A stretch of DNA of 51,306 nucleotides. Origin: Deltaproteobacteria bacterium 13_1_40CM_4_68_19. GTDB lineage: Bacteria > Myxococcota > Myxococcia > Myxococcales > 40CM-4-68-19. The stretch spans positions 1 through 51,306 of the forward strand of contig MNFJ01000040.1 of assembly GCA_001918155.1 (NCBI GenBank). The letters run 5' to 3'. A program made the position numbers and the translations under genes. Positions 1-51,306 of the stretch are shown piece after piece; within the stretch, counting starts at the first letter, position 1, and every line of letters begins with the position of its first letter. The notes beneath the pieces are model-generated. The model did not search any database. It saw only the letters and a list, made by a program, of their open reading frames with translations, and was not told where the DNA came from.

Positions 1-66
1 GCCCGGCTGGACGCTCGCTTCGGGCGGGCATTGAGTCCTCTTCCCGGCAGGCGTAGAGGGTGCTCC

Positions 67-1563
67 ATGCGCATCCCGGCAGGCGAAGTGCGGCGAAAGA
101 ACTGGATCGGCGGCGCGTGGGTGCCTCCCTCCACCGACAAGTACGACGCGTGTGTGAATCCCGCCGACACGCGCGAGGGACTTGGCGAGTTCCCGAAGAG
201 CGGCGCGGCGGACGCGAGGGCTGCGGTCGACGCCGCCGCAAAGGCGTTTGCAGGATGGTCGTCGACGCCTGGGCCCGAGCGGGGCCGGATCCTCGCCCGG
301 GCGTATGCCATCCTCCTGGAGCAAGTGGATCTCGTCGCCGAGGCGCTCTGCCGGGAAGAGGGCAAGATCTTGCGAGAGGCGCGGGGCGAGGTCCTGCGCG
401 GGCTCAACATCCTCGAGTTCTATGCAGGAGAGGGTTTCCGGCAGCACGGCAAGACGTTGCCCTCCGAGATGCGGAGCACTCTCTGCTTCACCTTGCGCGA
501 GCCGGTCGGACCGGTCGCGCTGATCACGCCCTGGAACTTCCCCTTCGCCATCCCGATGTGGAAGACGGCGCCGGCGCTGGTCGCCGGATGCACCGTCGTT
601 CTCAAGCCGGCCTCGCTGACGCCGGTCTGCGCGCACCTGATCGCCGAAGCCTTCGCCGAGGCCGGGCTCCCGCCGGGCGTGCTGAACGTGGTCACCGGGC
701 CGGGCGGCGCCATCGGCGACGTGCTCGCGGACGACCCGCGGATCCGGGCCGTCAGCTTCACCGGATCCAACGAGATCGGGCTTCGGCTCTACCAGCGCGT
801 CGCCGCTCGTGGCGTGAAGGTCACGCTGGAGATGGGAGGCAAGAACCCGGTGATCGTCCTCGACGACGCCGACGTCGACCTGGCGGTCGAAGGGATCGTG
901 CAGGGCGCCTTCGGCAGCACCGGCCAGCGGTGCACCGCGACATCGCGTGCCGTCACCACGCCCACCATCGCGCCCAGGCTGACGGAAGCGCTGGTCGAGC
1001 GCGCGCGCAAGCTGCGGGTCGGAGACGGCATGCAACAGGGTGTGGAGATGGGCCCGGCGGTGGACGCGGGACAGCTCCGGACGGACCTGGAGGCCATCGC
1101 CCAGGCGAGGAGCGAAGGGGCGAGGCTGCTCTGCGGCGGCGAGCGGCTCTCCTCCGCGGAGCACGAGCACGGATTCTTCCTCGCGCCCACCATCTTCGAC
1201 CAAGTGCTGCCGGGCACGAAGCTCGCGACCGAAGAGGTGTTCGGCCCGGTGCTCGCGATCCAGCACGCGCGCGACGCAGAAGAGGCGGTGCGCATCGCCA
1301 ACGACGTGGCCTTCGGCCTGACGGCGTCGATCTATACCCGCGACTACTTCCAGGCGATGCGCTTCGTGGAGAAAGCAGAGGTGGGGATGCTGCACGTCAA
1401 CCAGCCGACGGTGGGCGGCGAGGCGCAGCTTCCCTTCGGCGGGATCAAGGCGACCGGCGTCGGCGAGAAGGAGATGGCGGAGGAGGGTGCGAACTTCTTC
1501 ACGCACCTCAAGACCGTCTGGCTCGACTACACGGGGGCGCGGCGAACGACGAACATCTACTGA
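67..1563 (+). CDS. NAD(P)-dependent aldehyde dehydrogenase (semialdehyde dehydrogenase-like)
   Basis: ORF 31..1563, ATG at 67; ALDH motifs [36 protein letters not shown] and catalytic Cys in GSTGQRCTA. Confidence 0.93.
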
Positions 1564-1621
1564 GGGTCGCCGACGCTGGAACACACCTCATAGCGGGTAC
1601 AGCCTGAAACGTGGCCCCAAT

Positions 1622-1640
1622 CCCGCACCTGAGGTGCGGG
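1622..1640. repeat. Perfect 9-1-9 palindrome CCCGCACCT-G-AGGTGCGGG
   Basis: Read directly in the intergenic region after the ALDH gene; possible hairpin or operator, no T-tract follows. Confidence 0.7.
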
Positions 1641-1759
1641 AGCGGCTTAAACGCAGCGAAATCGGACCCCTGCGGTCTGTGTGACACAGCGCACGCGCCG
1701 GAATCTTGACCTTGCGCCCCTGGACTGAAACAGTACGATGTTTCAGGAGGAGGAACCCG

Positions 1760-2248
1760 ATGCAGCGCCGGCGTCCCGCACTTGCGCGGATCTTGTCCGC
1801 TCTGGCGGGGCTCGCGTTCGGGCTCCTGGGCGCCGAGATGACGTTCGGCCAACTGCGGCCGGAAGAGCCTCGCTCCGATGCCGTGCTCTACTCCATCGAG
1901 GTCCGCAACGGCGCGGGCGATCTGCTCGCGAGCCCCATGCTCATCGGCGAGGAGGGGCGCCCCGTCCACCTCAGCCTGTCGCAGGACGTCGGGCGGCACC
2001 GCGAGCCGCTGGCCATGTCGCTCGACCTCGATCCTTCTCCGGACGGCGACAACCTCTGCGTCGGGTATCGGCTCTCGATCGACGACGGGTTCGCCCACTC
2101 CGGCCGCATGGGTGTCACGTACGGCGAGTTGCAATCCGTCGAGTTGAGGGGCGGGGGTGAGAACCTGAGGCTGTCGCTCGTCGTCGCCCGGGCGTACACG
2201 CGGGACTTCGGACGCATCCTGCAGCGGCACCGCCGCCCGTCCGCGTAA
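1760..2248 (+). CDS. Hypothetical secreted protein
   Basis: ATG at 1760 preceded by strong SD (aggaggagg); N-terminal signal-peptide-like region; no family recognised. Confidence 0.65.
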   Translation: MQRRRPALARILSALAGLAFGLLGAEMTFGQLRPEEPRSDAVLYSIEVRNGAGDLLASPMLIGEEGRPVHLSLSQDVGRHREPLAMSLDLDPSPDGDNLCVGYRLSIDDGFAHSGRMGVTYGELQSVELRGGGENLRLSLVVARAYTRDFGRILQRHRRPSA

Positions 2249-2293
2249 GCATTCCGGATGATGGGGTGCGCATCGCTGTGGTAGAAGCGGCGC

Positions 2294-2791
2294 GTGCCGC
2301 AACCCTCGTTGACGCCGGAAGAGAGCAGGCTCGCAACGTTTTGCCGCCTGTTCGCGGTCGTCTACTTCGCCGGCGCGCTCTGCTTCGCCGCCTCTCCTGA
2401 GCTGACCTACCGCATCGCGGCGCTCGAACCCACTGCGCTGCCGCCCCTCGGCCCGGAGGCCGCCTTCTGGAACGTGCTCGCAGTGGGGATGATGGCCGCG
2501 GCCGGTACGGCGTGCCTGGTCACCGCGGCGCGCCCCAGGGAGCGTCGGCATGCGATCCTCCCCGTGGTGGTAGCGAATCTGATCTCGAGCGCTCTCGCGG
2601 CCGTGCACCTGGTCGGCGCGGGGCGCTCCCGCGCGCTGATGGCGTTGCTGGTGACGGACGTTCCCATCCTGCTGCTCACGGTGGCCCTGTATCGGGCTGC
2701 CGCGCCGGGCGTCCACAGCGCGCCCGCCCGGGGGGAGCCGCCCGAGGCGGTCGAGTCGCCCAAGATCCAGCTCAAGGTCTCCAAGAGCTGA
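2294..2791 (+). CDS. Hypothetical membrane protein (about 4 TM segments)
   Basis: GTG start ORF; several hydrophobic stretches. Confidence 0.65.
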   Translation: MPQPSLTPEESRLATFCRLFAVVYFAGALCFAASPELTYRIAALEPTALPPLGPEAAFWNVLAVGMMAAAGTACLVTAARPRERRHAILPVVVANLISSALAAVHLVGAGRSRALMALLVTDVPILLLTVALYRAAAPGVHSAPARGEPPEAVESPKIQLKVSKS

Positions 2792-2861
2792 TCTGGCCCT
2801 GTTTGATTGAGGATCCGGCTGCTTTCCTGCGCCCGGCGTCCGTCTGCGTTAAATTGCGCCC

Positions 2862-3263
2862 ATGATCGGCGTGGTCGTCGCGACGCACGGGAAGCTGGCG
2901 GAGGAGATGATCCGCACCGCCGAGACGGTCGTGGGCCACCTGGACCAGGTGGTCCCGGTGAGCGTGGTCGCCGCGGCGCCGGACATGCGAGCAATCCTGA
3001 AGGCCGCCATCCAACGGGTCGACCAGGGAGATGGCGTGCTGCTTCTCACCGATCTGCTAGGCGGCTCTCCCACCAATCTCTGCGTCTCCTTCCTCACGGA
3101 ACGGAAGGTGGAGGTCGTCACCGGGATCAACCTCCCGATGCTTCTGAAGCTCTCCGGCCTGCGCGCCAGCGGGAAGCCGATCGGGCAGGTCGCGCACGAT
3201 CTCGCCGAGGCGGGCCAGCGCTCCATCGGTCACGTGAGCGAGTCGTTGCGGAGGATGGGTTGA
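2862..3263 (+). CDS. PTS mannose/fructose/sorbose-family EIIA component
   Basis: MIGVVVATHGKLAEEMIRTAE (phosphorylatable His in THG), LLTDLLGGSPTNL; followed by IIB, IIC, IID. Confidence 0.92.
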   Translation: MIGVVVATHGKLAEEMIRTAETVVGHLDQVVPVSVVAAAPDMRAILKAAIQRVDQGDGVLLLTDLLGGSPTNLCVSFLTERKVEVVTGINLPMLLKLSGLRASGKPIGQVAHDLAEAGQRSIGHVSESLRRMG

Positions 3264-3772
3264 GCAAGACGCCGGTTGGCGTCGCCCTGGTTCGCGTGGA
3301 CAACCGCCTCGTGCACGGCCAGGTGCTCGAGGCCTGGCTTCCGGCCCTCGATGCCAACGCGATCCTGGTGGCGGACGACGAAGCCGCCGGCAACGTGCTC
3401 GCGCGCTCGGCGATGACGCTCGCGATTCCGCCCGGCGTCAAGTTCGAGGTGGTCCGGCTGCAGGCGGCGGCCGAGATGCTGCGGCCAGGGGGAAGGGGAC
3501 CGCAGGGGGCCCGCACGCTGGTGCTGTTGCGCGACGTTCGCGATGCGGTCGCCCTGCACGATTCCGGGGTGCCGATTCCGCAGCTCAACCTGGGCAATGT
3601 CCACTTCGCCGCGGGCCGCAAGCAGGTCTCCCAGTCCGTATTCCTCGATGCGGGCGAGCTCTCCGCGCTGGACCGCCTCGCGCAATCGGGAACGAAGGTC
3701 GAGGTGCGTGCGGTGCCCACCGAGGCGCCGCTGCAGCTGCCGCAGTTGAAAGCGCGCTTCGCCACGGCCTGA
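3260..3772 (+). CDS. PTS mannose/fructose/sorbose-family EIIB component
   Basis: Within ORF 2807..3772; TTG start overlapping the EIIA stop; VRVDNRLVHGQVLEAWLPAL is the IIB active-site His motif. Confidence 0.9.
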   Translation: MSKTPVGVALVRVDNRLVHGQVLEAWLPALDANAILVADDEAAGNVLARSAMTLAIPPGVKFEVVRLQAAAEMLRPGGRGPQGARTLVLLRDVRDAVALHDSGVPIPQLNLGNVHFAAGRKQVSQSVFLDAGELSALDRLAQSGTKVEVRAVPTEAPLQLPQLKARFATA

Positions 3773-3791
3773 GCGGGTGTAAAGAAGGGCG

Positions 3792-4523
3792 ATGCTACCG
3801 CTCCCGGCCGGCGGCGCGCCGCACCTGTTCCTTCTCATGGCCATCGCCGCGCTCATCGGCGGTCTCTCCGCCATCGAGCGAAAGGGAGCGTTCCAGCTGA
3901 TGCTCTCGCGACCCATCGTGCTCGCTCCGCTCCTCGGCTGGGCCCTGGGAGACGCGCAGGGGGGACTGGTCCTCGGGATCCCGCTCGAGCTGCTGTTCCT
4001 CGGCGGCGTCAACCTGGGTGGGAGCCTGCCGGACAACGAGTCGCTCCTCGCCGGAGCGCTGACGTCGATGGTGGTGCCGGCCGGACTCGCGACCCGCACC
4101 GGCGTCGACGGGCCGCTCGCCGCGCTCGGGCTCGCCTTGCTCCTCCCCCTGGCTCTCTTCGGCAGGAGGCTGGACCGCGCATCGGAGGAGCGGAACACGC
4201 AGCTCATGGAGGAGGCGCTCTCGAGGGCCGCGCGCGGCGATCCATGCGCTGCGCAGGTCAACCTGCGCGGGCTCCTGTTGCCCTTCGGGGCCGCGGCCGG
4301 CATCTGCGCGCTCGGAGTGCTCGCCTCGCCGCTCGTCGCCTTGGCGCGCCTGAAGTGCGGCGCCCTCGCCCTCGCCGCGCTGGAAGGATCCTGGCACGTC
4401 GTCTGGGCCGTGGCTGCCGCGTGCGCGGTGCGGGCCATCCGCGATCCCCGCGCGCCGGCCTTGGCCGCGATCTGCGCGGTGACGGTGGTCGCCATCACCC
4501 TCGCCTTCCGGGGCTTGCGGTGA
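3792..4523 (+). CDS. PTS mannose-family EIIC component
   Basis: Polytopic protein between IIB and IID; LLGWALGDAQGGLVLGIPLELLFLGGVNLGG. Confidence 0.88.
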   Translation: MLPLPAGGAPHLFLLMAIAALIGGLSAIERKGAFQLMLSRPIVLAPLLGWALGDAQGGLVLGIPLELLFLGGVNLGGSLPDNESLLAGALTSMVVPAGLATRTGVDGPLAALGLALLLPLALFGRRLDRASEERNTQLMEEALSRAARGDPCAAQVNLRGLLLPFGAAAGICALGVLASPLVALARLKCGALALAALEGSWHVVWAVAAACAVRAIRDPRAPALAAICAVTVVAITLAFRGLR

Positions 4524-5293
4524 TCCCCGCCGCCGTGCTCACCCGGCCGGGGCGGCGCGTATCGGTGGCTGCGCTCGGGCGCGTCTTCCTGCGCTCCATG
4601 TTCCTCCAGGCAGCATGGAATCCGCGCGGGATGCAGAACCTCGGATTTGCCGACGCCATCACGCCGGCGCTCGCGGAGCTGTATCCGGATCCGGTGGAGC
4701 GCGCCAAGGCCGTTGCACGCCACCTCGAGTTCTTCAACTGCCATCCCTACCTGGCGGCGGCGATCCTCGGCGGAGCGGTGAGGCTCGAGGAGCGCGTCGC
4801 AAACGGAGAGGCGCCGCCGCAGATCGTCTCGAGCTTCAAGAGCGCGCTCGGGCCACCCTTCGCCGCTCTCGGCGACGGATTCTTCTGGCTTGCGCTGCGT
4901 CCCGTGGCGGCTCTGGCCGCCGCCGCGACGCAGCCTTTCCTGGGCATGGGCTGCGTGCTCGTGTTCCTCGTGCTCTACAACGCCGTCCACCTGCCGGTGC
5001 GGCTCTGGTTGTTCGCCACGGGCTATCTGCGTGCCGAGGGCGTCGTGGATGCCGTCGCGCGCGCGCACATGTCGAGCGGGACGCCGTTCCTGAAGGCGTG
5101 CGGCGCCGCCCTGGCTGGCGCCGTGGCGGCACGGGGAGTGTTGCACGCGGGCCTTCCGGGCCGGCCGTTCGAGGCGGTGATGGTGGCCTCGATGATCGTG
5201 CTCGCCTGGGCGACGGTGCCGCGCCTGGGGGCGACGCGGGCCGTGTACATCGCGCTGGGAGTCGGGCTGGTCGTGGGAGCGCGATTTCTCTAA
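4520..5293 (+). CDS. PTS mannose-family EIID component
   Basis: Within ORF 4244..5293; GTG start overlapping the IIC stop; QAAWNPRGMQNLGFADAITPAL and FFNCHPYLAAAILG. Confidence 0.88.
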   Translation: MIPAAVLTRPGRRVSVAALGRVFLRSMFLQAAWNPRGMQNLGFADAITPALAELYPDPVERAKAVARHLEFFNCHPYLAAAILGGAVRLEERVANGEAPPQIVSSFKSALGPPFAALGDGFFWLALRPVAALAAAATQPFLGMGCVLVFLVLYNAVHLPVRLWLFATGYLRAEGVVDAVARAHMSSGTPFLKACGAALAGAVAARGVLHAGLPGRPFEAVMVASMIVLAWATVPRLGATRAVYIALGVGLVVGARFL

Positions 5294-5309
5294 TACTCAG
5301 AGCGAGACA

Positions 5310-5594
5310 ATGGCGGACGAGGCGATCGAGAAGACTTGCACGGTGCGCAACAAGCTGGGCGTGCACGCGCGCCCTGCTGCGCTGATCGTGCAGACCGCCA
5401 ACCGGTTTCCTTGCGACGTCACGCTGGTGAAGGACGGTCAGCCGGTCAACGGCAAGAGCATCATGGGCGTGCTGATGCTGGCGGCGCCCATGGGGACCAG
5501 CGTCACCGTGCGAGCCGAGGGCGAGCAGGCCCAGCAATGCGCGGATGCGATTGCGGATCTGTTCGAGAAGGGATTCAACGAGGAGATCGGCTGA
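5310..5594 (+). CDS. ptsH: HPr phosphocarrier protein
   Basis: NKLGVHARPAALIV (His-15 motif) and NGKSIMGVLMLAA (Ser-46 motif). Confidence 0.95.
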   Translation: MADEAIEKTCTVRNKLGVHARPAALIVQTANRFPCDVTLVKDGQPVNGKSIMGVLMLAAPMGTSVTVRAEGEQAQQCADAIADLFEKGFNEEIG

Positions 5595-5654
5595 TCCGCG
5601 CCTCAATGCGTCGGGGGCAGGATCGTCGTCTCGTCCCTGCGAACCTCGGTCGCC

Positions 5655-5780
5655 GTGAGCGGGCTCGATCAGCGTGCCGCCAAAGAGCGCGCTCCAGTCC
5701 AGACGCAGGGGACGGTCAAGGCGAGAGTCGGCCTCGCTCGGAGCGCTGGTCGTGCCCTGCGTACGATCGTAGGTAGCCAT
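5655..5780 (-). pseudogene. Possible truncated 5' remnant of a membrane-protein gene
   Basis: SD GGAGGA and ATG at 5780 (-) give MATYDRTQGTTSAPSEADSRLDRPLRLDWSALFGGTLI, which looks like the N-terminus of a membrane protein, then continues into non-protein-like sequence antisense to HPr. 3' limit approximate. Confidence 0.35.
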
Positions 5781-5906
5781 CTGCTCTCCTCCGAGTTCGC
5801 CGAGGGCACGGTGGCCCCGTGCGACGCTGCCCACAAGGGACGTGCGTGCGGGGGCTCGCGCTCAAGGCTGTCTCCGCAACCGCCGGAGCAGCGAACGGCT
5901 GCGCCG

Positions 5907-6500
5907 TCAAGTCCCCTTCGGCGGCGGCGTCTGGCCTTCCTGCCGGGCGAGGAGGCGGCGGATGTTCGGGCGATGGCGGAGGATGATGAGGAGCGCGATG
6001 CCGAGCAGGCCGTAGACGGCGTAGCGGTCGGCGGTCAGCGAGGCGACGCCGAGCGCCACCGCGACTCCCGCCAGCGACCCCACGCTGGAGATCCGCAGGA
6101 GCTTGTAGGCCACGAGCCAGGTGACCGCGCCCGCGGCCGCTGCCCAGGGAGCGACCGCGAGTGCCACGCCGAATCCGGTGGCCACCCCTTTCCCGCCGCG
6201 CAGCCGCAACCACACCGGAAAGCAGTGACCGAGGACCGCGGCGAACGCACACGCGGAAGCGAGCATCGGCGGAGCCTGGGGCGTGCGCGCGGCGAAGAGC
6301 ACCGGCACCGCGCCCTTGAGCGCGTCGAGGACGAGGGTGGCAATCGCGGCAGGTCTGCCGGCGGCGCGCGCCACGTTGGTAGCGCCGATGTTTCCCGAAC
6401 CCACTGCCCGCACGTCCGCGCCGGTGACTGCCTTTGCGATCAGCAGCCCGAAGGGGATCGAGCCGCACAGGTAGGCGCCGATGATCCAAAGCCAGCTCAC
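5907..6500 (-). CDS. plsY: Acyl-phosphate glycerol-3-phosphate acyltransferase PlsY
   Basis: GAYLCGSIPFGLLIAK, VGSGNIGATNVAR, LRGGKGVATGFG, PlsY motifs; GTG start at 6500. Confidence 0.95.
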   Translation of the reverse strand: MSWLWIIGAYLCGSIPFGLLIAKAVTGADVRAVGSGNIGATNVARAAGRPAAIATLVLDALKGAVPVLFAARTPQAPPMLASACAFAAVLGHCFPVWLRLRGGKGVATGFGVALAVAPWAAAAGAVTWLVAYKLLRISSVGSLAGVAVALGVASLTADRYAVYGLLGIALLIILRHRPNIRRLLARQEGQTPPPKGT

Positions 6501-6895
6501 AGGCGCCCCTGCACGGAGACGAAGATCCAGTTGGCCAGTAGAGCGATCGCGGCCACCCAACGCGCGCGCGGCGTGTTCTCCAATCGGGGAGCGAAAGGAA
6601 GACCGGCGAGACGCAAGACGGTCCAGACCGCATGCGCGCCGCACGCGGCGGCGACCAGGGTCGCAAGCGGACTGAAGCTGAGCGCCTCGCAGAAGCGCCC
6701 GCGGACGGCGTAGTGGAAAGCGCGGGTGGCGCCGCAGCCAGGACACGGCAATCCCGTCGCGGCTCGGAACGGACATGCGAACAGAGCGAGAGGTGGGGCG
6801 TCGAGGGGCAGGACGGCGGCGGCCGCGAGCAGCAGGATCGCGACGCCGGCGAACGCCAGCGCATGAGCCGACGGGCGACCGGCCCGGGCGATCAC
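6497..6895 (-). CDS. DUF2752-type membrane protein
   Basis: FRAATGLPCPGCGATRAFHYAVRG motif and TM segments; GTG start at 6895. Confidence 0.85.
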   Translation of the reverse strand: MIARAGRPSAHALAFAGVAILLLAAAAVLPLDAPPLALFACPFRAATGLPCPGCGATRAFHYAVRGRFCEALSFSPLATLVAAACGAHAVWTVLRLAGLPFAPRLENTPRARWVAAIALLANWIFVSVQGRL

Positions 6896-7734
6896 GGCTG
6901 CCCCACCGCACGGCGCAGGGCCAGCGTCAGGGTCCCGAACGCGGCGAGCATCAGGCAGCAGAGCACGAAGTACGGCGCCAGCACGGACGCCGCGGCGCCA
7001 GTCGTGGAGATGCGATGGGTGACCTTCATCCCAACCGCGGTGAGCGCGACGAGCCAGATCAGGCCCACGATCGATCCGCACGCCGGAACGGCGAGCAGTG
7101 CGAGCGGAGCGCAAGCGTAGGCGCACGCCGCGAAGGTGGCAGGGAATCCGCGCTTTGCCTGTCCGAGGATGACGGCGATGCCGTGCGTCAGCGCGGCGTT
7201 GACGTAGAGCAGCAGGAACGTGAACACCGGCGTGAGCAGCGCGAGCGCGACGACCCATGAAGGCGAACCGGCCTGCAGTTGCGCCTCGAGCAGGCGCTGC
7301 ACCACCGGGGCCACGTCGGGATTGCCCGACATCCCCTCGAGGATGCGCCGCAGCTGATCGCGTTGTCCCATCAGCAAGGGGCGCTCCAGGAGCTGTCCCA
7401 GCGCCCAGAACACGGACGTATTGAGCACCGCGAATCCCAGCTGGGCGGCGCCTCTGTCGAGCCGGGCCGAGGCAAACAGCTTTCCGGGTTCGAGGAGCGC
7501 TTGCTGCAGCGTCTGCATCCATGCTGTGAAGAACCCCAACTCGGCGCGCCGCTCCCAGGGGGTCCCTGCTGGCTCGGGCGCGAGATCGCCGGGCGTCGGC
7601 GGCGCTGCGGGTGGCTCGGGGACGACCAGCGGTTTACCGCAGACGGGACAATCCTGGCGTCCCGGTCGGTCCGTGCTGAACGTATTGCGGCAGCTCGGAC
7701 AACGTGCGAGCACAGCGCCTTCTAGCACGTCCAC
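6892..7734 (-). CDS. YIP1-family-like membrane protein with N-terminal zinc-finger (MJ0042-type)
   Basis: ARCPSCRNTFSTDRPGRQDCPVCGKPLVV then multiple TM segments. Start uncertain (GTG 7734 or ATG 7824). Confidence 0.75.
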   Translation of the reverse strand: MDVLEGAVLARCPSCRNTFSTDRPGRQDCPVCGKPLVVPEPPAAPPTPGDLAPEPAGTPWERRAELGFFTAWMQTLQQALLEPGKLFASARLDRGAAQLGFAVLNTSVFWALGQLLERPLLMGQRDQLRRILEGMSGNPDVAPVVQRLLEAQLQAGSPSWVVALALLTPVFTFLLLYVNAALTHGIAVILGQAKRGFPATFAACAYACAPLALLAVPACGSIVGLIWLVALTAVGMKVTHRISTTGAAASVLAPYFVLCCLMLAAFGTLTLALRRAVGQP

Positions 7735-7874
7735 TGCGGGACCAGCCGGGCGGCCAAGAAGCTTCCGTGGCGGCGGCGCGATGCCTACCTCTGCGAAGCA
7801 GCCGGGGATTTCCCGGCGCTTCATGCGGCGTCCCCAGAGAAAGCGCCGCGAAAAATCCCTTGAGGAGGAATGAG

Positions 7875-8792
7875 ATGAAGTACGCATATGGTCTCGCGCT
7901 CGTGGCCGCGCTGGTCTTCGGCTGCAGCAGCAGCAGCAAGAGCACACGCACGTCGTCGAACGAAGGCAAGTCCGGAACGGTCGAAACGACCGGCTCGACT
8001 GCCGGGACGCAGGCGAATGCGCAGGGCACCGCGACCACTTCGACGGCCAGCAGCGCGAACAACAACACCGGAACCGATACGAACGCGCAGGGTTCGACGA
8101 GCGGGTCCATGAGCAACCAGCCGTCGAGCGGAGCGGCAACGGCGTCGGACCAGGGCGCCACCAGCTCGGCGTACGGCACGCCCAGCAGCGACTCGTCGCA
8201 GGCCAGCAACACCGGAGCGACGGGCACAGGAACCGCCTCGACTTCTGACCAGTCGGGTTCGAGCCAGAGCGGCGTCACCAGCGGTCCGAGCGCGGATACC
8301 AGCGCTGCGTCCAGCCAGACCGCGACGAATGCGCCCGGCCAGAGCAGCACCCCGGGCTCGACCTCGCAGACCGGCCCGACCTACGGCCAGAGCGGCGAGA
8401 GCGGCAGCCAGAGCTCGGGCGCGTACGGCAGCACCGGCCCCGGCAGCACGACTGGCACCTCTTCGGATCAGGGCAACCTCCGAACCGTGACCGGCTCGGT
8501 CGCCCGCGTCGACCAGAACAGCATCACCCTCGACCAGTCGGCCGGCGGCGTGACGCTGACGGTGGACTCGCAGACGCAGGTGCTCCGCCGCGGACAGCCC
8601 GTGGCCGCCGGCATCTCGGCGATCCGGGAAGGCACCCAGGTCCGCGCCAGCTTCGACCCGGCTTCGAATCGGGCCGACAAGATCGAAGTGATGGGGCGCG
8701 CCAGGAGGCACTCGAAGGGCAGCAGCACGTCGAGCGGCACCACCGAGCAGGGCAAGGCGAACTCTGGCGACCAGACGACGACACCGAAGTAG
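7875..8792 (+). CDS. Lipoprotein with long Ser/Thr/Gly/Gln-rich region and C-terminal small beta domain (DUF5666-like)
   Basis: SD gaggaggaa; MKYAYGLALVAALVFGCSSSSK lipobox; about 190 aa low-complexity segment; C-terminal TVTGSVARVDQNSITLDQSAGGVTLTVDSQTQVLRRGQ. Confidence 0.8.
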   Translation: MKYAYGLALVAALVFGCSSSSKSTRTSSNEGKSGTVETTGSTAGTQANAQGTATTSTASSANNNTGTDTNAQGSTSGSMSNQPSSGAATASDQGATSSAYGTPSSDSSQASNTGATGTGTASTSDQSGSSQSGVTSGPSADTSAASSQTATNAPGQSSTPGSTSQTGPTYGQSGESGSQSSGAYGSTGPGSTTGTSSDQGNLRTVTGSVARVDQNSITLDQSAGGVTLTVDSQTQVLRRGQPVAAGISAIREGTQVRASFDPASNRADKIEVMGRARRHSKGSSTSSGTTEQGKANSGDQTTTPK

Positions 8793-8836
8793 TTGCGGGG
8801 CGCGGCTCGCTCTCCGGGTGCGGGCTGCGATTGCGG

Positions 8837-8864
8837 GCGCCGGGTCCTTTCAGGGACCCGGCGC
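8837..8864 (+). terminator. Strong hairpin, likely transcription terminator
   Basis: GCGCCGGGTCC-TTTCAG-GGACCCGGCGC, perfect 11-bp stem with 6-nt loop, 45 nt after the lipoprotein stop; only a weak T-rich tail. Confidence 0.65.
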
Positions 8865-8888
8865 TCTCGCTTCGTGTAGGGTCGGCGC

Positions 8889-9788
8889 GTGATCGAGTTC
8901 CTCTGCGGCCTGGGTGTGATCGCCGCCATCCTCGCCGCATCGCACTTCAGCGCAGCCGTCGACCTGCTCCGCTTTCCGCTCGCATGGACGGGCGTGCTCC
9001 TGGCGCTCGACGGCCTTGCCCGCTGGAGACGCGGCGCGACGCCGCTGGCTACGCCGGCGGACTGGATCGCCACCGGTGCGGCGAGCGTCGTCTTCTGGGA
9101 TCTGTTCGAGCTTCTCGACCTGCGCCTGCGGAACTGGTGGTACGTCGGCGTTTCGCCGGATCCATGGGTGGGCGGTGCGTTTGCGGCGATCTCGTTCGCC
9201 ACCGTGCTGCCGGCGGTGCGGCTTGGTCTCGCGCACGTTCCCGAGGCGCGGCCGGACCCGCTACGGGCAGGTCGGAGGTGGAGGATCGCGGCCGCATTCG
9301 CGATGCTGCTCGCCGCGCTCGCGTTTCCGCGATACGCATTCCCGTTCGCCTGGATCTTCCTCTGGCCGTTGTCCGAAGCGCTCGCGGGTGTGCGCGTTCC
9401 CTTGCGCATCATGGCACTCGGCCCGCCGCTCGGCCTCCTCTGGGAAGGGCTGAACTGGCGTTGCGCGCGCGGATGGATCTACACCATTCCGTTCTTCGAG
9501 CGGCCCAAGCTGTTCGAGATGCCGCTGCCCGGTTACCTCGGCTACTTGCCATTCAGCCTCGAGTGTGCGGCCGCGCTGGCGCTGCTCGATCGGCTGCGTC
9601 CTCACCTGCGAGGGAGCCGCGGAGCATGGGCGCTGCTCGCCGTCTTCTTGTTCCACGCCGGGGCCGACCAACTCACCCGAGGGCACACCGTCATCTCGTT
9701 TTTCGCGGTAAGAAGCTCTCCATGCCCGGCAAGGGGTTCCTGGTCCGCGAGCACCATCGTACGCTGCTCACCATCCACGCGCTGGTGA
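8889..9788 (+). CDS. Hypothetical polytopic membrane protein
   Basis: GTG start ORF with many hydrophobic segments; the last 25 residues overlap the next gene and look non-native. Confidence 0.65.
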   Translation: MIEFLCGLGVIAAILAASHFSAAVDLLRFPLAWTGVLLALDGLARWRRGATPLATPADWIATGAASVVFWDLFELLDLRLRNWWYVGVSPDPWVGGAFAAISFATVLPAVRLGLAHVPEARPDPLRAGRRWRIAAAFAMLLAALAFPRYAFPFAWIFLWPLSEALAGVRVPLRIMALGPPLGLLWEGLNWRCARGWIYTIPFFERPKLFEMPLPGYLGYLPFSLECAAALALLDRLRPHLRGSRGAWALLAVFLFHAGADQLTRGHTVISFFAVRSSPCPARGSWSASTIVRCSPSTRW

Positions 9789-9946
9789 TGATCTCGGGCC
9801 TGCTGGTCTGCGCAGCCCTGAACCGGCGTTTCTCCCCGGATCGATTCTGGGTGCAGTGGGTGGCCGTCGGGTGGGGTGTCGCCTTCCTCCTGCATCTCTG
9901 GGCGTTTTCGCGAGGGACGCTGGCGACGATGGGGCGAAGGCGGTAG
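9722..9946 (+). CDS. 2TM-domain protein
   Basis: Within ORF 8831..9946; ATG at 9722; EHHRTLLTIHALVMISGLLVCAAL...FWVQWVAVGWGVAFLLHLWAF, two TM helices. Confidence 0.65.
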   Translation: MPGKGFLVREHHRTLLTIHALVMISGLLVCAALNRRFSPDRFWVQWVAVGWGVAFLLHLWAFSRGTLATMGRRR

Positions 9947-11343
9947 TGGCCATCCTCGCGACGCTCCGGCAGGACCGGGCTGGCGACTGGAAGAGCCTCG
10001 ACGACTACCTGCGCGAGCTGCGTCACCGCGAGACCGGCGCGCTGGCGGCGCTCGCGAATTCGCTCTCCGCACCGCCCGGCGAGCAGAAGGAGCTCGCCGA
10101 GCACGGCGAGGCGGGCGCCGTGCTGCTGGAGGTGGCCTGCGATCTGCGAGTCCCGAAAGGCGCGCGCCTCGCGGCCGCGCGATGCCTGCTCGAGGCCGGC
10201 ATCGAGCCCCCGTTCGTCGCCCACCTGTTCATCGGGGCTGGCGATCTGGTCACCGACCCGCGCCTGGGGAGCGCGGCGCGCAGGCTGGTCGAATCGGGTC
10301 TCCCCCCGGCGCTGCAGCTCGAGGGCGACCCGGCGCAGATCACGCTCGCGGCGGGCGCGTTCGCGCGCGCCGTCCATGCCGGAGCATCCGCCGTCGGACA
10401 GGCCCGGATCGAGGAGTTGCTGGCGGGCGCGCACGAGCTGCACGCCGGCGCCGCTGCCGCCCGATTCGCGCTCGGGATCGCGGAGCTGCCGGAAGGCCAC
10501 AAGATCGGCTGGAAGCGCCTGCTGGAACAGACTTGCGCTGGCCACCGCCGTGCGCCCGCCGCAGCGAAGCGGATGGGGCTCGCGCCCTCCTGGCCGCCCA
10601 ATCTTCCGAGCGCGTTCGCGCCGATGATCCGCGAAGCGGAGCAGCAGACTTCGGCGGTCGAGCCGAAGGACGCGGCGGCAGATCCTTCGACCCTGAAGAG
10701 ACCGGCGGCGAAGACCCTGGCGCCACCGATCCGGCGCTCCCCGTTCCGCAAGCCGATCGGGGCGGTGGTGGAAGTCCCGGCCGGTCCCGCGCCCAAGCCG
10801 ATGGAACCGGTGCCAGCGCGCCCGCCGGCTTCCGCAGCGGCCGGACCGCGGCGACCAAGAATCGAAACCAAGGACGAAGACCTTCCTCGACGCACGCTGC
10901 CGATTCCCGGGCTGCCTGCGCGCGAACCGGACGATCTGCGGTTCGATGCACGGGGCAAGCGGGTTCCGCGGAAGGATCGGTGGAACGACGACGACTTCGA
11001 GTGGCAGAGCCCGGCGCTCCCCTCATCGGAGCTGCCGCCTCCGCCGCAGGCGCGGCCCGCGAGCGGGCCGTTCGCATCGAGGCTGCAATCGATCTTCGAG
11101 GACCGGCCAGAAGCCGTGGATCGGCTCTGCGCCGCGGCCGAGGCGAGGGCCGCGGTCCGGGGCGAGGAAATCCTGCTGCGCGAGCTCTCTGCCGAGCTGT
11201 CCGAAAAACGGTGGCGCGAGAAACGGCTGCCCGCCGAGCAACTGCGACGTCTGCAGAGCATCGCACAGGGACCGACCCACCCTATGTCTTGGCGCTCCGC
11301 CGCGCGCGTCCTGCTCGATTTTTTTGTGTCCGGACGCGGATGA
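9946..11343 (+). CDS. Hypothetical protein, helical-repeat-like N-terminus and Pro-rich/charged middle
   Basis: ORF 9856..11343; GTG 9946 overlaps previous TAG; Ala/Leu-rich helical repeats then a disordered linker. Confidence 0.65.
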   Translation: MAILATLRQDRAGDWKSLDDYLRELRHRETGALAALANSLSAPPGEQKELAEHGEAGAVLLEVACDLRVPKGARLAAARCLLEAGIEPPFVAHLFIGAGDLVTDPRLGSAARRLVESGLPPALQLEGDPAQITLAAGAFARAVHAGASAVGQARIEELLAGAHELHAGAAAARFALGIAELPEGHKIGWKRLLEQTCAGHRRAPAAAKRMGLAPSWPPNLPSAFAPMIREAEQQTSAVEPKDAAADPSTLKRPAAKTLAPPIRRSPFRKPIGAVVEVPAGPAPKPMEPVPARPPASAAAGPRRPRIETKDEDLPRRTLPIPGLPAREPDDLRFDARGKRVPRKDRWNDDDFEWQSPALPSSELPPPPQARPASGPFASRLQSIFEDRPEAVDRLCAAAEARAAVRGEEILLRELSAELSEKRWREKRLPAEQLRRLQSIAQGPTHPMSWRSAARVLLDFFVSGRG

Positions 11344-11435
11344 GGGCAGTCTCCGCTCGGGCCTCACCGCGCAACGCGTCAACGTTGCCAGAAGGATTGC
11401 CAGATGCTAACGGTGCGCGCTTTCAGGGGTACGGA

Positions 11436-12404
11436 ATGAAGATAGCCTTGAGCCCGCTGGAGAAGCTCCGCGCAGCGGGCAAGTTCCTCGACGTCACCTT
11501 CAACAAGCGCCCGCTCACGGTTTCCATCGAAGTCACCAAGCGCTGCAATGCGCGGTGCGATTTCTGCGACTACTGGAAGATCAGCGATCGCGACGAGATG
11601 ACGGACTTCACCGACGTGGTCCGCCGCTTCGATCCGCTGGTGGTGGTCTTCACCGGCGGCGAGCCGATGCTTCGCCGCGACCTGGTCCCGCTGGTCCGTC
11701 AGATCAAGGAGCTTCCGGGGTTCCGCTACATCACCGTCCTCACCCACGGCGGCTTTCTCACCGGATCGAAGATCGAGGAGCTCGTCTCCGCCGGCGTCAA
11801 CCAGATCAACATCTCCATGAACTACCCCGACGCCCGTCAGGACAGGGAGCGCGGCATTCCCGGTCTCTTCGAGCGCCTGGAGCAGACCATCCCGAAGATG
11901 GTGGCCGAGGGGTACAACTGCTTCACCTTCGCCTCCATGCTGATGGTCGACAACATGAACGACGCGGAGCCGCTCGTGCGTCTTGCGCACAAGTGGGGAA
12001 TCAACATCGCGTTCTCCGGGTACAACGATCTGAAGAACGGCAACCAGTCACACATGGTTTCGAAGGACAAGATGTCCGAGTTCAAGGCCGTCTGCCGGCG
12101 TTTGATCGAGCTCAAGCGAGAGCTCGGGAACGTGATGACCTCCGACTACTTCTTCCAGACGCTCCCCGAATTCTACGAGAAGCGCCGCATCGACGGATGC
12201 CAGGCCGGCAAGATCATGATCCACGTGACGCCCAAGGGCATGGTGCAGCCCTGCGCCGAGTTGCAGCCGGTCGCGCACTACTCCGAATTCCTCCCCGGCG
12301 CCTATGCCGGACCGAACTGCGGGGCTTGCTTCGATGCCTGCCGCTCCGAGCCGCAGGCACCGATCACGTTGCGCCGCCTGGGCGAGCTGGCGGGACTTCT
12401 GTGA
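11436..12404 (+). CDS. Radical SAM protein with SPASM-like C-terminal Cys cluster
   Basis: CNARCDFC (CxxxCxxC), VFTGGEPMLRRDL, C-terminal Cys residues CQAGK...PCAEL...CGACFDAC; ATG at 11436. Confidence 0.92.
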   Translation: MKIALSPLEKLRAAGKFLDVTFNKRPLTVSIEVTKRCNARCDFCDYWKISDRDEMTDFTDVVRRFDPLVVVFTGGEPMLRRDLVPLVRQIKELPGFRYITVLTHGGFLTGSKIEELVSAGVNQINISMNYPDARQDRERGIPGLFERLEQTIPKMVAEGYNCFTFASMLMVDNMNDAEPLVRLAHKWGINIAFSGYNDLKNGNQSHMVSKDKMSEFKAVCRRLIELKRELGNVMTSDYFFQTLPEFYEKRRIDGCQAGKIMIHVTPKGMVQPCAELQPVAHYSEFLPGAYAGPNCGACFDACRSEPQAPITLRRLGELAGLL

Positions 12405-13378
12405 CGGATCGGCTCTGGGTCCGCACCGTCGGCGGTCTGTTCGCGGGCGTCTTCGCCGCCGCAGCCGTGATCCTCTATCTGGGAATCTCGCAGAGGGAGC
12501 TGGTCGCGTCGCTGCACGGCGTGGCCGAGGAGCCGCTGTTCATCGCGGCGGTCGGCGGCCTGGTGCTGATGGCGCTGCAGGCGCTGCGCTGGTGGGTGGT
12601 GACGCGCCCCGTTCTCGACCTGAATTACGGGCAGGCATTGCGCGCCCTCATGGTCGGTTTCTTCTTCAACGTGCTGCTGCCCGCGCGCGGAGGCGACCTG
12701 CTGCGCGTGCAGTACCTGGGCAAACGCACCGGCATCTCCCGGGCCAAGCTGCTGGGCACCGAGATCGTCGATTTCTGGAGCGACAAGTGGGGGTGGGTGG
12801 CCGCGTTCCCGATAGTCTGTCTTTTCGGATCGCCGCCGGCATGGCTGTTCCGCGCTTTGCTCCTGATCGGAAGCATCGTCGTCGGCGTCGGGATCCTGCT
12901 GGCGTTGATGGGAAGCGGTCTGGTCCGGCGCGGCCCGCGCTGGTTGACGAATCTGCGCGACGGATTCGCAGCCAACCACTGGAAGCGCTTGCTGCTGGTG
13001 GAAACCGTGATCGCCCCGCTGCCTTGGCTCTGGGAGACCTTCGTGATCGCGATAGCGGGCCATGCGCTCGGCCTCGACCTCTCGGCAATGCAGGCGTTCG
13101 CCGCGCTCACCGCCTTCAACGTCGCCACGGCCGTGCCTTCGCCCGGCAATGCCGGATCGTTCGAAGCCGGTGGCACGCTGGCGCTCATCGCTTTCGGAAT
13201 TCCCAAGGAGGCCGCGCTGGCCTTCATCTTCCTCTACCATCTGACGCAGGTCGTGCCGGGTTTCGTCGGCGGCGTCCTCGTGCTGGTGCTCGAGGGCGAG
13301 ACGCTGTTCGGCAAGCAGAGCCTGTTCAGCTTCCGCCGCCCGGAGCTGCCCGTCGCGCCGGAGCCCGACCCCGGATGA
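12401..13378 (+). CDS. Lysylphosphatidylglycerol synthase TM region/UPF0104-family membrane protein
   Basis: GTG 12401 overlaps the radical SAM stop; GFFFNVLLPARGGDLLRVQYLGKRTGISRAKLLGTEIVDFWSDK and PSPGNAGSFEAGGTLAL. Confidence 0.88.
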   Translation: MTDRLWVRTVGGLFAGVFAAAAVILYLGISQRELVASLHGVAEEPLFIAAVGGLVLMALQALRWWVVTRPVLDLNYGQALRALMVGFFFNVLLPARGGDLLRVQYLGKRTGISRAKLLGTEIVDFWSDKWGWVAAFPIVCLFGSPPAWLFRALLLIGSIVVGVGILLALMGSGLVRRGPRWLTNLRDGFAANHWKRLLLVETVIAPLPWLWETFVIAIAGHALGLDLSAMQAFAALTAFNVATAVPSPGNAGSFEAGGTLALIAFGIPKEAALAFIFLYHLTQVVPGFVGGVLVLVLEGETLFGKQSLFSFRRPELPVAPEPDPG

Positions 13379-13398
13379 CACCTGCTCGCGTGGGTCCG

Positions 13399-14067
13399 CT
13401 AGTAGCGGAGCTCGAAGCCCGTGTAGTCGGCCGCGGAGATCGAGTTGGTCTGATCGCCATCGCTCATGATCCCGAGGCCCACCAGGTCGGGCACGTCGGC
13501 GTTCGGGTTTCCGCCCTCGAAATGCGCTCGGAACTCGGCAGAGGGGTCGACCTCCTCCTCGCGCCACTGCCCGACGGGCCCGCCGGTCTCGAGGATGACA
13601 GTGTCCTGGACGACGAACAGGTTCCGCTTCTGGTCGCAGACGCGGCCCTTCTCGGCCTCGGTGCTCCAGACGTACTTGATCGAGTACCACTTGAGCCCGC
13701 GCTTCCAGGACACGTAGACGACCGCCGCGGAATCCCCAAACCCCCCCTTGCACTCGTTCCCACCCTTCGGGAGGACCTGCGCGCGCCACTTCCATCGCAC
13801 GCGCCGGGTGCGCTGGCGCAGGTTGTCGGGGACCTCGGCGCCGAGCGTCACGGTCTCGAGGGGCGGCCGGTAGACCGCGCGAATGAACGGCTGCGCAGGA
13901 TCCTCGACGAGCTTGTAGTAGCTCACCGGCCCCGAGTAGTTCTCCAGGACCCGGAACGAATGCACGTCGATGGGAATCGTCTGCAGTGGCCGCGTTTCCT
14001 GGGCGGCGGTCCCTGCGCAGATGAGCAGCACGCAGAGCGCCGCCAGGTTGAGCGAGGTGCGGAGCAC
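13399..14067 (-). CDS. DUF3047-type exported protein
   Basis: Signal peptide; RVRWKWRAQVLPKGGNECKGGFGDSAAVVYVSW...VQDTVILETGGPVGQWREEEVD; start (GTG 14067) approximate. Confidence 0.75.
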   Translation of the reverse strand: MLRTSLNLAALCVLLICAGTAAQETRPLQTIPIDVHSFRVLENYSGPVSYYKLVEDPAQPFIRAVYRPPLETVTLGAEVPDNLRQRTRRVRWKWRAQVLPKGGNECKGGFGDSAAVVYVSWKRGLKWYSIKYVWSTEAEKGRVCDQKRNLFVVQDTVILETGGPVGQWREEEVDPSAEFRAHFEGGNPNADVPDLVGLGIMSDGDQTNSISAADYTGFELRY

Positions 14068-14150
14068 GCTGAGGGCGCAGCTTACCGGGTGGTGTGAAAT
14101 GCGCCAGTCCTTGGCAGATACGACGATTCGCAGGTAGGAGGCTGCGCGCG

Positions 14151-15779
14151 ATGGACGATATCCCCGAGCATCTCCGCGGCCGCACCGTGCGTTGGGAGCG
14201 GGCGGCCGCGGTCGCGCTCGCCGCGCTGGTCGCCATCGGGCTCTGGCTGCGCCTGCGCGGTCTCTCCGCAGAAGGTTTCGCCGACGACGAAGTCCACAAG
14301 TGGCTGGCGGCGAACCGGTACTTGCAGGGCATCTTCTCCGGCGACGACGTCGAGCACCCGATGCTGATGAAATGGCTGATCGCCGCGTCGATCGGCATTG
14401 GATCGCACTTCGGCTGGGCAGCGGAGACCATGACGCGGCTGCCGAATGCGCTCGCGGGTGGCGCCTCCGTGCTGGTGGTCGCGCTGCTCGCGCGCCGGCT
14501 GTTCGGGCGCATGGCCGCGCTGATCGCGGCCGCGCTGACCGCATGCTCGGTGACCCTGATCGGGTACCAGCGGGTGGCGAAGGAAGACACGCTGCTCGGC
14601 CTCTTCCTCATGCTGCTGCTCTGGTGCATGGCGGAAGCCAAGGCGGCGGCGGACGACGGGCGCGATCCGCGGCGGTGGGAGCTGTCCAGCGCGGCGTCGC
14701 TCGCCGGTATGCTGGCTTCCAAGTACTTCTTCTTCCTCACGCCGATCCCCGTCGTGTTCTATCTCTGGGTGTGGCGCGAGAGCCGCTGGCGCGTGCCGCC
14801 GCGGCGCTGGCTGCAGCTGATCGCGGTCGCTGTCGCCTTCTGGGTGTGCCTGAACTGGTCGCCGTTCCTCCCCAGCACCTGGGAGTACGCGAAGACCTAC
14901 ACCACCGGGCAGCAGACCGTGCACGGGTCGCTCTTCTTCATGGGGCGCATCTACCACAACCTGCTCGAGTACACCCTCGGCGGCACCCCGCCCTGGTTCT
15001 ACGCGGTGTTCACGGCGGTGAAGCTCGCGCCCGCGACGTTCCTCTGCGCGCTCGTGGGCCTCGGTTTCGCGCTCGTCCAGCGCAGGCCGGCGCACAAGCT
15101 CATGTTGTCCTGGGTGGCGATCTGGTTCCTCGTGCACTCGGTCTCCGGATCGAAGTGGGGGCGCTTCTTCATCAGCGTGCTGCCGGCCTTCCTCATCTTC
15201 GCCGGCGCCGCGGCCGCCGCTCTCATCGAGCGTCTCCGGCTCCCCGTGCCACGCTGGGTGGCGGCGGCAGCAGCCGTCCTGCTCCTTCCCGGGAGCGAGG
15301 CGCTGGCGGCCATCGCGCACGCGCCGCATTACCGCACGTACATCTCCCCGCTCGGCGGCGGCGACGGCCGCGTGCAGTGGTACTTCCCCCACTGCGATTA
15401 TTTCGACGCCGGGTTCCGCGAGGCGGTGGATTACGTCGCTGACCACGCCGAGCATGGAGCAGAGTTGTCGACGGAGATCGAGTGGCCGGCCCAGCTCTAC
15501 GTCCACGCGGCGGGCCGGCGGGACCTCCAGCTCTCCCTGGTGCGCCGCGGCCGGGCGTGCCATTCCGGCCGGGTCTGCTACGTGGTGGTGCAGGTCGGGC
15601 GGCTCTACTTCGTCAACGAGGACGCCGTTGCAAACCTGTCCCGGCGGACGCCTTGGCACGTAGAGCAGATCGGCGGGCGCGAGGTGGTGAAGGTCTACCG
15701 GCTGCTGCCGGGAGAGATGCCCTTTCCTGACGACGAGCCGCCGACGCTCGGACCTCTGGTGCAACAGCAGGCGCGATAG
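14151..15779 (+). CDS. ArnT/PMT-family (GT39/GT83-like) integral-membrane glycosyltransferase
   Basis: ATG 14151 after SD taggagg; acidic first-loop DDEVHKWLAANRY, multiple TM, EDTLLGLFLMLLLWCMAEAK. Confidence 0.85.
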   Translation: MDDIPEHLRGRTVRWERAAAVALAALVAIGLWLRLRGLSAEGFADDEVHKWLAANRYLQGIFSGDDVEHPMLMKWLIAASIGIGSHFGWAAETMTRLPNALAGGASVLVVALLARRLFGRMAALIAAALTACSVTLIGYQRVAKEDTLLGLFLMLLLWCMAEAKAAADDGRDPRRWELSSAASLAGMLASKYFFFLTPIPVVFYLWVWRESRWRVPPRRWLQLIAVAVAFWVCLNWSPFLPSTWEYAKTYTTGQQTVHGSLFFMGRIYHNLLEYTLGGTPPWFYAVFTAVKLAPATFLCALVGLGFALVQRRPAHKLMLSWVAIWFLVHSVSGSKWGRFFISVLPAFLIFAGAAAAALIERLRLPVPRWVAAAAAVLLLPGSEALAAIAHAPHYRTYISPLGGGDGRVQWYFPHCDYFDAGFREAVDYVADHAEHGAELSTEIEWPAQLYVHAAGRRDLQLSLVRRGRACHSGRVCYVVVQVGRLYFVNEDAVANLSRRTPWHVEQIGGREVVKVYRLLPGEMPFPDDEPPTLGPLVQQQAR

Positions 15780-15812
15780 CTCCAGCCTCCTGGACCTGGA
15801 GCGCATCTCGCT

Positions 15813-16760
15813 CTAGACCCAGTCGCGCCCCTCACCCCGGATCCACTCCGCGAACTTTCGCAGGCCAGCGTGGATGGGCGTTCGTGGCCGGTACCCGAGC
15901 ACTTGCCCCGCGTGCGTCACGTCCGCGCTGGTGAGCGGGACGTCGCCCGGCTGCGCGGGTTGCCGATCGAGAATCGCCCGGACGCCGAGCGCCTCCTCGA
16001 GCAGGGTCACCAGCTCGGCGAGAGAAGTCGCGCGCGCGCCTCCGAGGTTCAGGACGTCGAAGCGGAGGGGAACGTCGCAAGCCGCGATGACGCCCGCGAT
16101 GATGTCGTCCACCCAGGTGTAGTCGCGGCGCGTGGAGCCGTCGCCGTAGAACGGAAGCGGCTGGCCGGCGAGCATGCGCCGCGAGAACTTGTGGATGGCG
16201 AGGTCCGGCCGCTGCCGCGGCCCATACACGGTGAAGAAGCGCAGCGCCGCGACTTCGATGCCGTACAGGTTGTGGAACGTCCGGGCCAGCACCTCGCTAG
16301 CGACCTTGCTCGCGGCGTACGGGCTCTCCGGAGAGTCGATGCGTGCAGTCTCCCGGAACGGGGCCTGGGCGTGGGCGCCGTAGACCGAGCTGCTGGAGCC
16401 GAGGACGAAGCGCCGGGTGCCGGCATCGCGCGCGGCCTCGAGCAAGCTGGCCGTGCCGCGCACGTTCACGTCCATGTAGGCGGCCGGCCGCTCCAGGCTG
16501 GGCCGCACGCCCGCGAGCGCCGCGAGGTGCACGACCGCGTCGGGCCTGACGTCCCGGAATGCGCGGTGCATCGCCTCCTGGTCGCGGATGTCCGCCTCGA
16601 GCAGCCGCGCCCGGCCGTCCAGCGAACGCCGCTTCAGCCGCTCCGGATAGAAGGGATCGAAGTTGTCGACGATGACGATTTCGTCGCCTCGCTCGAGCAG
16701 CGCCCTCACCAGGTGAGACCCGATGAAACCGGCGCCGCCAGTGACCAGGACGCGCTTCAT
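15813..16760 (-). CDS. NAD-dependent sugar epimerase/dehydratase (UDP-glucuronate 4-epimerase-like)
   Basis: MKRVLVTGGAGFIGSHLVRALLERGD, SSSSVYGAHAQAPF, YAASK, FTVYGPRQRPDLAIHKF. Confidence 0.92.
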   Translation of the reverse strand: MKRVLVTGGAGFIGSHLVRALLERGDEIVIVDNFDPFYPERLKRRSLDGRARLLEADIRDQEAMHRAFRDVRPDAVVHLAALAGVRPSLERPAAYMDVNVRGTASLLEAARDAGTRRFVLGSSSSVYGAHAQAPFRETARIDSPESPYAASKVASEVLARTFHNLYGIEVAALRFFTVYGPRQRPDLAIHKFSRRMLAGQPLPFYGDGSTRRDYTWVDDIIAGVIAACDVPLRFDVLNLGGARATSLAELVTLLEEALGVRAILDRQPAQPGDVPLTSADVTHAGQVLGYRPRTPIHAGLRKFAEWIRGEGRDWV

Positions 16761-18652
16761 GCGGCGCTCCGCAAGGAAAAGGCCTGCGCGTGGTGCTTGC
16801 GCCAGAGCTGGAACATGAGCAGCGTCCAGAGCGGCTTGCGCAAGTCGGCGCGGCCTTCCAGGTGGGTGCGCAGCAGCGCGCGGACCGCCTGGGCGTCGAA
16901 GACCCCGGCGTCGCGCAGAGCGCTCTCCGAGAGCATCTCCTCGAAGAGGGGGCGAAGCGGCCCGCGGATCCAGGCGGCGACCGGAATGCCGAACCCCTTC
17001 TTCGGGCGGCGGAGGATCTCGTCCGGCACGACGCCGCGGAGCGCGCGCTTGAGGATCACCTTCGTGCGCGTGAACGACATCTTCAACCGCCACGGCAGGC
17101 GCGCGGCGAACTCCACCACCGCCGTGTCCAGGTACGGCGCGCGCAGCTCGAGCGAAGCCGCCATCGATGCCCTGTCCGCCTTTACCAGGATGTCGTCGGC
17201 GAGATAGCGCGTGAGGTAGTACCGCAGCGCTTCGTCCGCCGAGCCGGGACGGGCGCCGGTGCGCGCCGCATCTTCCAGCACCTGCCGGAACGCCACGTCC
17301 GCCGAGGCGAGCGCGCGCAGCTCCGGATGCAGGATCCTGGCGATTTCGGAGGGCAGGAACGAGGCGATCCACGAGGCGTGCCGCAGCGAAGGCGGTGCGT
17401 CGACGCCGCGGAGGAACTGCTTGAGCCGGAAATCGAGGCTCATGTTCCGCGGCGAGGCGGGGAGCCGATGCACCAGCATCTGCAGCGCCCCTCGCAGGGC
17501 CCTGGGGACGCGCGCGAACGCAGAGGCGGGCCGATGGGCGAGGAACGGATCGTAGCCCGCGAAGAGCTCGTCGCCGCCGTCGCCGGCGAGCGCCACCTTC
17601 ACGTGGCGGCGGGTGAAGCGCGAGAGGAGCAGGGTGGGCAAGAAGCTCGGATCCGCGAACGGCTCGTCGAGCTGCGCGGCCGCGGCCGGGATCAGATCCA
17701 GGCAGTCCTGGCCGGAGAACTTCTGCGAGACGTGCTCGGTCCCGAGGCGCGAGGCGGCGAGCTGCGCCCAAGGCGACTCGTCGAAGCTCTCCTCGACGAA
17801 TCCGATGGAGAACGTCTGCAGCGGCTTCTTGTGCCGCACCGCGAGCGCGGCGATGGAAGTGGAATCGATTCCGCCGGAGAGGAACACGCCGACGGGCACG
17901 TCGGCCACCAGCCGCTTCGCGACCGCTCCGTCGAGCAGCCGGAGCAGCTCGCCCGCCGCATCGGCGGGGGAGACGCGCTGCTCGGAGGGTCCGGGCACGT
18001 CCCAGTAGCGGCGGAGGCGGAAACCGCGGTCGTCCAGGATCGCCAAGTGAGCCGCCGGCAACTTGCGCACGCCGCGAAGGATGGTGCCGGGCGCAGGAAC
18101 GTACTCGCAGGCCAGATACTGGACGAGCGCCTCGTGGTCGAGCTGGCGAGCAACGCCTCCGTGCGCGAGGAGGGCCTTGAGCTCGGAGCCGAAGATCACC
18201 CGCGAACCGCGCAGGGCGTAGTAGAGCGGCTTTTTTCCCAGCCGATCGCGCGCCAGGACCAACTTGCGCCGCCGCGAGTCCCAGATCGCCAAGGCGAACA
18301 TGCCGTGGACGTGCTCGGCGAAGTCCTCGCCCCACTCGAGGTATGCGCGCAGCACGACCTCGGTATCGCTTCTGCTGCTGAAGGGATGTCCCTTCCCGCC
18401 CAGCTCCTCGCGGAGCGAGGCGAAATCGTACGCTTCGCCGTTGAAGACCACCGCCACGGCATCGCGGACCATCGGCTGGTCTCCGGACTCGAGGTCGAGG
18501 ATGGCGAGCCTGCGATGGCCGAGTCCGGCGGGGCCGTCGAAGAAGAACGCTTCCGCGTCCGGGCCGCGGTGGGCGATGGCGCGCGCGGCCCTGCGCACGC
18601 CCTCCGCGTCGGGCGTGCCCGCCAGATCGACGTCGCCGCAGATGCCGCACAT
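16757..18652 (-). CDS. asnB: Glutamine-hydrolysing asparagine synthase/amidotransferase
   Basis: MCGICGDVDL (Cys2 nucleophile), AIAHRGPDAEAFF, VFLSGGIDSTSIAAL PP-loop, ALAGDGGDELFAGYD. Confidence 0.95.
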   Translation of the reverse strand: MCGICGDVDLAGTPDAEGVRRAARAIAHRGPDAEAFFFDGPAGLGHRRLAILDLESGDQPMVRDAVAVVFNGEAYDFASLREELGGKGHPFSSRSDTEVVLRAYLEWGEDFAEHVHGMFALAIWDSRRRKLVLARDRLGKKPLYYALRGSRVIFGSELKALLAHGGVARQLDHEALVQYLACEYVPAPGTILRGVRKLPAAHLAILDDRGFRLRRYWDVPGPSEQRVSPADAAGELLRLLDGAVAKRLVADVPVGVFLSGGIDSTSIAALAVRHKKPLQTFSIGFVEESFDESPWAQLAASRLGTEHVSQKFSGQDCLDLIPAAAAQLDEPFADPSFLPTLLLSRFTRRHVKVALAGDGGDELFAGYDPFLAHRPASAFARVPRALRGALQMLVHRLPASPRNMSLDFRLKQFLRGVDAPPSLRHASWIASFLPSEIARILHPELRALASADVAFRQVLEDAARTGARPGSADEALRYYLTRYLADDILVKADRASMAASLELRAPYLDTAVVEFAARLPWRLKMSFTRTKVILKRALRGVVPDEILRRPKKGFGIPVAAWIRGPLRPLFEEMLSESALRDAGVFDAQAVRALLRTHLEGRADLRKPLWTLLMFQLWRKHHAQAFSLRSAA

Positions 18653-19636
18653 CTACTGTCCCACGGCCCGCGGCAGCGGCTTCTCCGGCCGGTTCAGCTC
18701 CTCGGCGACGAGATACGGGCGCTTGCCCTGCGACTCGTAGTAGGTGCGCACCACGAGCTCGGCGAGGAGACCCATGAGGAGGCTGAGCGCGCCGACCAGG
18801 GTGAACATGACCGTGACCAGCGGCAGCGGAGTCTGGACGAAGCTCTTCAACCCGGCGAGCTTGTAGTACAGCGCGAGGACGAACGCGGCGAGGGCGCAGG
18901 CGAAGGAGAGAAGACCGAATCCTCCGAACACGTAGATCGGCTTGGTGGCGAAGCTGGCGAGGAACTTCACCACCATCAGGTCCAGCACCACCTTGAACGT
19001 GCGGGAGAGTCCATACTTGGAGCGTCCGGCGCGACGCGAGCGGTGGTTGACGACCATCTCGCTGACGCGAGCTCCCTGCCAGGAAGCGTAGATGGGGATG
19101 AAGCGGTGCATCTCGCCGTACAGCTTCACGTCGCGGAGCACGTCGCGCCGGTACGCCTTCAGCGAGCATCCGTAATCGTGCAGGCGGACTCCGGAGATCG
19201 ACGAGATCAGCCAGTTGGCGATGCGGCTGGGCAGCTTGCGGCCGAACTCCCTGTCCTGCCGGTTCTTCCGCCAGCCGGAGACGACGTCGTATCCGGTATC
19301 GAGCTGCGAGAGCAGCTTGCCGATGTCGGCGGGGTCGTTCTGCAGATCGCCGTCCATCGGGACGATCACCTCGCCGCGCGCCGCTTCGATGCCGGCGCTC
19401 ATGGCGGCGGTCTGTCCGAAGTTGAGGCGGAAGCGGATGACGCGCAGCTCCGGATGCTCGGCGGCGAGGCGCGACAGCTCCTGGAACGTCCCGTCGCGGG
19501 ACCCGTCGTCGACGCAGATCACCTCGTGCGAGCGGCCGAGCCTGGTCAGCTCGCCGAAAAGCTCGTCGAGCAGCGGGCGGACGTTCTCGACTTCGTTGAA
19601 CAGTGGAATAACGACGGAGATCTGCGGGCGATCCAT
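18653..19636 (-). CDS. GT2 glycosyltransferase with C-terminal TM helices (DPM1/ArnC-like)
   Basis: MDRPQISVVIPLFNEVENVRPLLDEL, CVDDGSRDGT, MDGDLQNDPADI, C-terminal hydrophobic pair. Confidence 0.93.
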   Translation of the reverse strand: MDRPQISVVIPLFNEVENVRPLLDELFGELTRLGRSHEVICVDDGSRDGTFQELSRLAAEHPELRVIRFRLNFGQTAAMSAGIEAARGEVIVPMDGDLQNDPADIGKLLSQLDTGYDVVSGWRKNRQDREFGRKLPSRIANWLISSISGVRLHDYGCSLKAYRRDVLRDVKLYGEMHRFIPIYASWQGARVSEMVVNHRSRRAGRSKYGLSRTFKVVLDLMVVKFLASFATKPIYVFGGFGLLSFACALAAFVLALYYKLAGLKSFVQTPLPLVTVMFTLVGALSLLMGLLAELVVRTYYESQGKRPYLVAEELNRPEKPLPRAVGQ

Positions 19637-19715
19637 CCGGTTTGGGGATAACACGCAACGTTGCCGCCCACAACCGCGCCTTGCTCGCCTGGCCGCCCGC
19701 ATGCGATGTGACGGC

Positions 19716-20105
19716 ATGACCTCGACCACGAAGGAATTTCGCGAGTTCCTGCTCAAGCAGAATGCGTTCGCGCTTGCGATCGGCGTGATCATCGGAGCCG
19801 CCATCGGGAAGGTCGTTTCCGGCATCGTGGAGGACGTGCTGATGCCCGTGATCGGGCTCGTCCTTCCGGGCGGCGAGTGGCGCGCGGCGCAGCTCACGCT
19901 CTCGGGCCAGAATGCGATCAAGTACGGCGATCTCGCCGGACGCGTGATCGACTTCTTCGTCATCGCGCTGGTGGTCTTCCTGCTCGCCAAGGCGTTCCTG
20001 GAAAAGCCCGCCCCGGCGCCTGCGACGAAGAGCTGCCCGCAATGCCTGGAAACGATCCCGGCGTCCGCGCGAAAGTGCCGCGCCTGCGCCTCGCCTGTGG
20101 TCTAA
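19716..20105 (+). CDS. mscL: Large-conductance mechanosensitive channel MscL with C-terminal zinc ribbon
   Basis: KEFREFLLKQNAFALAIGVIIGAAIGKVVSGIVEDVLMPVIGLVLPGG; C-terminal CPQCLETIPASARKCRACASPVV. Confidence 0.93.
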   Translation: MTSTTKEFREFLLKQNAFALAIGVIIGAAIGKVVSGIVEDVLMPVIGLVLPGGEWRAAQLTLSGQNAIKYGDLAGRVIDFFVIALVVFLLAKAFLEKPAPAPATKSCPQCLETIPASARKCRACASPVV

Positions 20106-20115
20106 GGTGACGCAG

Positions 20116-20154
20116 ATGACGGACGAGCGCGTCGCCTCGCCGGAGCGCGAGTGA
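20116..20154 (+). other. Possible 12-codon upstream ORF (MTDERVASPERE)
   Basis: ATG 20116 in frame to TGA 20152-20154, overlapping the GTG start of the next gene at 20151. Confidence 0.3.
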
Positions 20155-21230
20155 GGCTCTCGAGGCGCGAGCTGCTCCGCACGACGGCGGCCGTGGCCGC
20201 CTTGGCGCAGACCGGCCAGGCCCAGGGAAAAGAAGGTGGCCGGCCGGTCGCGATCTCCTCCGCGAATGGGTTGCGCGCCGTGGAGCTGGCGCTGCGGCGC
20301 ATGCAAGAGGGGGCCGATCCGCTGGACGCGGCGGTCGCCGGCGTGAACCTCGTCGAGGACGACCCCGCGGACATGACGGTCGGGTACGGTGGAGTTCCGA
20401 ACGAAGAGGGCGTGGTGCAGTTCGACGCATGCGTGATGCACGGGCCGTCCGGACGCGCCGGCGCCGTGGCCGCGCTGGAGGGCGTGAAGAACCCGACCAA
20501 GGTGGCGAAGCTGGTGATGGAGACGACCGATCACGTGCTCCTGGTCGGTCCCGGCGCCCGCCATTTCGCGACCGTGAACGGATTCGGCAACGAGAACCTG
20601 CTCACGGAGAAAGCGCGCAAGGTGTGGCTGTTCTGGAAGCAGAACCTCTCCGACAAGGACAAGTGGCTGGAGCCGGAGCCGGACCGCTACCCGCCGGAAG
20701 TGAAGGAGTTCATCGAGCAGTTCGGCTGGGATGACTTCCGCAGGCCCCAGAGCGGCGGCACCATCCATCTGTCCGCGGTGGACACCCGGGGCGATCTGGC
20801 GGGCTGCACCTCCACCAGCGGCCTGTTCTTCAAGATGCCGGGCCGTGTCGGCGACTCGCCGATCATCGGCGCCGGCTGCTTCACCGACAACGAGGTAGGA
20901 TCCGCCGGAGGCACCGGCCGCGGCGAGGCGAACATCCTGGTCAGCGGCGGCCACCTGATCGTCGAGTTCATGCGCCAGGGCAAGCACCCGCGCGAGGCAT
21001 GCCTGATGACGCTCGAGCGCATCGCCCGCACCACTCGCGAGAAGCGGCTGCTCTTCGCCAACGGCCGGCCGAAGTTCGACATCAGCTTCTACGCGCTGGA
21101 CAAGGCGGGCCGATACGGCAGCGCCGTGATGTACGCCTTCTCGACCATCGGCAAGCGCCGGCAGTTCGCCGTCGCGGATGCCTCCGGCGCCCGAAAGGAA
21201 GACTGCGCGTTCCTGTTCGAGCGGCGCTGA
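20151..21230 (+). CDS. N4-(beta-N-acetylglucosaminyl)-L-asparaginase family (Ntn hydrolase), Tat-exported
   Basis: Twin-Arg signal LSRRELLRTTAAVAAL; GGTIHLSAVDTRGDLAGCTSTSGLFFKMPGRVGDSPIIGAGCF. Confidence 0.9.
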   Translation: MRLSRRELLRTTAAVAALAQTGQAQGKEGGRPVAISSANGLRAVELALRRMQEGADPLDAAVAGVNLVEDDPADMTVGYGGVPNEEGVVQFDACVMHGPSGRAGAVAALEGVKNPTKVAKLVMETTDHVLLVGPGARHFATVNGFGNENLLTEKARKVWLFWKQNLSDKDKWLEPEPDRYPPEVKEFIEQFGWDDFRRPQSGGTIHLSAVDTRGDLAGCTSTSGLFFKMPGRVGDSPIIGAGCFTDNEVGSAGGTGRGEANILVSGGHLIVEFMRQGKHPREACLMTLERIARTTREKRLLFANGRPKFDISFYALDKAGRYGSAVMYAFSTIGKRRQFAVADASGARKEDCAFLFERR

Positions 21231-21252
21231 CGAGACCGGGAAGGCGGGTTGG

Positions 21253-21897
21253 CTACTTGCCGGCGCGAGTGGCCGCCGCCGGGTCCGGGTCGATGTGCCC
21301 TGTATCGTTCCAGAGGCGCAGGAACGGATCCCGTCCTGCCCGCAGCTCGACCAGGTTGAGCGCGCATTCGTCCTGAGGCCAGCGCAGCCGGTACTTGCCG
21401 ATCGGCCCGCCGGTGAGGGCGGCGCCGAGGATGCGCAGCGTCGCCTTGTGCGACACCGCCAGGACCGGAAGCGGCGAGCCTTCATGGCGCGAGCGGATCT
21501 CCTCCAGGGCGGCGAGCGCACGGCTCGCGACCTGGGCTGCGGTCTCGCCACCAGGCGGCGAAACGGCCAGCGGATCGGCGACCCATGCATCGTACCGTTC
21601 CCGATCTCTCTCGCGCGCCTGTTCCGGCGACAGCCCTTCCCACTCCCCGTAATCGATCTCCGTCAGCCCGGGAACGACTTGCGCGGAGAGCATCGGGGCG
21701 ATCAGCGCGGCCGTCTGCGCCGTGCGGCCGAGGGGCGAGCGGTACACCGCCGCGAAGCGGACGGCCGATAGCCTCTGCCCGAGCTTGCGGGCTTGCTGCT
21801 GGCCTCGTTCGGTGAGCGGCAGCTCACGGCGGCCGTTGAAAGAGTCCACCGCGGACGAAGCGGTCTGCGCGTGTCGTGCCAGGTAGAGGAGCATCAC
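21253..21897 (-). CDS. Histidine phosphatase family protein (phosphoglycerate mutase-like)
   Basis: LYLARHAQTASS, LTERGQQQARKLGQRL, YRSPLGRTAQTA, ALTEIDYGEWEGLSP. Confidence 0.92.
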   Translation of the reverse strand: MMLLYLARHAQTASSAVDSFNGRRELPLTERGQQQARKLGQRLSAVRFAAVYRSPLGRTAQTAALIAPMLSAQVVPGLTEIDYGEWEGLSPEQARERDRERYDAWVADPLAVSPPGGETAAQVASRALAALEEIRSRHEGSPLPVLAVSHKATLRILGAALTGGPIGKYRLRWPQDECALNLVELRAGRDPFLRLWNDTGHIDPDPAAATRAGK

Positions 21898-22136
21898 TCC
21901 TCCTCGTCAGTGCGATCGAGCTCCCAAGGAACGATCTGCTCTTCGGAAAAGACGACCACCTCGAGGCCGCCGCGCTGCTGGGCGCGGCCAGGCTCGTACA
22001 CCCGGCGGATCTTGGCGGGGCCGGTGAAACCCACTCGAGCCATCTTCAAGAGCGACATCGCGTCGTGCACCCGGGCGTCGCAGCCGTCCCGCTCGGCGGC
22101 GGTGCCGTGCTGGTGGCGCTGCAGGCAAGAGAACAC
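21894..22136 (-). CDS. Small conserved-looking hypothetical protein (80 aa)
   Basis: ORF in operon context; stop overlaps the phosphatase start. Confidence 0.55.
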   Translation of the reverse strand: MFSCLQRHQHGTAAERDGCDARVHDAMSLLKMARVGFTGPAKIRRVYEPGRAQQRGGLEVVVFSEEQIVPWELDRTDEEE

Positions 22137-22137
22137 G

Positions 22138-23115
22138 CTAGGCGCCTTTCGCGAGGAAGTGGCGCCGCACGTAGCGCACCGTATCGGTCAGGGTCTCGAC
22201 GGGATCGCGGGGCTCGAATCCGAGCAGCCGCTGGCTCTTGCTGGAGTCGATGAAGAACCAGCACTCGCCCATCTCCACGTCGCTCGCCGGCAGGTCGGGC
22301 TCGCGGCCCTGGTCGCGGGCCCAACGCTCCATCCAGTGGGCGGCGGCCACTTTCAGCGGCGAGGGCATGCGTAACAGCGGCGGCCCCCGGTGCGCGATCC
22401 GGCCGAGCCGCGCGAAGAACTCGCTGAATTCCCAGTTCGCGGCGCCGAGCAGATGCCGCTCGCCGACGTCCCCCCGCGTCAGCGCCGCGACGAATGCCCG
22501 GGCCGCGTCGCGCACGTCGACGAACGAGATCCCGCCCCGGGGCATCACCGGAATCCGACCCATGAGAAAGCGGAAGATGTCCTGGGTGGACGACATCCGC
22601 GCGTCTCCAGGGCCGAGCAGGAGCGATGGGTTGAGGATGACGATCGGCAGGCCGCGGCGCGCGAAATCGATGGCGATCTTCTCCTCGTAGATCTTGCTCA
22701 GGTAGTACGGCCATCTGCCCACCGTCTCGATCGGGTAGTCGTCCTCTTCGCTGGCGACCCGCCGCACGCGCGACACGCCGATGGTCCCCGACGAGGAGGC
22801 GAGCACGATCCGCTTCAATCCGGCCCGCGCCGCCGCCGTCAGGAGGTTGCGCGTGCCGTCGACATGCAGCTCGTACATCTTGCGGGCATCTGCGGGATCG
22901 CGGCTGACCAGGCCCGCGAGATGGTACACGCCTTCGACGCCGGCCAGCGCGCGCAGCACGGAATCGGGATCGCGCACGTCCCCCTTGATGGTTTCCGGGT
23001 CTGGAACGGCGGCGCCCGAACGCACCAGCAGGCGCACCTCGTGTCCGGCCTCGCGCAGCATCGGGACCAGCGTGGACCCGAGAAATCCCGTCGCGCCGGT
23101 CACGAGCAGCTTCAC
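22138..23115 (-). CDS. Extended SDR (dihydroflavonol-4-reductase-like NAD-dependent reductase)
   Basis: MKLLVTGATGFLGSTLVPMLREAGHEVRLLVR, VYHLAGLVS, YYLSK, NPSLLLGPGD. Confidence 0.92.
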   Translation of the reverse strand: MKLLVTGATGFLGSTLVPMLREAGHEVRLLVRSGAAVPDPETIKGDVRDPDSVLRALAGVEGVYHLAGLVSRDPADARKMYELHVDGTRNLLTAAARAGLKRIVLASSSGTIGVSRVRRVASEEDDYPIETVGRWPYYLSKIYEEKIAIDFARRGLPIVILNPSLLLGPGDARMSSTQDIFRFLMGRIPVMPRGGISFVDVRDAARAFVAALTRGDVGERHLLGAANWEFSEFFARLGRIAHRGPPLLRMPSPLKVAAAHWMERWARDQGREPDLPASDVEMGECWFFIDSSKSQRLLGFEPRDPVETLTDTVRYVRRHFLAKGA

Positions 23116-26100
23116 CGCGAGGCCTCCAGGAGCCGCCCCGGCCGGCCGATCTGCGGCGGCGGCTTGCCGTCGCGCAGCGCCTCGATCGCCAGCCGCACCA
23201 GACGGGTCACTTCCTTGTGCGCCGCGGACCGCGCCAGCCCCTGCGTCGAAGCGCGCAGCTCCTCGTAGCGCAGGACCGGGCCGATGCGCACCACCAGCTT
23301 GCGCCGCTTGCGCGGGTCGGGAAGGAACGCGCCCTTCGGCATCGCCTCATGCGTCCCCTCGAGGTAGACGGGAAGGATGTCGGCTCCCGCCGCGAACGAC
23401 AGATACGCGATGGCCGGCTTGAAATCCTGAAGAGCGCCGTCGGGCGAACGGGTCCCTTCCGGGAAGATGAGCAGGTGGTACCCGAGTTCCAGGGTGCGCA
23501 CCGCCGTATGCAGCGACTCCTTCAGCGACCCGCGACGCTGGATGGGCACGAGGTTCGTGAAGTTGCCGAACCAGGCGCGCTTCCAGGGGTTGTCGAAGAA
23601 GTAGTCGCGCGCGGCGAGCGAGGCGAGCTTCGTCCCTTCCTCTCCGAGGGCAATCTTCACCAGCCCGACGTCGAGGTGGCTGGCGTGGTTCGCGGCGACG
23701 AGGAACGCGCCGTTCGCGGGCACGTTGGCCTGGCCGCTCACTTCGGCCTGGAAGATGCCGCCGTAGAGCGCCTTCTGGAAGAACCCGATGGCGGTGCGCC
23801 CTGCCGCGGCGACCGCGCCGGGCACGAAGATGTCGGCGTCACTCCTTTCCCGGACCGGCCCGCTCGCGGGGATCGGGGCGTCCTCGCGCTTCTCCAACCG
23901 GCGCGCCAGCTCGCCCGCCGTGGCGAGGGTCGCGGACTCCGCTTCCGCAGGCGCCTTCACCCCGGCCTTTTCCAGCGCAACCGTCAGCTCCGCGACCAGC
24001 AGCGAGTCGAAGCCGAGGTCGGCAACCAGGCGCGTCTGCGCGGTCACGCTGCCGCGCGGCCTCTGCGCGAGATCGGCGAGCAGATCGTACAGCCACGCGT
24101 CGCTACCGGCCGGTTCGGTTGCGAGCCGCGTCGCCGCCGCCGTGGCCTTCTCCAGCCGCAGCAGCTCGGCGATGACCAGCGGCCGCTTCACCTTCCGCGT
24201 CGCCGTCTTCGGGAGGTCGCCTTCCCAGAAATGGAGCACCTTGACCCGCTTCCAGAACGGCAGCTCGGCCGAGATCTTCGCGAAGTGCTCTTCCACTTTT
24301 GCGCGGTCGTCGCGGCTCGCGGGCACGCAGAGGCAGGCGACGCGCTCGTGGGCCTTCCCGTCCGGCAGGCCGACGACGGACAGCTCCTTGATCAGCGCCG
24401 TCCTCCCGTACAGCTCCTCGAGCTCGTCCGGATAGACGTTCTTGCCGCTCGCGTCGAGGATCACGTCCTTCTTGCGGCCGACGAGCGTCAGGTGCCCGTC
24501 CTCGTCCAGCCTGCCGAGATCGCCCGTGCGCAGCCAGCCGTCCGCGAGCACTTCGTGCGTCGCCACCGGGTCGTCGAGATAGCCGGCCATGACGTTGGGA
24601 CCTTTGGCGAGCACCTCTCCTACCCCGTCCCCGTCGGGATTCTCGATCCGGATCTCGACGCCGGGGAGCGGCGGCCCGACGGTGCCGCTGCGCAGCCTGT
24701 TCGCCGGCATCGACACCGAGAGCACCGGCGAGGCCTCCGTCAACCCGTATCCCTCAGTCAGATCGAAGCCCAGCTCGTGGAACGCCCGCTGCACCTCTTC
24801 GGGAAGGGTGCTTCCCCCGGAGACGAGCAGCCGCAGCTTGCCGCCGAAGCGATTGTGGATGGGCCAGAAGAGGAGCTTGCCGAGGTTGAAGGGGGTCCGA
24901 TTCCGCAGCTCGCCGTGCAGCGCCATCGCGGCCTGGATCGCCGCCTCCACCGCGCGCGGGCGGGAGGCCAGCTCCTGCGTCAAGCGGCGGTGCAAGAGCT
25001 GCCAGAGCGCGGGCACCCCGATCATGGCATGGATGCGCCCGGTGTCGAGCGCGTCCGACAGCCGCTCCGCCGTCAGCTCGTCCAGATAAGTGATCTCCGC
25101 TCCGAGCATCAGGGGGACCAGCAAACCACAACTGAACTCGAAGGTATGGTGCAGAGGAAGGACGCTGAGCACGCCTTCGCCGACGCGCAGATCGAAGAGG
25201 CCGGCGATCTTCGCCGCAAGCGAGGCGAAGTTGCGGTGCGTGAGCAGGACGCCTTTCGGCTTTCCGGTGGTGCCGCTGGTGAAGAGCAGGGAAGCCACGT
25301 CGTCCGCGCTCGCGCTCTTGCGCAGCGGCGGCAGCTCCGCCTCGTCCGCGCCGCGCAGCGCCTCCGGCAGCGTGAGCGTGCGCAGTCCGGGGAGCGGGCC
25401 GAGCCGCTCCGCCACCCGCGGGCTCGCGAGCAGGATCGCCGCCTTGGCGGCCTGGGCGCAATTTCCCACCTCCTGCGCGGAGAGGCCCTCATCGAGAGGA
25501 GCGGCGGCCGCGCCGGCCTTGAGGATGCCGAAATAGCCCATGGCCCATTCCGGGCGGTTTTCGGACATCAGCAGCACGCGGTCGCCCGGCTTGACGCCTC
25601 TGGCCTGCAGCGCGCGGCCCGCGCGGTCGGAGAACCGGGCCAGCTCGTCGTAAGAGATCCGGTCGTCGCGCGTCCGCGCCAGCTCCGCGGCGCCGTCCTC
25701 GCCGGCATAGAACCGGAGCGCCACCCGCGGGCCGAAGGCATGCACGGACGCCGCGAGGAGGGCGAGCAGGTCCTTCGGCTGCGCCACCTCGCGCTTGAGG
25801 GCCTTCCTCTCTTCCTCGAGCCCGGGGAATACCCACTCCTCGAGGCCGCGCATGTGGACTTCCATCCAGTACTGGCGCCAGTCGATCGCTTCCGGATCCC
25901 ACGGGAGCTTCGCGCGATCGTCTTCCGAGAGCTGCGCCCAGAGCTCGCGCGTGTGCTTGCACTGGAAGATGAAGCGTTCGCCGGCGACGAAGGGAAGGAA
26001 GAGGTCCCAGGTGGTCTCGAGCATTGCCAGCTGCCGATCCACGCTCTCCAGCGCCTGGTCCGCGCGGGCGAGCAATGCGGTCGTGTGCGGCGCGCCCCAG

Positions 26101-27458
26101 GACGCGCCGTGGTCGGCGATGAGCTTGCGCATGCCCTTCGCCGCGGCGCGGAAGAACGGCGTGCTGGAGACGAAGTAGAGCTCCTTCGACGCGGGGTAGG
26201 GTTCGAGGAACGTGTCGATCCAGTTCTCGAACGCGCTCCTCTTTCCTTCCGCGACGCGCTCGTCCATCTTCCGCCGCTTGTAGAGCGCGACCAGCTCGAC
26301 GGACCGGCGCACGTAGAACGGGTTCACGTCGCCGGAGGCAAGCTGGAAGACGCGATGATGGAGCCGCCCGGCGCATGCCGCCCCGGCCACGCCGAGGATC
26401 CCGGCGGCGACGAGATCGACGGGGATCAGGTCGAGCACCCGCTTGTGCCCCGCCGGGAAGACGCGTTGCCCGTTCAGGCCCATGAACACCAGCGGCGCCG
26501 AGGTGGTGAACCCTTCGTTCCACCCCGGGAAGGGAAAGCGCAGCGCGCTCTCCACGATGGCGGGCCGGACGAGCGCGTACTGGCAGCCGCTGGCCGCGAT
26601 GGCCTGCTCCCCCATCGCTTTGGTGTACGTATACGTGTTGGGCCAACCCCAGGCGCGGGCCCGCTCCATGCCTGCCTGCACCAGCTGCTGCGAGAGCCAG
26701 ACCTTGCGCTCGCGGCCCGCGGCGAGCCCCAGCGCCTTCTGGTCCTTCGGGTCCCGGCCCTCGTCCTCGAGGCGGCGGACGGCGGCGGCGCGGAACTGCG
26801 CAGCGAGCGCGCCGTCGTCGGCTTGCGCGCGCAGCCGGGACACCAAGGCGTCGACGTCCTTGAGCTCCGCCTCGACGACGAAGGGGACGTGCGCGGCCTC
26901 GTCCAGGTCGTGCGCCTTCGGATAGCTGCCGATGAGCGGTTCATCCTCGAACACCGGGCCCCGGCGGGTGCCCGCGACGAAGCAGGTAGAGATGTGGACG
27001 AGTGTGGCGCCGGTCGCCTTGCAGAGCCCGGCCGCGTTTCGCGCGCCCTCGGTGTTCACGCGCACCGCCAGCTCGAGCGACGGATTGAACGTGACCAACC
27101 CGGCGCAGTTGATGACGCACGCGAGCTTCCCGTTGAGCTTGCGGACCTGCTCTCCGGAGAGCCCGAGCATCGGATCGGTCACGTCGCCCGCGAGTGGCAC
27201 GCACTTGTCCCGCAGGAACGCTTCCAGCCGCTCGCCGTGGCGCTCGCGCAAGGGACGGAAGGGAGGCGAGGAGGCGACCTTGCCGAAGAACCGATCGTGG
27301 GCGGTCCCGCCGGCGCGGGGGCGGACCAGCACGTGGATCTTCCCCACGTCGGGGTAGCGGTCGAGCAGCATCGTCAGCGCGACCTTGCCGAGGAAGCCGG
27401 TGACGCCGGTGATGAGGATCTCGTGGCCCCGGAAGGCCCTCTCGAGATCGATGCTCAA
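23112..27458 (-). CDS. Multidomain lipid enzyme: fatty acyl reductase - acyl-AMP ligase - ACP - PlsC acyltransferase (ElbD-like)
   Basis: TTG 27458 overlapping upstream stop; ILITGVTGFLGKVALTMLL and YTYTKAMGEQ (reductase); SLLFTSGTTGKPKGVLLTHRN (AMP ligase); LGFDSLL (ACP Ser codon 24003-24005); NHASHLD and FPEGTRSPDG (PlsC). Confidence 0.92.
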   Translation of the reverse strand: MSIDLERAFRGHEILITGVTGFLGKVALTMLLDRYPDVGKIHVLVRPRAGGTAHDRFFGKVASSPPFRPLRERHGERLEAFLRDKCVPLAGDVTDPMLGLSGEQVRKLNGKLACVINCAGLVTFNPSLELAVRVNTEGARNAAGLCKATGATLVHISTCFVAGTRRGPVFEDEPLIGSYPKAHDLDEAAHVPFVVEAELKDVDALVSRLRAQADDGALAAQFRAAAVRRLEDEGRDPKDQKALGLAAGRERKVWLSQQLVQAGMERARAWGWPNTYTYTKAMGEQAIAASGCQYALVRPAIVESALRFPFPGWNEGFTTSAPLVFMGLNGQRVFPAGHKRVLDLIPVDLVAAGILGVAGAACAGRLHHRVFQLASGDVNPFYVRRSVELVALYKRRKMDERVAEGKRSAFENWIDTFLEPYPASKELYFVSSTPFFRAAAKGMRKLIADHGASWGAPHTTALLARADQALESVDRQLAMLETTWDLFLPFVAGERFIFQCKHTRELWAQLSEDDRAKLPWDPEAIDWRQYWMEVHMRGLEEWVFPGLEEERKALKREVAQPKDLLALLAASVHAFGPRVALRFYAGEDGAAELARTRDDRISYDELARFSDRAGRALQARGVKPGDRVLLMSENRPEWAMGYFGILKAGAAAAPLDEGLSAQEVGNCAQAAKAAILLASPRVAERLGPLPGLRTLTLPEALRGADEAELPPLRKSASADDVASLLFTSGTTGKPKGVLLTHRNFASLAAKIAGLFDLRVGEGVLSVLPLHHTFEFSCGLLVPLMLGAEITYLDELTAERLSDALDTGRIHAMIGVPALWQLLHRRLTQELASRPRAVEAAIQAAMALHGELRNRTPFNLGKLLFWPIHNRFGGKLRLLVSGGSTLPEEVQRAFHELGFDLTEGYGLTEASPVLSVSMPANRLRSGTVGPPLPGVEIRIENPDGDGVGEVLAKGPNVMAGYLDDPVATHEVLADGWLRTGDLGRLDEDGHLTLVGRKKDVILDASGKNVYPDELEELYGRTALIKELSVVGLPDGKAHERVACLCVPASRDDRAKVEEHFAKISAELPFWKRVKVLHFWEGDLPKTATRKVKRPLVIAELLRLEKATAAATRLATEPAGSDAWLYDLLADLAQRPRGSVTAQTRLVADLGFDSLLVAELTVALEKAGVKAPAEAESATLATAGELARRLEKREDAPIPASGPVRERSDADIFVPGAVAAAGRTAIGFFQKALYGGIFQAEVSGQANVPANGAFLVAANHASHLDVGLVKIALGEEGTKLASLAARDYFFDNPWKRAWFGNFTNLVPIQRRGSLKESLHTAVRTLELGYHLLIFPEGTRSPDGALQDFKPAIAYLSFAAGADILPVYLEGTHEAMPKGAFLPDPRKRRKLVVRIGPVLRYEELRASTQGLARSAAHKEVTRLVRLAIEALRDGKPPPQIGRPGRLLEASR

Positions 27459-29152
27459 GGCTCTTCCTTCGCCGCGATCGCGGGCTTGGTCAGGGGTCCT
27501 CCGCCATGCTCGGGAAGCTGGCGCACGCCTTCGCCCCCGGCGAGCGCCACCTCCGTCATCACCATGGGCGGGTGATGCATCAGCGTGATCTCCGCCGAGC
27601 GGCCCTGCCGGCCGCGCGCCATGTCGATCGCTTCCGCGAGGGTGTCCGCGCGCTCCCAGCCCATCAGCTCGGGAACGTGGGTGTTCTCCGTCCCGACGGC
27701 GATGATCTGGCCGAGGTGCTGGCGGCCGTTCTCGCCCCAGTACCACATGTAGAACGGGTGGGCCCCGTGGTACGCGTTGCCCTTGCGGTAGAGGTGCACG
27801 TATGAGGGGTTCTGGGCGAATTCCCGCTCGTACTTCATGTGCAGCGTCATCGCGTCCGTCGTCTCCGGCAGGAGGCGATGGAAGAACTCGATGTAGCTCG
27901 GGTGCTGGACGGGGTCGAACTCGTCCATGCATGGGTGGGTGACGATCAGCGTCCCGCCCTTCTTCACCAGCGGGATCCCGCGGTTCATGTTGAAGAAGTA
28001 CCCGCAGGCCATCACCTGCACGAGCAGGGGGTTCAGGATCGAGTTGACGTTGTACGGGCTGATGTAGGGAATGCCTGCGATGAGGATGTCCGCCTGGCCG
28101 CGCACCTTGACGAAGAGCTGCCGCCGGATCGCCTGCAGGATCTTTTCGTGCGCGAGCTCGGTGCGGCCCGCCGCGCATGCCATCAGACCGTAAGCAGCCG
28201 GCACCCTGTGGAAGATGTTCTGCCGCAGCGCCCGGGGTGCCCTCTGCAGCGTCCAGCGCAGTCCGGCCAGGGCAGCCCGGTCGAGGTCGCTGAAGTCCTC
28301 CTCGCGCTTGCCGAGGAACGCCATCGGCCCGTCGAACATCTTGTTGTTCAGCGCCGTCTCGATGTGGAAGACGTTCAGGTGCTGGTCGATCAGGCGTCCG
28401 ATGCGATCGACGGAGCTGTGCAGCTCGGAGTGCTTCGGCTCCATGTAGCTCTTGGAGCCGCGGATCGCCTGGGGCGTGTGATGCGCGCGCAGCCCCAGAT
28501 AATCCGTCAGCCCGGTACCGACCGATTTGTGGCCCCCGTCCATCGGGACGAAGTTGACGTTCAGGTAGATGAGCAGGTCCGCCTCGGCGGCGCGGCGCGA
28601 GATGCGGACCTTCTCGCCCGCCTCCGTGGTCCCGACCTCGACGATGGCGCCCGGCTCCTCCGCGTCGTGATTCGTGTAGCGATCGGGATAGTACGCAGCG
28701 AAGATCCTCGAGCCGACCATTCGTCGCATCTCCGCTTCGGTCATGCGGCGGTGCAGAGCGTTGGCGATGAGCAAGTGCACGTCGTCGACGCCGGAGTCGG
28801 CGAGCAGCTGCAGCACGATCTCGAGCATGAACTGCCGCACGTCGGGCGTGCGCATCGGCGGCAGCGGCAGCGAGATGTCGTCGATGGCGATGACCACCTT
28901 CATTCCGGGGCGCAACTGCGCGTGCAAGGGGTCGCAGCCTTCGGGATGATTGATCGCCCAGCGGATCGCGGCGCGCCAGTTGGCCAGCTCCTCGACCGGG
29001 GGGTTGGGGAAGACGACCCGCGTTCCCACCGGGACCTCCTCGAGGAGGACCTCCGTGTCCGAGAAGAGCATGCGCGGCGGGGAGCGCTTCTCCTGGATGA
29101 CGACTTGCGATTCCTCGTCGTAGCTCTGGCGGAGCCGGTCCAGCGAGCGCAT
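27455..29152 (-). CDS. LarA/DUF2088-family protein (nickel-dependent racemase-like)
   Basis: VVIAIDDISLPLPPM, LLIANALHRRMTEAEM, VPMDGGHKSVGTGLTDYLGLRAHH resemble LarA substrate/cofactor motifs; stop overlaps the downstream TTG start. Confidence 0.8.
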   Translation of the reverse strand: MRSLDRLRQSYDEESQVVIQEKRSPPRMLFSDTEVLLEEVPVGTRVVFPNPPVEELANWRAAIRWAINHPEGCDPLHAQLRPGMKVVIAIDDISLPLPPMRTPDVRQFMLEIVLQLLADSGVDDVHLLIANALHRRMTEAEMRRMVGSRIFAAYYPDRYTNHDAEEPGAIVEVGTTEAGEKVRISRRAAEADLLIYLNVNFVPMDGGHKSVGTGLTDYLGLRAHHTPQAIRGSKSYMEPKHSELHSSVDRIGRLIDQHLNVFHIETALNNKMFDGPMAFLGKREEDFSDLDRAALAGLRWTLQRAPRALRQNIFHRVPAAYGLMACAAGRTELAHEKILQAIRRQLFVKVRGQADILIAGIPYISPYNVNSILNPLLVQVMACGYFFNMNRGIPLVKKGGTLIVTHPCMDEFDPVQHPSYIEFFHRLLPETTDAMTLHMKYEREFAQNPSYVHLYRKGNAYHGAHPFYMWYWGENGRQHLGQIIAVGTENTHVPELMGWERADTLAEAIDMARGRQGRSAEITLMHHPPMVMTEVALAGGEGVRQLPEHGGGPLTKPAIAAKEEP

Positions 29153-29352
29153 GGGACGGCGGTTTTACCTGAAAGTCACACTTCCTTGCACGGCGGCGCC
29201 CTCAGGCGAGCCTCTTGCCCGACCCCAAGGCGGCGAGCCCGACCAGGGCCGCCAGGATGCCTGCCATCCGGGCGAGCTTCCCGCCATCCCGGCAAGTGCG
29301 CTTCCTTTCAGGGCGATCTCGTCGCACCCGCGGACGCTCGCTGGCAAGCCAG

Positions 29353-31106
29353 TCAGGGGCGGACGGCCCGGAGCGTCCCGGCGGTGCCGTCGACCACGTA
29401 GACGTTTCCGTCCTTGGAGTTCCAGAGCCCGAGCGGCACTTCGAACGCCGCGGCGGATCCGGACCCGTCGTCCGTTCCGCTCCGGCCGTTGCCGGCCCAG
29501 GTCTTGACGGTGGTGCTGCCCGCGGTTGCCCCCGGCGAAACCCACCGCAGTCGCTGGTTCCCGGGATCCGAGACGATCAGTGCGCCATTGAGCCAGAGCA
29601 GTCCCATCTGCGGCAGCAGTCGCGCGCCAGTCCCGGGGCCGTCGGCGAAGCCGAGTCCGCCCGCCACCAGCGTGGTCACGGTGCGGGAAGCATCCGTGCC
29701 GATCATCTTGACCGTCCCGGACGGGCTGGCGACGAAGAAGATCCGTCCGTCGGGCGCTGGAAGGACGCAGCGGTGAGGCCTGGGCCGTCTCTTTCATCGG
29801 GGCCGTGCGAGACGGCGAGCGTAGTCACCGCCCGCGTCTGCACATCGAGCACACGGATGGCCGCGCTGGAGGAATCCGCGATCACGACGTGCGTGCTGTC
29901 GAGCCAGGCCATCCCCATCGGCAACCCGAAGCGGGCGGCGGCGCCGATGCCGTCGGCGTATCCCTCCACCATGAAGGCGCCCGCGACGGTGGTCACCGTG
30001 CGCCTTGCGTCGTTTCCAATCTTCCGGATGACGCAATTGTGCGTGTCGGCCACGTAGATGTTGCCGGCCGCGTCGGGGAGGACGGCCGTGGGGGCGAAGA
30101 AGCGCGCCGACAGGCCAGGCACGTTGTCGAACCGCGAGCTTCCGTTCGGGTGTCCGTCGCCTGCGTATGGCCAGACCGTTCCCGCTCCGTTCGTCTGCCA
30201 GATCCGGTGCCCGCGGGCATCCGCGATCACGAACGTGCCGTCCGGCAGTTGCGCGACGCCGGTGGGCCCGGACATGCCGCCGGCCACCGTGCGAACCGAA
30301 CTCGCCCACATTCCGCTCGGCGGGTCGGATGGGCCCCCGCTGACGGACGAAAGCGCCGCCGGAACGGGGAGGTCGAGTCCGAGCTTCAGCAGATTGGCGG
30401 TCATCCGCTCGACCCGCGCATCGCGCAGCGGGCCGTCGACGCCCCGCGCCCAGAAGATGCTGCCCGCGCGGAAGACCAGCGCGCCGCTCGGGGCCGTGTA
30501 CACCGTGCCTTCCGAGGTCCCGGGTTTACCCTCCGCGTCGAGCACCACCAGGGGAATCAGCGCCGCGAACGCGTCATCGCGCACGATGCGGACGACGTAC
30601 AGCCCGCTGACGGCGTCCGGTGGCAGGCTCACCGTGAACGACGGCATCCAGGAACAGCGGACCAGCCCGGTTGCGGCGTCGGGCGGGCAGGCCGGTTGCG
30701 CCCCGACGAAGACGGGCCGCGACGAGCTCAGGATCCGGCGCGCGCCCGCTCCGCCATACCAACCGAGCCTGAAGAGGGCCCAGCTCGCGCTCGCGCCGGT
30801 GCGGTCCGATCGGACCATGAGCTGGATCGTATCGCCCGCGTTCGCGCTCACCCGATCGGCGTAGGCTTCGAGCTGCCCGCGGTTCGACCGGTTGAAGCCG
30901 CGGTCCCAGGCAGGATCCCCGGACCGCTGGTTCTCGGCCGGGATTGGATTGTTATAGCCGGAGCGAGACGGAGGCCAGCGAGTCGGGGGGACTGTGCCGG
31001 GTCCTCCGTCACCCCCATCCGGCCGGACGTCGAGGACGGACCCCATCCACGACTGTCGACAGGCGAACGACAACGACACTGCGACCAGGACCCCCCAGCA
31101 GCGCAT
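29353..31106 (-). pseudogene. Frameshifted NHL-repeat lipoprotein with DMFase-like N-terminal domain (ORFs 29703..31106 and 29353..29706)
   Basis: NHL repeats (GPTGVAQLPDGTFVIADARGHRIW, FAPTAVLPDAAGNIYVADTHNCVIRKI) continue across a -1 frame break near 29750; restoring one base in the CCCG run gives FQRPDGRIFFVASPSGTVKMIGTDASRTVTTL. Confidence 0.75.
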
Positions 31107-31193
31107 GCAAGCAAGCTGGGTAACGGGGCGAGCGGGGGCAAGGGGACAAACGGTGGAGGTCGCGCGTCTCCGTCTGGGGCAGACAGCGGATGG

Positions 31194-31907
31194 TTACCGC
31201 GGCAAGTGTCTACGGCCAGTCAGTGTGAGATCGAGGATGGGCCATTCGTACGCGCGGGCGTGCGAGCGCAGCCTGCGATCGGGGTTCACCACGGTGGGCC
31301 TGCCCACGACGGTCAGCATCGGGTAGTCGGACAGCGAGTCGCTGTACGCGTGCGAGAGATCGAGCCGCAGGCCATGGCGCACGCAATACTCGCGGACCCG
31401 GTTCGCCTTGTTCGCGCCTTCCACGATGGGCGGGATCACCTTGCCGGTAGCGAATCCCTCTACGAACTGCAGCGAGTTGGCGATCAGATCATCGGCGCCG
31501 AGGTAGTCGACGAGCGGCCGCATCGTGATGTCGATGGCACCGGTGCAGAGGACGATCTTGCATCCTGCTTTGCGGCACTCGGCGATGATGTCCAGCGCTC
31601 CCGGGTAGACCGCGGGCTTGAGCACTTTGTCGCAGAGGTCCTGCGACAGCTCGATCAGCCGGTCCTCGGACAGTCCGCGGTAGGCGCGGTAGAACAACTC
31701 GTTGAAGACCTTGCGATTCACCCGCTCGGCGATGGCGTAGATCGGCGCCAGCGCCAGCCCCCGGATCAAGCGCTGCGCGGTGCCGAAGATGGTGCCCCGG
31801 TGGAAGACGTAATACGCGTACGCGTCCACGACGTTGGTCGAGACCAGCGTGCCGTCGACGTCGAAGAAGGCCCCCCGGTCGAAGCGCCGTGGGGCGCTCT
31901 CAGTCAC
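31194..31907 (-). CDS. HAD-superfamily phosphatase, subfamily IB (SerB-like)
   Basis: GAFFDVDGTLVSTN, IVLCTGAIDITMRPLVDYLGAD, HAYSDSLSDYPML. Confidence 0.92.
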   Translation of the reverse strand: MTESAPRRFDRGAFFDVDGTLVSTNVVDAYAYYVFHRGTIFGTAQRLIRGLALAPIYAIAERVNRKVFNELFYRAYRGLSEDRLIELSQDLCDKVLKPAVYPGALDIIAECRKAGCKIVLCTGAIDITMRPLVDYLGADDLIANSLQFVEGFATGKVIPPIVEGANKANRVREYCVRHGLRLDLSHAYSDSLSDYPMLTVVGRPTVVNPDRRLRSHARAYEWPILDLTLTGRRHLPR

Positions 31908-32604
31908 GGCGGCGGCCCATGAACCTGAGCAGGAAGAGGAACAGGTTCACGAAGTCGAGATAGAGCGCGAGCGCGCCGATCAGCGCGTGGCGCTCCTCGC
32001 CCTGCTCGCCGAGCGCGCGCAGCTTCTGCGTGTCGTACGCGGTGAGCCCGGCGAAGATCACGACGCCCGCGCAGGACATCACGAACTCCAGCCCGTTGCT
32101 GCGGAGGAAGAGGTTCACCAGGCTGGCGAGGATGATCCCGATCAGCCCGATGAAGAGGAAGCTGCGCCACCCGTCGAGGTTCCGCTTCGTCACCGTTCCG
32201 TAGACCGACAGGCCGAAAAACGCGCCGCCGGTGATGAACAGCGTCGAGGCGATGGACGTCGCGGTATACGCGAGGAGGTAGACGGAGAAGGTGACGCCGG
32301 ACAATGCGCAGTAGGCGAGGAACATCCCTACCGCGGCGCCGAGCGAGGCGCGCTGGACGACGGAGGCGAAGATCCAGACCAGCGCCAGCTCGGCGATGCC
32401 GACGCCCCAGAACAGGCCGGTCACGCCGACGAGCCGCCCATCCTCGATGCGATAGAAGGCGGAGAGGAGGCCAGGCGTGTTGGTCACCGCCCAGGCGACG
32501 ATTCCGGTCAGGGCCAGACCGAACGCCATCCAGCGGTACACCGACGCCATGAACTCCGCGGTGCGGGTCCGGCCGATGGGTGCTGCGGTAGTCCAACCGT
32601 CCAT
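31900..32604 (-). CDS. Bax inhibitor-1/YccA family membrane protein
   Basis: Seven hydrophobic segments, TFSVYLLAYT, AGLTAYDTQKLR, ALALYLDFVNLFLFLLRFMG; SD gaggagg upstream. Confidence 0.93.
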   Translation of the reverse strand: MDGWTTAAPIGRTRTAEFMASVYRWMAFGLALTGIVAWAVTNTPGLLSAFYRIEDGRLVGVTGLFWGVGIAELALVWIFASVVQRASLGAAVGMFLAYCALSGVTFSVYLLAYTATSIASTLFITGGAFFGLSVYGTVTKRNLDGWRSFLFIGLIGIILASLVNLFLRSNGLEFVMSCAGVVIFAGLTAYDTQKLRALGEQGEERHALIGALALYLDFVNLFLFLLRFMGRRRD

Positions 32605-32640
32605 TGCGCGTCCTCCTCGTGCGGCGTGAAATCGTAACGG

Positions 32641-33672
32641 TCAGCGCGCCGTTGCGCCACCGCCCAGCTCCTCCCAGAGGGCGACGATCCCGGCGCAGCG
32701 CGCGGTCAGGATCGCCGCCAGCGCGGCAAAACCGGTGAGCGAGACGGCGCTGGCGAACCAGAGCCGCGAGAACGCATCGAGCCCAAGGTCGCATTCGCGC
32801 GAGAGCCGGCGGAACGCAGGCTCCGCGGCCGGCGCGTCCGGACAGAGCTCTTCGACCCACTGCGAGGGCACGCCGCGACGGAGCGATGCCCAGCGCACCG
32901 GTTGCCAGGTGCCGACCGCGCCGAGCAGCGCCTCGGCGTCCTGCGCCAGGCTTCCGGCAGCGGCCTCGTCGCGGAACCGGCGGAGCGCGGGCGCGACCCG
33001 CAGCGCTTGCGAGAGGCCTGCATAGAAGGTGCGGAAGGCGGGCTCCGCCGCGGCGGCGGGATTTTCCGCCAGCAGGCGCGCGAGCCATTCTTCGTGCGCG
33101 AGGGAAAACGCCTCACCGCGCGCGTCCATCTCGCGGAGCAGGTCCTCGGTGCGGGCAGCCGGCAGCGCTCCGGCAGCCGGATCTTCGGGAAGGAGCACGA
33201 GTGGAGCCGCCGCGGCGAGCCCCACCAGCCGCAAGAGCGAAGCATGAGCCGCGACCACCGCTGCCGCGCCCCGGGCCTGGGCCGACTCCCGGCCGAAGGC
33301 GACGAGCCGTTCTGCCTCCGCGTGCGCCCGACGCTTCAGCTCGCCTCGCTGCTGCGTGCGCTCCGGGCGCGCGCCGATGCCGTCCAGCACTGATGGACCC
33401 GGCGGAAGGGGAGGACGAGGGGCGAGCCCGCGCGCGAGCACCACGTCCCAGCCCGGCGCGCCGTCCCATGCATAGACGTCGCTGTCCTGCGCCAGCAGCT
33501 CCAGCTCGGCGAGGGCGCCGTCGGCAGGCTCGTGCCGCGTGAGCGGTAGCGCGGCGGAGACGGCGTCCAGGATCAGATCGGCGACTTTGAGCGACGTCGC
33601 GTCCCGCTCGGCGAACTCGGGGCGGAACGCGCCGAGGAGGGCGCGGGCGAAGATCTCCTCCTCCGCGCTCAT
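32641..33672 (-). CDS. Hypothetical protein (Ala/Arg-rich)
   Basis: 3' part of ORF 32641..35859; ATG at 33672 overlapping the upstream VIT-family stop (ATGA). Confidence 0.6.
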   Translation of the reverse strand: MSAEEEIFARALLGAFRPEFAERDATSLKVADLILDAVSAALPLTRHEPADGALAELELLAQDSDVYAWDGAPGWDVVLARGLAPRPPLPPGPSVLDGIGARPERTQQRGELKRRAHAEAERLVAFGRESAQARGAAAVVAAHASLLRLVGLAAAAPLVLLPEDPAAGALPAARTEDLLREMDARGEAFSLAHEEWLARLLAENPAAAAEPAFRTFYAGLSQALRVAPALRRFRDEAAAGSLAQDAEALLGAVGTWQPVRWASLRRGVPSQWVEELCPDAPAAEPAFRRLSRECDLGLDAFSRLWFASAVSLTGFAALAAILTARCAGIVALWEELGGGATAR

Positions 33673-34403
33673 CCCGCGATCAGCCTTCCGGCCAGGAACG
33701 TGGCCGCCGCGGCGATCGCTCCCACCAACACGGTCTCCAGGCCGCTGCGGAGCCAGGAGCGGCCGGTCATCCGCGTCTTCGCCGCGCCGGCCGCGAACAG
33801 GGCCGCGAGCGTGCAGCCGACGGAGAGGGCGAACGCGGTGGGCACCGCGACAGGAAGAGCGTAGGGAATGACCGGGAACGCCGCTCCCAGCGCGTAGGCA
33901 GCCGCGACCACCAGCCCGGAGCGGAGCGGCGCTCCGGTCGGCGCCGCGCTCAAGCCGAGCTCTTCGGTCATCATGGTGTCCACCCAGAACACCGGGTCCG
34001 CGGTCACGTGTTGCACCATCTGATCGAGGGCCTGCCCGCGGAACCCCTTGCGGGCGAAGATGGTGCGGACCTCCTTGCGCTCCTCGTCGGGGAACTCGCG
34101 AACCTCGCGCTCTTCCCGTTCCCGCTCGCTGAGGATGAACTCCTGCTCGCTCTTCACCGCGAGAAAGGCGCCCAGGCCCATCGCGATGGTGCCTCCGATC
34201 AGCTCCGCCAGGCCGGCGAGGAGGACGATGCGGGTGGAGAAGGTGGCGCCGTGGACGCCGGAGACGACCGCGAACGCGGCCACCATCCCGTCGTTCGCGC
34301 CGAACACCAAGTCGCGCAGCGAACGTCCGCCCGGGATGTGGGCCGCCTCCGTGTGGGTGGCACCGTCCTCGCGTGTACGGATGAAGTGCTTGGGCAGCCG
34401 CAT
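33669..34403 (-). CDS. VIT1/CCC1-family iron/manganese transporter
   Basis: LRDLVFGANDGMVAAFAVVSGVHGA, EREREEREVREFPDEERKEVRTIF cytosolic acidic helix. Confidence 0.92.
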   Translation of the reverse strand: MRLPKHFIRTREDGATHTEAAHIPGGRSLRDLVFGANDGMVAAFAVVSGVHGATFSTRIVLLAGLAELIGGTIAMGLGAFLAVKSEQEFILSEREREEREVREFPDEERKEVRTIFARKGFRGQALDQMVQHVTADPVFWVDTMMTEELGLSAAPTGAPLRSGLVVAAAYALGAAFPVIPYALPVAVPTAFALSVGCTLAALFAAGAAKTRMTGRSWLRSGLETVLVGAIAAAATFLAGRLIAG

Positions 34404-34439
34404 GTGTGCAGCGCGACGACTTGCCACGGTTCGAGGGGA

Positions 34440-34468
34440 GTGACAACTGGCTGCTCGCCCAGTATCCT
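34440..34468 (+). promoter_or_regulatory. Sigma70-like promoter GTGACA-N17-TATCCT
   Basis: Read from the sequence between VIT and FTR1; 17-bp spacer; predicted TSS about 34475, at the FTR1 ATG. Confidence 0.5.
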
Positions 34469-34476
34469 AGCGGCAG

Positions 34477-36411
34477 ATGTTGAGAATGATTCTCAGTCTC
34501 ACTCTCGCCGCGGCTGCGGCGCGCGCGCAGCCGGGCGACACGCAACCGCTGCGCCGCGTGGTCGCGCTGCTCGACTACGTCCGCGGCGACTACGCGCGGG
34601 CCGTGGGCGAGCACGGGGAAGTGCTTTCGCAGGCGGAACATTCCGAACAGATCGGATTCGTCGAAGACGCGGCCCGCGAGCTTCGCGCAGATGTGAACGG
34701 CAGCGGCGAGGACCTTGCGAAGCGGCTCGACGCCCTCCGGCAGAGGGTGGCGGAGCGCGCACCGCCGGCGGAGGTGGCGCAGAGTGCGCAGGCGGTGCGC
34801 GACGAGATCGTGCAGCGTTTCAACGTGGTCCTGTTGCCCCTGCGGGCTCCCGATGTCCGCCGCGGCGCGCAGGTCTACGCGCAAGCGTGCGCGGCTTGCC
34901 ACGGGATCGACGGGCATCCCAACCCTGCCCTCGGGCTCGAGACCCGGCCCCCGGACTTCCACTCGGAGGCAGGGCCGCTGACCCCGCAGCGCATCTTCAG
35001 CGCGGCGACGTACGGCGTCCCCAAGACGGCGATGCCCGCGTTCGACTCCGGGCTGACCGACGAAGAGCGCTGGGACGTCGCCTTCTTCATCCTCTCGCTC
35101 GCGCACCCGGCTGGGTCGCCGCGGGGTCTCGAACTGGCGCGCGCCGCGCTGGTGCCCACCCGATACGCGGACCTGGCGGCCCTTTCGGACGACGACCTGC
35201 GCCGGCGGCTCGCAGCGGCGGGCCTCGCCGCGGGCGAGCAGGAGGAAGCGCTCGCGGCGCTGCGCGGCGGGCCCTTCGCCGAGGATGTCCGGCGAAACGC
35301 CCAGGGCCTCGCGCAAGCCCGGGCAGCCGTGCAGAGCGCCGTCCTGCTCGCCCGCAACGGCGACACGGCGGGCGCGCGCAGGGCGCTCATCTCCGCCTAT
35401 CTCGATCACTTCGAACCTCACGAGGCCGGCCTGCGCGTCCGCGAGGGCCCGATCGTCCAGGAGGTCGAGGCCGCGTTCCTGGCGCTGCGGGCCTCGATCG
35501 ACGGTCGCGACGCGCAGCTCGAAGCGCGGGCCGCGCGGCTCGACGGCCTGCTGGAGAAGGCGGACGCACGCTCCGCGGGCGGCGGGCTGGTCGCGTTCGT
35601 GGGGGCGCTGGCCATCGCGCTGCGGGAGGGAGTGGAAGCGGCGCTGTTGGTCGCGGCGATGCTCGCGCTCTTGCGCAAGGCCGGCCGCGAGCGCGACGCC
35701 GACGCGGTGCACGTCGGCTGGGTCTCGGCGTCGCTGGCCGGAGCAGCGACCTGGTGGGCGTCGGGGATGCTGCTCGTCCACCTCTCGGGCGCTAGCCGCG
35801 AGTTGGCGGAGGGCGTGTTCCAGCTGGTCACCGCCGCGCTGCTCCTGTACGCCAGCCACTGGCTCCTGGCAGCGCTCTCCGCGAAGCGGCTGGTTTCATT
35901 TGTCTCGACCCGGACGATGGCGGCGGGCAGCGCGGCGGTGATCCTCGGGCTGAGCTTCATGGTCGTTTACCGCGAGATGTTCGAGGCGGTGCTCTTCTTC
36001 CGCGGACTGCTCCTCGAGGTGCCCGGGACGGGAGCAGCCGTGGCGGCCGGCGCGGCGGCGGGACTTCTCGCGCTGGTCGGGCTGGTCGCCGCCTTCCAGC
36101 GGGTGGGCCGCAGATTGCGTCCGCGCCCGCTGCTGCTGTCTTGTGGGATCCTCCTCTGCGCGCTCGCCGTGCTGATGGTCGGTCACGGCGTGCGGTCGCT
36201 GCAGATCCTCGGCGCGGTCCCGCTCACGATCTGGGGCGCCTTCCAGGTGCCCGCGCTCGGCCTCTACGCGACGCGCGAAGGACTGTGCGCGCAGGCCCTG
36301 GTGTTGCTGGCGCTGGCCGGCTCGGCTCTCTGGACCGCCCTTCGCCGCGACCGCCACGACGGCGACGCCCCCGACCGCCACCCCTCGCCCGCGACCTCCA
36401 CCGCCCGGTAA
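34477..36411 (+). CDS. Cytochrome c - FTR1 iron permease fusion
   Basis: CAACHGIDGHPNP (CxxCH); GALAIALREGVEAALLVAAML and VVYREMFEAVLFF (RExxE motifs); C-terminal TM segments. Confidence 0.9.
   Translation: MLRMILSLTLAAAAARAQPGDTQPLRRVVALLDYVRGDYARAVGEHGEVLSQAEHSEQIGFVEDAARELRADVNGSGEDLAKRLDALRQRVAERAPPAEVAQSAQAVRDEIVQRFNVVLLPLRAPDVRRGAQVYAQACAACHGIDGHPNPALGLETRPPDFHSEAGPLTPQRIFSAATYGVPKTAMPAFDSGLTDEERWDVAFFILSLAHPAGSPRGLELARAALVPTRYADLAALSDDDLRRRLAAAGLAAGEQEEALAALRGGPFAEDVRRNAQGLAQARAAVQSAVLLARNGDTAGARRALISAYLDHFEPHEAGLRVREGPIVQEVEAAFLALRASIDGRDAQLEARAARLDGLLEKADARSAGGGLVAFVGALAIALREGVEAALLVAAMLALLRKAGRERDADAVHVGWVSASLAGAATWWASGMLLVHLSGASRELAEGVFQLVTAALLLYASHWLLAALSAKRLVSFVSTRTMAAGSAAVILGLSFMVVYREMFEAVLFFRGLLLEVPGTGAAVAAGAAAGLLALVGLVAAFQRVGRRLRPRPLLLSCGILLCALAVLMVGHGVRSLQILGAVPLTIWGAFQVPALGLYATREGLCAQALVLLALAGSALWTALRRDRHDGDAPDRHPSPATSTAR
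34481..34495. promoter_or_regulatory. Fur-box-like perfect 7-1-7 palindrome TGAGAAT-G-ATTCTCA
   Basis: Direct reading; matches the TGATAATnATTATCA-type Fur consensus at 13 of 14 informative positions per symmetric pair class (G/C replacing T/A once per arm). Confidence 0.7.
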
Positions 36412-36449
36412 CGGACGCTGCTCTTCCCGATCTGAAGCGTGGCTGGACC

Positions 36450-38198
36450 TCAAGGCTTCTGGCGGCCCTTGCGGGGGAGGGCGACGGTAAAAGTGGTCCC
36501 GTCGCTCTCGGAAGAACTCACCTCGATGCTCCCCCCGTGCGCCAGCACGATCTGCTGCACGATGAAGAGCCCCAGCCCGAGGCCGCCGGACCGGTCGGTG
36601 CCGCGCCGGCCAGGCTCGAAAACGTGCGGCAGCACCTCGCGAGGGATGGGCGTTCCGCGGTTGTGCGTCTCCAGCACCACGAAGTCCCTCTCTCCGCGCA
36701 GCGTCACCTCCACGTCGCCTTCGCTGTGCCGCACGGCGTTTCCCACCAGGTTCGAGATCACCTGCGCCATCCGATCCGGGTCCCAGTCTCCCCATGGATC
36801 GCCGTGGACCTCGAGCTTCACCTGGCGGGTGTAGGCGAACTCCAGCTCCTCGACGGTCTGCCCGCAGATCTGCCGCAGGTCGATGCGGCGCGGATGGATG
36901 GGGAACTCGCCGCCGAGCCGGGACCGCGCGAAGTCGAGCAGGTCGTCGATCATGCGCGCCATGCGGTCGGCGCTCGCGGCGATCCGCGCCACCACCCGCG
37001 CCTGCCGCTCGGGCAGCTCGCCGTACCGGAGCAAGAGCTGCGCAGAGGTGACGATGGCGGTGAGCGGGTTGCGCAGGTCATGGCTGACGATGCCGACGAA
37101 ATGCTCCCGGAACCGCGCCGTCCGCACCGCCTGTTCCTCGCGCTGCTTGCGGTCGGTGATGTCGACCAGGATGGCGATCGATCCGGACACTGCGCCGGCC
37201 GGGTCCCGCAGCGGAGCGGCGGAGAGCGCCAGGTCGAGGTGCGTGCCGTCCTTGCGCTTCCAGCGCACCTCCTGATTGCGGATGACCCGCCCGTCGTCGA
37301 TCTCCTGACGGATGCGGAGCGCCTCCTCCAGGTCGTGCGATCCCAGGGGGGTCGCCTTTCCCACCACCTCGTGGCGCTGCCAGCCGAAGAACTCCTCCGC
37401 AGCGCGGCTCCAGATCTGGACGAACCCGTTCCGATCGATGGAGAGGATGGGCAGCGGCGAGGCCTCGATCAACGACTCGAACGTCCGCAGGGTATGCCGC
37501 AGCCGCGCCTGCGGGTCGTCCCCGGCGAGCAGCGTGGCCGCGCGCGTGGCGATGGCACGCAGGAACCGCTTCTCGTCGTCGCTGAACTTCCAGGCGGTGC
37601 GCGAGGAGACGCGCAGCACTCCGAGCAATTCGTCACCGAATTGCAGGGGAAAGGCGAGCACGGCGCGCGCGTTCTCCGTGTCCGATGCTTCGACGACGCT
37701 GCCATCCGCCAGCGCGCGGCCGGCAACGCTGCGCGGATCGGCGGCGTCCGGCGGGATTTCCAGGCCGGCGGTCGCGCGGATCACGAGCTTGCCGTTCTCG
37801 CCGATGAGCAGGGCCGCGGAATCGGCGGACAACGCGCCCTGCACCGCCAGGTCGGGCAGGTCCCGCGCCGGAGTGTCGGAAAGCGCTCGTTCCAGAGCGT
37901 CGAGGACGCGCTGGGGCGAAGAGAGCGCGTCCAGCATCGCGGCCTGCGCCCCGTCGACCTCCCGGCAGAGGCGGCGCGCCTCGGTCGGTGTCAGCGTTCC
38001 GTCCTCGCAGAGCTGGAGGATGGAATCGCGCAATGCGGCGCACTGGCGCGCCGATTCCGCCGGCTCCACGCCAGCGCACGCTTCGGCGACCAGCCGCGCG
38101 ACGCGCTGCGCAGCGAGGTCACCTCCGCCGCCGCGAAGGAGCCCGGCAAGCTGCCGGGCCGCACCTGCCTCGCCCCCCATCGACGCGAACTTACGCAT
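36450..38198 (-). CDS. GAF/PAS sensor histidine kinase
   Basis: FVGIVSHDLRNPLTAIV H-box, NLVGNAVRHSEG N-box, GGLGLGLFIVQQIV G-box; PAS with ITDRKQREEQ linker; ATG at 38198. Confidence 0.93.
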   Translation of the reverse strand: MRKFASMGGEAGAARQLAGLLRGGGGDLAAQRVARLVAEACAGVEPAESARQCAALRDSILQLCEDGTLTPTEARRLCREVDGAQAAMLDALSSPQRVLDALERALSDTPARDLPDLAVQGALSADSAALLIGENGKLVIRATAGLEIPPDAADPRSVAGRALADGSVVEASDTENARAVLAFPLQFGDELLGVLRVSSRTAWKFSDDEKRFLRAIATRAATLLAGDDPQARLRHTLRTFESLIEASPLPILSIDRNGFVQIWSRAAEEFFGWQRHEVVGKATPLGSHDLEEALRIRQEIDDGRVIRNQEVRWKRKDGTHLDLALSAAPLRDPAGAVSGSIAILVDITDRKQREEQAVRTARFREHFVGIVSHDLRNPLTAIVTSAQLLLRYGELPERQARVVARIAASADRMARMIDDLLDFARSRLGGEFPIHPRRIDLRQICGQTVEELEFAYTRQVKLEVHGDPWGDWDPDRMAQVISNLVGNAVRHSEGDVEVTLRGERDFVVLETHNRGTPIPREVLPHVFEPGRRGTDRSGGLGLGLFIVQQIVLAHGGSIEVSSSESDGTTFTVALPRKGRQKP

Positions 38199-38297
38199 CG
38201 GTGCCGTGTGGAGGCAGAGCGGCTTGCGCCCGGGGCCGCTCATCAGGCGAGCAGGCAGGCGGGCACCGCCGTTCTCGTGGTGTGTTAGGGTTCGCGC

Positions 38298-38777
38298 ATG
38301 ACACATGCCATGCTGCTGGCCCTCGCGGCCGCGGTGGTGCCCGGCGAGAAGGCGCCGGCGTTCTCCATGGAGACGACGAGCGGGAAGAAGACCCTCGACG
38401 ACTACAAGGGGCAGACGCTGGTCCTGGCCTTCTTCGTCAAGGCGTTCACCGGAGGCTGAACGAAGGAGATGTCGGCGTTCCGCGATGTGCAGTCGAAGTT
38501 CGCCGACAAGAACGCCCAGGTCCTGGGCGTCTCGATGGACGACCTGGATACGCAGAAGCGCTTCGCGCAGAGTCTGAACCTGCCGTTCCCGCTCGCCGCC
38601 GACCCGAAGGGGACGACCGCGGAGGCATACGGCGTCAAGAACGGAGACCATCCGGATCGGGTCACGTTCGTGATCGGTCCCGACGGCAAGGTGCTGAAGC
38701 GCGTGGAGGGCCGGGACGCGCTCGACCCCAACCCCGCCCTCGAGGCGTGTCCCCTGCACCACGGGAAGAAGGTTTAA
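38298..38777 (+). CDS. Probable selenocysteine-containing peroxiredoxin (in-frame TGA at 38457-38459)
   Basis: Reading through TGA: MTHAMLLALAAAVVPGEKAPAFSMETTSGKKTLDDYKGQTLVLAFFVKAFTGG[U]TKEMSAFRDVQSKFADKNAQVLGVSMDDLDTQKRFAQSLNLPFPLAADPKGTTAEAYGV...; TGA sits exactly at the peroxidatic Cys of the (T)xxCTKE motif. Confidence 0.87.
38470..38508 (+). promoter_or_regulatory. Candidate bacterial SECIS hairpin
   Basis: TGTCGGCG (38470-38477) pairs with CGCCGACA (38501-38508), inner CGA/TCG with loop TGTGCAG; begins 10 nt after the TGA. Confidence 0.6.
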
Positions 38778-38781
38778 GTCG

Positions 38782-39519
38782 CTATTTCGCGCCCGACGCG
38801 CGCTGCTCCAGGCGCGGCGGCGGCGGATCCAGGACTCCCTCGTCGGCGCAGCACGACGGCGGGTGCACGCGTTCCCATGCGCTCGCCCAGAGGTCCTCGG
38901 CTTCCGCCAGCAGCCGCGCGACGGCGTGGCGTCCGACGGCGTCGGCCCGATCGAACTGGACGCCCATCTCGCCCTCCTCTACCCACACGACATGGGCGTA
39001 CGAGAGGTCGTGGAACGTCAGCCGGTCGGCTGAGAGAAGACGGAGCTCGAGGTAATCGCCGGGGGCGAACGCTTCCAACCCGCAGAGGCGAGCGCCCCCG
39101 GGGCTCAGGTCGAGCATGCGGCCGGACGCGACGTGCCGGTCCGATCGGACCTCGACCAGGGCATCGCAACCGAGCCGGATGCTGCGCCGCACGGCTTCCG
39201 TGGCCGAGATCTCGCGCAGTGGCCGGATGTCGAGTAGCTCGAGCCAGGTTCCGGCGCCTTCGACGACACCGACCGCGCGGCCGTGCACCAGCCGCGTCAC
39301 CTCGCCGCCCTCGAAGCTCAGCGACAGGCAGACCGAGGCGTCGGGAAGAAGGCACATCTTTTCGTCGGGGACGAAGAAGAGGGCGCGCCCGCCCGCGTCG
39401 TGCAGGTGAGCGCGAGCCTGGCCGAGATTGCCGAACCGGTAGCGGAGTCGCGTATTGCAGCGGCCCTGGACGATCAAGGTGCCCTCCCTGGTTGAGAGCG
39501 CACGGAACCAGAACGGCAT
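38782..39519 (-). CDS. PilZ-domain protein
   Basis: RRSIRLGCDALVEVRSDRHVASGRMLDLSPGGARLCG (RxxxR and DxSxxG); ATG 39519 preferred over TTG 39531. Confidence 0.8.
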   Translation of the reverse strand: MPFWFRALSTREGTLIVQGRCNTRLRYRFGNLGQARAHLHDAGGRALFFVPDEKMCLLPDASVCLSLSFEGGEVTRLVHGRAVGVVEGAGTWLELLDIRPLREISATEAVRRSIRLGCDALVEVRSDRHVASGRMLDLSPGGARLCGLEAFAPGDYLELRLLSADRLTFHDLSYAHVVWVEEGEMGVQFDRADAVGRHAVARLLAEAEDLWASAWERVHPPSCCADEGVLDPPPPRLEQRASGAK

Positions 39520-39628
39520 GTAAAAAAACAAGGGTCACGGGTGAGCGGCTCGCGCACCGGCGCGCATGCGCTCGACCACTCTTCGGATCAACCGCAGAGC
39601 GCGCAGGGCCGACAGGATTTCCTGGTCG

Positions 39629-42600
39629 TCACACGGCCAGCAGCGCGGCGCGCGCGGGAAGCCCGGTCGCGGCCGTGATCGCGCGGCAGTACAGCTGCAG
39701 CTGGGCCGCGTACTGCGGGTGCGAATCCGGGCGCGCATCGGTCTTGAAGTCCACGATCACCCACTCTCCGCCCTCGCGGAAGGCGAGATCCACCACGCCC
39801 TCGAGCAGCGTGCCGTCTTCGAGCCTGTGCACCACCGGCTCTTCGCGGCGGCAATCCACCGCAGCGGCAGCGCGCCGCAGCAACGGATGCGCCAGCGCCG
39901 CCAACGCCGCGCGGGCGGCAGCGTCCACTTCCTCCGGCGTGGCGCCGACCAGGCGCGCCTGCGCTCGCGCCACGCCACCGACCGCCTCGGGTCCGGCGCG
40001 CAGATCCGTCTCGGCGAGCACGGCGTGCACCAGGCTGCCAAATCGCCGGCCGCGCGGCCGCGAGAAGTCGCGGATCTCCACCGCCGCGAGCTCCACCGGC
40101 TCGCCGGCGACCGCCGGGAGCGAGCGCGCCGTCGCCGTATCGACTCGCAGCGAGGGACGGGCACCCTGCTCGATGGCGGCGCTCCTGCGCTGCTGCCATC
40201 GCTGGTGCGCCTGCGCCGTTGGCCGGGCGGCGCCCTCGTCCACGAGCAGCAAGTCGCGCTCGCGCAGCCAGTTCTCGACTTCGCGCTCGAGCTCGAGCAC
40301 CCGCGGGTCCCACCAGACCACCTCGTGCGCTCCGGACTGCGGCCGGTGAAGCCCCGGTGGTACGGCGAGCACGCCGAACATGCCCTCCGGCCGATCGAGC
40401 ACCGCTTCCTTCCCGAAGGGCGGACATCCCGGCGCCGCGCCCGGCGGTCCTCGCGTCAGCGGAGCCGGATAGATCGCGGCGTTGAGCGGCTCGAGCCATG
40501 CGTCCGGTTCCTCATCGGCGATGGCCGGGACGACGAGCAGATCGCGCGCTCGGGTGGCAGCGACGTAAGCCACGCGCACTCCCTCCTCGCGGTCGCGCTG
40601 CAAAAGCGCCGGCGCGTCGTCCAGCAACTCGGCTGGAGCGCAGCTCGCGAGCGGCATCGCCCAGACCTTGCGTTCGGGATCCACCAGGCGCGAGGGCTTC
40701 CGCGGCGCAGGGGGCGCGCAGGGATCGCAGAGGACCACCACCGGGAACTCCAGCCCCTTCGCCTTGTGGACGCTCATGATGCGGACGCCTTCGGTCCCTT
40801 CCTCGACCACGGCCGCTTCCGCCGCCTCTCCGCGCTCGGCGTCGGAGGCGAGCCGGTCCACGAAGGCGCGGAAGCTGCTCGCGCCGGCGGCCTCGAATCG
40901 CCGGGCCAGCTCCAGCACGCGCAGCACGTTTCCCAGGGCCTGCTCTCCGGCTGGCCGCATGGCGATGCCGGCATGCGCCCGCGTCGCATCGAGCAGGCGC
41001 GAGAGCGTCTCCGCGATCGGCCTGCGGTTGCGGCGCAGATGCAGCTCGCCGAGGAGCGCCAGGGCGTCGAAGACCTCCGCTTCCGCCGCGCCCGCCGCTT
41101 CGGGTCGCTTGCGCAACGGATGCAGCCGCCCGTGGCGCTCGCGGAAGAGCACCAGCGCGTCGTCGCCGAGAGCGAAGAGCGGTCCCTTGAGCGCCGCGAA
41201 TACCGCCAGCTCGTCGTCGGGCGACTCGATGGCGGTGGCGGCCACGCGCATCGCCAGCACCTCCTCGCGCGCGTGGTACGAGCGTCCGCCGACGAGCACG
41301 TGCGGGATCCTCCGCGCCTCGAGAGCGCGGACGTATGCGCGAGTGAGGTCGCCCTCGTAGTTGCGCATGCGCTTGAAGAGAAGGCAGACGTGACGAGCCT
41401 CCACCGGGACCGGCTCCGCCCGATCCCGCTCGCTCACCCGCCAGCCGCTCTTCGTCACCAGCCAGTCGACGAGTGCCGCCACCGCGTCCGGATACGATTG
41501 CTCGATGCGGAAGTTCGCGACCTTCTCGCGCTCGCCATAGATCTTCGGGGCAGGCAGCGCAACCACGGCAGGTTGTCCTTCGAGGTTTCCGCGGAACGGG
41601 TCGAGGGGGACGTAGCTCGCCTGCGTCCCGCCCTGCATCCTCCCTGAAAATCCCGCGTTCACCGCCTGCTGGATGGCAGGAACGGATCGGAAGCTGGTGG
41701 TGAGATGCAGGAGTTCTGCGCCGCCGGCGAGCAAGAGCTGCTTCACGTCCTCGTACAGGGCGATGTCGGCGCGGCGGAACCGGTAGATCGACTGCTTCGG
41801 ATCGCCGACGACGAACAGCTTCCCCGGCGCGGGGCGCGAGTTCCTCCAGCGCGACTCCGCCGGGTCCGCCGAGGCGATCAACAGGAGGATCTCGGCCTGC
41901 AGCGGGTCGGTGTCCTGGAACTCGTCGACCAGGACGTGCGTGAAGCGGCGCGAGAGCTCCGTGCGCACCGAGGCGTCGTCTCGGACCAGGTCCCGGGCCC
42001 GCACGAGCAGATCGAGGAAGTCGAGACATCCGGCGCCGCGCTTGAGGTCCTCGTAAGCGTCGCAGAGCGTTCGCAGCTCCTCGCGCAGGCAGGCGGCGAG
42101 ATCGGCGTCGCAGCGATCGAGGAACGCCTCCAGCTCCGCCTTCACCGCATCGCGGCGGGCGAGGACCGACGCCTTGTCCAGGTCCTTCGCGAACCACTTT
42201 CCGCCTCCTCGCCAGTTCCACAGGCGCCGGCGGCAGAGCTCGTGAAGCTCCGCTTCGAGGCCGTCCAGGTCGCGGGCGCGCATGCTCTCGCGGCGCCGGA
42301 GCTCCGCCACCCAGCGCCCGATGCCCATGACCGACTGCGCCGCCCAGTCGTCCGGACGCTGCGCTCTCGCGGCCAGTTCGCCGATCTCCGAGAGGCGCGC
42401 GACGATCTGCTGCAGCCCGGCCTCACGGTCGAACGCGTCCCGGCGCCAGGCGCCCGAGAAGTCGCGATGCTCGGAAAGGTCCCGCCCCGCCTGCCGGAGC
42501 AGCTCGCGCGGCGCCGGCTCCCCGGGGCGCAGCTTGCGCCGCAGCAGCCTGCGCACCCCTTCCGGCGGATCGGCGATGGCCCGTTGGAACCAGGCGTCGA

Positions 42601-43021
42601 ACGCCTGATCGAACAGGCGGTCCTGCTCTTCGCCGGCGGCGATCTCGAAGACGGGATCGACCCGCGCCTCGATCGGCCGTTCCCGCAACAGGTCGGCGCA
42701 GAAGGAGTGGATGGTGCCGATGGGCGCCGCCTCCAGCCGTTCCAGCGCTCCGGTCAAGCGATCGCGCTCCTCGGAGCCGGCGCCGCTGCGCGCCGTCTCC
42801 AGCTCGGAGCGCAAGCGCAGCTTCATCTCGCCGGCGGCCAGGTCGGTGAAGGTCACCGAAAGGATCCGGTCGAGCGTGGTTCGGCCGCTGCGCACCAGGG
42901 CGACGATGCGCGCCACCAGCTCGGTCGTCTTCCCGGTGCCGGCGGCGGCCTCCACGATCAGCGACGCGTCGAGATCGCCCCGGATGCGATCGCGGGTGGC
43001 CTGGTCGGCGAGCGCCCTCAT
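39629..43021 (-). CDS. addA: UvrD/AddA-like helicase-nuclease
   Basis: VEAAAGTGKTTELVARIV Walker A, VDEFQDTDPLQAEIL, SVHKAKGLEFPVVVL, C-terminal RecB-nuclease WVIVDFKTD. Confidence 0.92.
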   Translation of the reverse strand: MRALADQATRDRIRGDLDASLIVEAAAGTGKTTELVARIVALVRSGRTTLDRILSVTFTDLAAGEMKLRLRSELETARSGAGSEERDRLTGALERLEAAPIGTIHSFCADLLRERPIEARVDPVFEIAAGEEQDRLFDQAFDAWFQRAIADPPEGVRRLLRRKLRPGEPAPRELLRQAGRDLSEHRDFSGAWRRDAFDREAGLQQIVARLSEIGELAARAQRPDDWAAQSVMGIGRWVAELRRRESMRARDLDGLEAELHELCRRRLWNWRGGGKWFAKDLDKASVLARRDAVKAELEAFLDRCDADLAACLREELRTLCDAYEDLKRGAGCLDFLDLLVRARDLVRDDASVRTELSRRFTHVLVDEFQDTDPLQAEILLLIASADPAESRWRNSRPAPGKLFVVGDPKQSIYRFRRADIALYEDVKQLLLAGGAELLHLTTSFRSVPAIQQAVNAGFSGRMQGGTQASYVPLDPFRGNLEGQPAVVALPAPKIYGEREKVANFRIEQSYPDAVAALVDWLVTKSGWRVSERDRAEPVPVEARHVCLLFKRMRNYEGDLTRAYVRALEARRIPHVLVGGRSYHAREEVLAMRVAATAIESPDDELAVFAALKGPLFALGDDALVLFRERHGRLHPLRKRPEAAGAAEAEVFDALALLGELHLRRNRRPIAETLSRLLDATRAHAGIAMRPAGEQALGNVLRVLELARRFEAAGASSFRAFVDRLASDAERGEAAEAAVVEEGTEGVRIMSVHKAKGLEFPVVVLCDPCAPPAPRKPSRLVDPERKVWAMPLASCAPAELLDDAPALLQRDREEGVRVAYVAATRARDLLVVPAIADEEPDAWLEPLNAAIYPAPLTRGPPGAAPGCPPFGKEAVLDRPEGMFGVLAVPPGLHRPQSGAHEVVWWDPRVLELEREVENWLRERDLLLVDEGAARPTAQAHQRWQQRRSAAIEQGARPSLRVDTATARSLPAVAGEPVELAAVEIRDFSRPRGRRFGSLVHAVLAETDLRAGPEAVGGVARAQARLVGATPEEVDAAARAALAALAHPLLRRAAAAVDCRREEPVVHRLEDGTLLEGVVDLAFREGGEWVIVDFKTDARPDSHPQYAAQLQLYCRAITAATGLPARAALLAV

Positions 43022-46000
43022 GGCATCCCCCGCAGCTGCACCAGCGGCGCGAGCGCGTCGGCCGGCTTGCGCCGGGTCCGGGCCCATTCCGACGGTCCGC
43101 ACACCGCGAGGTAGTCGCAGCGGCCGCACTCGCGCTCGTCCCGAGGAGCCGCCGGAAGAAAACCCTGCGCGATGGCATCGCCGATGGTCTTCGCCAGCTG
43201 CTGCACGCTGCCGCGCGCGGTGGCGTCGAGGGCCACGGGAACCGAGGTGAAGTCGCCCCCGTACGTGCAGTAGTAGAGCCGGCCGTCCTCCACGCGCGTC
43301 CCCGGGAACAGCTTCTCCAGCGCGAGGGCGTAGAGCGCGGGCTGCAGCGTGGCGCCGCCGCCGATCACGGTCCCCTTCTGCGCCCAGGCTTTGCCGGTCT
43401 TGTGATCGGTCGCGCGCAGCGCGCCGTCGGGCGCTCGCTCGACCAGATCGATCGAGCCGCGCAACCGGATGCCCTCGTCCAGCAGGACCGGCTCCCGGCT
43501 GCTGTGCGGGTCGCGCTGCGACATCTCGGGCAGCCCGAACGAGAGCTCGAAGCGCCACGGCGCCCACCCCGGCTCCTCGCTCATCCGGCGTAGCCACTCG
43601 CGCAGGTCGATCTTCACGCCAGCGATGCAGTCCTTCCAGACGCGCTCGATGGCGGGCGCCAGATCGTCCTCCCACCGCCGTGCCACCCGATCCACCACCG
43701 CCTCCAGCCGCAGCTGCGCGGCGGGAAGGTCCCTGATGGGCACTTCGCCCGCTTCCGACAGCTCCCGGAGCAGCTCGTACTGCGCTTCGTGGATGAGCGA
43801 GCCGCGCGAGAGCGGATCGATCTCGTCGATCCCTTCCGGGACCTCGCGCGGCGCGAGCCGGTGGATGGCCTGGAGGACGAACTTGTAAGGACAAGCCGCG
43901 TAGTTCTGCAGCGCCGTCGGCGAATAGGATCGCGCGACCGGCTGATGCGCCTGCATCGCCTGGAGAGCGGCTGCTGTGGGCTGGACGAGCCCGTCCGCGG
44001 GCGTCCAGCGGCGCAGTCCGCGCCGCGCCCGGCTCCTCAGGGCGCGGCTGAGGTGCGGATTCGCCGCCAGCAGATACGCCGCCGTCCCTTTGCTCGCCTT
44101 CGGGTCCTGCAGCGCGCTCGCCAGAAGCGCCAGATCGTGCTCGGCCTCGTCGATGGCGTCCGCCGCCTCCCGGGGAGCGGGCCAGCCGGCCCGGGTCCGC
44201 AGCGCCTGCTCTGCCCGCCGGGCGAGGTCAGCGAACCCGGGCAACGTGCCTTCGGCGGCGCGAACGACTTCCAGGCCATAGAACGACGGAACGCGGGCAC
44301 GCCCTTGCGAGAGATCGATCCGCGGCCAGGAGAGAACGAGCTTGCCGCGGGCGGCGCCGACCGCGAGCCTCAGCGCGAGCCGCTCGGCGGCGATCCGATC
44401 CTCGGAGGTCTCCAACTCCGCCAGCGGACGCCGCTCCTCGTCGCGAAGCAGCGGATCTTCCATGACTTTCTGAGGGAAGAGCTTCTCCGCCAGGCCGGGT
44501 ACGAACACGCTGTCGAACGACAGCCCGCGCGCGGCGGCGACCGGCGCGATGAACACCTTCCCGTGGCGCTTGCCGGGCGGCGGTACGGAGAGCTCCGTGA
44601 GACGGCGCCCGAGGACCACGCGCACTTCGCCCAGGGAGACAGGGCCGACCGGTCCCATCGGGGCGAGCTCGGCCAGAAGCGACAGCACGCGCGCAGGCTC
44701 GCGGAGCGCGCGGGTGGCAAGGGCGGTGAGAGGGTCGATCCAGCCCGCCCAGGTCGCGCTCGCCGGCAGGGCAGCGAGAGCGTCCAGCAGCGGCAGCGCG
44801 AACTCGCGCAGCGCCGCCAGGTCGGCCAGCTCGCGCTCCATCCGCTGCGCTCTTGCTTCGTCTTCGGCGAAAGCGGCGAGCGTCGCGCGCAGCTGCGCTT
44901 CGAGCCCGTCCAGCCTGCGCTTCCAGCGCTGCCGGCCTCCGATCACGGCCGCGTCGATGAGGAGCTGCTCCCAGCGCCAGGGAGCGCGCAACGCTCCGGC
45001 GACGACCGGCGCGTCCAGGTCGGCCGGTGGTCCCGGCTCCGCCGCCGGAGCCGGCTCGGCGGCGGGTCGCGCCGTCAACTCCGAGTCAGGCGGTACCCAG
45101 CGATCTCCGGAAGGCGGCGCGTCCGGCGGCGCTCCGGACACCGCCTGCGGCACTTCGCCAAGGCTCAGGTACTCCGCGAACCTGCGCGCGGAAAGGCCGT
45201 CGGCAGCGCAGGCGAGCAGCGCGAGGAAGGCCCGCCCGGCGGGATTCGGCTGCTGCGTACCCGAGGCGAAATGGGCGGGGATGCCGGCGCGCGCGAAGGC
45301 CTCTTCGAGGAGCGGACGGTATTGGCCTGGCGCGCGGAGCAGGACCGCCATCCGGTCGAAGGGAATGCCGCGCTCCGCCTCGCGTCGGACCAGCCGCGCG
45401 ATCTCCACGCACTCCCGGCTCTCACCAGGCGCGGAGAGCAGAAGAACGTCGTCGCCCAAGGGCGGCATCGCGTCCGTTCCCTCCACGAACAGGCGCTGTT
45501 GCACGCGGGCGAGAGACGTCGTGGCGGGCTCCGCGAGCGGGCGCGCCGCGGTCCCGAGGGCGCGCGCGATGCGCACCGCATCGGCCGATGGGGCCACTGC
45601 GAGCACAGGCCCCCGCAACCGGGCGACGAACCGCTCTTCGAGCGTGGCGCGCAGGGGCAGATCGAGGAGCAGCGCGGGCAGATCGAGCAGCGGCGAGTCC
45701 GCTTCCAGCGCGAGCCGGAAGACGCCGGCGCGGTCGGCGAGCGCCGCCTGCCGGAGCTCGGCCTCGTACGCGTCGAGGACGCGACCGAGGTCGCCAACCG
45801 GCCGGGCTCCGGAGAGCCGCAGCTCCTGGATGGTGCGCGACAGGGCGCGGGGAAGGCCGGGCTGAGCGGCGACGGCATCGAGCTTTCCCAGGCGCCCGCG
45901 GAGCTGATGGACCACCCGCGCGCACACCGCTTCGACGCCGAGCGGCGACAGCGGCGAGAGGCCGCGCGCGGACATCGCTTGCGCCGCGACCGCAGCCGCG

Positions 46001-46194
46001 AGCCGGCCCAGCGTGAATCGCTGCCAGCCGAACGCGGCGCCCGCGGCGGTCGCCGCAGTCCGCACTACCTCCGCCGCGGCCTCCTGCGTGGCGCCGACCA
46101 CGAGCGCCCGCCCCGCCGGCCCGCGCTTGCGGAGCCATTCCCCGGCGAGCTCGAGCCTGCTCGACGCAGCTGCGGATGTGACCAGCTCCCTCAC
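43018..46194 (-). CDS. addB: AddB-like PD-(D/E)XK exonuclease subunit
   Basis: SPTALQNYAACPYKFVLQAIHRL ... RATDHKTGKAW ... ECGRCDYLAVCG (four-Cys Fe-S staple pattern); overlaps addA by 4 nt. Confidence 0.88.
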   Translation of the reverse strand: MRELVTSAAASSRLELAGEWLRKRGPAGRALVVGATQEAAAEVVRTAATAAGAAFGWQRFTLGRLAAAVAAQAMSARGLSPLSPLGVEAVCARVVHQLRGRLGKLDAVAAQPGLPRALSRTIQELRLSGARPVGDLGRVLDAYEAELRQAALADRAGVFRLALEADSPLLDLPALLLDLPLRATLEERFVARLRGPVLAVAPSADAVRIARALGTAARPLAEPATTSLARVQQRLFVEGTDAMPPLGDDVLLLSAPGESRECVEIARLVRREAERGIPFDRMAVLLRAPGQYRPLLEEAFARAGIPAHFASGTQQPNPAGRAFLALLACAADGLSARRFAEYLSLGEVPQAVSGAPPDAPPSGDRWVPPDSELTARPAAEPAPAAEPGPPADLDAPVVAGALRAPWRWEQLLIDAAVIGGRQRWKRRLDGLEAQLRATLAAFAEDEARAQRMERELADLAALREFALPLLDALAALPASATWAGWIDPLTALATRALREPARVLSLLAELAPMGPVGPVSLGEVRVVLGRRLTELSVPPPGKRHGKVFIAPVAAARGLSFDSVFVPGLAEKLFPQKVMEDPLLRDEERRPLAELETSEDRIAAERLALRLAVGAARGKLVLSWPRIDLSQGRARVPSFYGLEVVRAAEGTLPGFADLARRAEQALRTRAGWPAPREAADAIDEAEHDLALLASALQDPKASKGTAAYLLAANPHLSRALRSRARRGLRRWTPADGLVQPTAAALQAMQAHQPVARSYSPTALQNYAACPYKFVLQAIHRLAPREVPEGIDEIDPLSRGSLIHEAQYELLRELSEAGEVPIRDLPAAQLRLEAVVDRVARRWEDDLAPAIERVWKDCIAGVKIDLREWLRRMSEEPGWAPWRFELSFGLPEMSQRDPHSSREPVLLDEGIRLRGSIDLVERAPDGALRATDHKTGKAWAQKGTVIGGGATLQPALYALALEKLFPGTRVEDGRLYYCTYGGDFTSVPVALDATARGSVQQLAKTIGDAIAQGFLPAAPRDERECGRCDYLAVCGPSEWARTRRKPADALAPLVQLRGMP

Positions 46195-46259
46195 AGCCGC
46201 ACAGCCTACCCCAAGCGTCCGACATTCCCCGCGACGTTCTGTTTTGCGACAGTTGCGCC

Positions 46260-48134
46260 ATGCTGCTCTTCCCGGTGCGCGTCGAGGACGCAGAGGTGGA
46301 CCGCGTCCCCGCGGTATCCATCGGCATCGCCGCCGCCTGCGCAGCCGCGTTCCTGCTCACCTGGGTGGCGCCGAGGAACCCGGACGGCATGCGCGCCGAT
46401 GGCTTCCGGGAGATTCTCCGGTACTACGAGGAGCACCCGTATCTGGCGGTCCAGCCGCGGTTCGTCTACGACTATCTGCGTCCCGAGGCGCGGGCGACCA
46501 TCGAGCAGATGCACGAGAAGGCGCCGGTCACCGTCGACGAAGCGACCCGCGCGCTCGAGCAGACTCATCTCGACTCGCTGATCGAGGACTTCGCGGTCGC
46601 GGCGGAGGCGTCCCCGATGCGCCGGCTGGGCCTGGTCCCGGCGCGGGGACTTCTGCAGCCCGGTTGGCTCACGCACATGTTCCTGCACTTCGGATGGATG
46701 CACATCCTCGGGAACATGTTCTTCTTCTACCTGGTCGGGCCCCTGCTGGAGGATCTCTGGGGACGCCGCTTCTTCGGCGCCTTCTACCTCGCGGGCGGGA
46801 TGATGGCCGCGCTCGCGCACTTCGGGATCGACCCGCGATCGCCCGTGCTGATGGCGGGCGCCTCGGGCGCGGTCGCCGCCTGCATGGGCGCGTTCAGCTA
46901 CCGGTGCGCCAGCAAGCGCATCCGCATGGCGTACATGATCGGGTGGGTCCGGCGAGGCACGTTCCTGATCCCTGCCTGGCTGTGGGGCGGTTTCTGGTTC
47001 GCCGGAGAGGTGTTCAGCCTCGTGAGCCACTCGAGCGAGGGCGTGGCGGTGATGGCGCACATCGGGGGGGTTCTCTTCGGATTCGGGGCCGCCACTCTCG
47101 TCGACAAGAGCGGGTACGAAGCGCGTGCGCTGGCGCCCGCCGTGCAGGAGAAGACCACCTGGACGCAGCATCCCTCCACCGAGCTGGCCCGGGCAGCGCT
47201 CGACCGCGGCGATCAGCGCGCCGCCGCCGAGGCTTACCGGACGGTATTGCGCGAGCACCCGCTCGATCGGGAGGCGGCGATCGGCCTGGCGCGCATCGAG
47301 CAGGATCCTGCCCCTGCGATCCCGCTCCTGCAAAATCTCGCGGTGAGGGGCGACCTGGGCCAGGCATGGATCATGGCGCTCGAGCTCGGCTCGGCGTTCG
47401 ATCCCGATCGGCTGCCGGACAAGCTCGCCTACCAGCTCGCTGGCGCCACGGAAGCCGCTTCCGATGCGGGCGACCTTCCCGCCCAGCTCGAGGCGGCCAT
47501 CGGGCGCCGGAAGGGCCCGCTCGCGGCCAAGGCGCTGCTCCGGGCCGCAAAGCGATGTTTCGCTGCCGGCCGCGACGGCGAAGGGCAGGCGCACCTCGAC
47601 GCTGCGCGTGCGCTGCCGGATCTCGCGCCTGGGATGCTGGCCCAGATCGACGCCGCCCGCGGGTCCGGCGGCCGCCCCGCGAGCGTGCCCTCCGCGCCGC
47701 CGCCCCCGGACGGAGCGGGTAGGGCGGTGCGCGTCCTCGCCTGCCGGCTCGTCGATCTCGCGGAGGACGCGCTTCACGTCGGGTTGGCGTCGGGAGAGAC
47801 GCGCCGGGTGGACTTCAACCGCCTGGTCGGCGTGGCCGCGGGCGTCGTTGCGAGCGCGCAGGGCGCCGCCATCCTCACTGACTTCATCGTCAGCTGGGGA
47901 GCGAGCGGCGAGGTCCCCGCCGCGATCCGCATCTCCGGCAACCAGCTGGGACTTTCATCGCTCTTCCCGGGGGTGCCCGCGAAGGAAGCGTACGCGAAGT
48001 TCCTCGGGCATGTCCTGGCCCGTACCGCGGGCACGCCTCTGCCCAGCAGAGAGGCGCTCGCGAAGGGCGAGTATCCGCGGTTTCCGACTGTGGACGCCCT
48101 GAACGCTGCGTTCTACCGGAACGCGCGGGGCTGA
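46260..48134 (+). CDS. Rhomboid-family intramembrane protease with long C-terminal extension
   Basis: MFLHFGWMHILGNMFFFYLVGPLLED, LMAGASGAVAACMGAF (catalytic Ser), MAHIGGVLFGFGAA (catalytic His); C-terminal TPR-like region. Confidence 0.9.
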   Translation: MLLFPVRVEDAEVDRVPAVSIGIAAACAAAFLLTWVAPRNPDGMRADGFREILRYYEEHPYLAVQPRFVYDYLRPEARATIEQMHEKAPVTVDEATRALEQTHLDSLIEDFAVAAEASPMRRLGLVPARGLLQPGWLTHMFLHFGWMHILGNMFFFYLVGPLLEDLWGRRFFGAFYLAGGMMAALAHFGIDPRSPVLMAGASGAVAACMGAFSYRCASKRIRMAYMIGWVRRGTFLIPAWLWGGFWFAGEVFSLVSHSSEGVAVMAHIGGVLFGFGAATLVDKSGYEARALAPAVQEKTTWTQHPSTELARAALDRGDQRAAAEAYRTVLREHPLDREAAIGLARIEQDPAPAIPLLQNLAVRGDLGQAWIMALELGSAFDPDRLPDKLAYQLAGATEAASDAGDLPAQLEAAIGRRKGPLAAKALLRAAKRCFAAGRDGEGQAHLDAARALPDLAPGMLAQIDAARGSGGRPASVPSAPPPPDGAGRAVRVLACRLVDLAEDALHVGLASGETRRVDFNRLVGVAAGVVASAQGAAILTDFIVSWGASGEVPAAIRISGNQLGLSSLFPGVPAKEAYAKFLGHVLARTAGTPLPSREALAKGEYPRFPTVDALNAAFYRNARG

Positions 48135-48173
48135 ACGGGCGTGCGCTCCTGGTCGCATCGACCGGGGGAAGGC

Positions 48174-48187
48174 CGGTCGGCCGACCG
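48174..48187. repeat. 14-bp perfect palindrome CGGTCGGCCGACCG
   Basis: Upstream of the efflux operon; possible repressor operator. Confidence 0.45.
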
Positions 48188-48291
48188 CTCGAGAACCCCT
48201 GTCATTGGACCGACATCCTCCGTAGGGGTACGCCTCCGAATCGGCGACGCAGTGCGGAGCATCCAGGGCGCGGCCAGGAGAATCGATCGAA

Positions 48292-49509
48292 ATGTCAGAA
48301 CAGCAGCTCGAAGAAGGGCGGCGCCAGGGCAACGGCGGGGCGCGCTCCGAGCAGCGGCCCGAGCTGGACGCGCCCGCCGAACCGGCGAAAAAGTCGCGCA
48401 TGCGGCTGCGGGTCGGTCTTGGTCTCGCCGTCGTGGCCGTGGTGGCGCTCCTCTGGTGGCTGCACGCGCGCAAGTTCGAGGACACCGACGACGCTCAGGT
48501 GGATGGCTACATCACCGCCGTGTCGTCGCGCGTCCCCGGCACGGTGGTGCGCGTGCTGGTGGAGGACAACCAGGCCGTGAAGAAGGGCGACCTGCTGGTC
48601 GAGCTGGACACCGCCGACCTCGAGGTCGCCGTCGCGCAGGCGGGCGCCGCCGCGGCGCAGGCGGAGGCGGCGGTTGCGGAGGAGCAGCCCTCGGTTTCCA
48701 TCACGGCCACCTCGAACCGCGCGACGGTGAAGTCGGCGGAAGACGAGGTGGCGAACACGGAAGCCGATCTGGAAGCCGCGCGACGCGAGCTCGATCAAGC
48801 GCTCGCCACCAACCGCTTCGCGCAGCAGCAGCAGGAGCGCGCGGCACAGCTCCTCGCATCGAATACGGTCCCGCAGGCGGAATTCGACCAGCGCTCGAGC
48901 GCCGCGGACGTGGCGCTCGCGGCAGTGGCGTCGGCGCAGAAGCGCGTGGATCAGCGGCGGGCGCGTCTGCAGACGGCGCAGGCCCGCCTGGTGGAGGCGC
49001 GCTCCAATGCTCCGCGGCAGCTGGTCGCGCGCGAGGCCGGTCTGTCGGTGCGGCAGGCGAACCTCGAGCTGGCACGGGCGCAGCTCCGGCAGGCGCAGCT
49101 GAACCTCGGCTATGCGAAGGTGGTGGCGCCGGTGGACGGAATCATCGGCAAGCGTTCGGTGAACGTGGGCGATCGCGTGCAGCCCGGGCAGCAGCTGATG
49201 TCGCTGACCCAGAACGGCGAGCTGTGGGTGACGGCGAACTTCCGGGAAACGCAGATCGAGCGGATGCAGCAGGGGCAACAGGCGAGCGTCCACGTCGATG
49301 CGATCGACCGCGATTACGAGGGCGTCGTCGACAGCTTCGCGGGCGCGACCGGGTCCCGCTACAGCCTGCTGCCGCCGGAGAACGCCAGCGGCAACTACGT
49401 GAAAGTGGTCCAGCGCATTCCCGTCCGCATCAAGCTCCGGTCTGGTCAAGCGGAGATGGAGCGCTTGCGCCCGGGCATGTCGGCCGAGCCGAAGGTCCGC
49501 GTTCGATGA
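48292..49509 (+). CDS. emrA: HlyD/EmrA-family membrane-fusion protein
   Basis: EDTDDAQVDGYITAVSSRVPGTVVRVLVEDNQAVKKGDLLVELD and GYAKVVAPVDGIIGKRSVNVGDRVQPGQ. Confidence 0.93.
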   Translation: MSEQQLEEGRRQGNGGARSEQRPELDAPAEPAKKSRMRLRVGLGLAVVAVVALLWWLHARKFEDTDDAQVDGYITAVSSRVPGTVVRVLVEDNQAVKKGDLLVELDTADLEVAVAQAGAAAAQAEAAVAEEQPSVSITATSNRATVKSAEDEVANTEADLEAARRELDQALATNRFAQQQQERAAQLLASNTVPQAEFDQRSSAADVALAAVASAQKRVDQRRARLQTAQARLVEARSNAPRQLVAREAGLSVRQANLELARAQLRQAQLNLGYAKVVAPVDGIIGKRSVNVGDRVQPGQQLMSLTQNGELWVTANFRETQIERMQQGQQASVHVDAIDRDYEGVVDSFAGATGSRYSLLPPENASGNYVKVVQRIPVRIKLRSGQAEMERLRPGMSAEPKVRVR

Positions 49510-51122
49510 CGAAGCAGGAGGCGCCGGCGATCAGCGGCGAGGAATCGCTGCGGATCACCCATGAGCGGGGCTGGACGGGCGGCCACAATCCGTGGACGGT
49601 CGCGCTGGTCGTGACGATGGCGACGTTCATGGAGGTGCTCGACACCGCCATCGCGAACGTCTCGCTGCCCCACATCGCCGGGAGCCTCTCCGCGAGCATC
49701 GACGAGTCCACCTGGGTGCTCACCAGCTATCTGGTGAGCAACGCGGTGGTGCTCCCCATCAGCGGCTGGCTGGCGACGCGCATCGGCCGCAAGCGCTTCT
49801 ATCTCACCTGCGTGGTGCTGTTCACCGTCAGCTCGCTCCTCTGCGGGCTGGCGCCGAACCTGGGCCTGTTGGTGTTCTTCCGCGTCCTGCAGGGGCTGGG
49901 CGGCGGCGGGCTCGCGCCGTCGGAGCAAGCGATCCTCGCGGACACGTTCCCGCCCCAGAAGCGGGGCATGGCCTTCGCCGTCTATGGCATGGCGGTGGTG
50001 ATGGCGCCTGCGATCGGGCCGACGCTGGGCGGGTTCATCACCGACCACTACTCGTGGCGTTGGGTCTTCTTCATCAACGTTCCGGTCGGAATCGCGTCGC
50101 TCCTGCTCTCCTCGCGGGTGCTGGTGGACCCTCCGCACCTCGTCGAGGCGAAGAAGCGCGTCGGTCCGATCGATTCCATCGGGCTCGGGCTGATCGCGGT
50201 GGGCCTCGGCGCGCTCGAGTACGTTCTCGACAAGGGGCAGGAAGAGGACTGGTTCAATTCGCACACCATCGTGATCTTCAGCGCCATCGCCGCCGTGTCG
50301 CTGGTGAGCTTCGTCCTCTGGGAGTGGCGCCAGGAGCATCCGGTCGTGGAGGTGCGGCTGTTCAAGAACGGGACGTTCGCGGTCTCGAGTCTGATGATGC
50401 TGGTGCTCGGCATGGCGCTCTATGGAAGCACGGTGCTGCTGCCGCAGTATCTCCAAGTCTGGATGGGTTACTCGGCGCAGGACGCGGGCATGGTGCTCTC
50501 GCCCGGCGGAGTCACGGTGATCCTCCTGCTGCCGATCGTGGGGCGGCTGATCTCGAAGGTCGATTCCCGGTATCTGATCGCCTTCGGCTTCTTGATCCTC
50601 TCGGCGGCGCTGTTCCACATGGCGCACACGCTCTATCCGGGGATCGACTTCCGCACCGCCGTGCTGATCCGGATGTACCAGAGTTGCGGCCTGGCGTTCT
50701 TGTTCGTGCCGATCAACACCCTCGTCTACAGCGGCGTGCCGCCCCAGAAGAACAACCAGGTCTCCGGCATCGTGAATCTGGCGCGGAACATGGGCGGCGA
50801 CATCGGGATCTCGCTCGTGACCACGCTGATCGCCCGGCGCTCGCAGTTCCACCAGGCGCGGCTCGTCGACCACGTGGTGCCTTCTTCCGATCTGAGCGCG
50901 CGACTTTCGGCGATGGCCCAGCACCTGCAGCAGCTCGGCGTCGGGGCGGCGCAGGCGACGAAGATGGCGTACGGACAGCTCTACGGCCAGGTGACCAGAC
51001 AGGCGCAGACCCTCGCCTACCTCGACGCGCTGCTGCTGCTCTCGGTCTTCACGGCCATCATGGTTCCGGCGGTACTGCTGACGAGGAAGGCGCGGGCCGG
51101 AGCGGCCGCGATGGGCCACTGA
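49506..51122 (+). CDS. emrB: DHA2-family MFS drug efflux transporter
   Basis: ATG 49506 overlapping upstream TGA; TFMEVLDTAIANVSLPHIAGSL, SGWLATRIGRKRFY, VLQGLGGGGLAPSEQAIL. Confidence 0.95.
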   Translation: MTKQEAPAISGEESLRITHERGWTGGHNPWTVALVVTMATFMEVLDTAIANVSLPHIAGSLSASIDESTWVLTSYLVSNAVVLPISGWLATRIGRKRFYLTCVVLFTVSSLLCGLAPNLGLLVFFRVLQGLGGGGLAPSEQAILADTFPPQKRGMAFAVYGMAVVMAPAIGPTLGGFITDHYSWRWVFFINVPVGIASLLLSSRVLVDPPHLVEAKKRVGPIDSIGLGLIAVGLGALEYVLDKGQEEDWFNSHTIVIFSAIAAVSLVSFVLWEWRQEHPVVEVRLFKNGTFAVSSLMMLVLGMALYGSTVLLPQYLQVWMGYSAQDAGMVLSPGGVTVILLLPIVGRLISKVDSRYLIAFGFLILSAALFHMAHTLYPGIDFRTAVLIRMYQSCGLAFLFVPINTLVYSGVPPQKNNQVSGIVNLARNMGGDIGISLVTTLIARRSQFHQARLVDHVVPSSDLSARLSAMAQHLQQLGVGAAQATKMAYGQLYGQVTRQAQTLAYLDALLLLSVFTAIMVPAVLLTRKARAGAAAMGH

Positions 51123-51125
51123 GCC

Positions 51126-51306
51126 TCATTCCGGCCAGGGAACCGTCAGTCTCACCGCCACGTCGGGCCTGACGCGAAGCGCTCCGAGCATGGCGGTGTA
51201 GGGCCGGATGCCGAATTCGGGCTGGTGGATGGACGCCTCGACGACCGCGCGGTCGCCCTCGCGACGGACGCTGATGGTCTGCCGGCGCTCGCGGCCGAGG
51301 ATCGCG
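51126..51306 (-). CDS. YceI-family protein, C-terminal part (runs off window)
   Basis: Reverse-strand translation ILGRERRQTISVRREGDRAVVEASIHQPEFGIRPYTAMLGALRVRPDVAVRLTVPWPE*. Confidence 0.75.
   Translation of the reverse strand, partial: AILGRERRQTISVRREGDRAVVEASIHQPEFGIRPYTAMLGALRVRPDVAVRLTVPWPE

Follow-up and report, generated by a model that had tools for sequence, protein, structure and literature searches.

A peroxiredoxin frame split by TGA

The locus raises the question of whether a peroxiredoxin gene with a TGA in place of its active-site codon encodes a functional selenoprotein. The window, the whole stretch of 51,306 nucleotides analysed (Deltaproteobacteria bacterium 13_1_40CM_4_68_19, contig MNFJ01000040.1), carries on its forward strand a frame that starts at ATG 38298, runs 53 codons to TGA 38457-38459 and continues for 105 codons to TAA 38775-38777, with a TAG in frame 12 bases 5' of the ATG. 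The junction across the TGA reads LAFFVKAFTGG[U]TKEMSAFRD. The ORF caller's version of the gene is 38469-38777 (102 aa), and reading through the TGA gives this truncated gene back its active site. We consider it very probable that the gene codes for a functional Sec-containing peroxiredoxin of Bcp/PrxQ-AhpE-like fold. What is observed is an intact split frame, conservation of TGA or Cys at the site, the Sec machinery genes and a conserved hairpin. The features are the following.

38298..38777 (+): peroxiredoxin gene, coding for 159 residues if the TGA is counted as predicted Sec54 (translation, PF00578, AlphaFold2, Foldseek)
38298..38342 (+): hydrophobic N-terminus MTHAMLLALAAAVVP, a possible export signal (sequence, by eye)
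38457..38459 (+): TGA in frame at the peroxidatic site (putative Sec54), where the alignments with Pfam, PDB and relatives place a Cys
38470..38508 (+): putative bSECIS hairpin, in which 38470-38477 pair with 38501-38508 as a lower stem of 8 bp, topped by an internal loop, a second (upper) stem and the apical loop GUGCA
38658..38660 (+): codon of Arg121, which we take from general knowledge of the peroxiredoxin family to be the catalytic Arg (invariant column of alignment A2)
38748..38750 (+): codon of the C-terminal Cys151, candidate resolving residue, in the motif GxDAxDPxxAxxxC (90 of 90 subfamily proteins; invariant in A2)

The Pfam profile PF00578 (AhpC/TSA) matches the joined protein in a single stretch (residues 15-133, profile positions 1-122 of 124, E 1.5e-35). 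The separate halves match the consecutive profile positions 1-39 and 42-122, the TGA standing at the position of the missing Cys. The AlphaFold2 model of the read-through protein has a mean pLDDT of 92 and, used as a query, gives as best Foldseek matches peroxiredoxins of Bcp/AhpE type, 3drn and 5enu among them. The first-pass annotation had put the stop at the peroxidatic Cys, the peroxiredoxin N-terminus upstream of it and the rest of the fold downstream. Both placements are borne out, by the half-matches and by Cys-containing homologues in Pfam, PDB and among relatives whose Cys aligns to TGA 38457, as that annotation had suggested checking. Its coordinates (ATG 38298, 53 codons, TGA 38457-38459, end 38777) are exact to the base, and it was right that ORF calling truncates the gene and loses the active site. 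Of the in-frame TGAs in the window, 24 have at least 30 open codons of high GC3 on each side; among these, TGA 38457 alone had flanks recognised as one known protein, the peptides being judged by reading.

Active site and proposed catalysis

The TxxU motif is present as FTGGU, with Thr51 at -3 from Sec54. Thr51, residue 54 and Arg121 are conserved in alignment A2. The classical PxxxTxxC motif reads VKAFTGGU, with Val47 for Pro; most relatives have Pro at this position, and several TGA forms besides the window gene have Val or Thr. We do not take Val47 as excluding a Sec-peroxiredoxin, because TxxU is what defines the family in the 2005 and 2006 papers, and the Thr, Arg and Sec positions are all conserved.

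Exactly one Cys follows the active site in all 90 full-length subfamily proteins, Sec and Cys forms alike, and it lies near the C-terminus. In the mechanism that we propose, Sec54 would attack the peroxide to give a selenenic acid, Cys151 would resolve it as a selenenylsulfide, and a thioredoxin-like donor would recycle the enzyme, probably outside the cytoplasm. The high confidence expressed above covers the Sec peroxidase and not the resolving step, for which we lean modestly towards Cys151 on the strength of its conservation. The same Sec peroxidase could be of the 1-Cys (1-Sec) type, an external thiol resolving Sec54 and Cys151 having another role, a reading that competes only with the resolving step and that we regard as a serious possibility somewhat short of probable. 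The 1-Cys peroxiredoxin AhpE is among the fold matches, and the resolving Cys found at +5 in classical PrxQ is replaced by Ser59 in the window protein, which has the C-terminal Cys instead; however, Cys151 is the sole other Cys downstream of the active site and is invariant whether residue 54 is Sec or Cys, which speaks against such a separate role and for the preferred resolving one.

TGA and Cys codons across relatives

After removal of three duplicates and of peroxiredoxins of other types, the subfamily genes retrieved from the class (n=92) have TGA at the site in 55 cases and TGC or TGT in 37, and no other codon. Elsewhere in the phylum, TGA is found in four members and TGC in two. The TGA is conserved within the genus and family of the window genome and is replaced elsewhere only by Cys codons. 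In a quick maximum-likelihood analysis that masked the site and included three outgroup rows, and in which many forks are weakly supported, TGA and Cys must have replaced one another at least 10 times in one class.

The orthologues of three genomes in which SelA was not detected (G007, G076, G053) carry TGC; G076 is a near-closed genome of 2 contigs, 100% complete. SelA also went undetected in two genomes with a TGA form: G049, which is 80% complete and has tRNA-Sec, and G124, which is 87% complete and in which tRNA-Sec was not found either. Cys forms are not limited to Sec-less genomes, many of their genomes retaining the Sec machinery. Sec and Cys forms stand side by side in close myxobacterial relatives, many with this machinery intact, and natural matched pairs such as L073 (TGT) beside L091 (TGA) make the long-standing question of why Sec is retained or lost testable. 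A plasmid search yielded only distant peroxiredoxins, below 60% identity.

Selenocysteine machinery

The window's own genome codes for SelA (398.7 bits), SelB (303.8 bits, joined) and SelD (363 bits). The search for Sec genes proposed by the first-pass annotation was thus answered in part: selA, selB and selD are there, and the tRNA-Sec gene selC was not found in the assembly, which is 74.8% complete. Four other genomes of the genus (G001, G004, G005, G006) have a tRNA-Sec with anticodon TCA. Across the 147 genomes of the class, tRNA-Sec is found in 120 and SelA in 130.

Several routes to selC were followed in the own genome. Its Rfam tRNA matches are ordinary tRNAs and not tRNA-Sec. A first anticodon-stem pattern matched only non-tRNA sequence and was discarded, and a second one, derived from the selC genes of the class, has no exact match. 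Synteny with the selC region of G004 recovered no selC. No selC lies on the selA and selD contigs or in the first 20 kb of the selB contig, 24 kb long, and an arrangement overlapping selB was not seen there. tRNA-Sec was likewise not found in G002 (97% complete) or G003. In the window's family, five genomes (G000, which is the window's own, G002, G003, G009 and G011) combine SelA and TGA peroxiredoxins with no detected tRNA-Sec, G002 and G009 being 97-98% complete. Since selC of G004 (L164) lies near repeated sequence, its loss in assembly is the likely cause in these five genomes; they may instead have a divergent Sec tRNA. G002 has a stretch (L196, about 3053-3138, that is G002:C103:104052-104137) 91% like the sequence adjacent to selC in G004, with no selC beside it, which may mark one end of a mobile element targeting selC.

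The selD gene (L024, G000:C135:3338-4267) has an in-frame TGA of its own, in the motif SGUACKL. Two further AhpC/TSA genes of the own genome have an active-site TGA. L005:2-175 (-) on G000:C95 codes for a Bcp-type peroxiredoxin (KADTPGUTLQGCGLRD), cut by the contig end, whose intact counterpart is L140 in G006. L006:1405-1971 (+) on G000:C157 codes for a Prx-like protein with the motif RGHWUPYC.

A putative SECIS hairpin

The apical loop GUGCA of the putative hairpin lies 27 nt from the UGA. Folding of the 54 nt from the TGA in the window gives a z of -2.39 against dinucleotide shuffles. Each of the six distinct TGA forms in the window's family takes up the same overall shape, and the family's Cys form (L046), which comes from a genome without SelA, lacks it. 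When codons are recoded synonymously from pooled usage, z lies between -1.4 and -3.5 for the six TGA forms (window gene -1.74, p 0.056); their combined z of -5.6 gives no probability since the sequences are related. Two pairs of the hairpin have changed on both sides, a level of covariation reached by 13 of 500 shuffles.

Other myxobacterial families have an 8-bp stem, GCGUACCG-GGAC-CGGUAYGC. At least 7 of its pairs are kept in 35 of 42 TGA forms versus 9 of 33 Cys forms (Fisher p 1e-6, uncorrected for kinship), and three sequences show compensatory exchanges of U-A for A-U. With the peptide held constant, the pairing Arg codon is CGG in 30 of 32 TGA forms versus 5 of 10 Cys forms; these hairpin comparisons all treat related sequences as independent. 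Over the 45 nt after the TGA, Sec and Cys forms do not differ in fold energy under synonymous shuffling, and a 51-nt span, chosen after the longer hairpin of the window gene had been seen, sets them apart only weakly (p 0.02). The hairpins of the window's family and of the other families both satisfy the bSECIS rule, which asks for a hairpin 16-37 nt after the UGA whose small apical loop has a G as its first or second base (PMC13188914).

Decoding of the TGA

We strongly infer that Sec is incorporated at UGA 38457, which would be decoded by SelB and tRNA-Sec with the aid of the SECIS hairpin just 3' of it. The first-pass annotation had called the gene a probable selenoprotein, and the TGA/Cys conservation, selA, selB and selD and the SECIS-like hairpin give that proposal strong support. 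It is very improbable that the TGA is read otherwise, as Cys or Trp by suppression, or that a shorter product is made from an internal start. The missing tRNA-Sec of the own assembly would fit the former and the existing ATG at 38469 the latter; yet the site holds only TGA or Cys codons, the genome keeps selA, selB and selD in a genus with tRNA-Sec (TCA), a start at 38469 would leave out the active site, and the upstream half is under purifying selection.

This selection is seen by comparison with a relative of 97% protein identity, which keeps the TGA with about 30 synonymous differences. dS and dN are 0.23 and 0.008 in the part 5' of the TGA and 0.37 and 0.015 in the part 3' of it; dN/dS is about 0.03-0.04 on either side, indicating purifying selection in both halves. 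A dead gene, its Cys codon recently turned into a nonsense codon, would explain why ORF callers truncate it, and TGA is one base from TGC or TGT. This reading is refuted by the conserved TGA and by purifying selection downstream, and is left with a minimal probability: species differing at synonymous sites share the TGA, the same codon is TGA in the 55 class genes counted above, and the Sec machinery is present in the genome. A sequencing or assembly error for TGC or TGT, the least credible explanation, is ruled out by independent assemblies of relatives, single-contig genomes of the class among them, with TGA at the same codon.

Relation to known peroxiredoxins

Sec-peroxiredoxins with TxxU are an established family (PMC1088965, PMC13188914), and Anaeromyxobacter dehalogenans was listed with three Prx selenoproteins in 2006 (PMC1794560). 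The latter proteins are compared here at family level, not by name as members of the window's branch. The window protein resembles the bacterial TxxU Sec-peroxiredoxins in its PF00578 fold, the TxxU at the peroxidatic site, the downstream stem-loop and the widespread Cys homologues. What sets its branch apart is that a Cys near the C-terminus, some 96-105 residues beyond Sec, is invariant and that some members have export or lipoprotein signals.

Bcp/PrxQ and AhpE-type proteins are closest by profile and fold, but the window protein scores below the Bcp/PrxQ cut-offs (68.8 of 140 bits for NF006960, 80.6 of 260 for NF053650) and about 60% of the branch genes compared have Sec, unlike Bcp/PrxQ/AhpE. 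PrxU (NF040737, peroxi_PrxU) is a peroxiredoxin homologous over residues 16-132 (E 2.6e-12); its model is longer (233 positions), and the 47 bits of the window protein fall short of its cut-off, 270. With the window protein as query, no model in NCBIfam reaches its cut-off. The Prx-like UxxC selenoproteins share PF00578 and the active-site TGA but have UxxC and not TxxU; L006 (HWUPYC) is of this kind and the window gene is not.

Judged by eye, the corresponding N-terminus is clearly of lipoprotein type in L046 and L256 and a signal peptide in L103, which makes export of the branch probable. Export of the window protein itself is less sure and only weakly suggested by an N-terminus that is hydrophobic with no charged n-region. 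Less described than the TxxU family is this branch, spread through myxobacteria: its C-terminal Cys is invariant, some members have export-type N-termini, no NCBIfam model matches above its cut-off, and Sec and Cys have been exchanged at least 10 times in one bacterial class. We put forward only tentatively the view of the whole as an unnamed, exported Myxococcota branch in which Sec or Cys54 pairs with the invariant C-terminal Cys and has switched at least 10 times in one class. If true, the resolving geometry would be C-terminal, unlike that of PrxQ, through a selenenylsulfide or disulfide, and the switching would include close relatives that keep the Sec machinery.

Genomic setting

The peroxiredoxin gene stands alone, flanked by a divergent PAS/GAF histidine kinase gene and a convergent PilZ gene. 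Elsewhere in the window, 34477-36411 (+) codes for a cytochrome c domain fused to an FTR1 iron permease, and a VIT-family gene (33672-34427, -) adjoins it divergently. Two large overlapping ORFs at 39629-46194 (-) resemble a RecBCD/AddAB-like repair pair: ORF 43021-46194 (-) has a PD-(D/E)XK nuclease domain and the ORF downstream of it (-) has, by eye, the look of a UvrD/AddA-type helicase.
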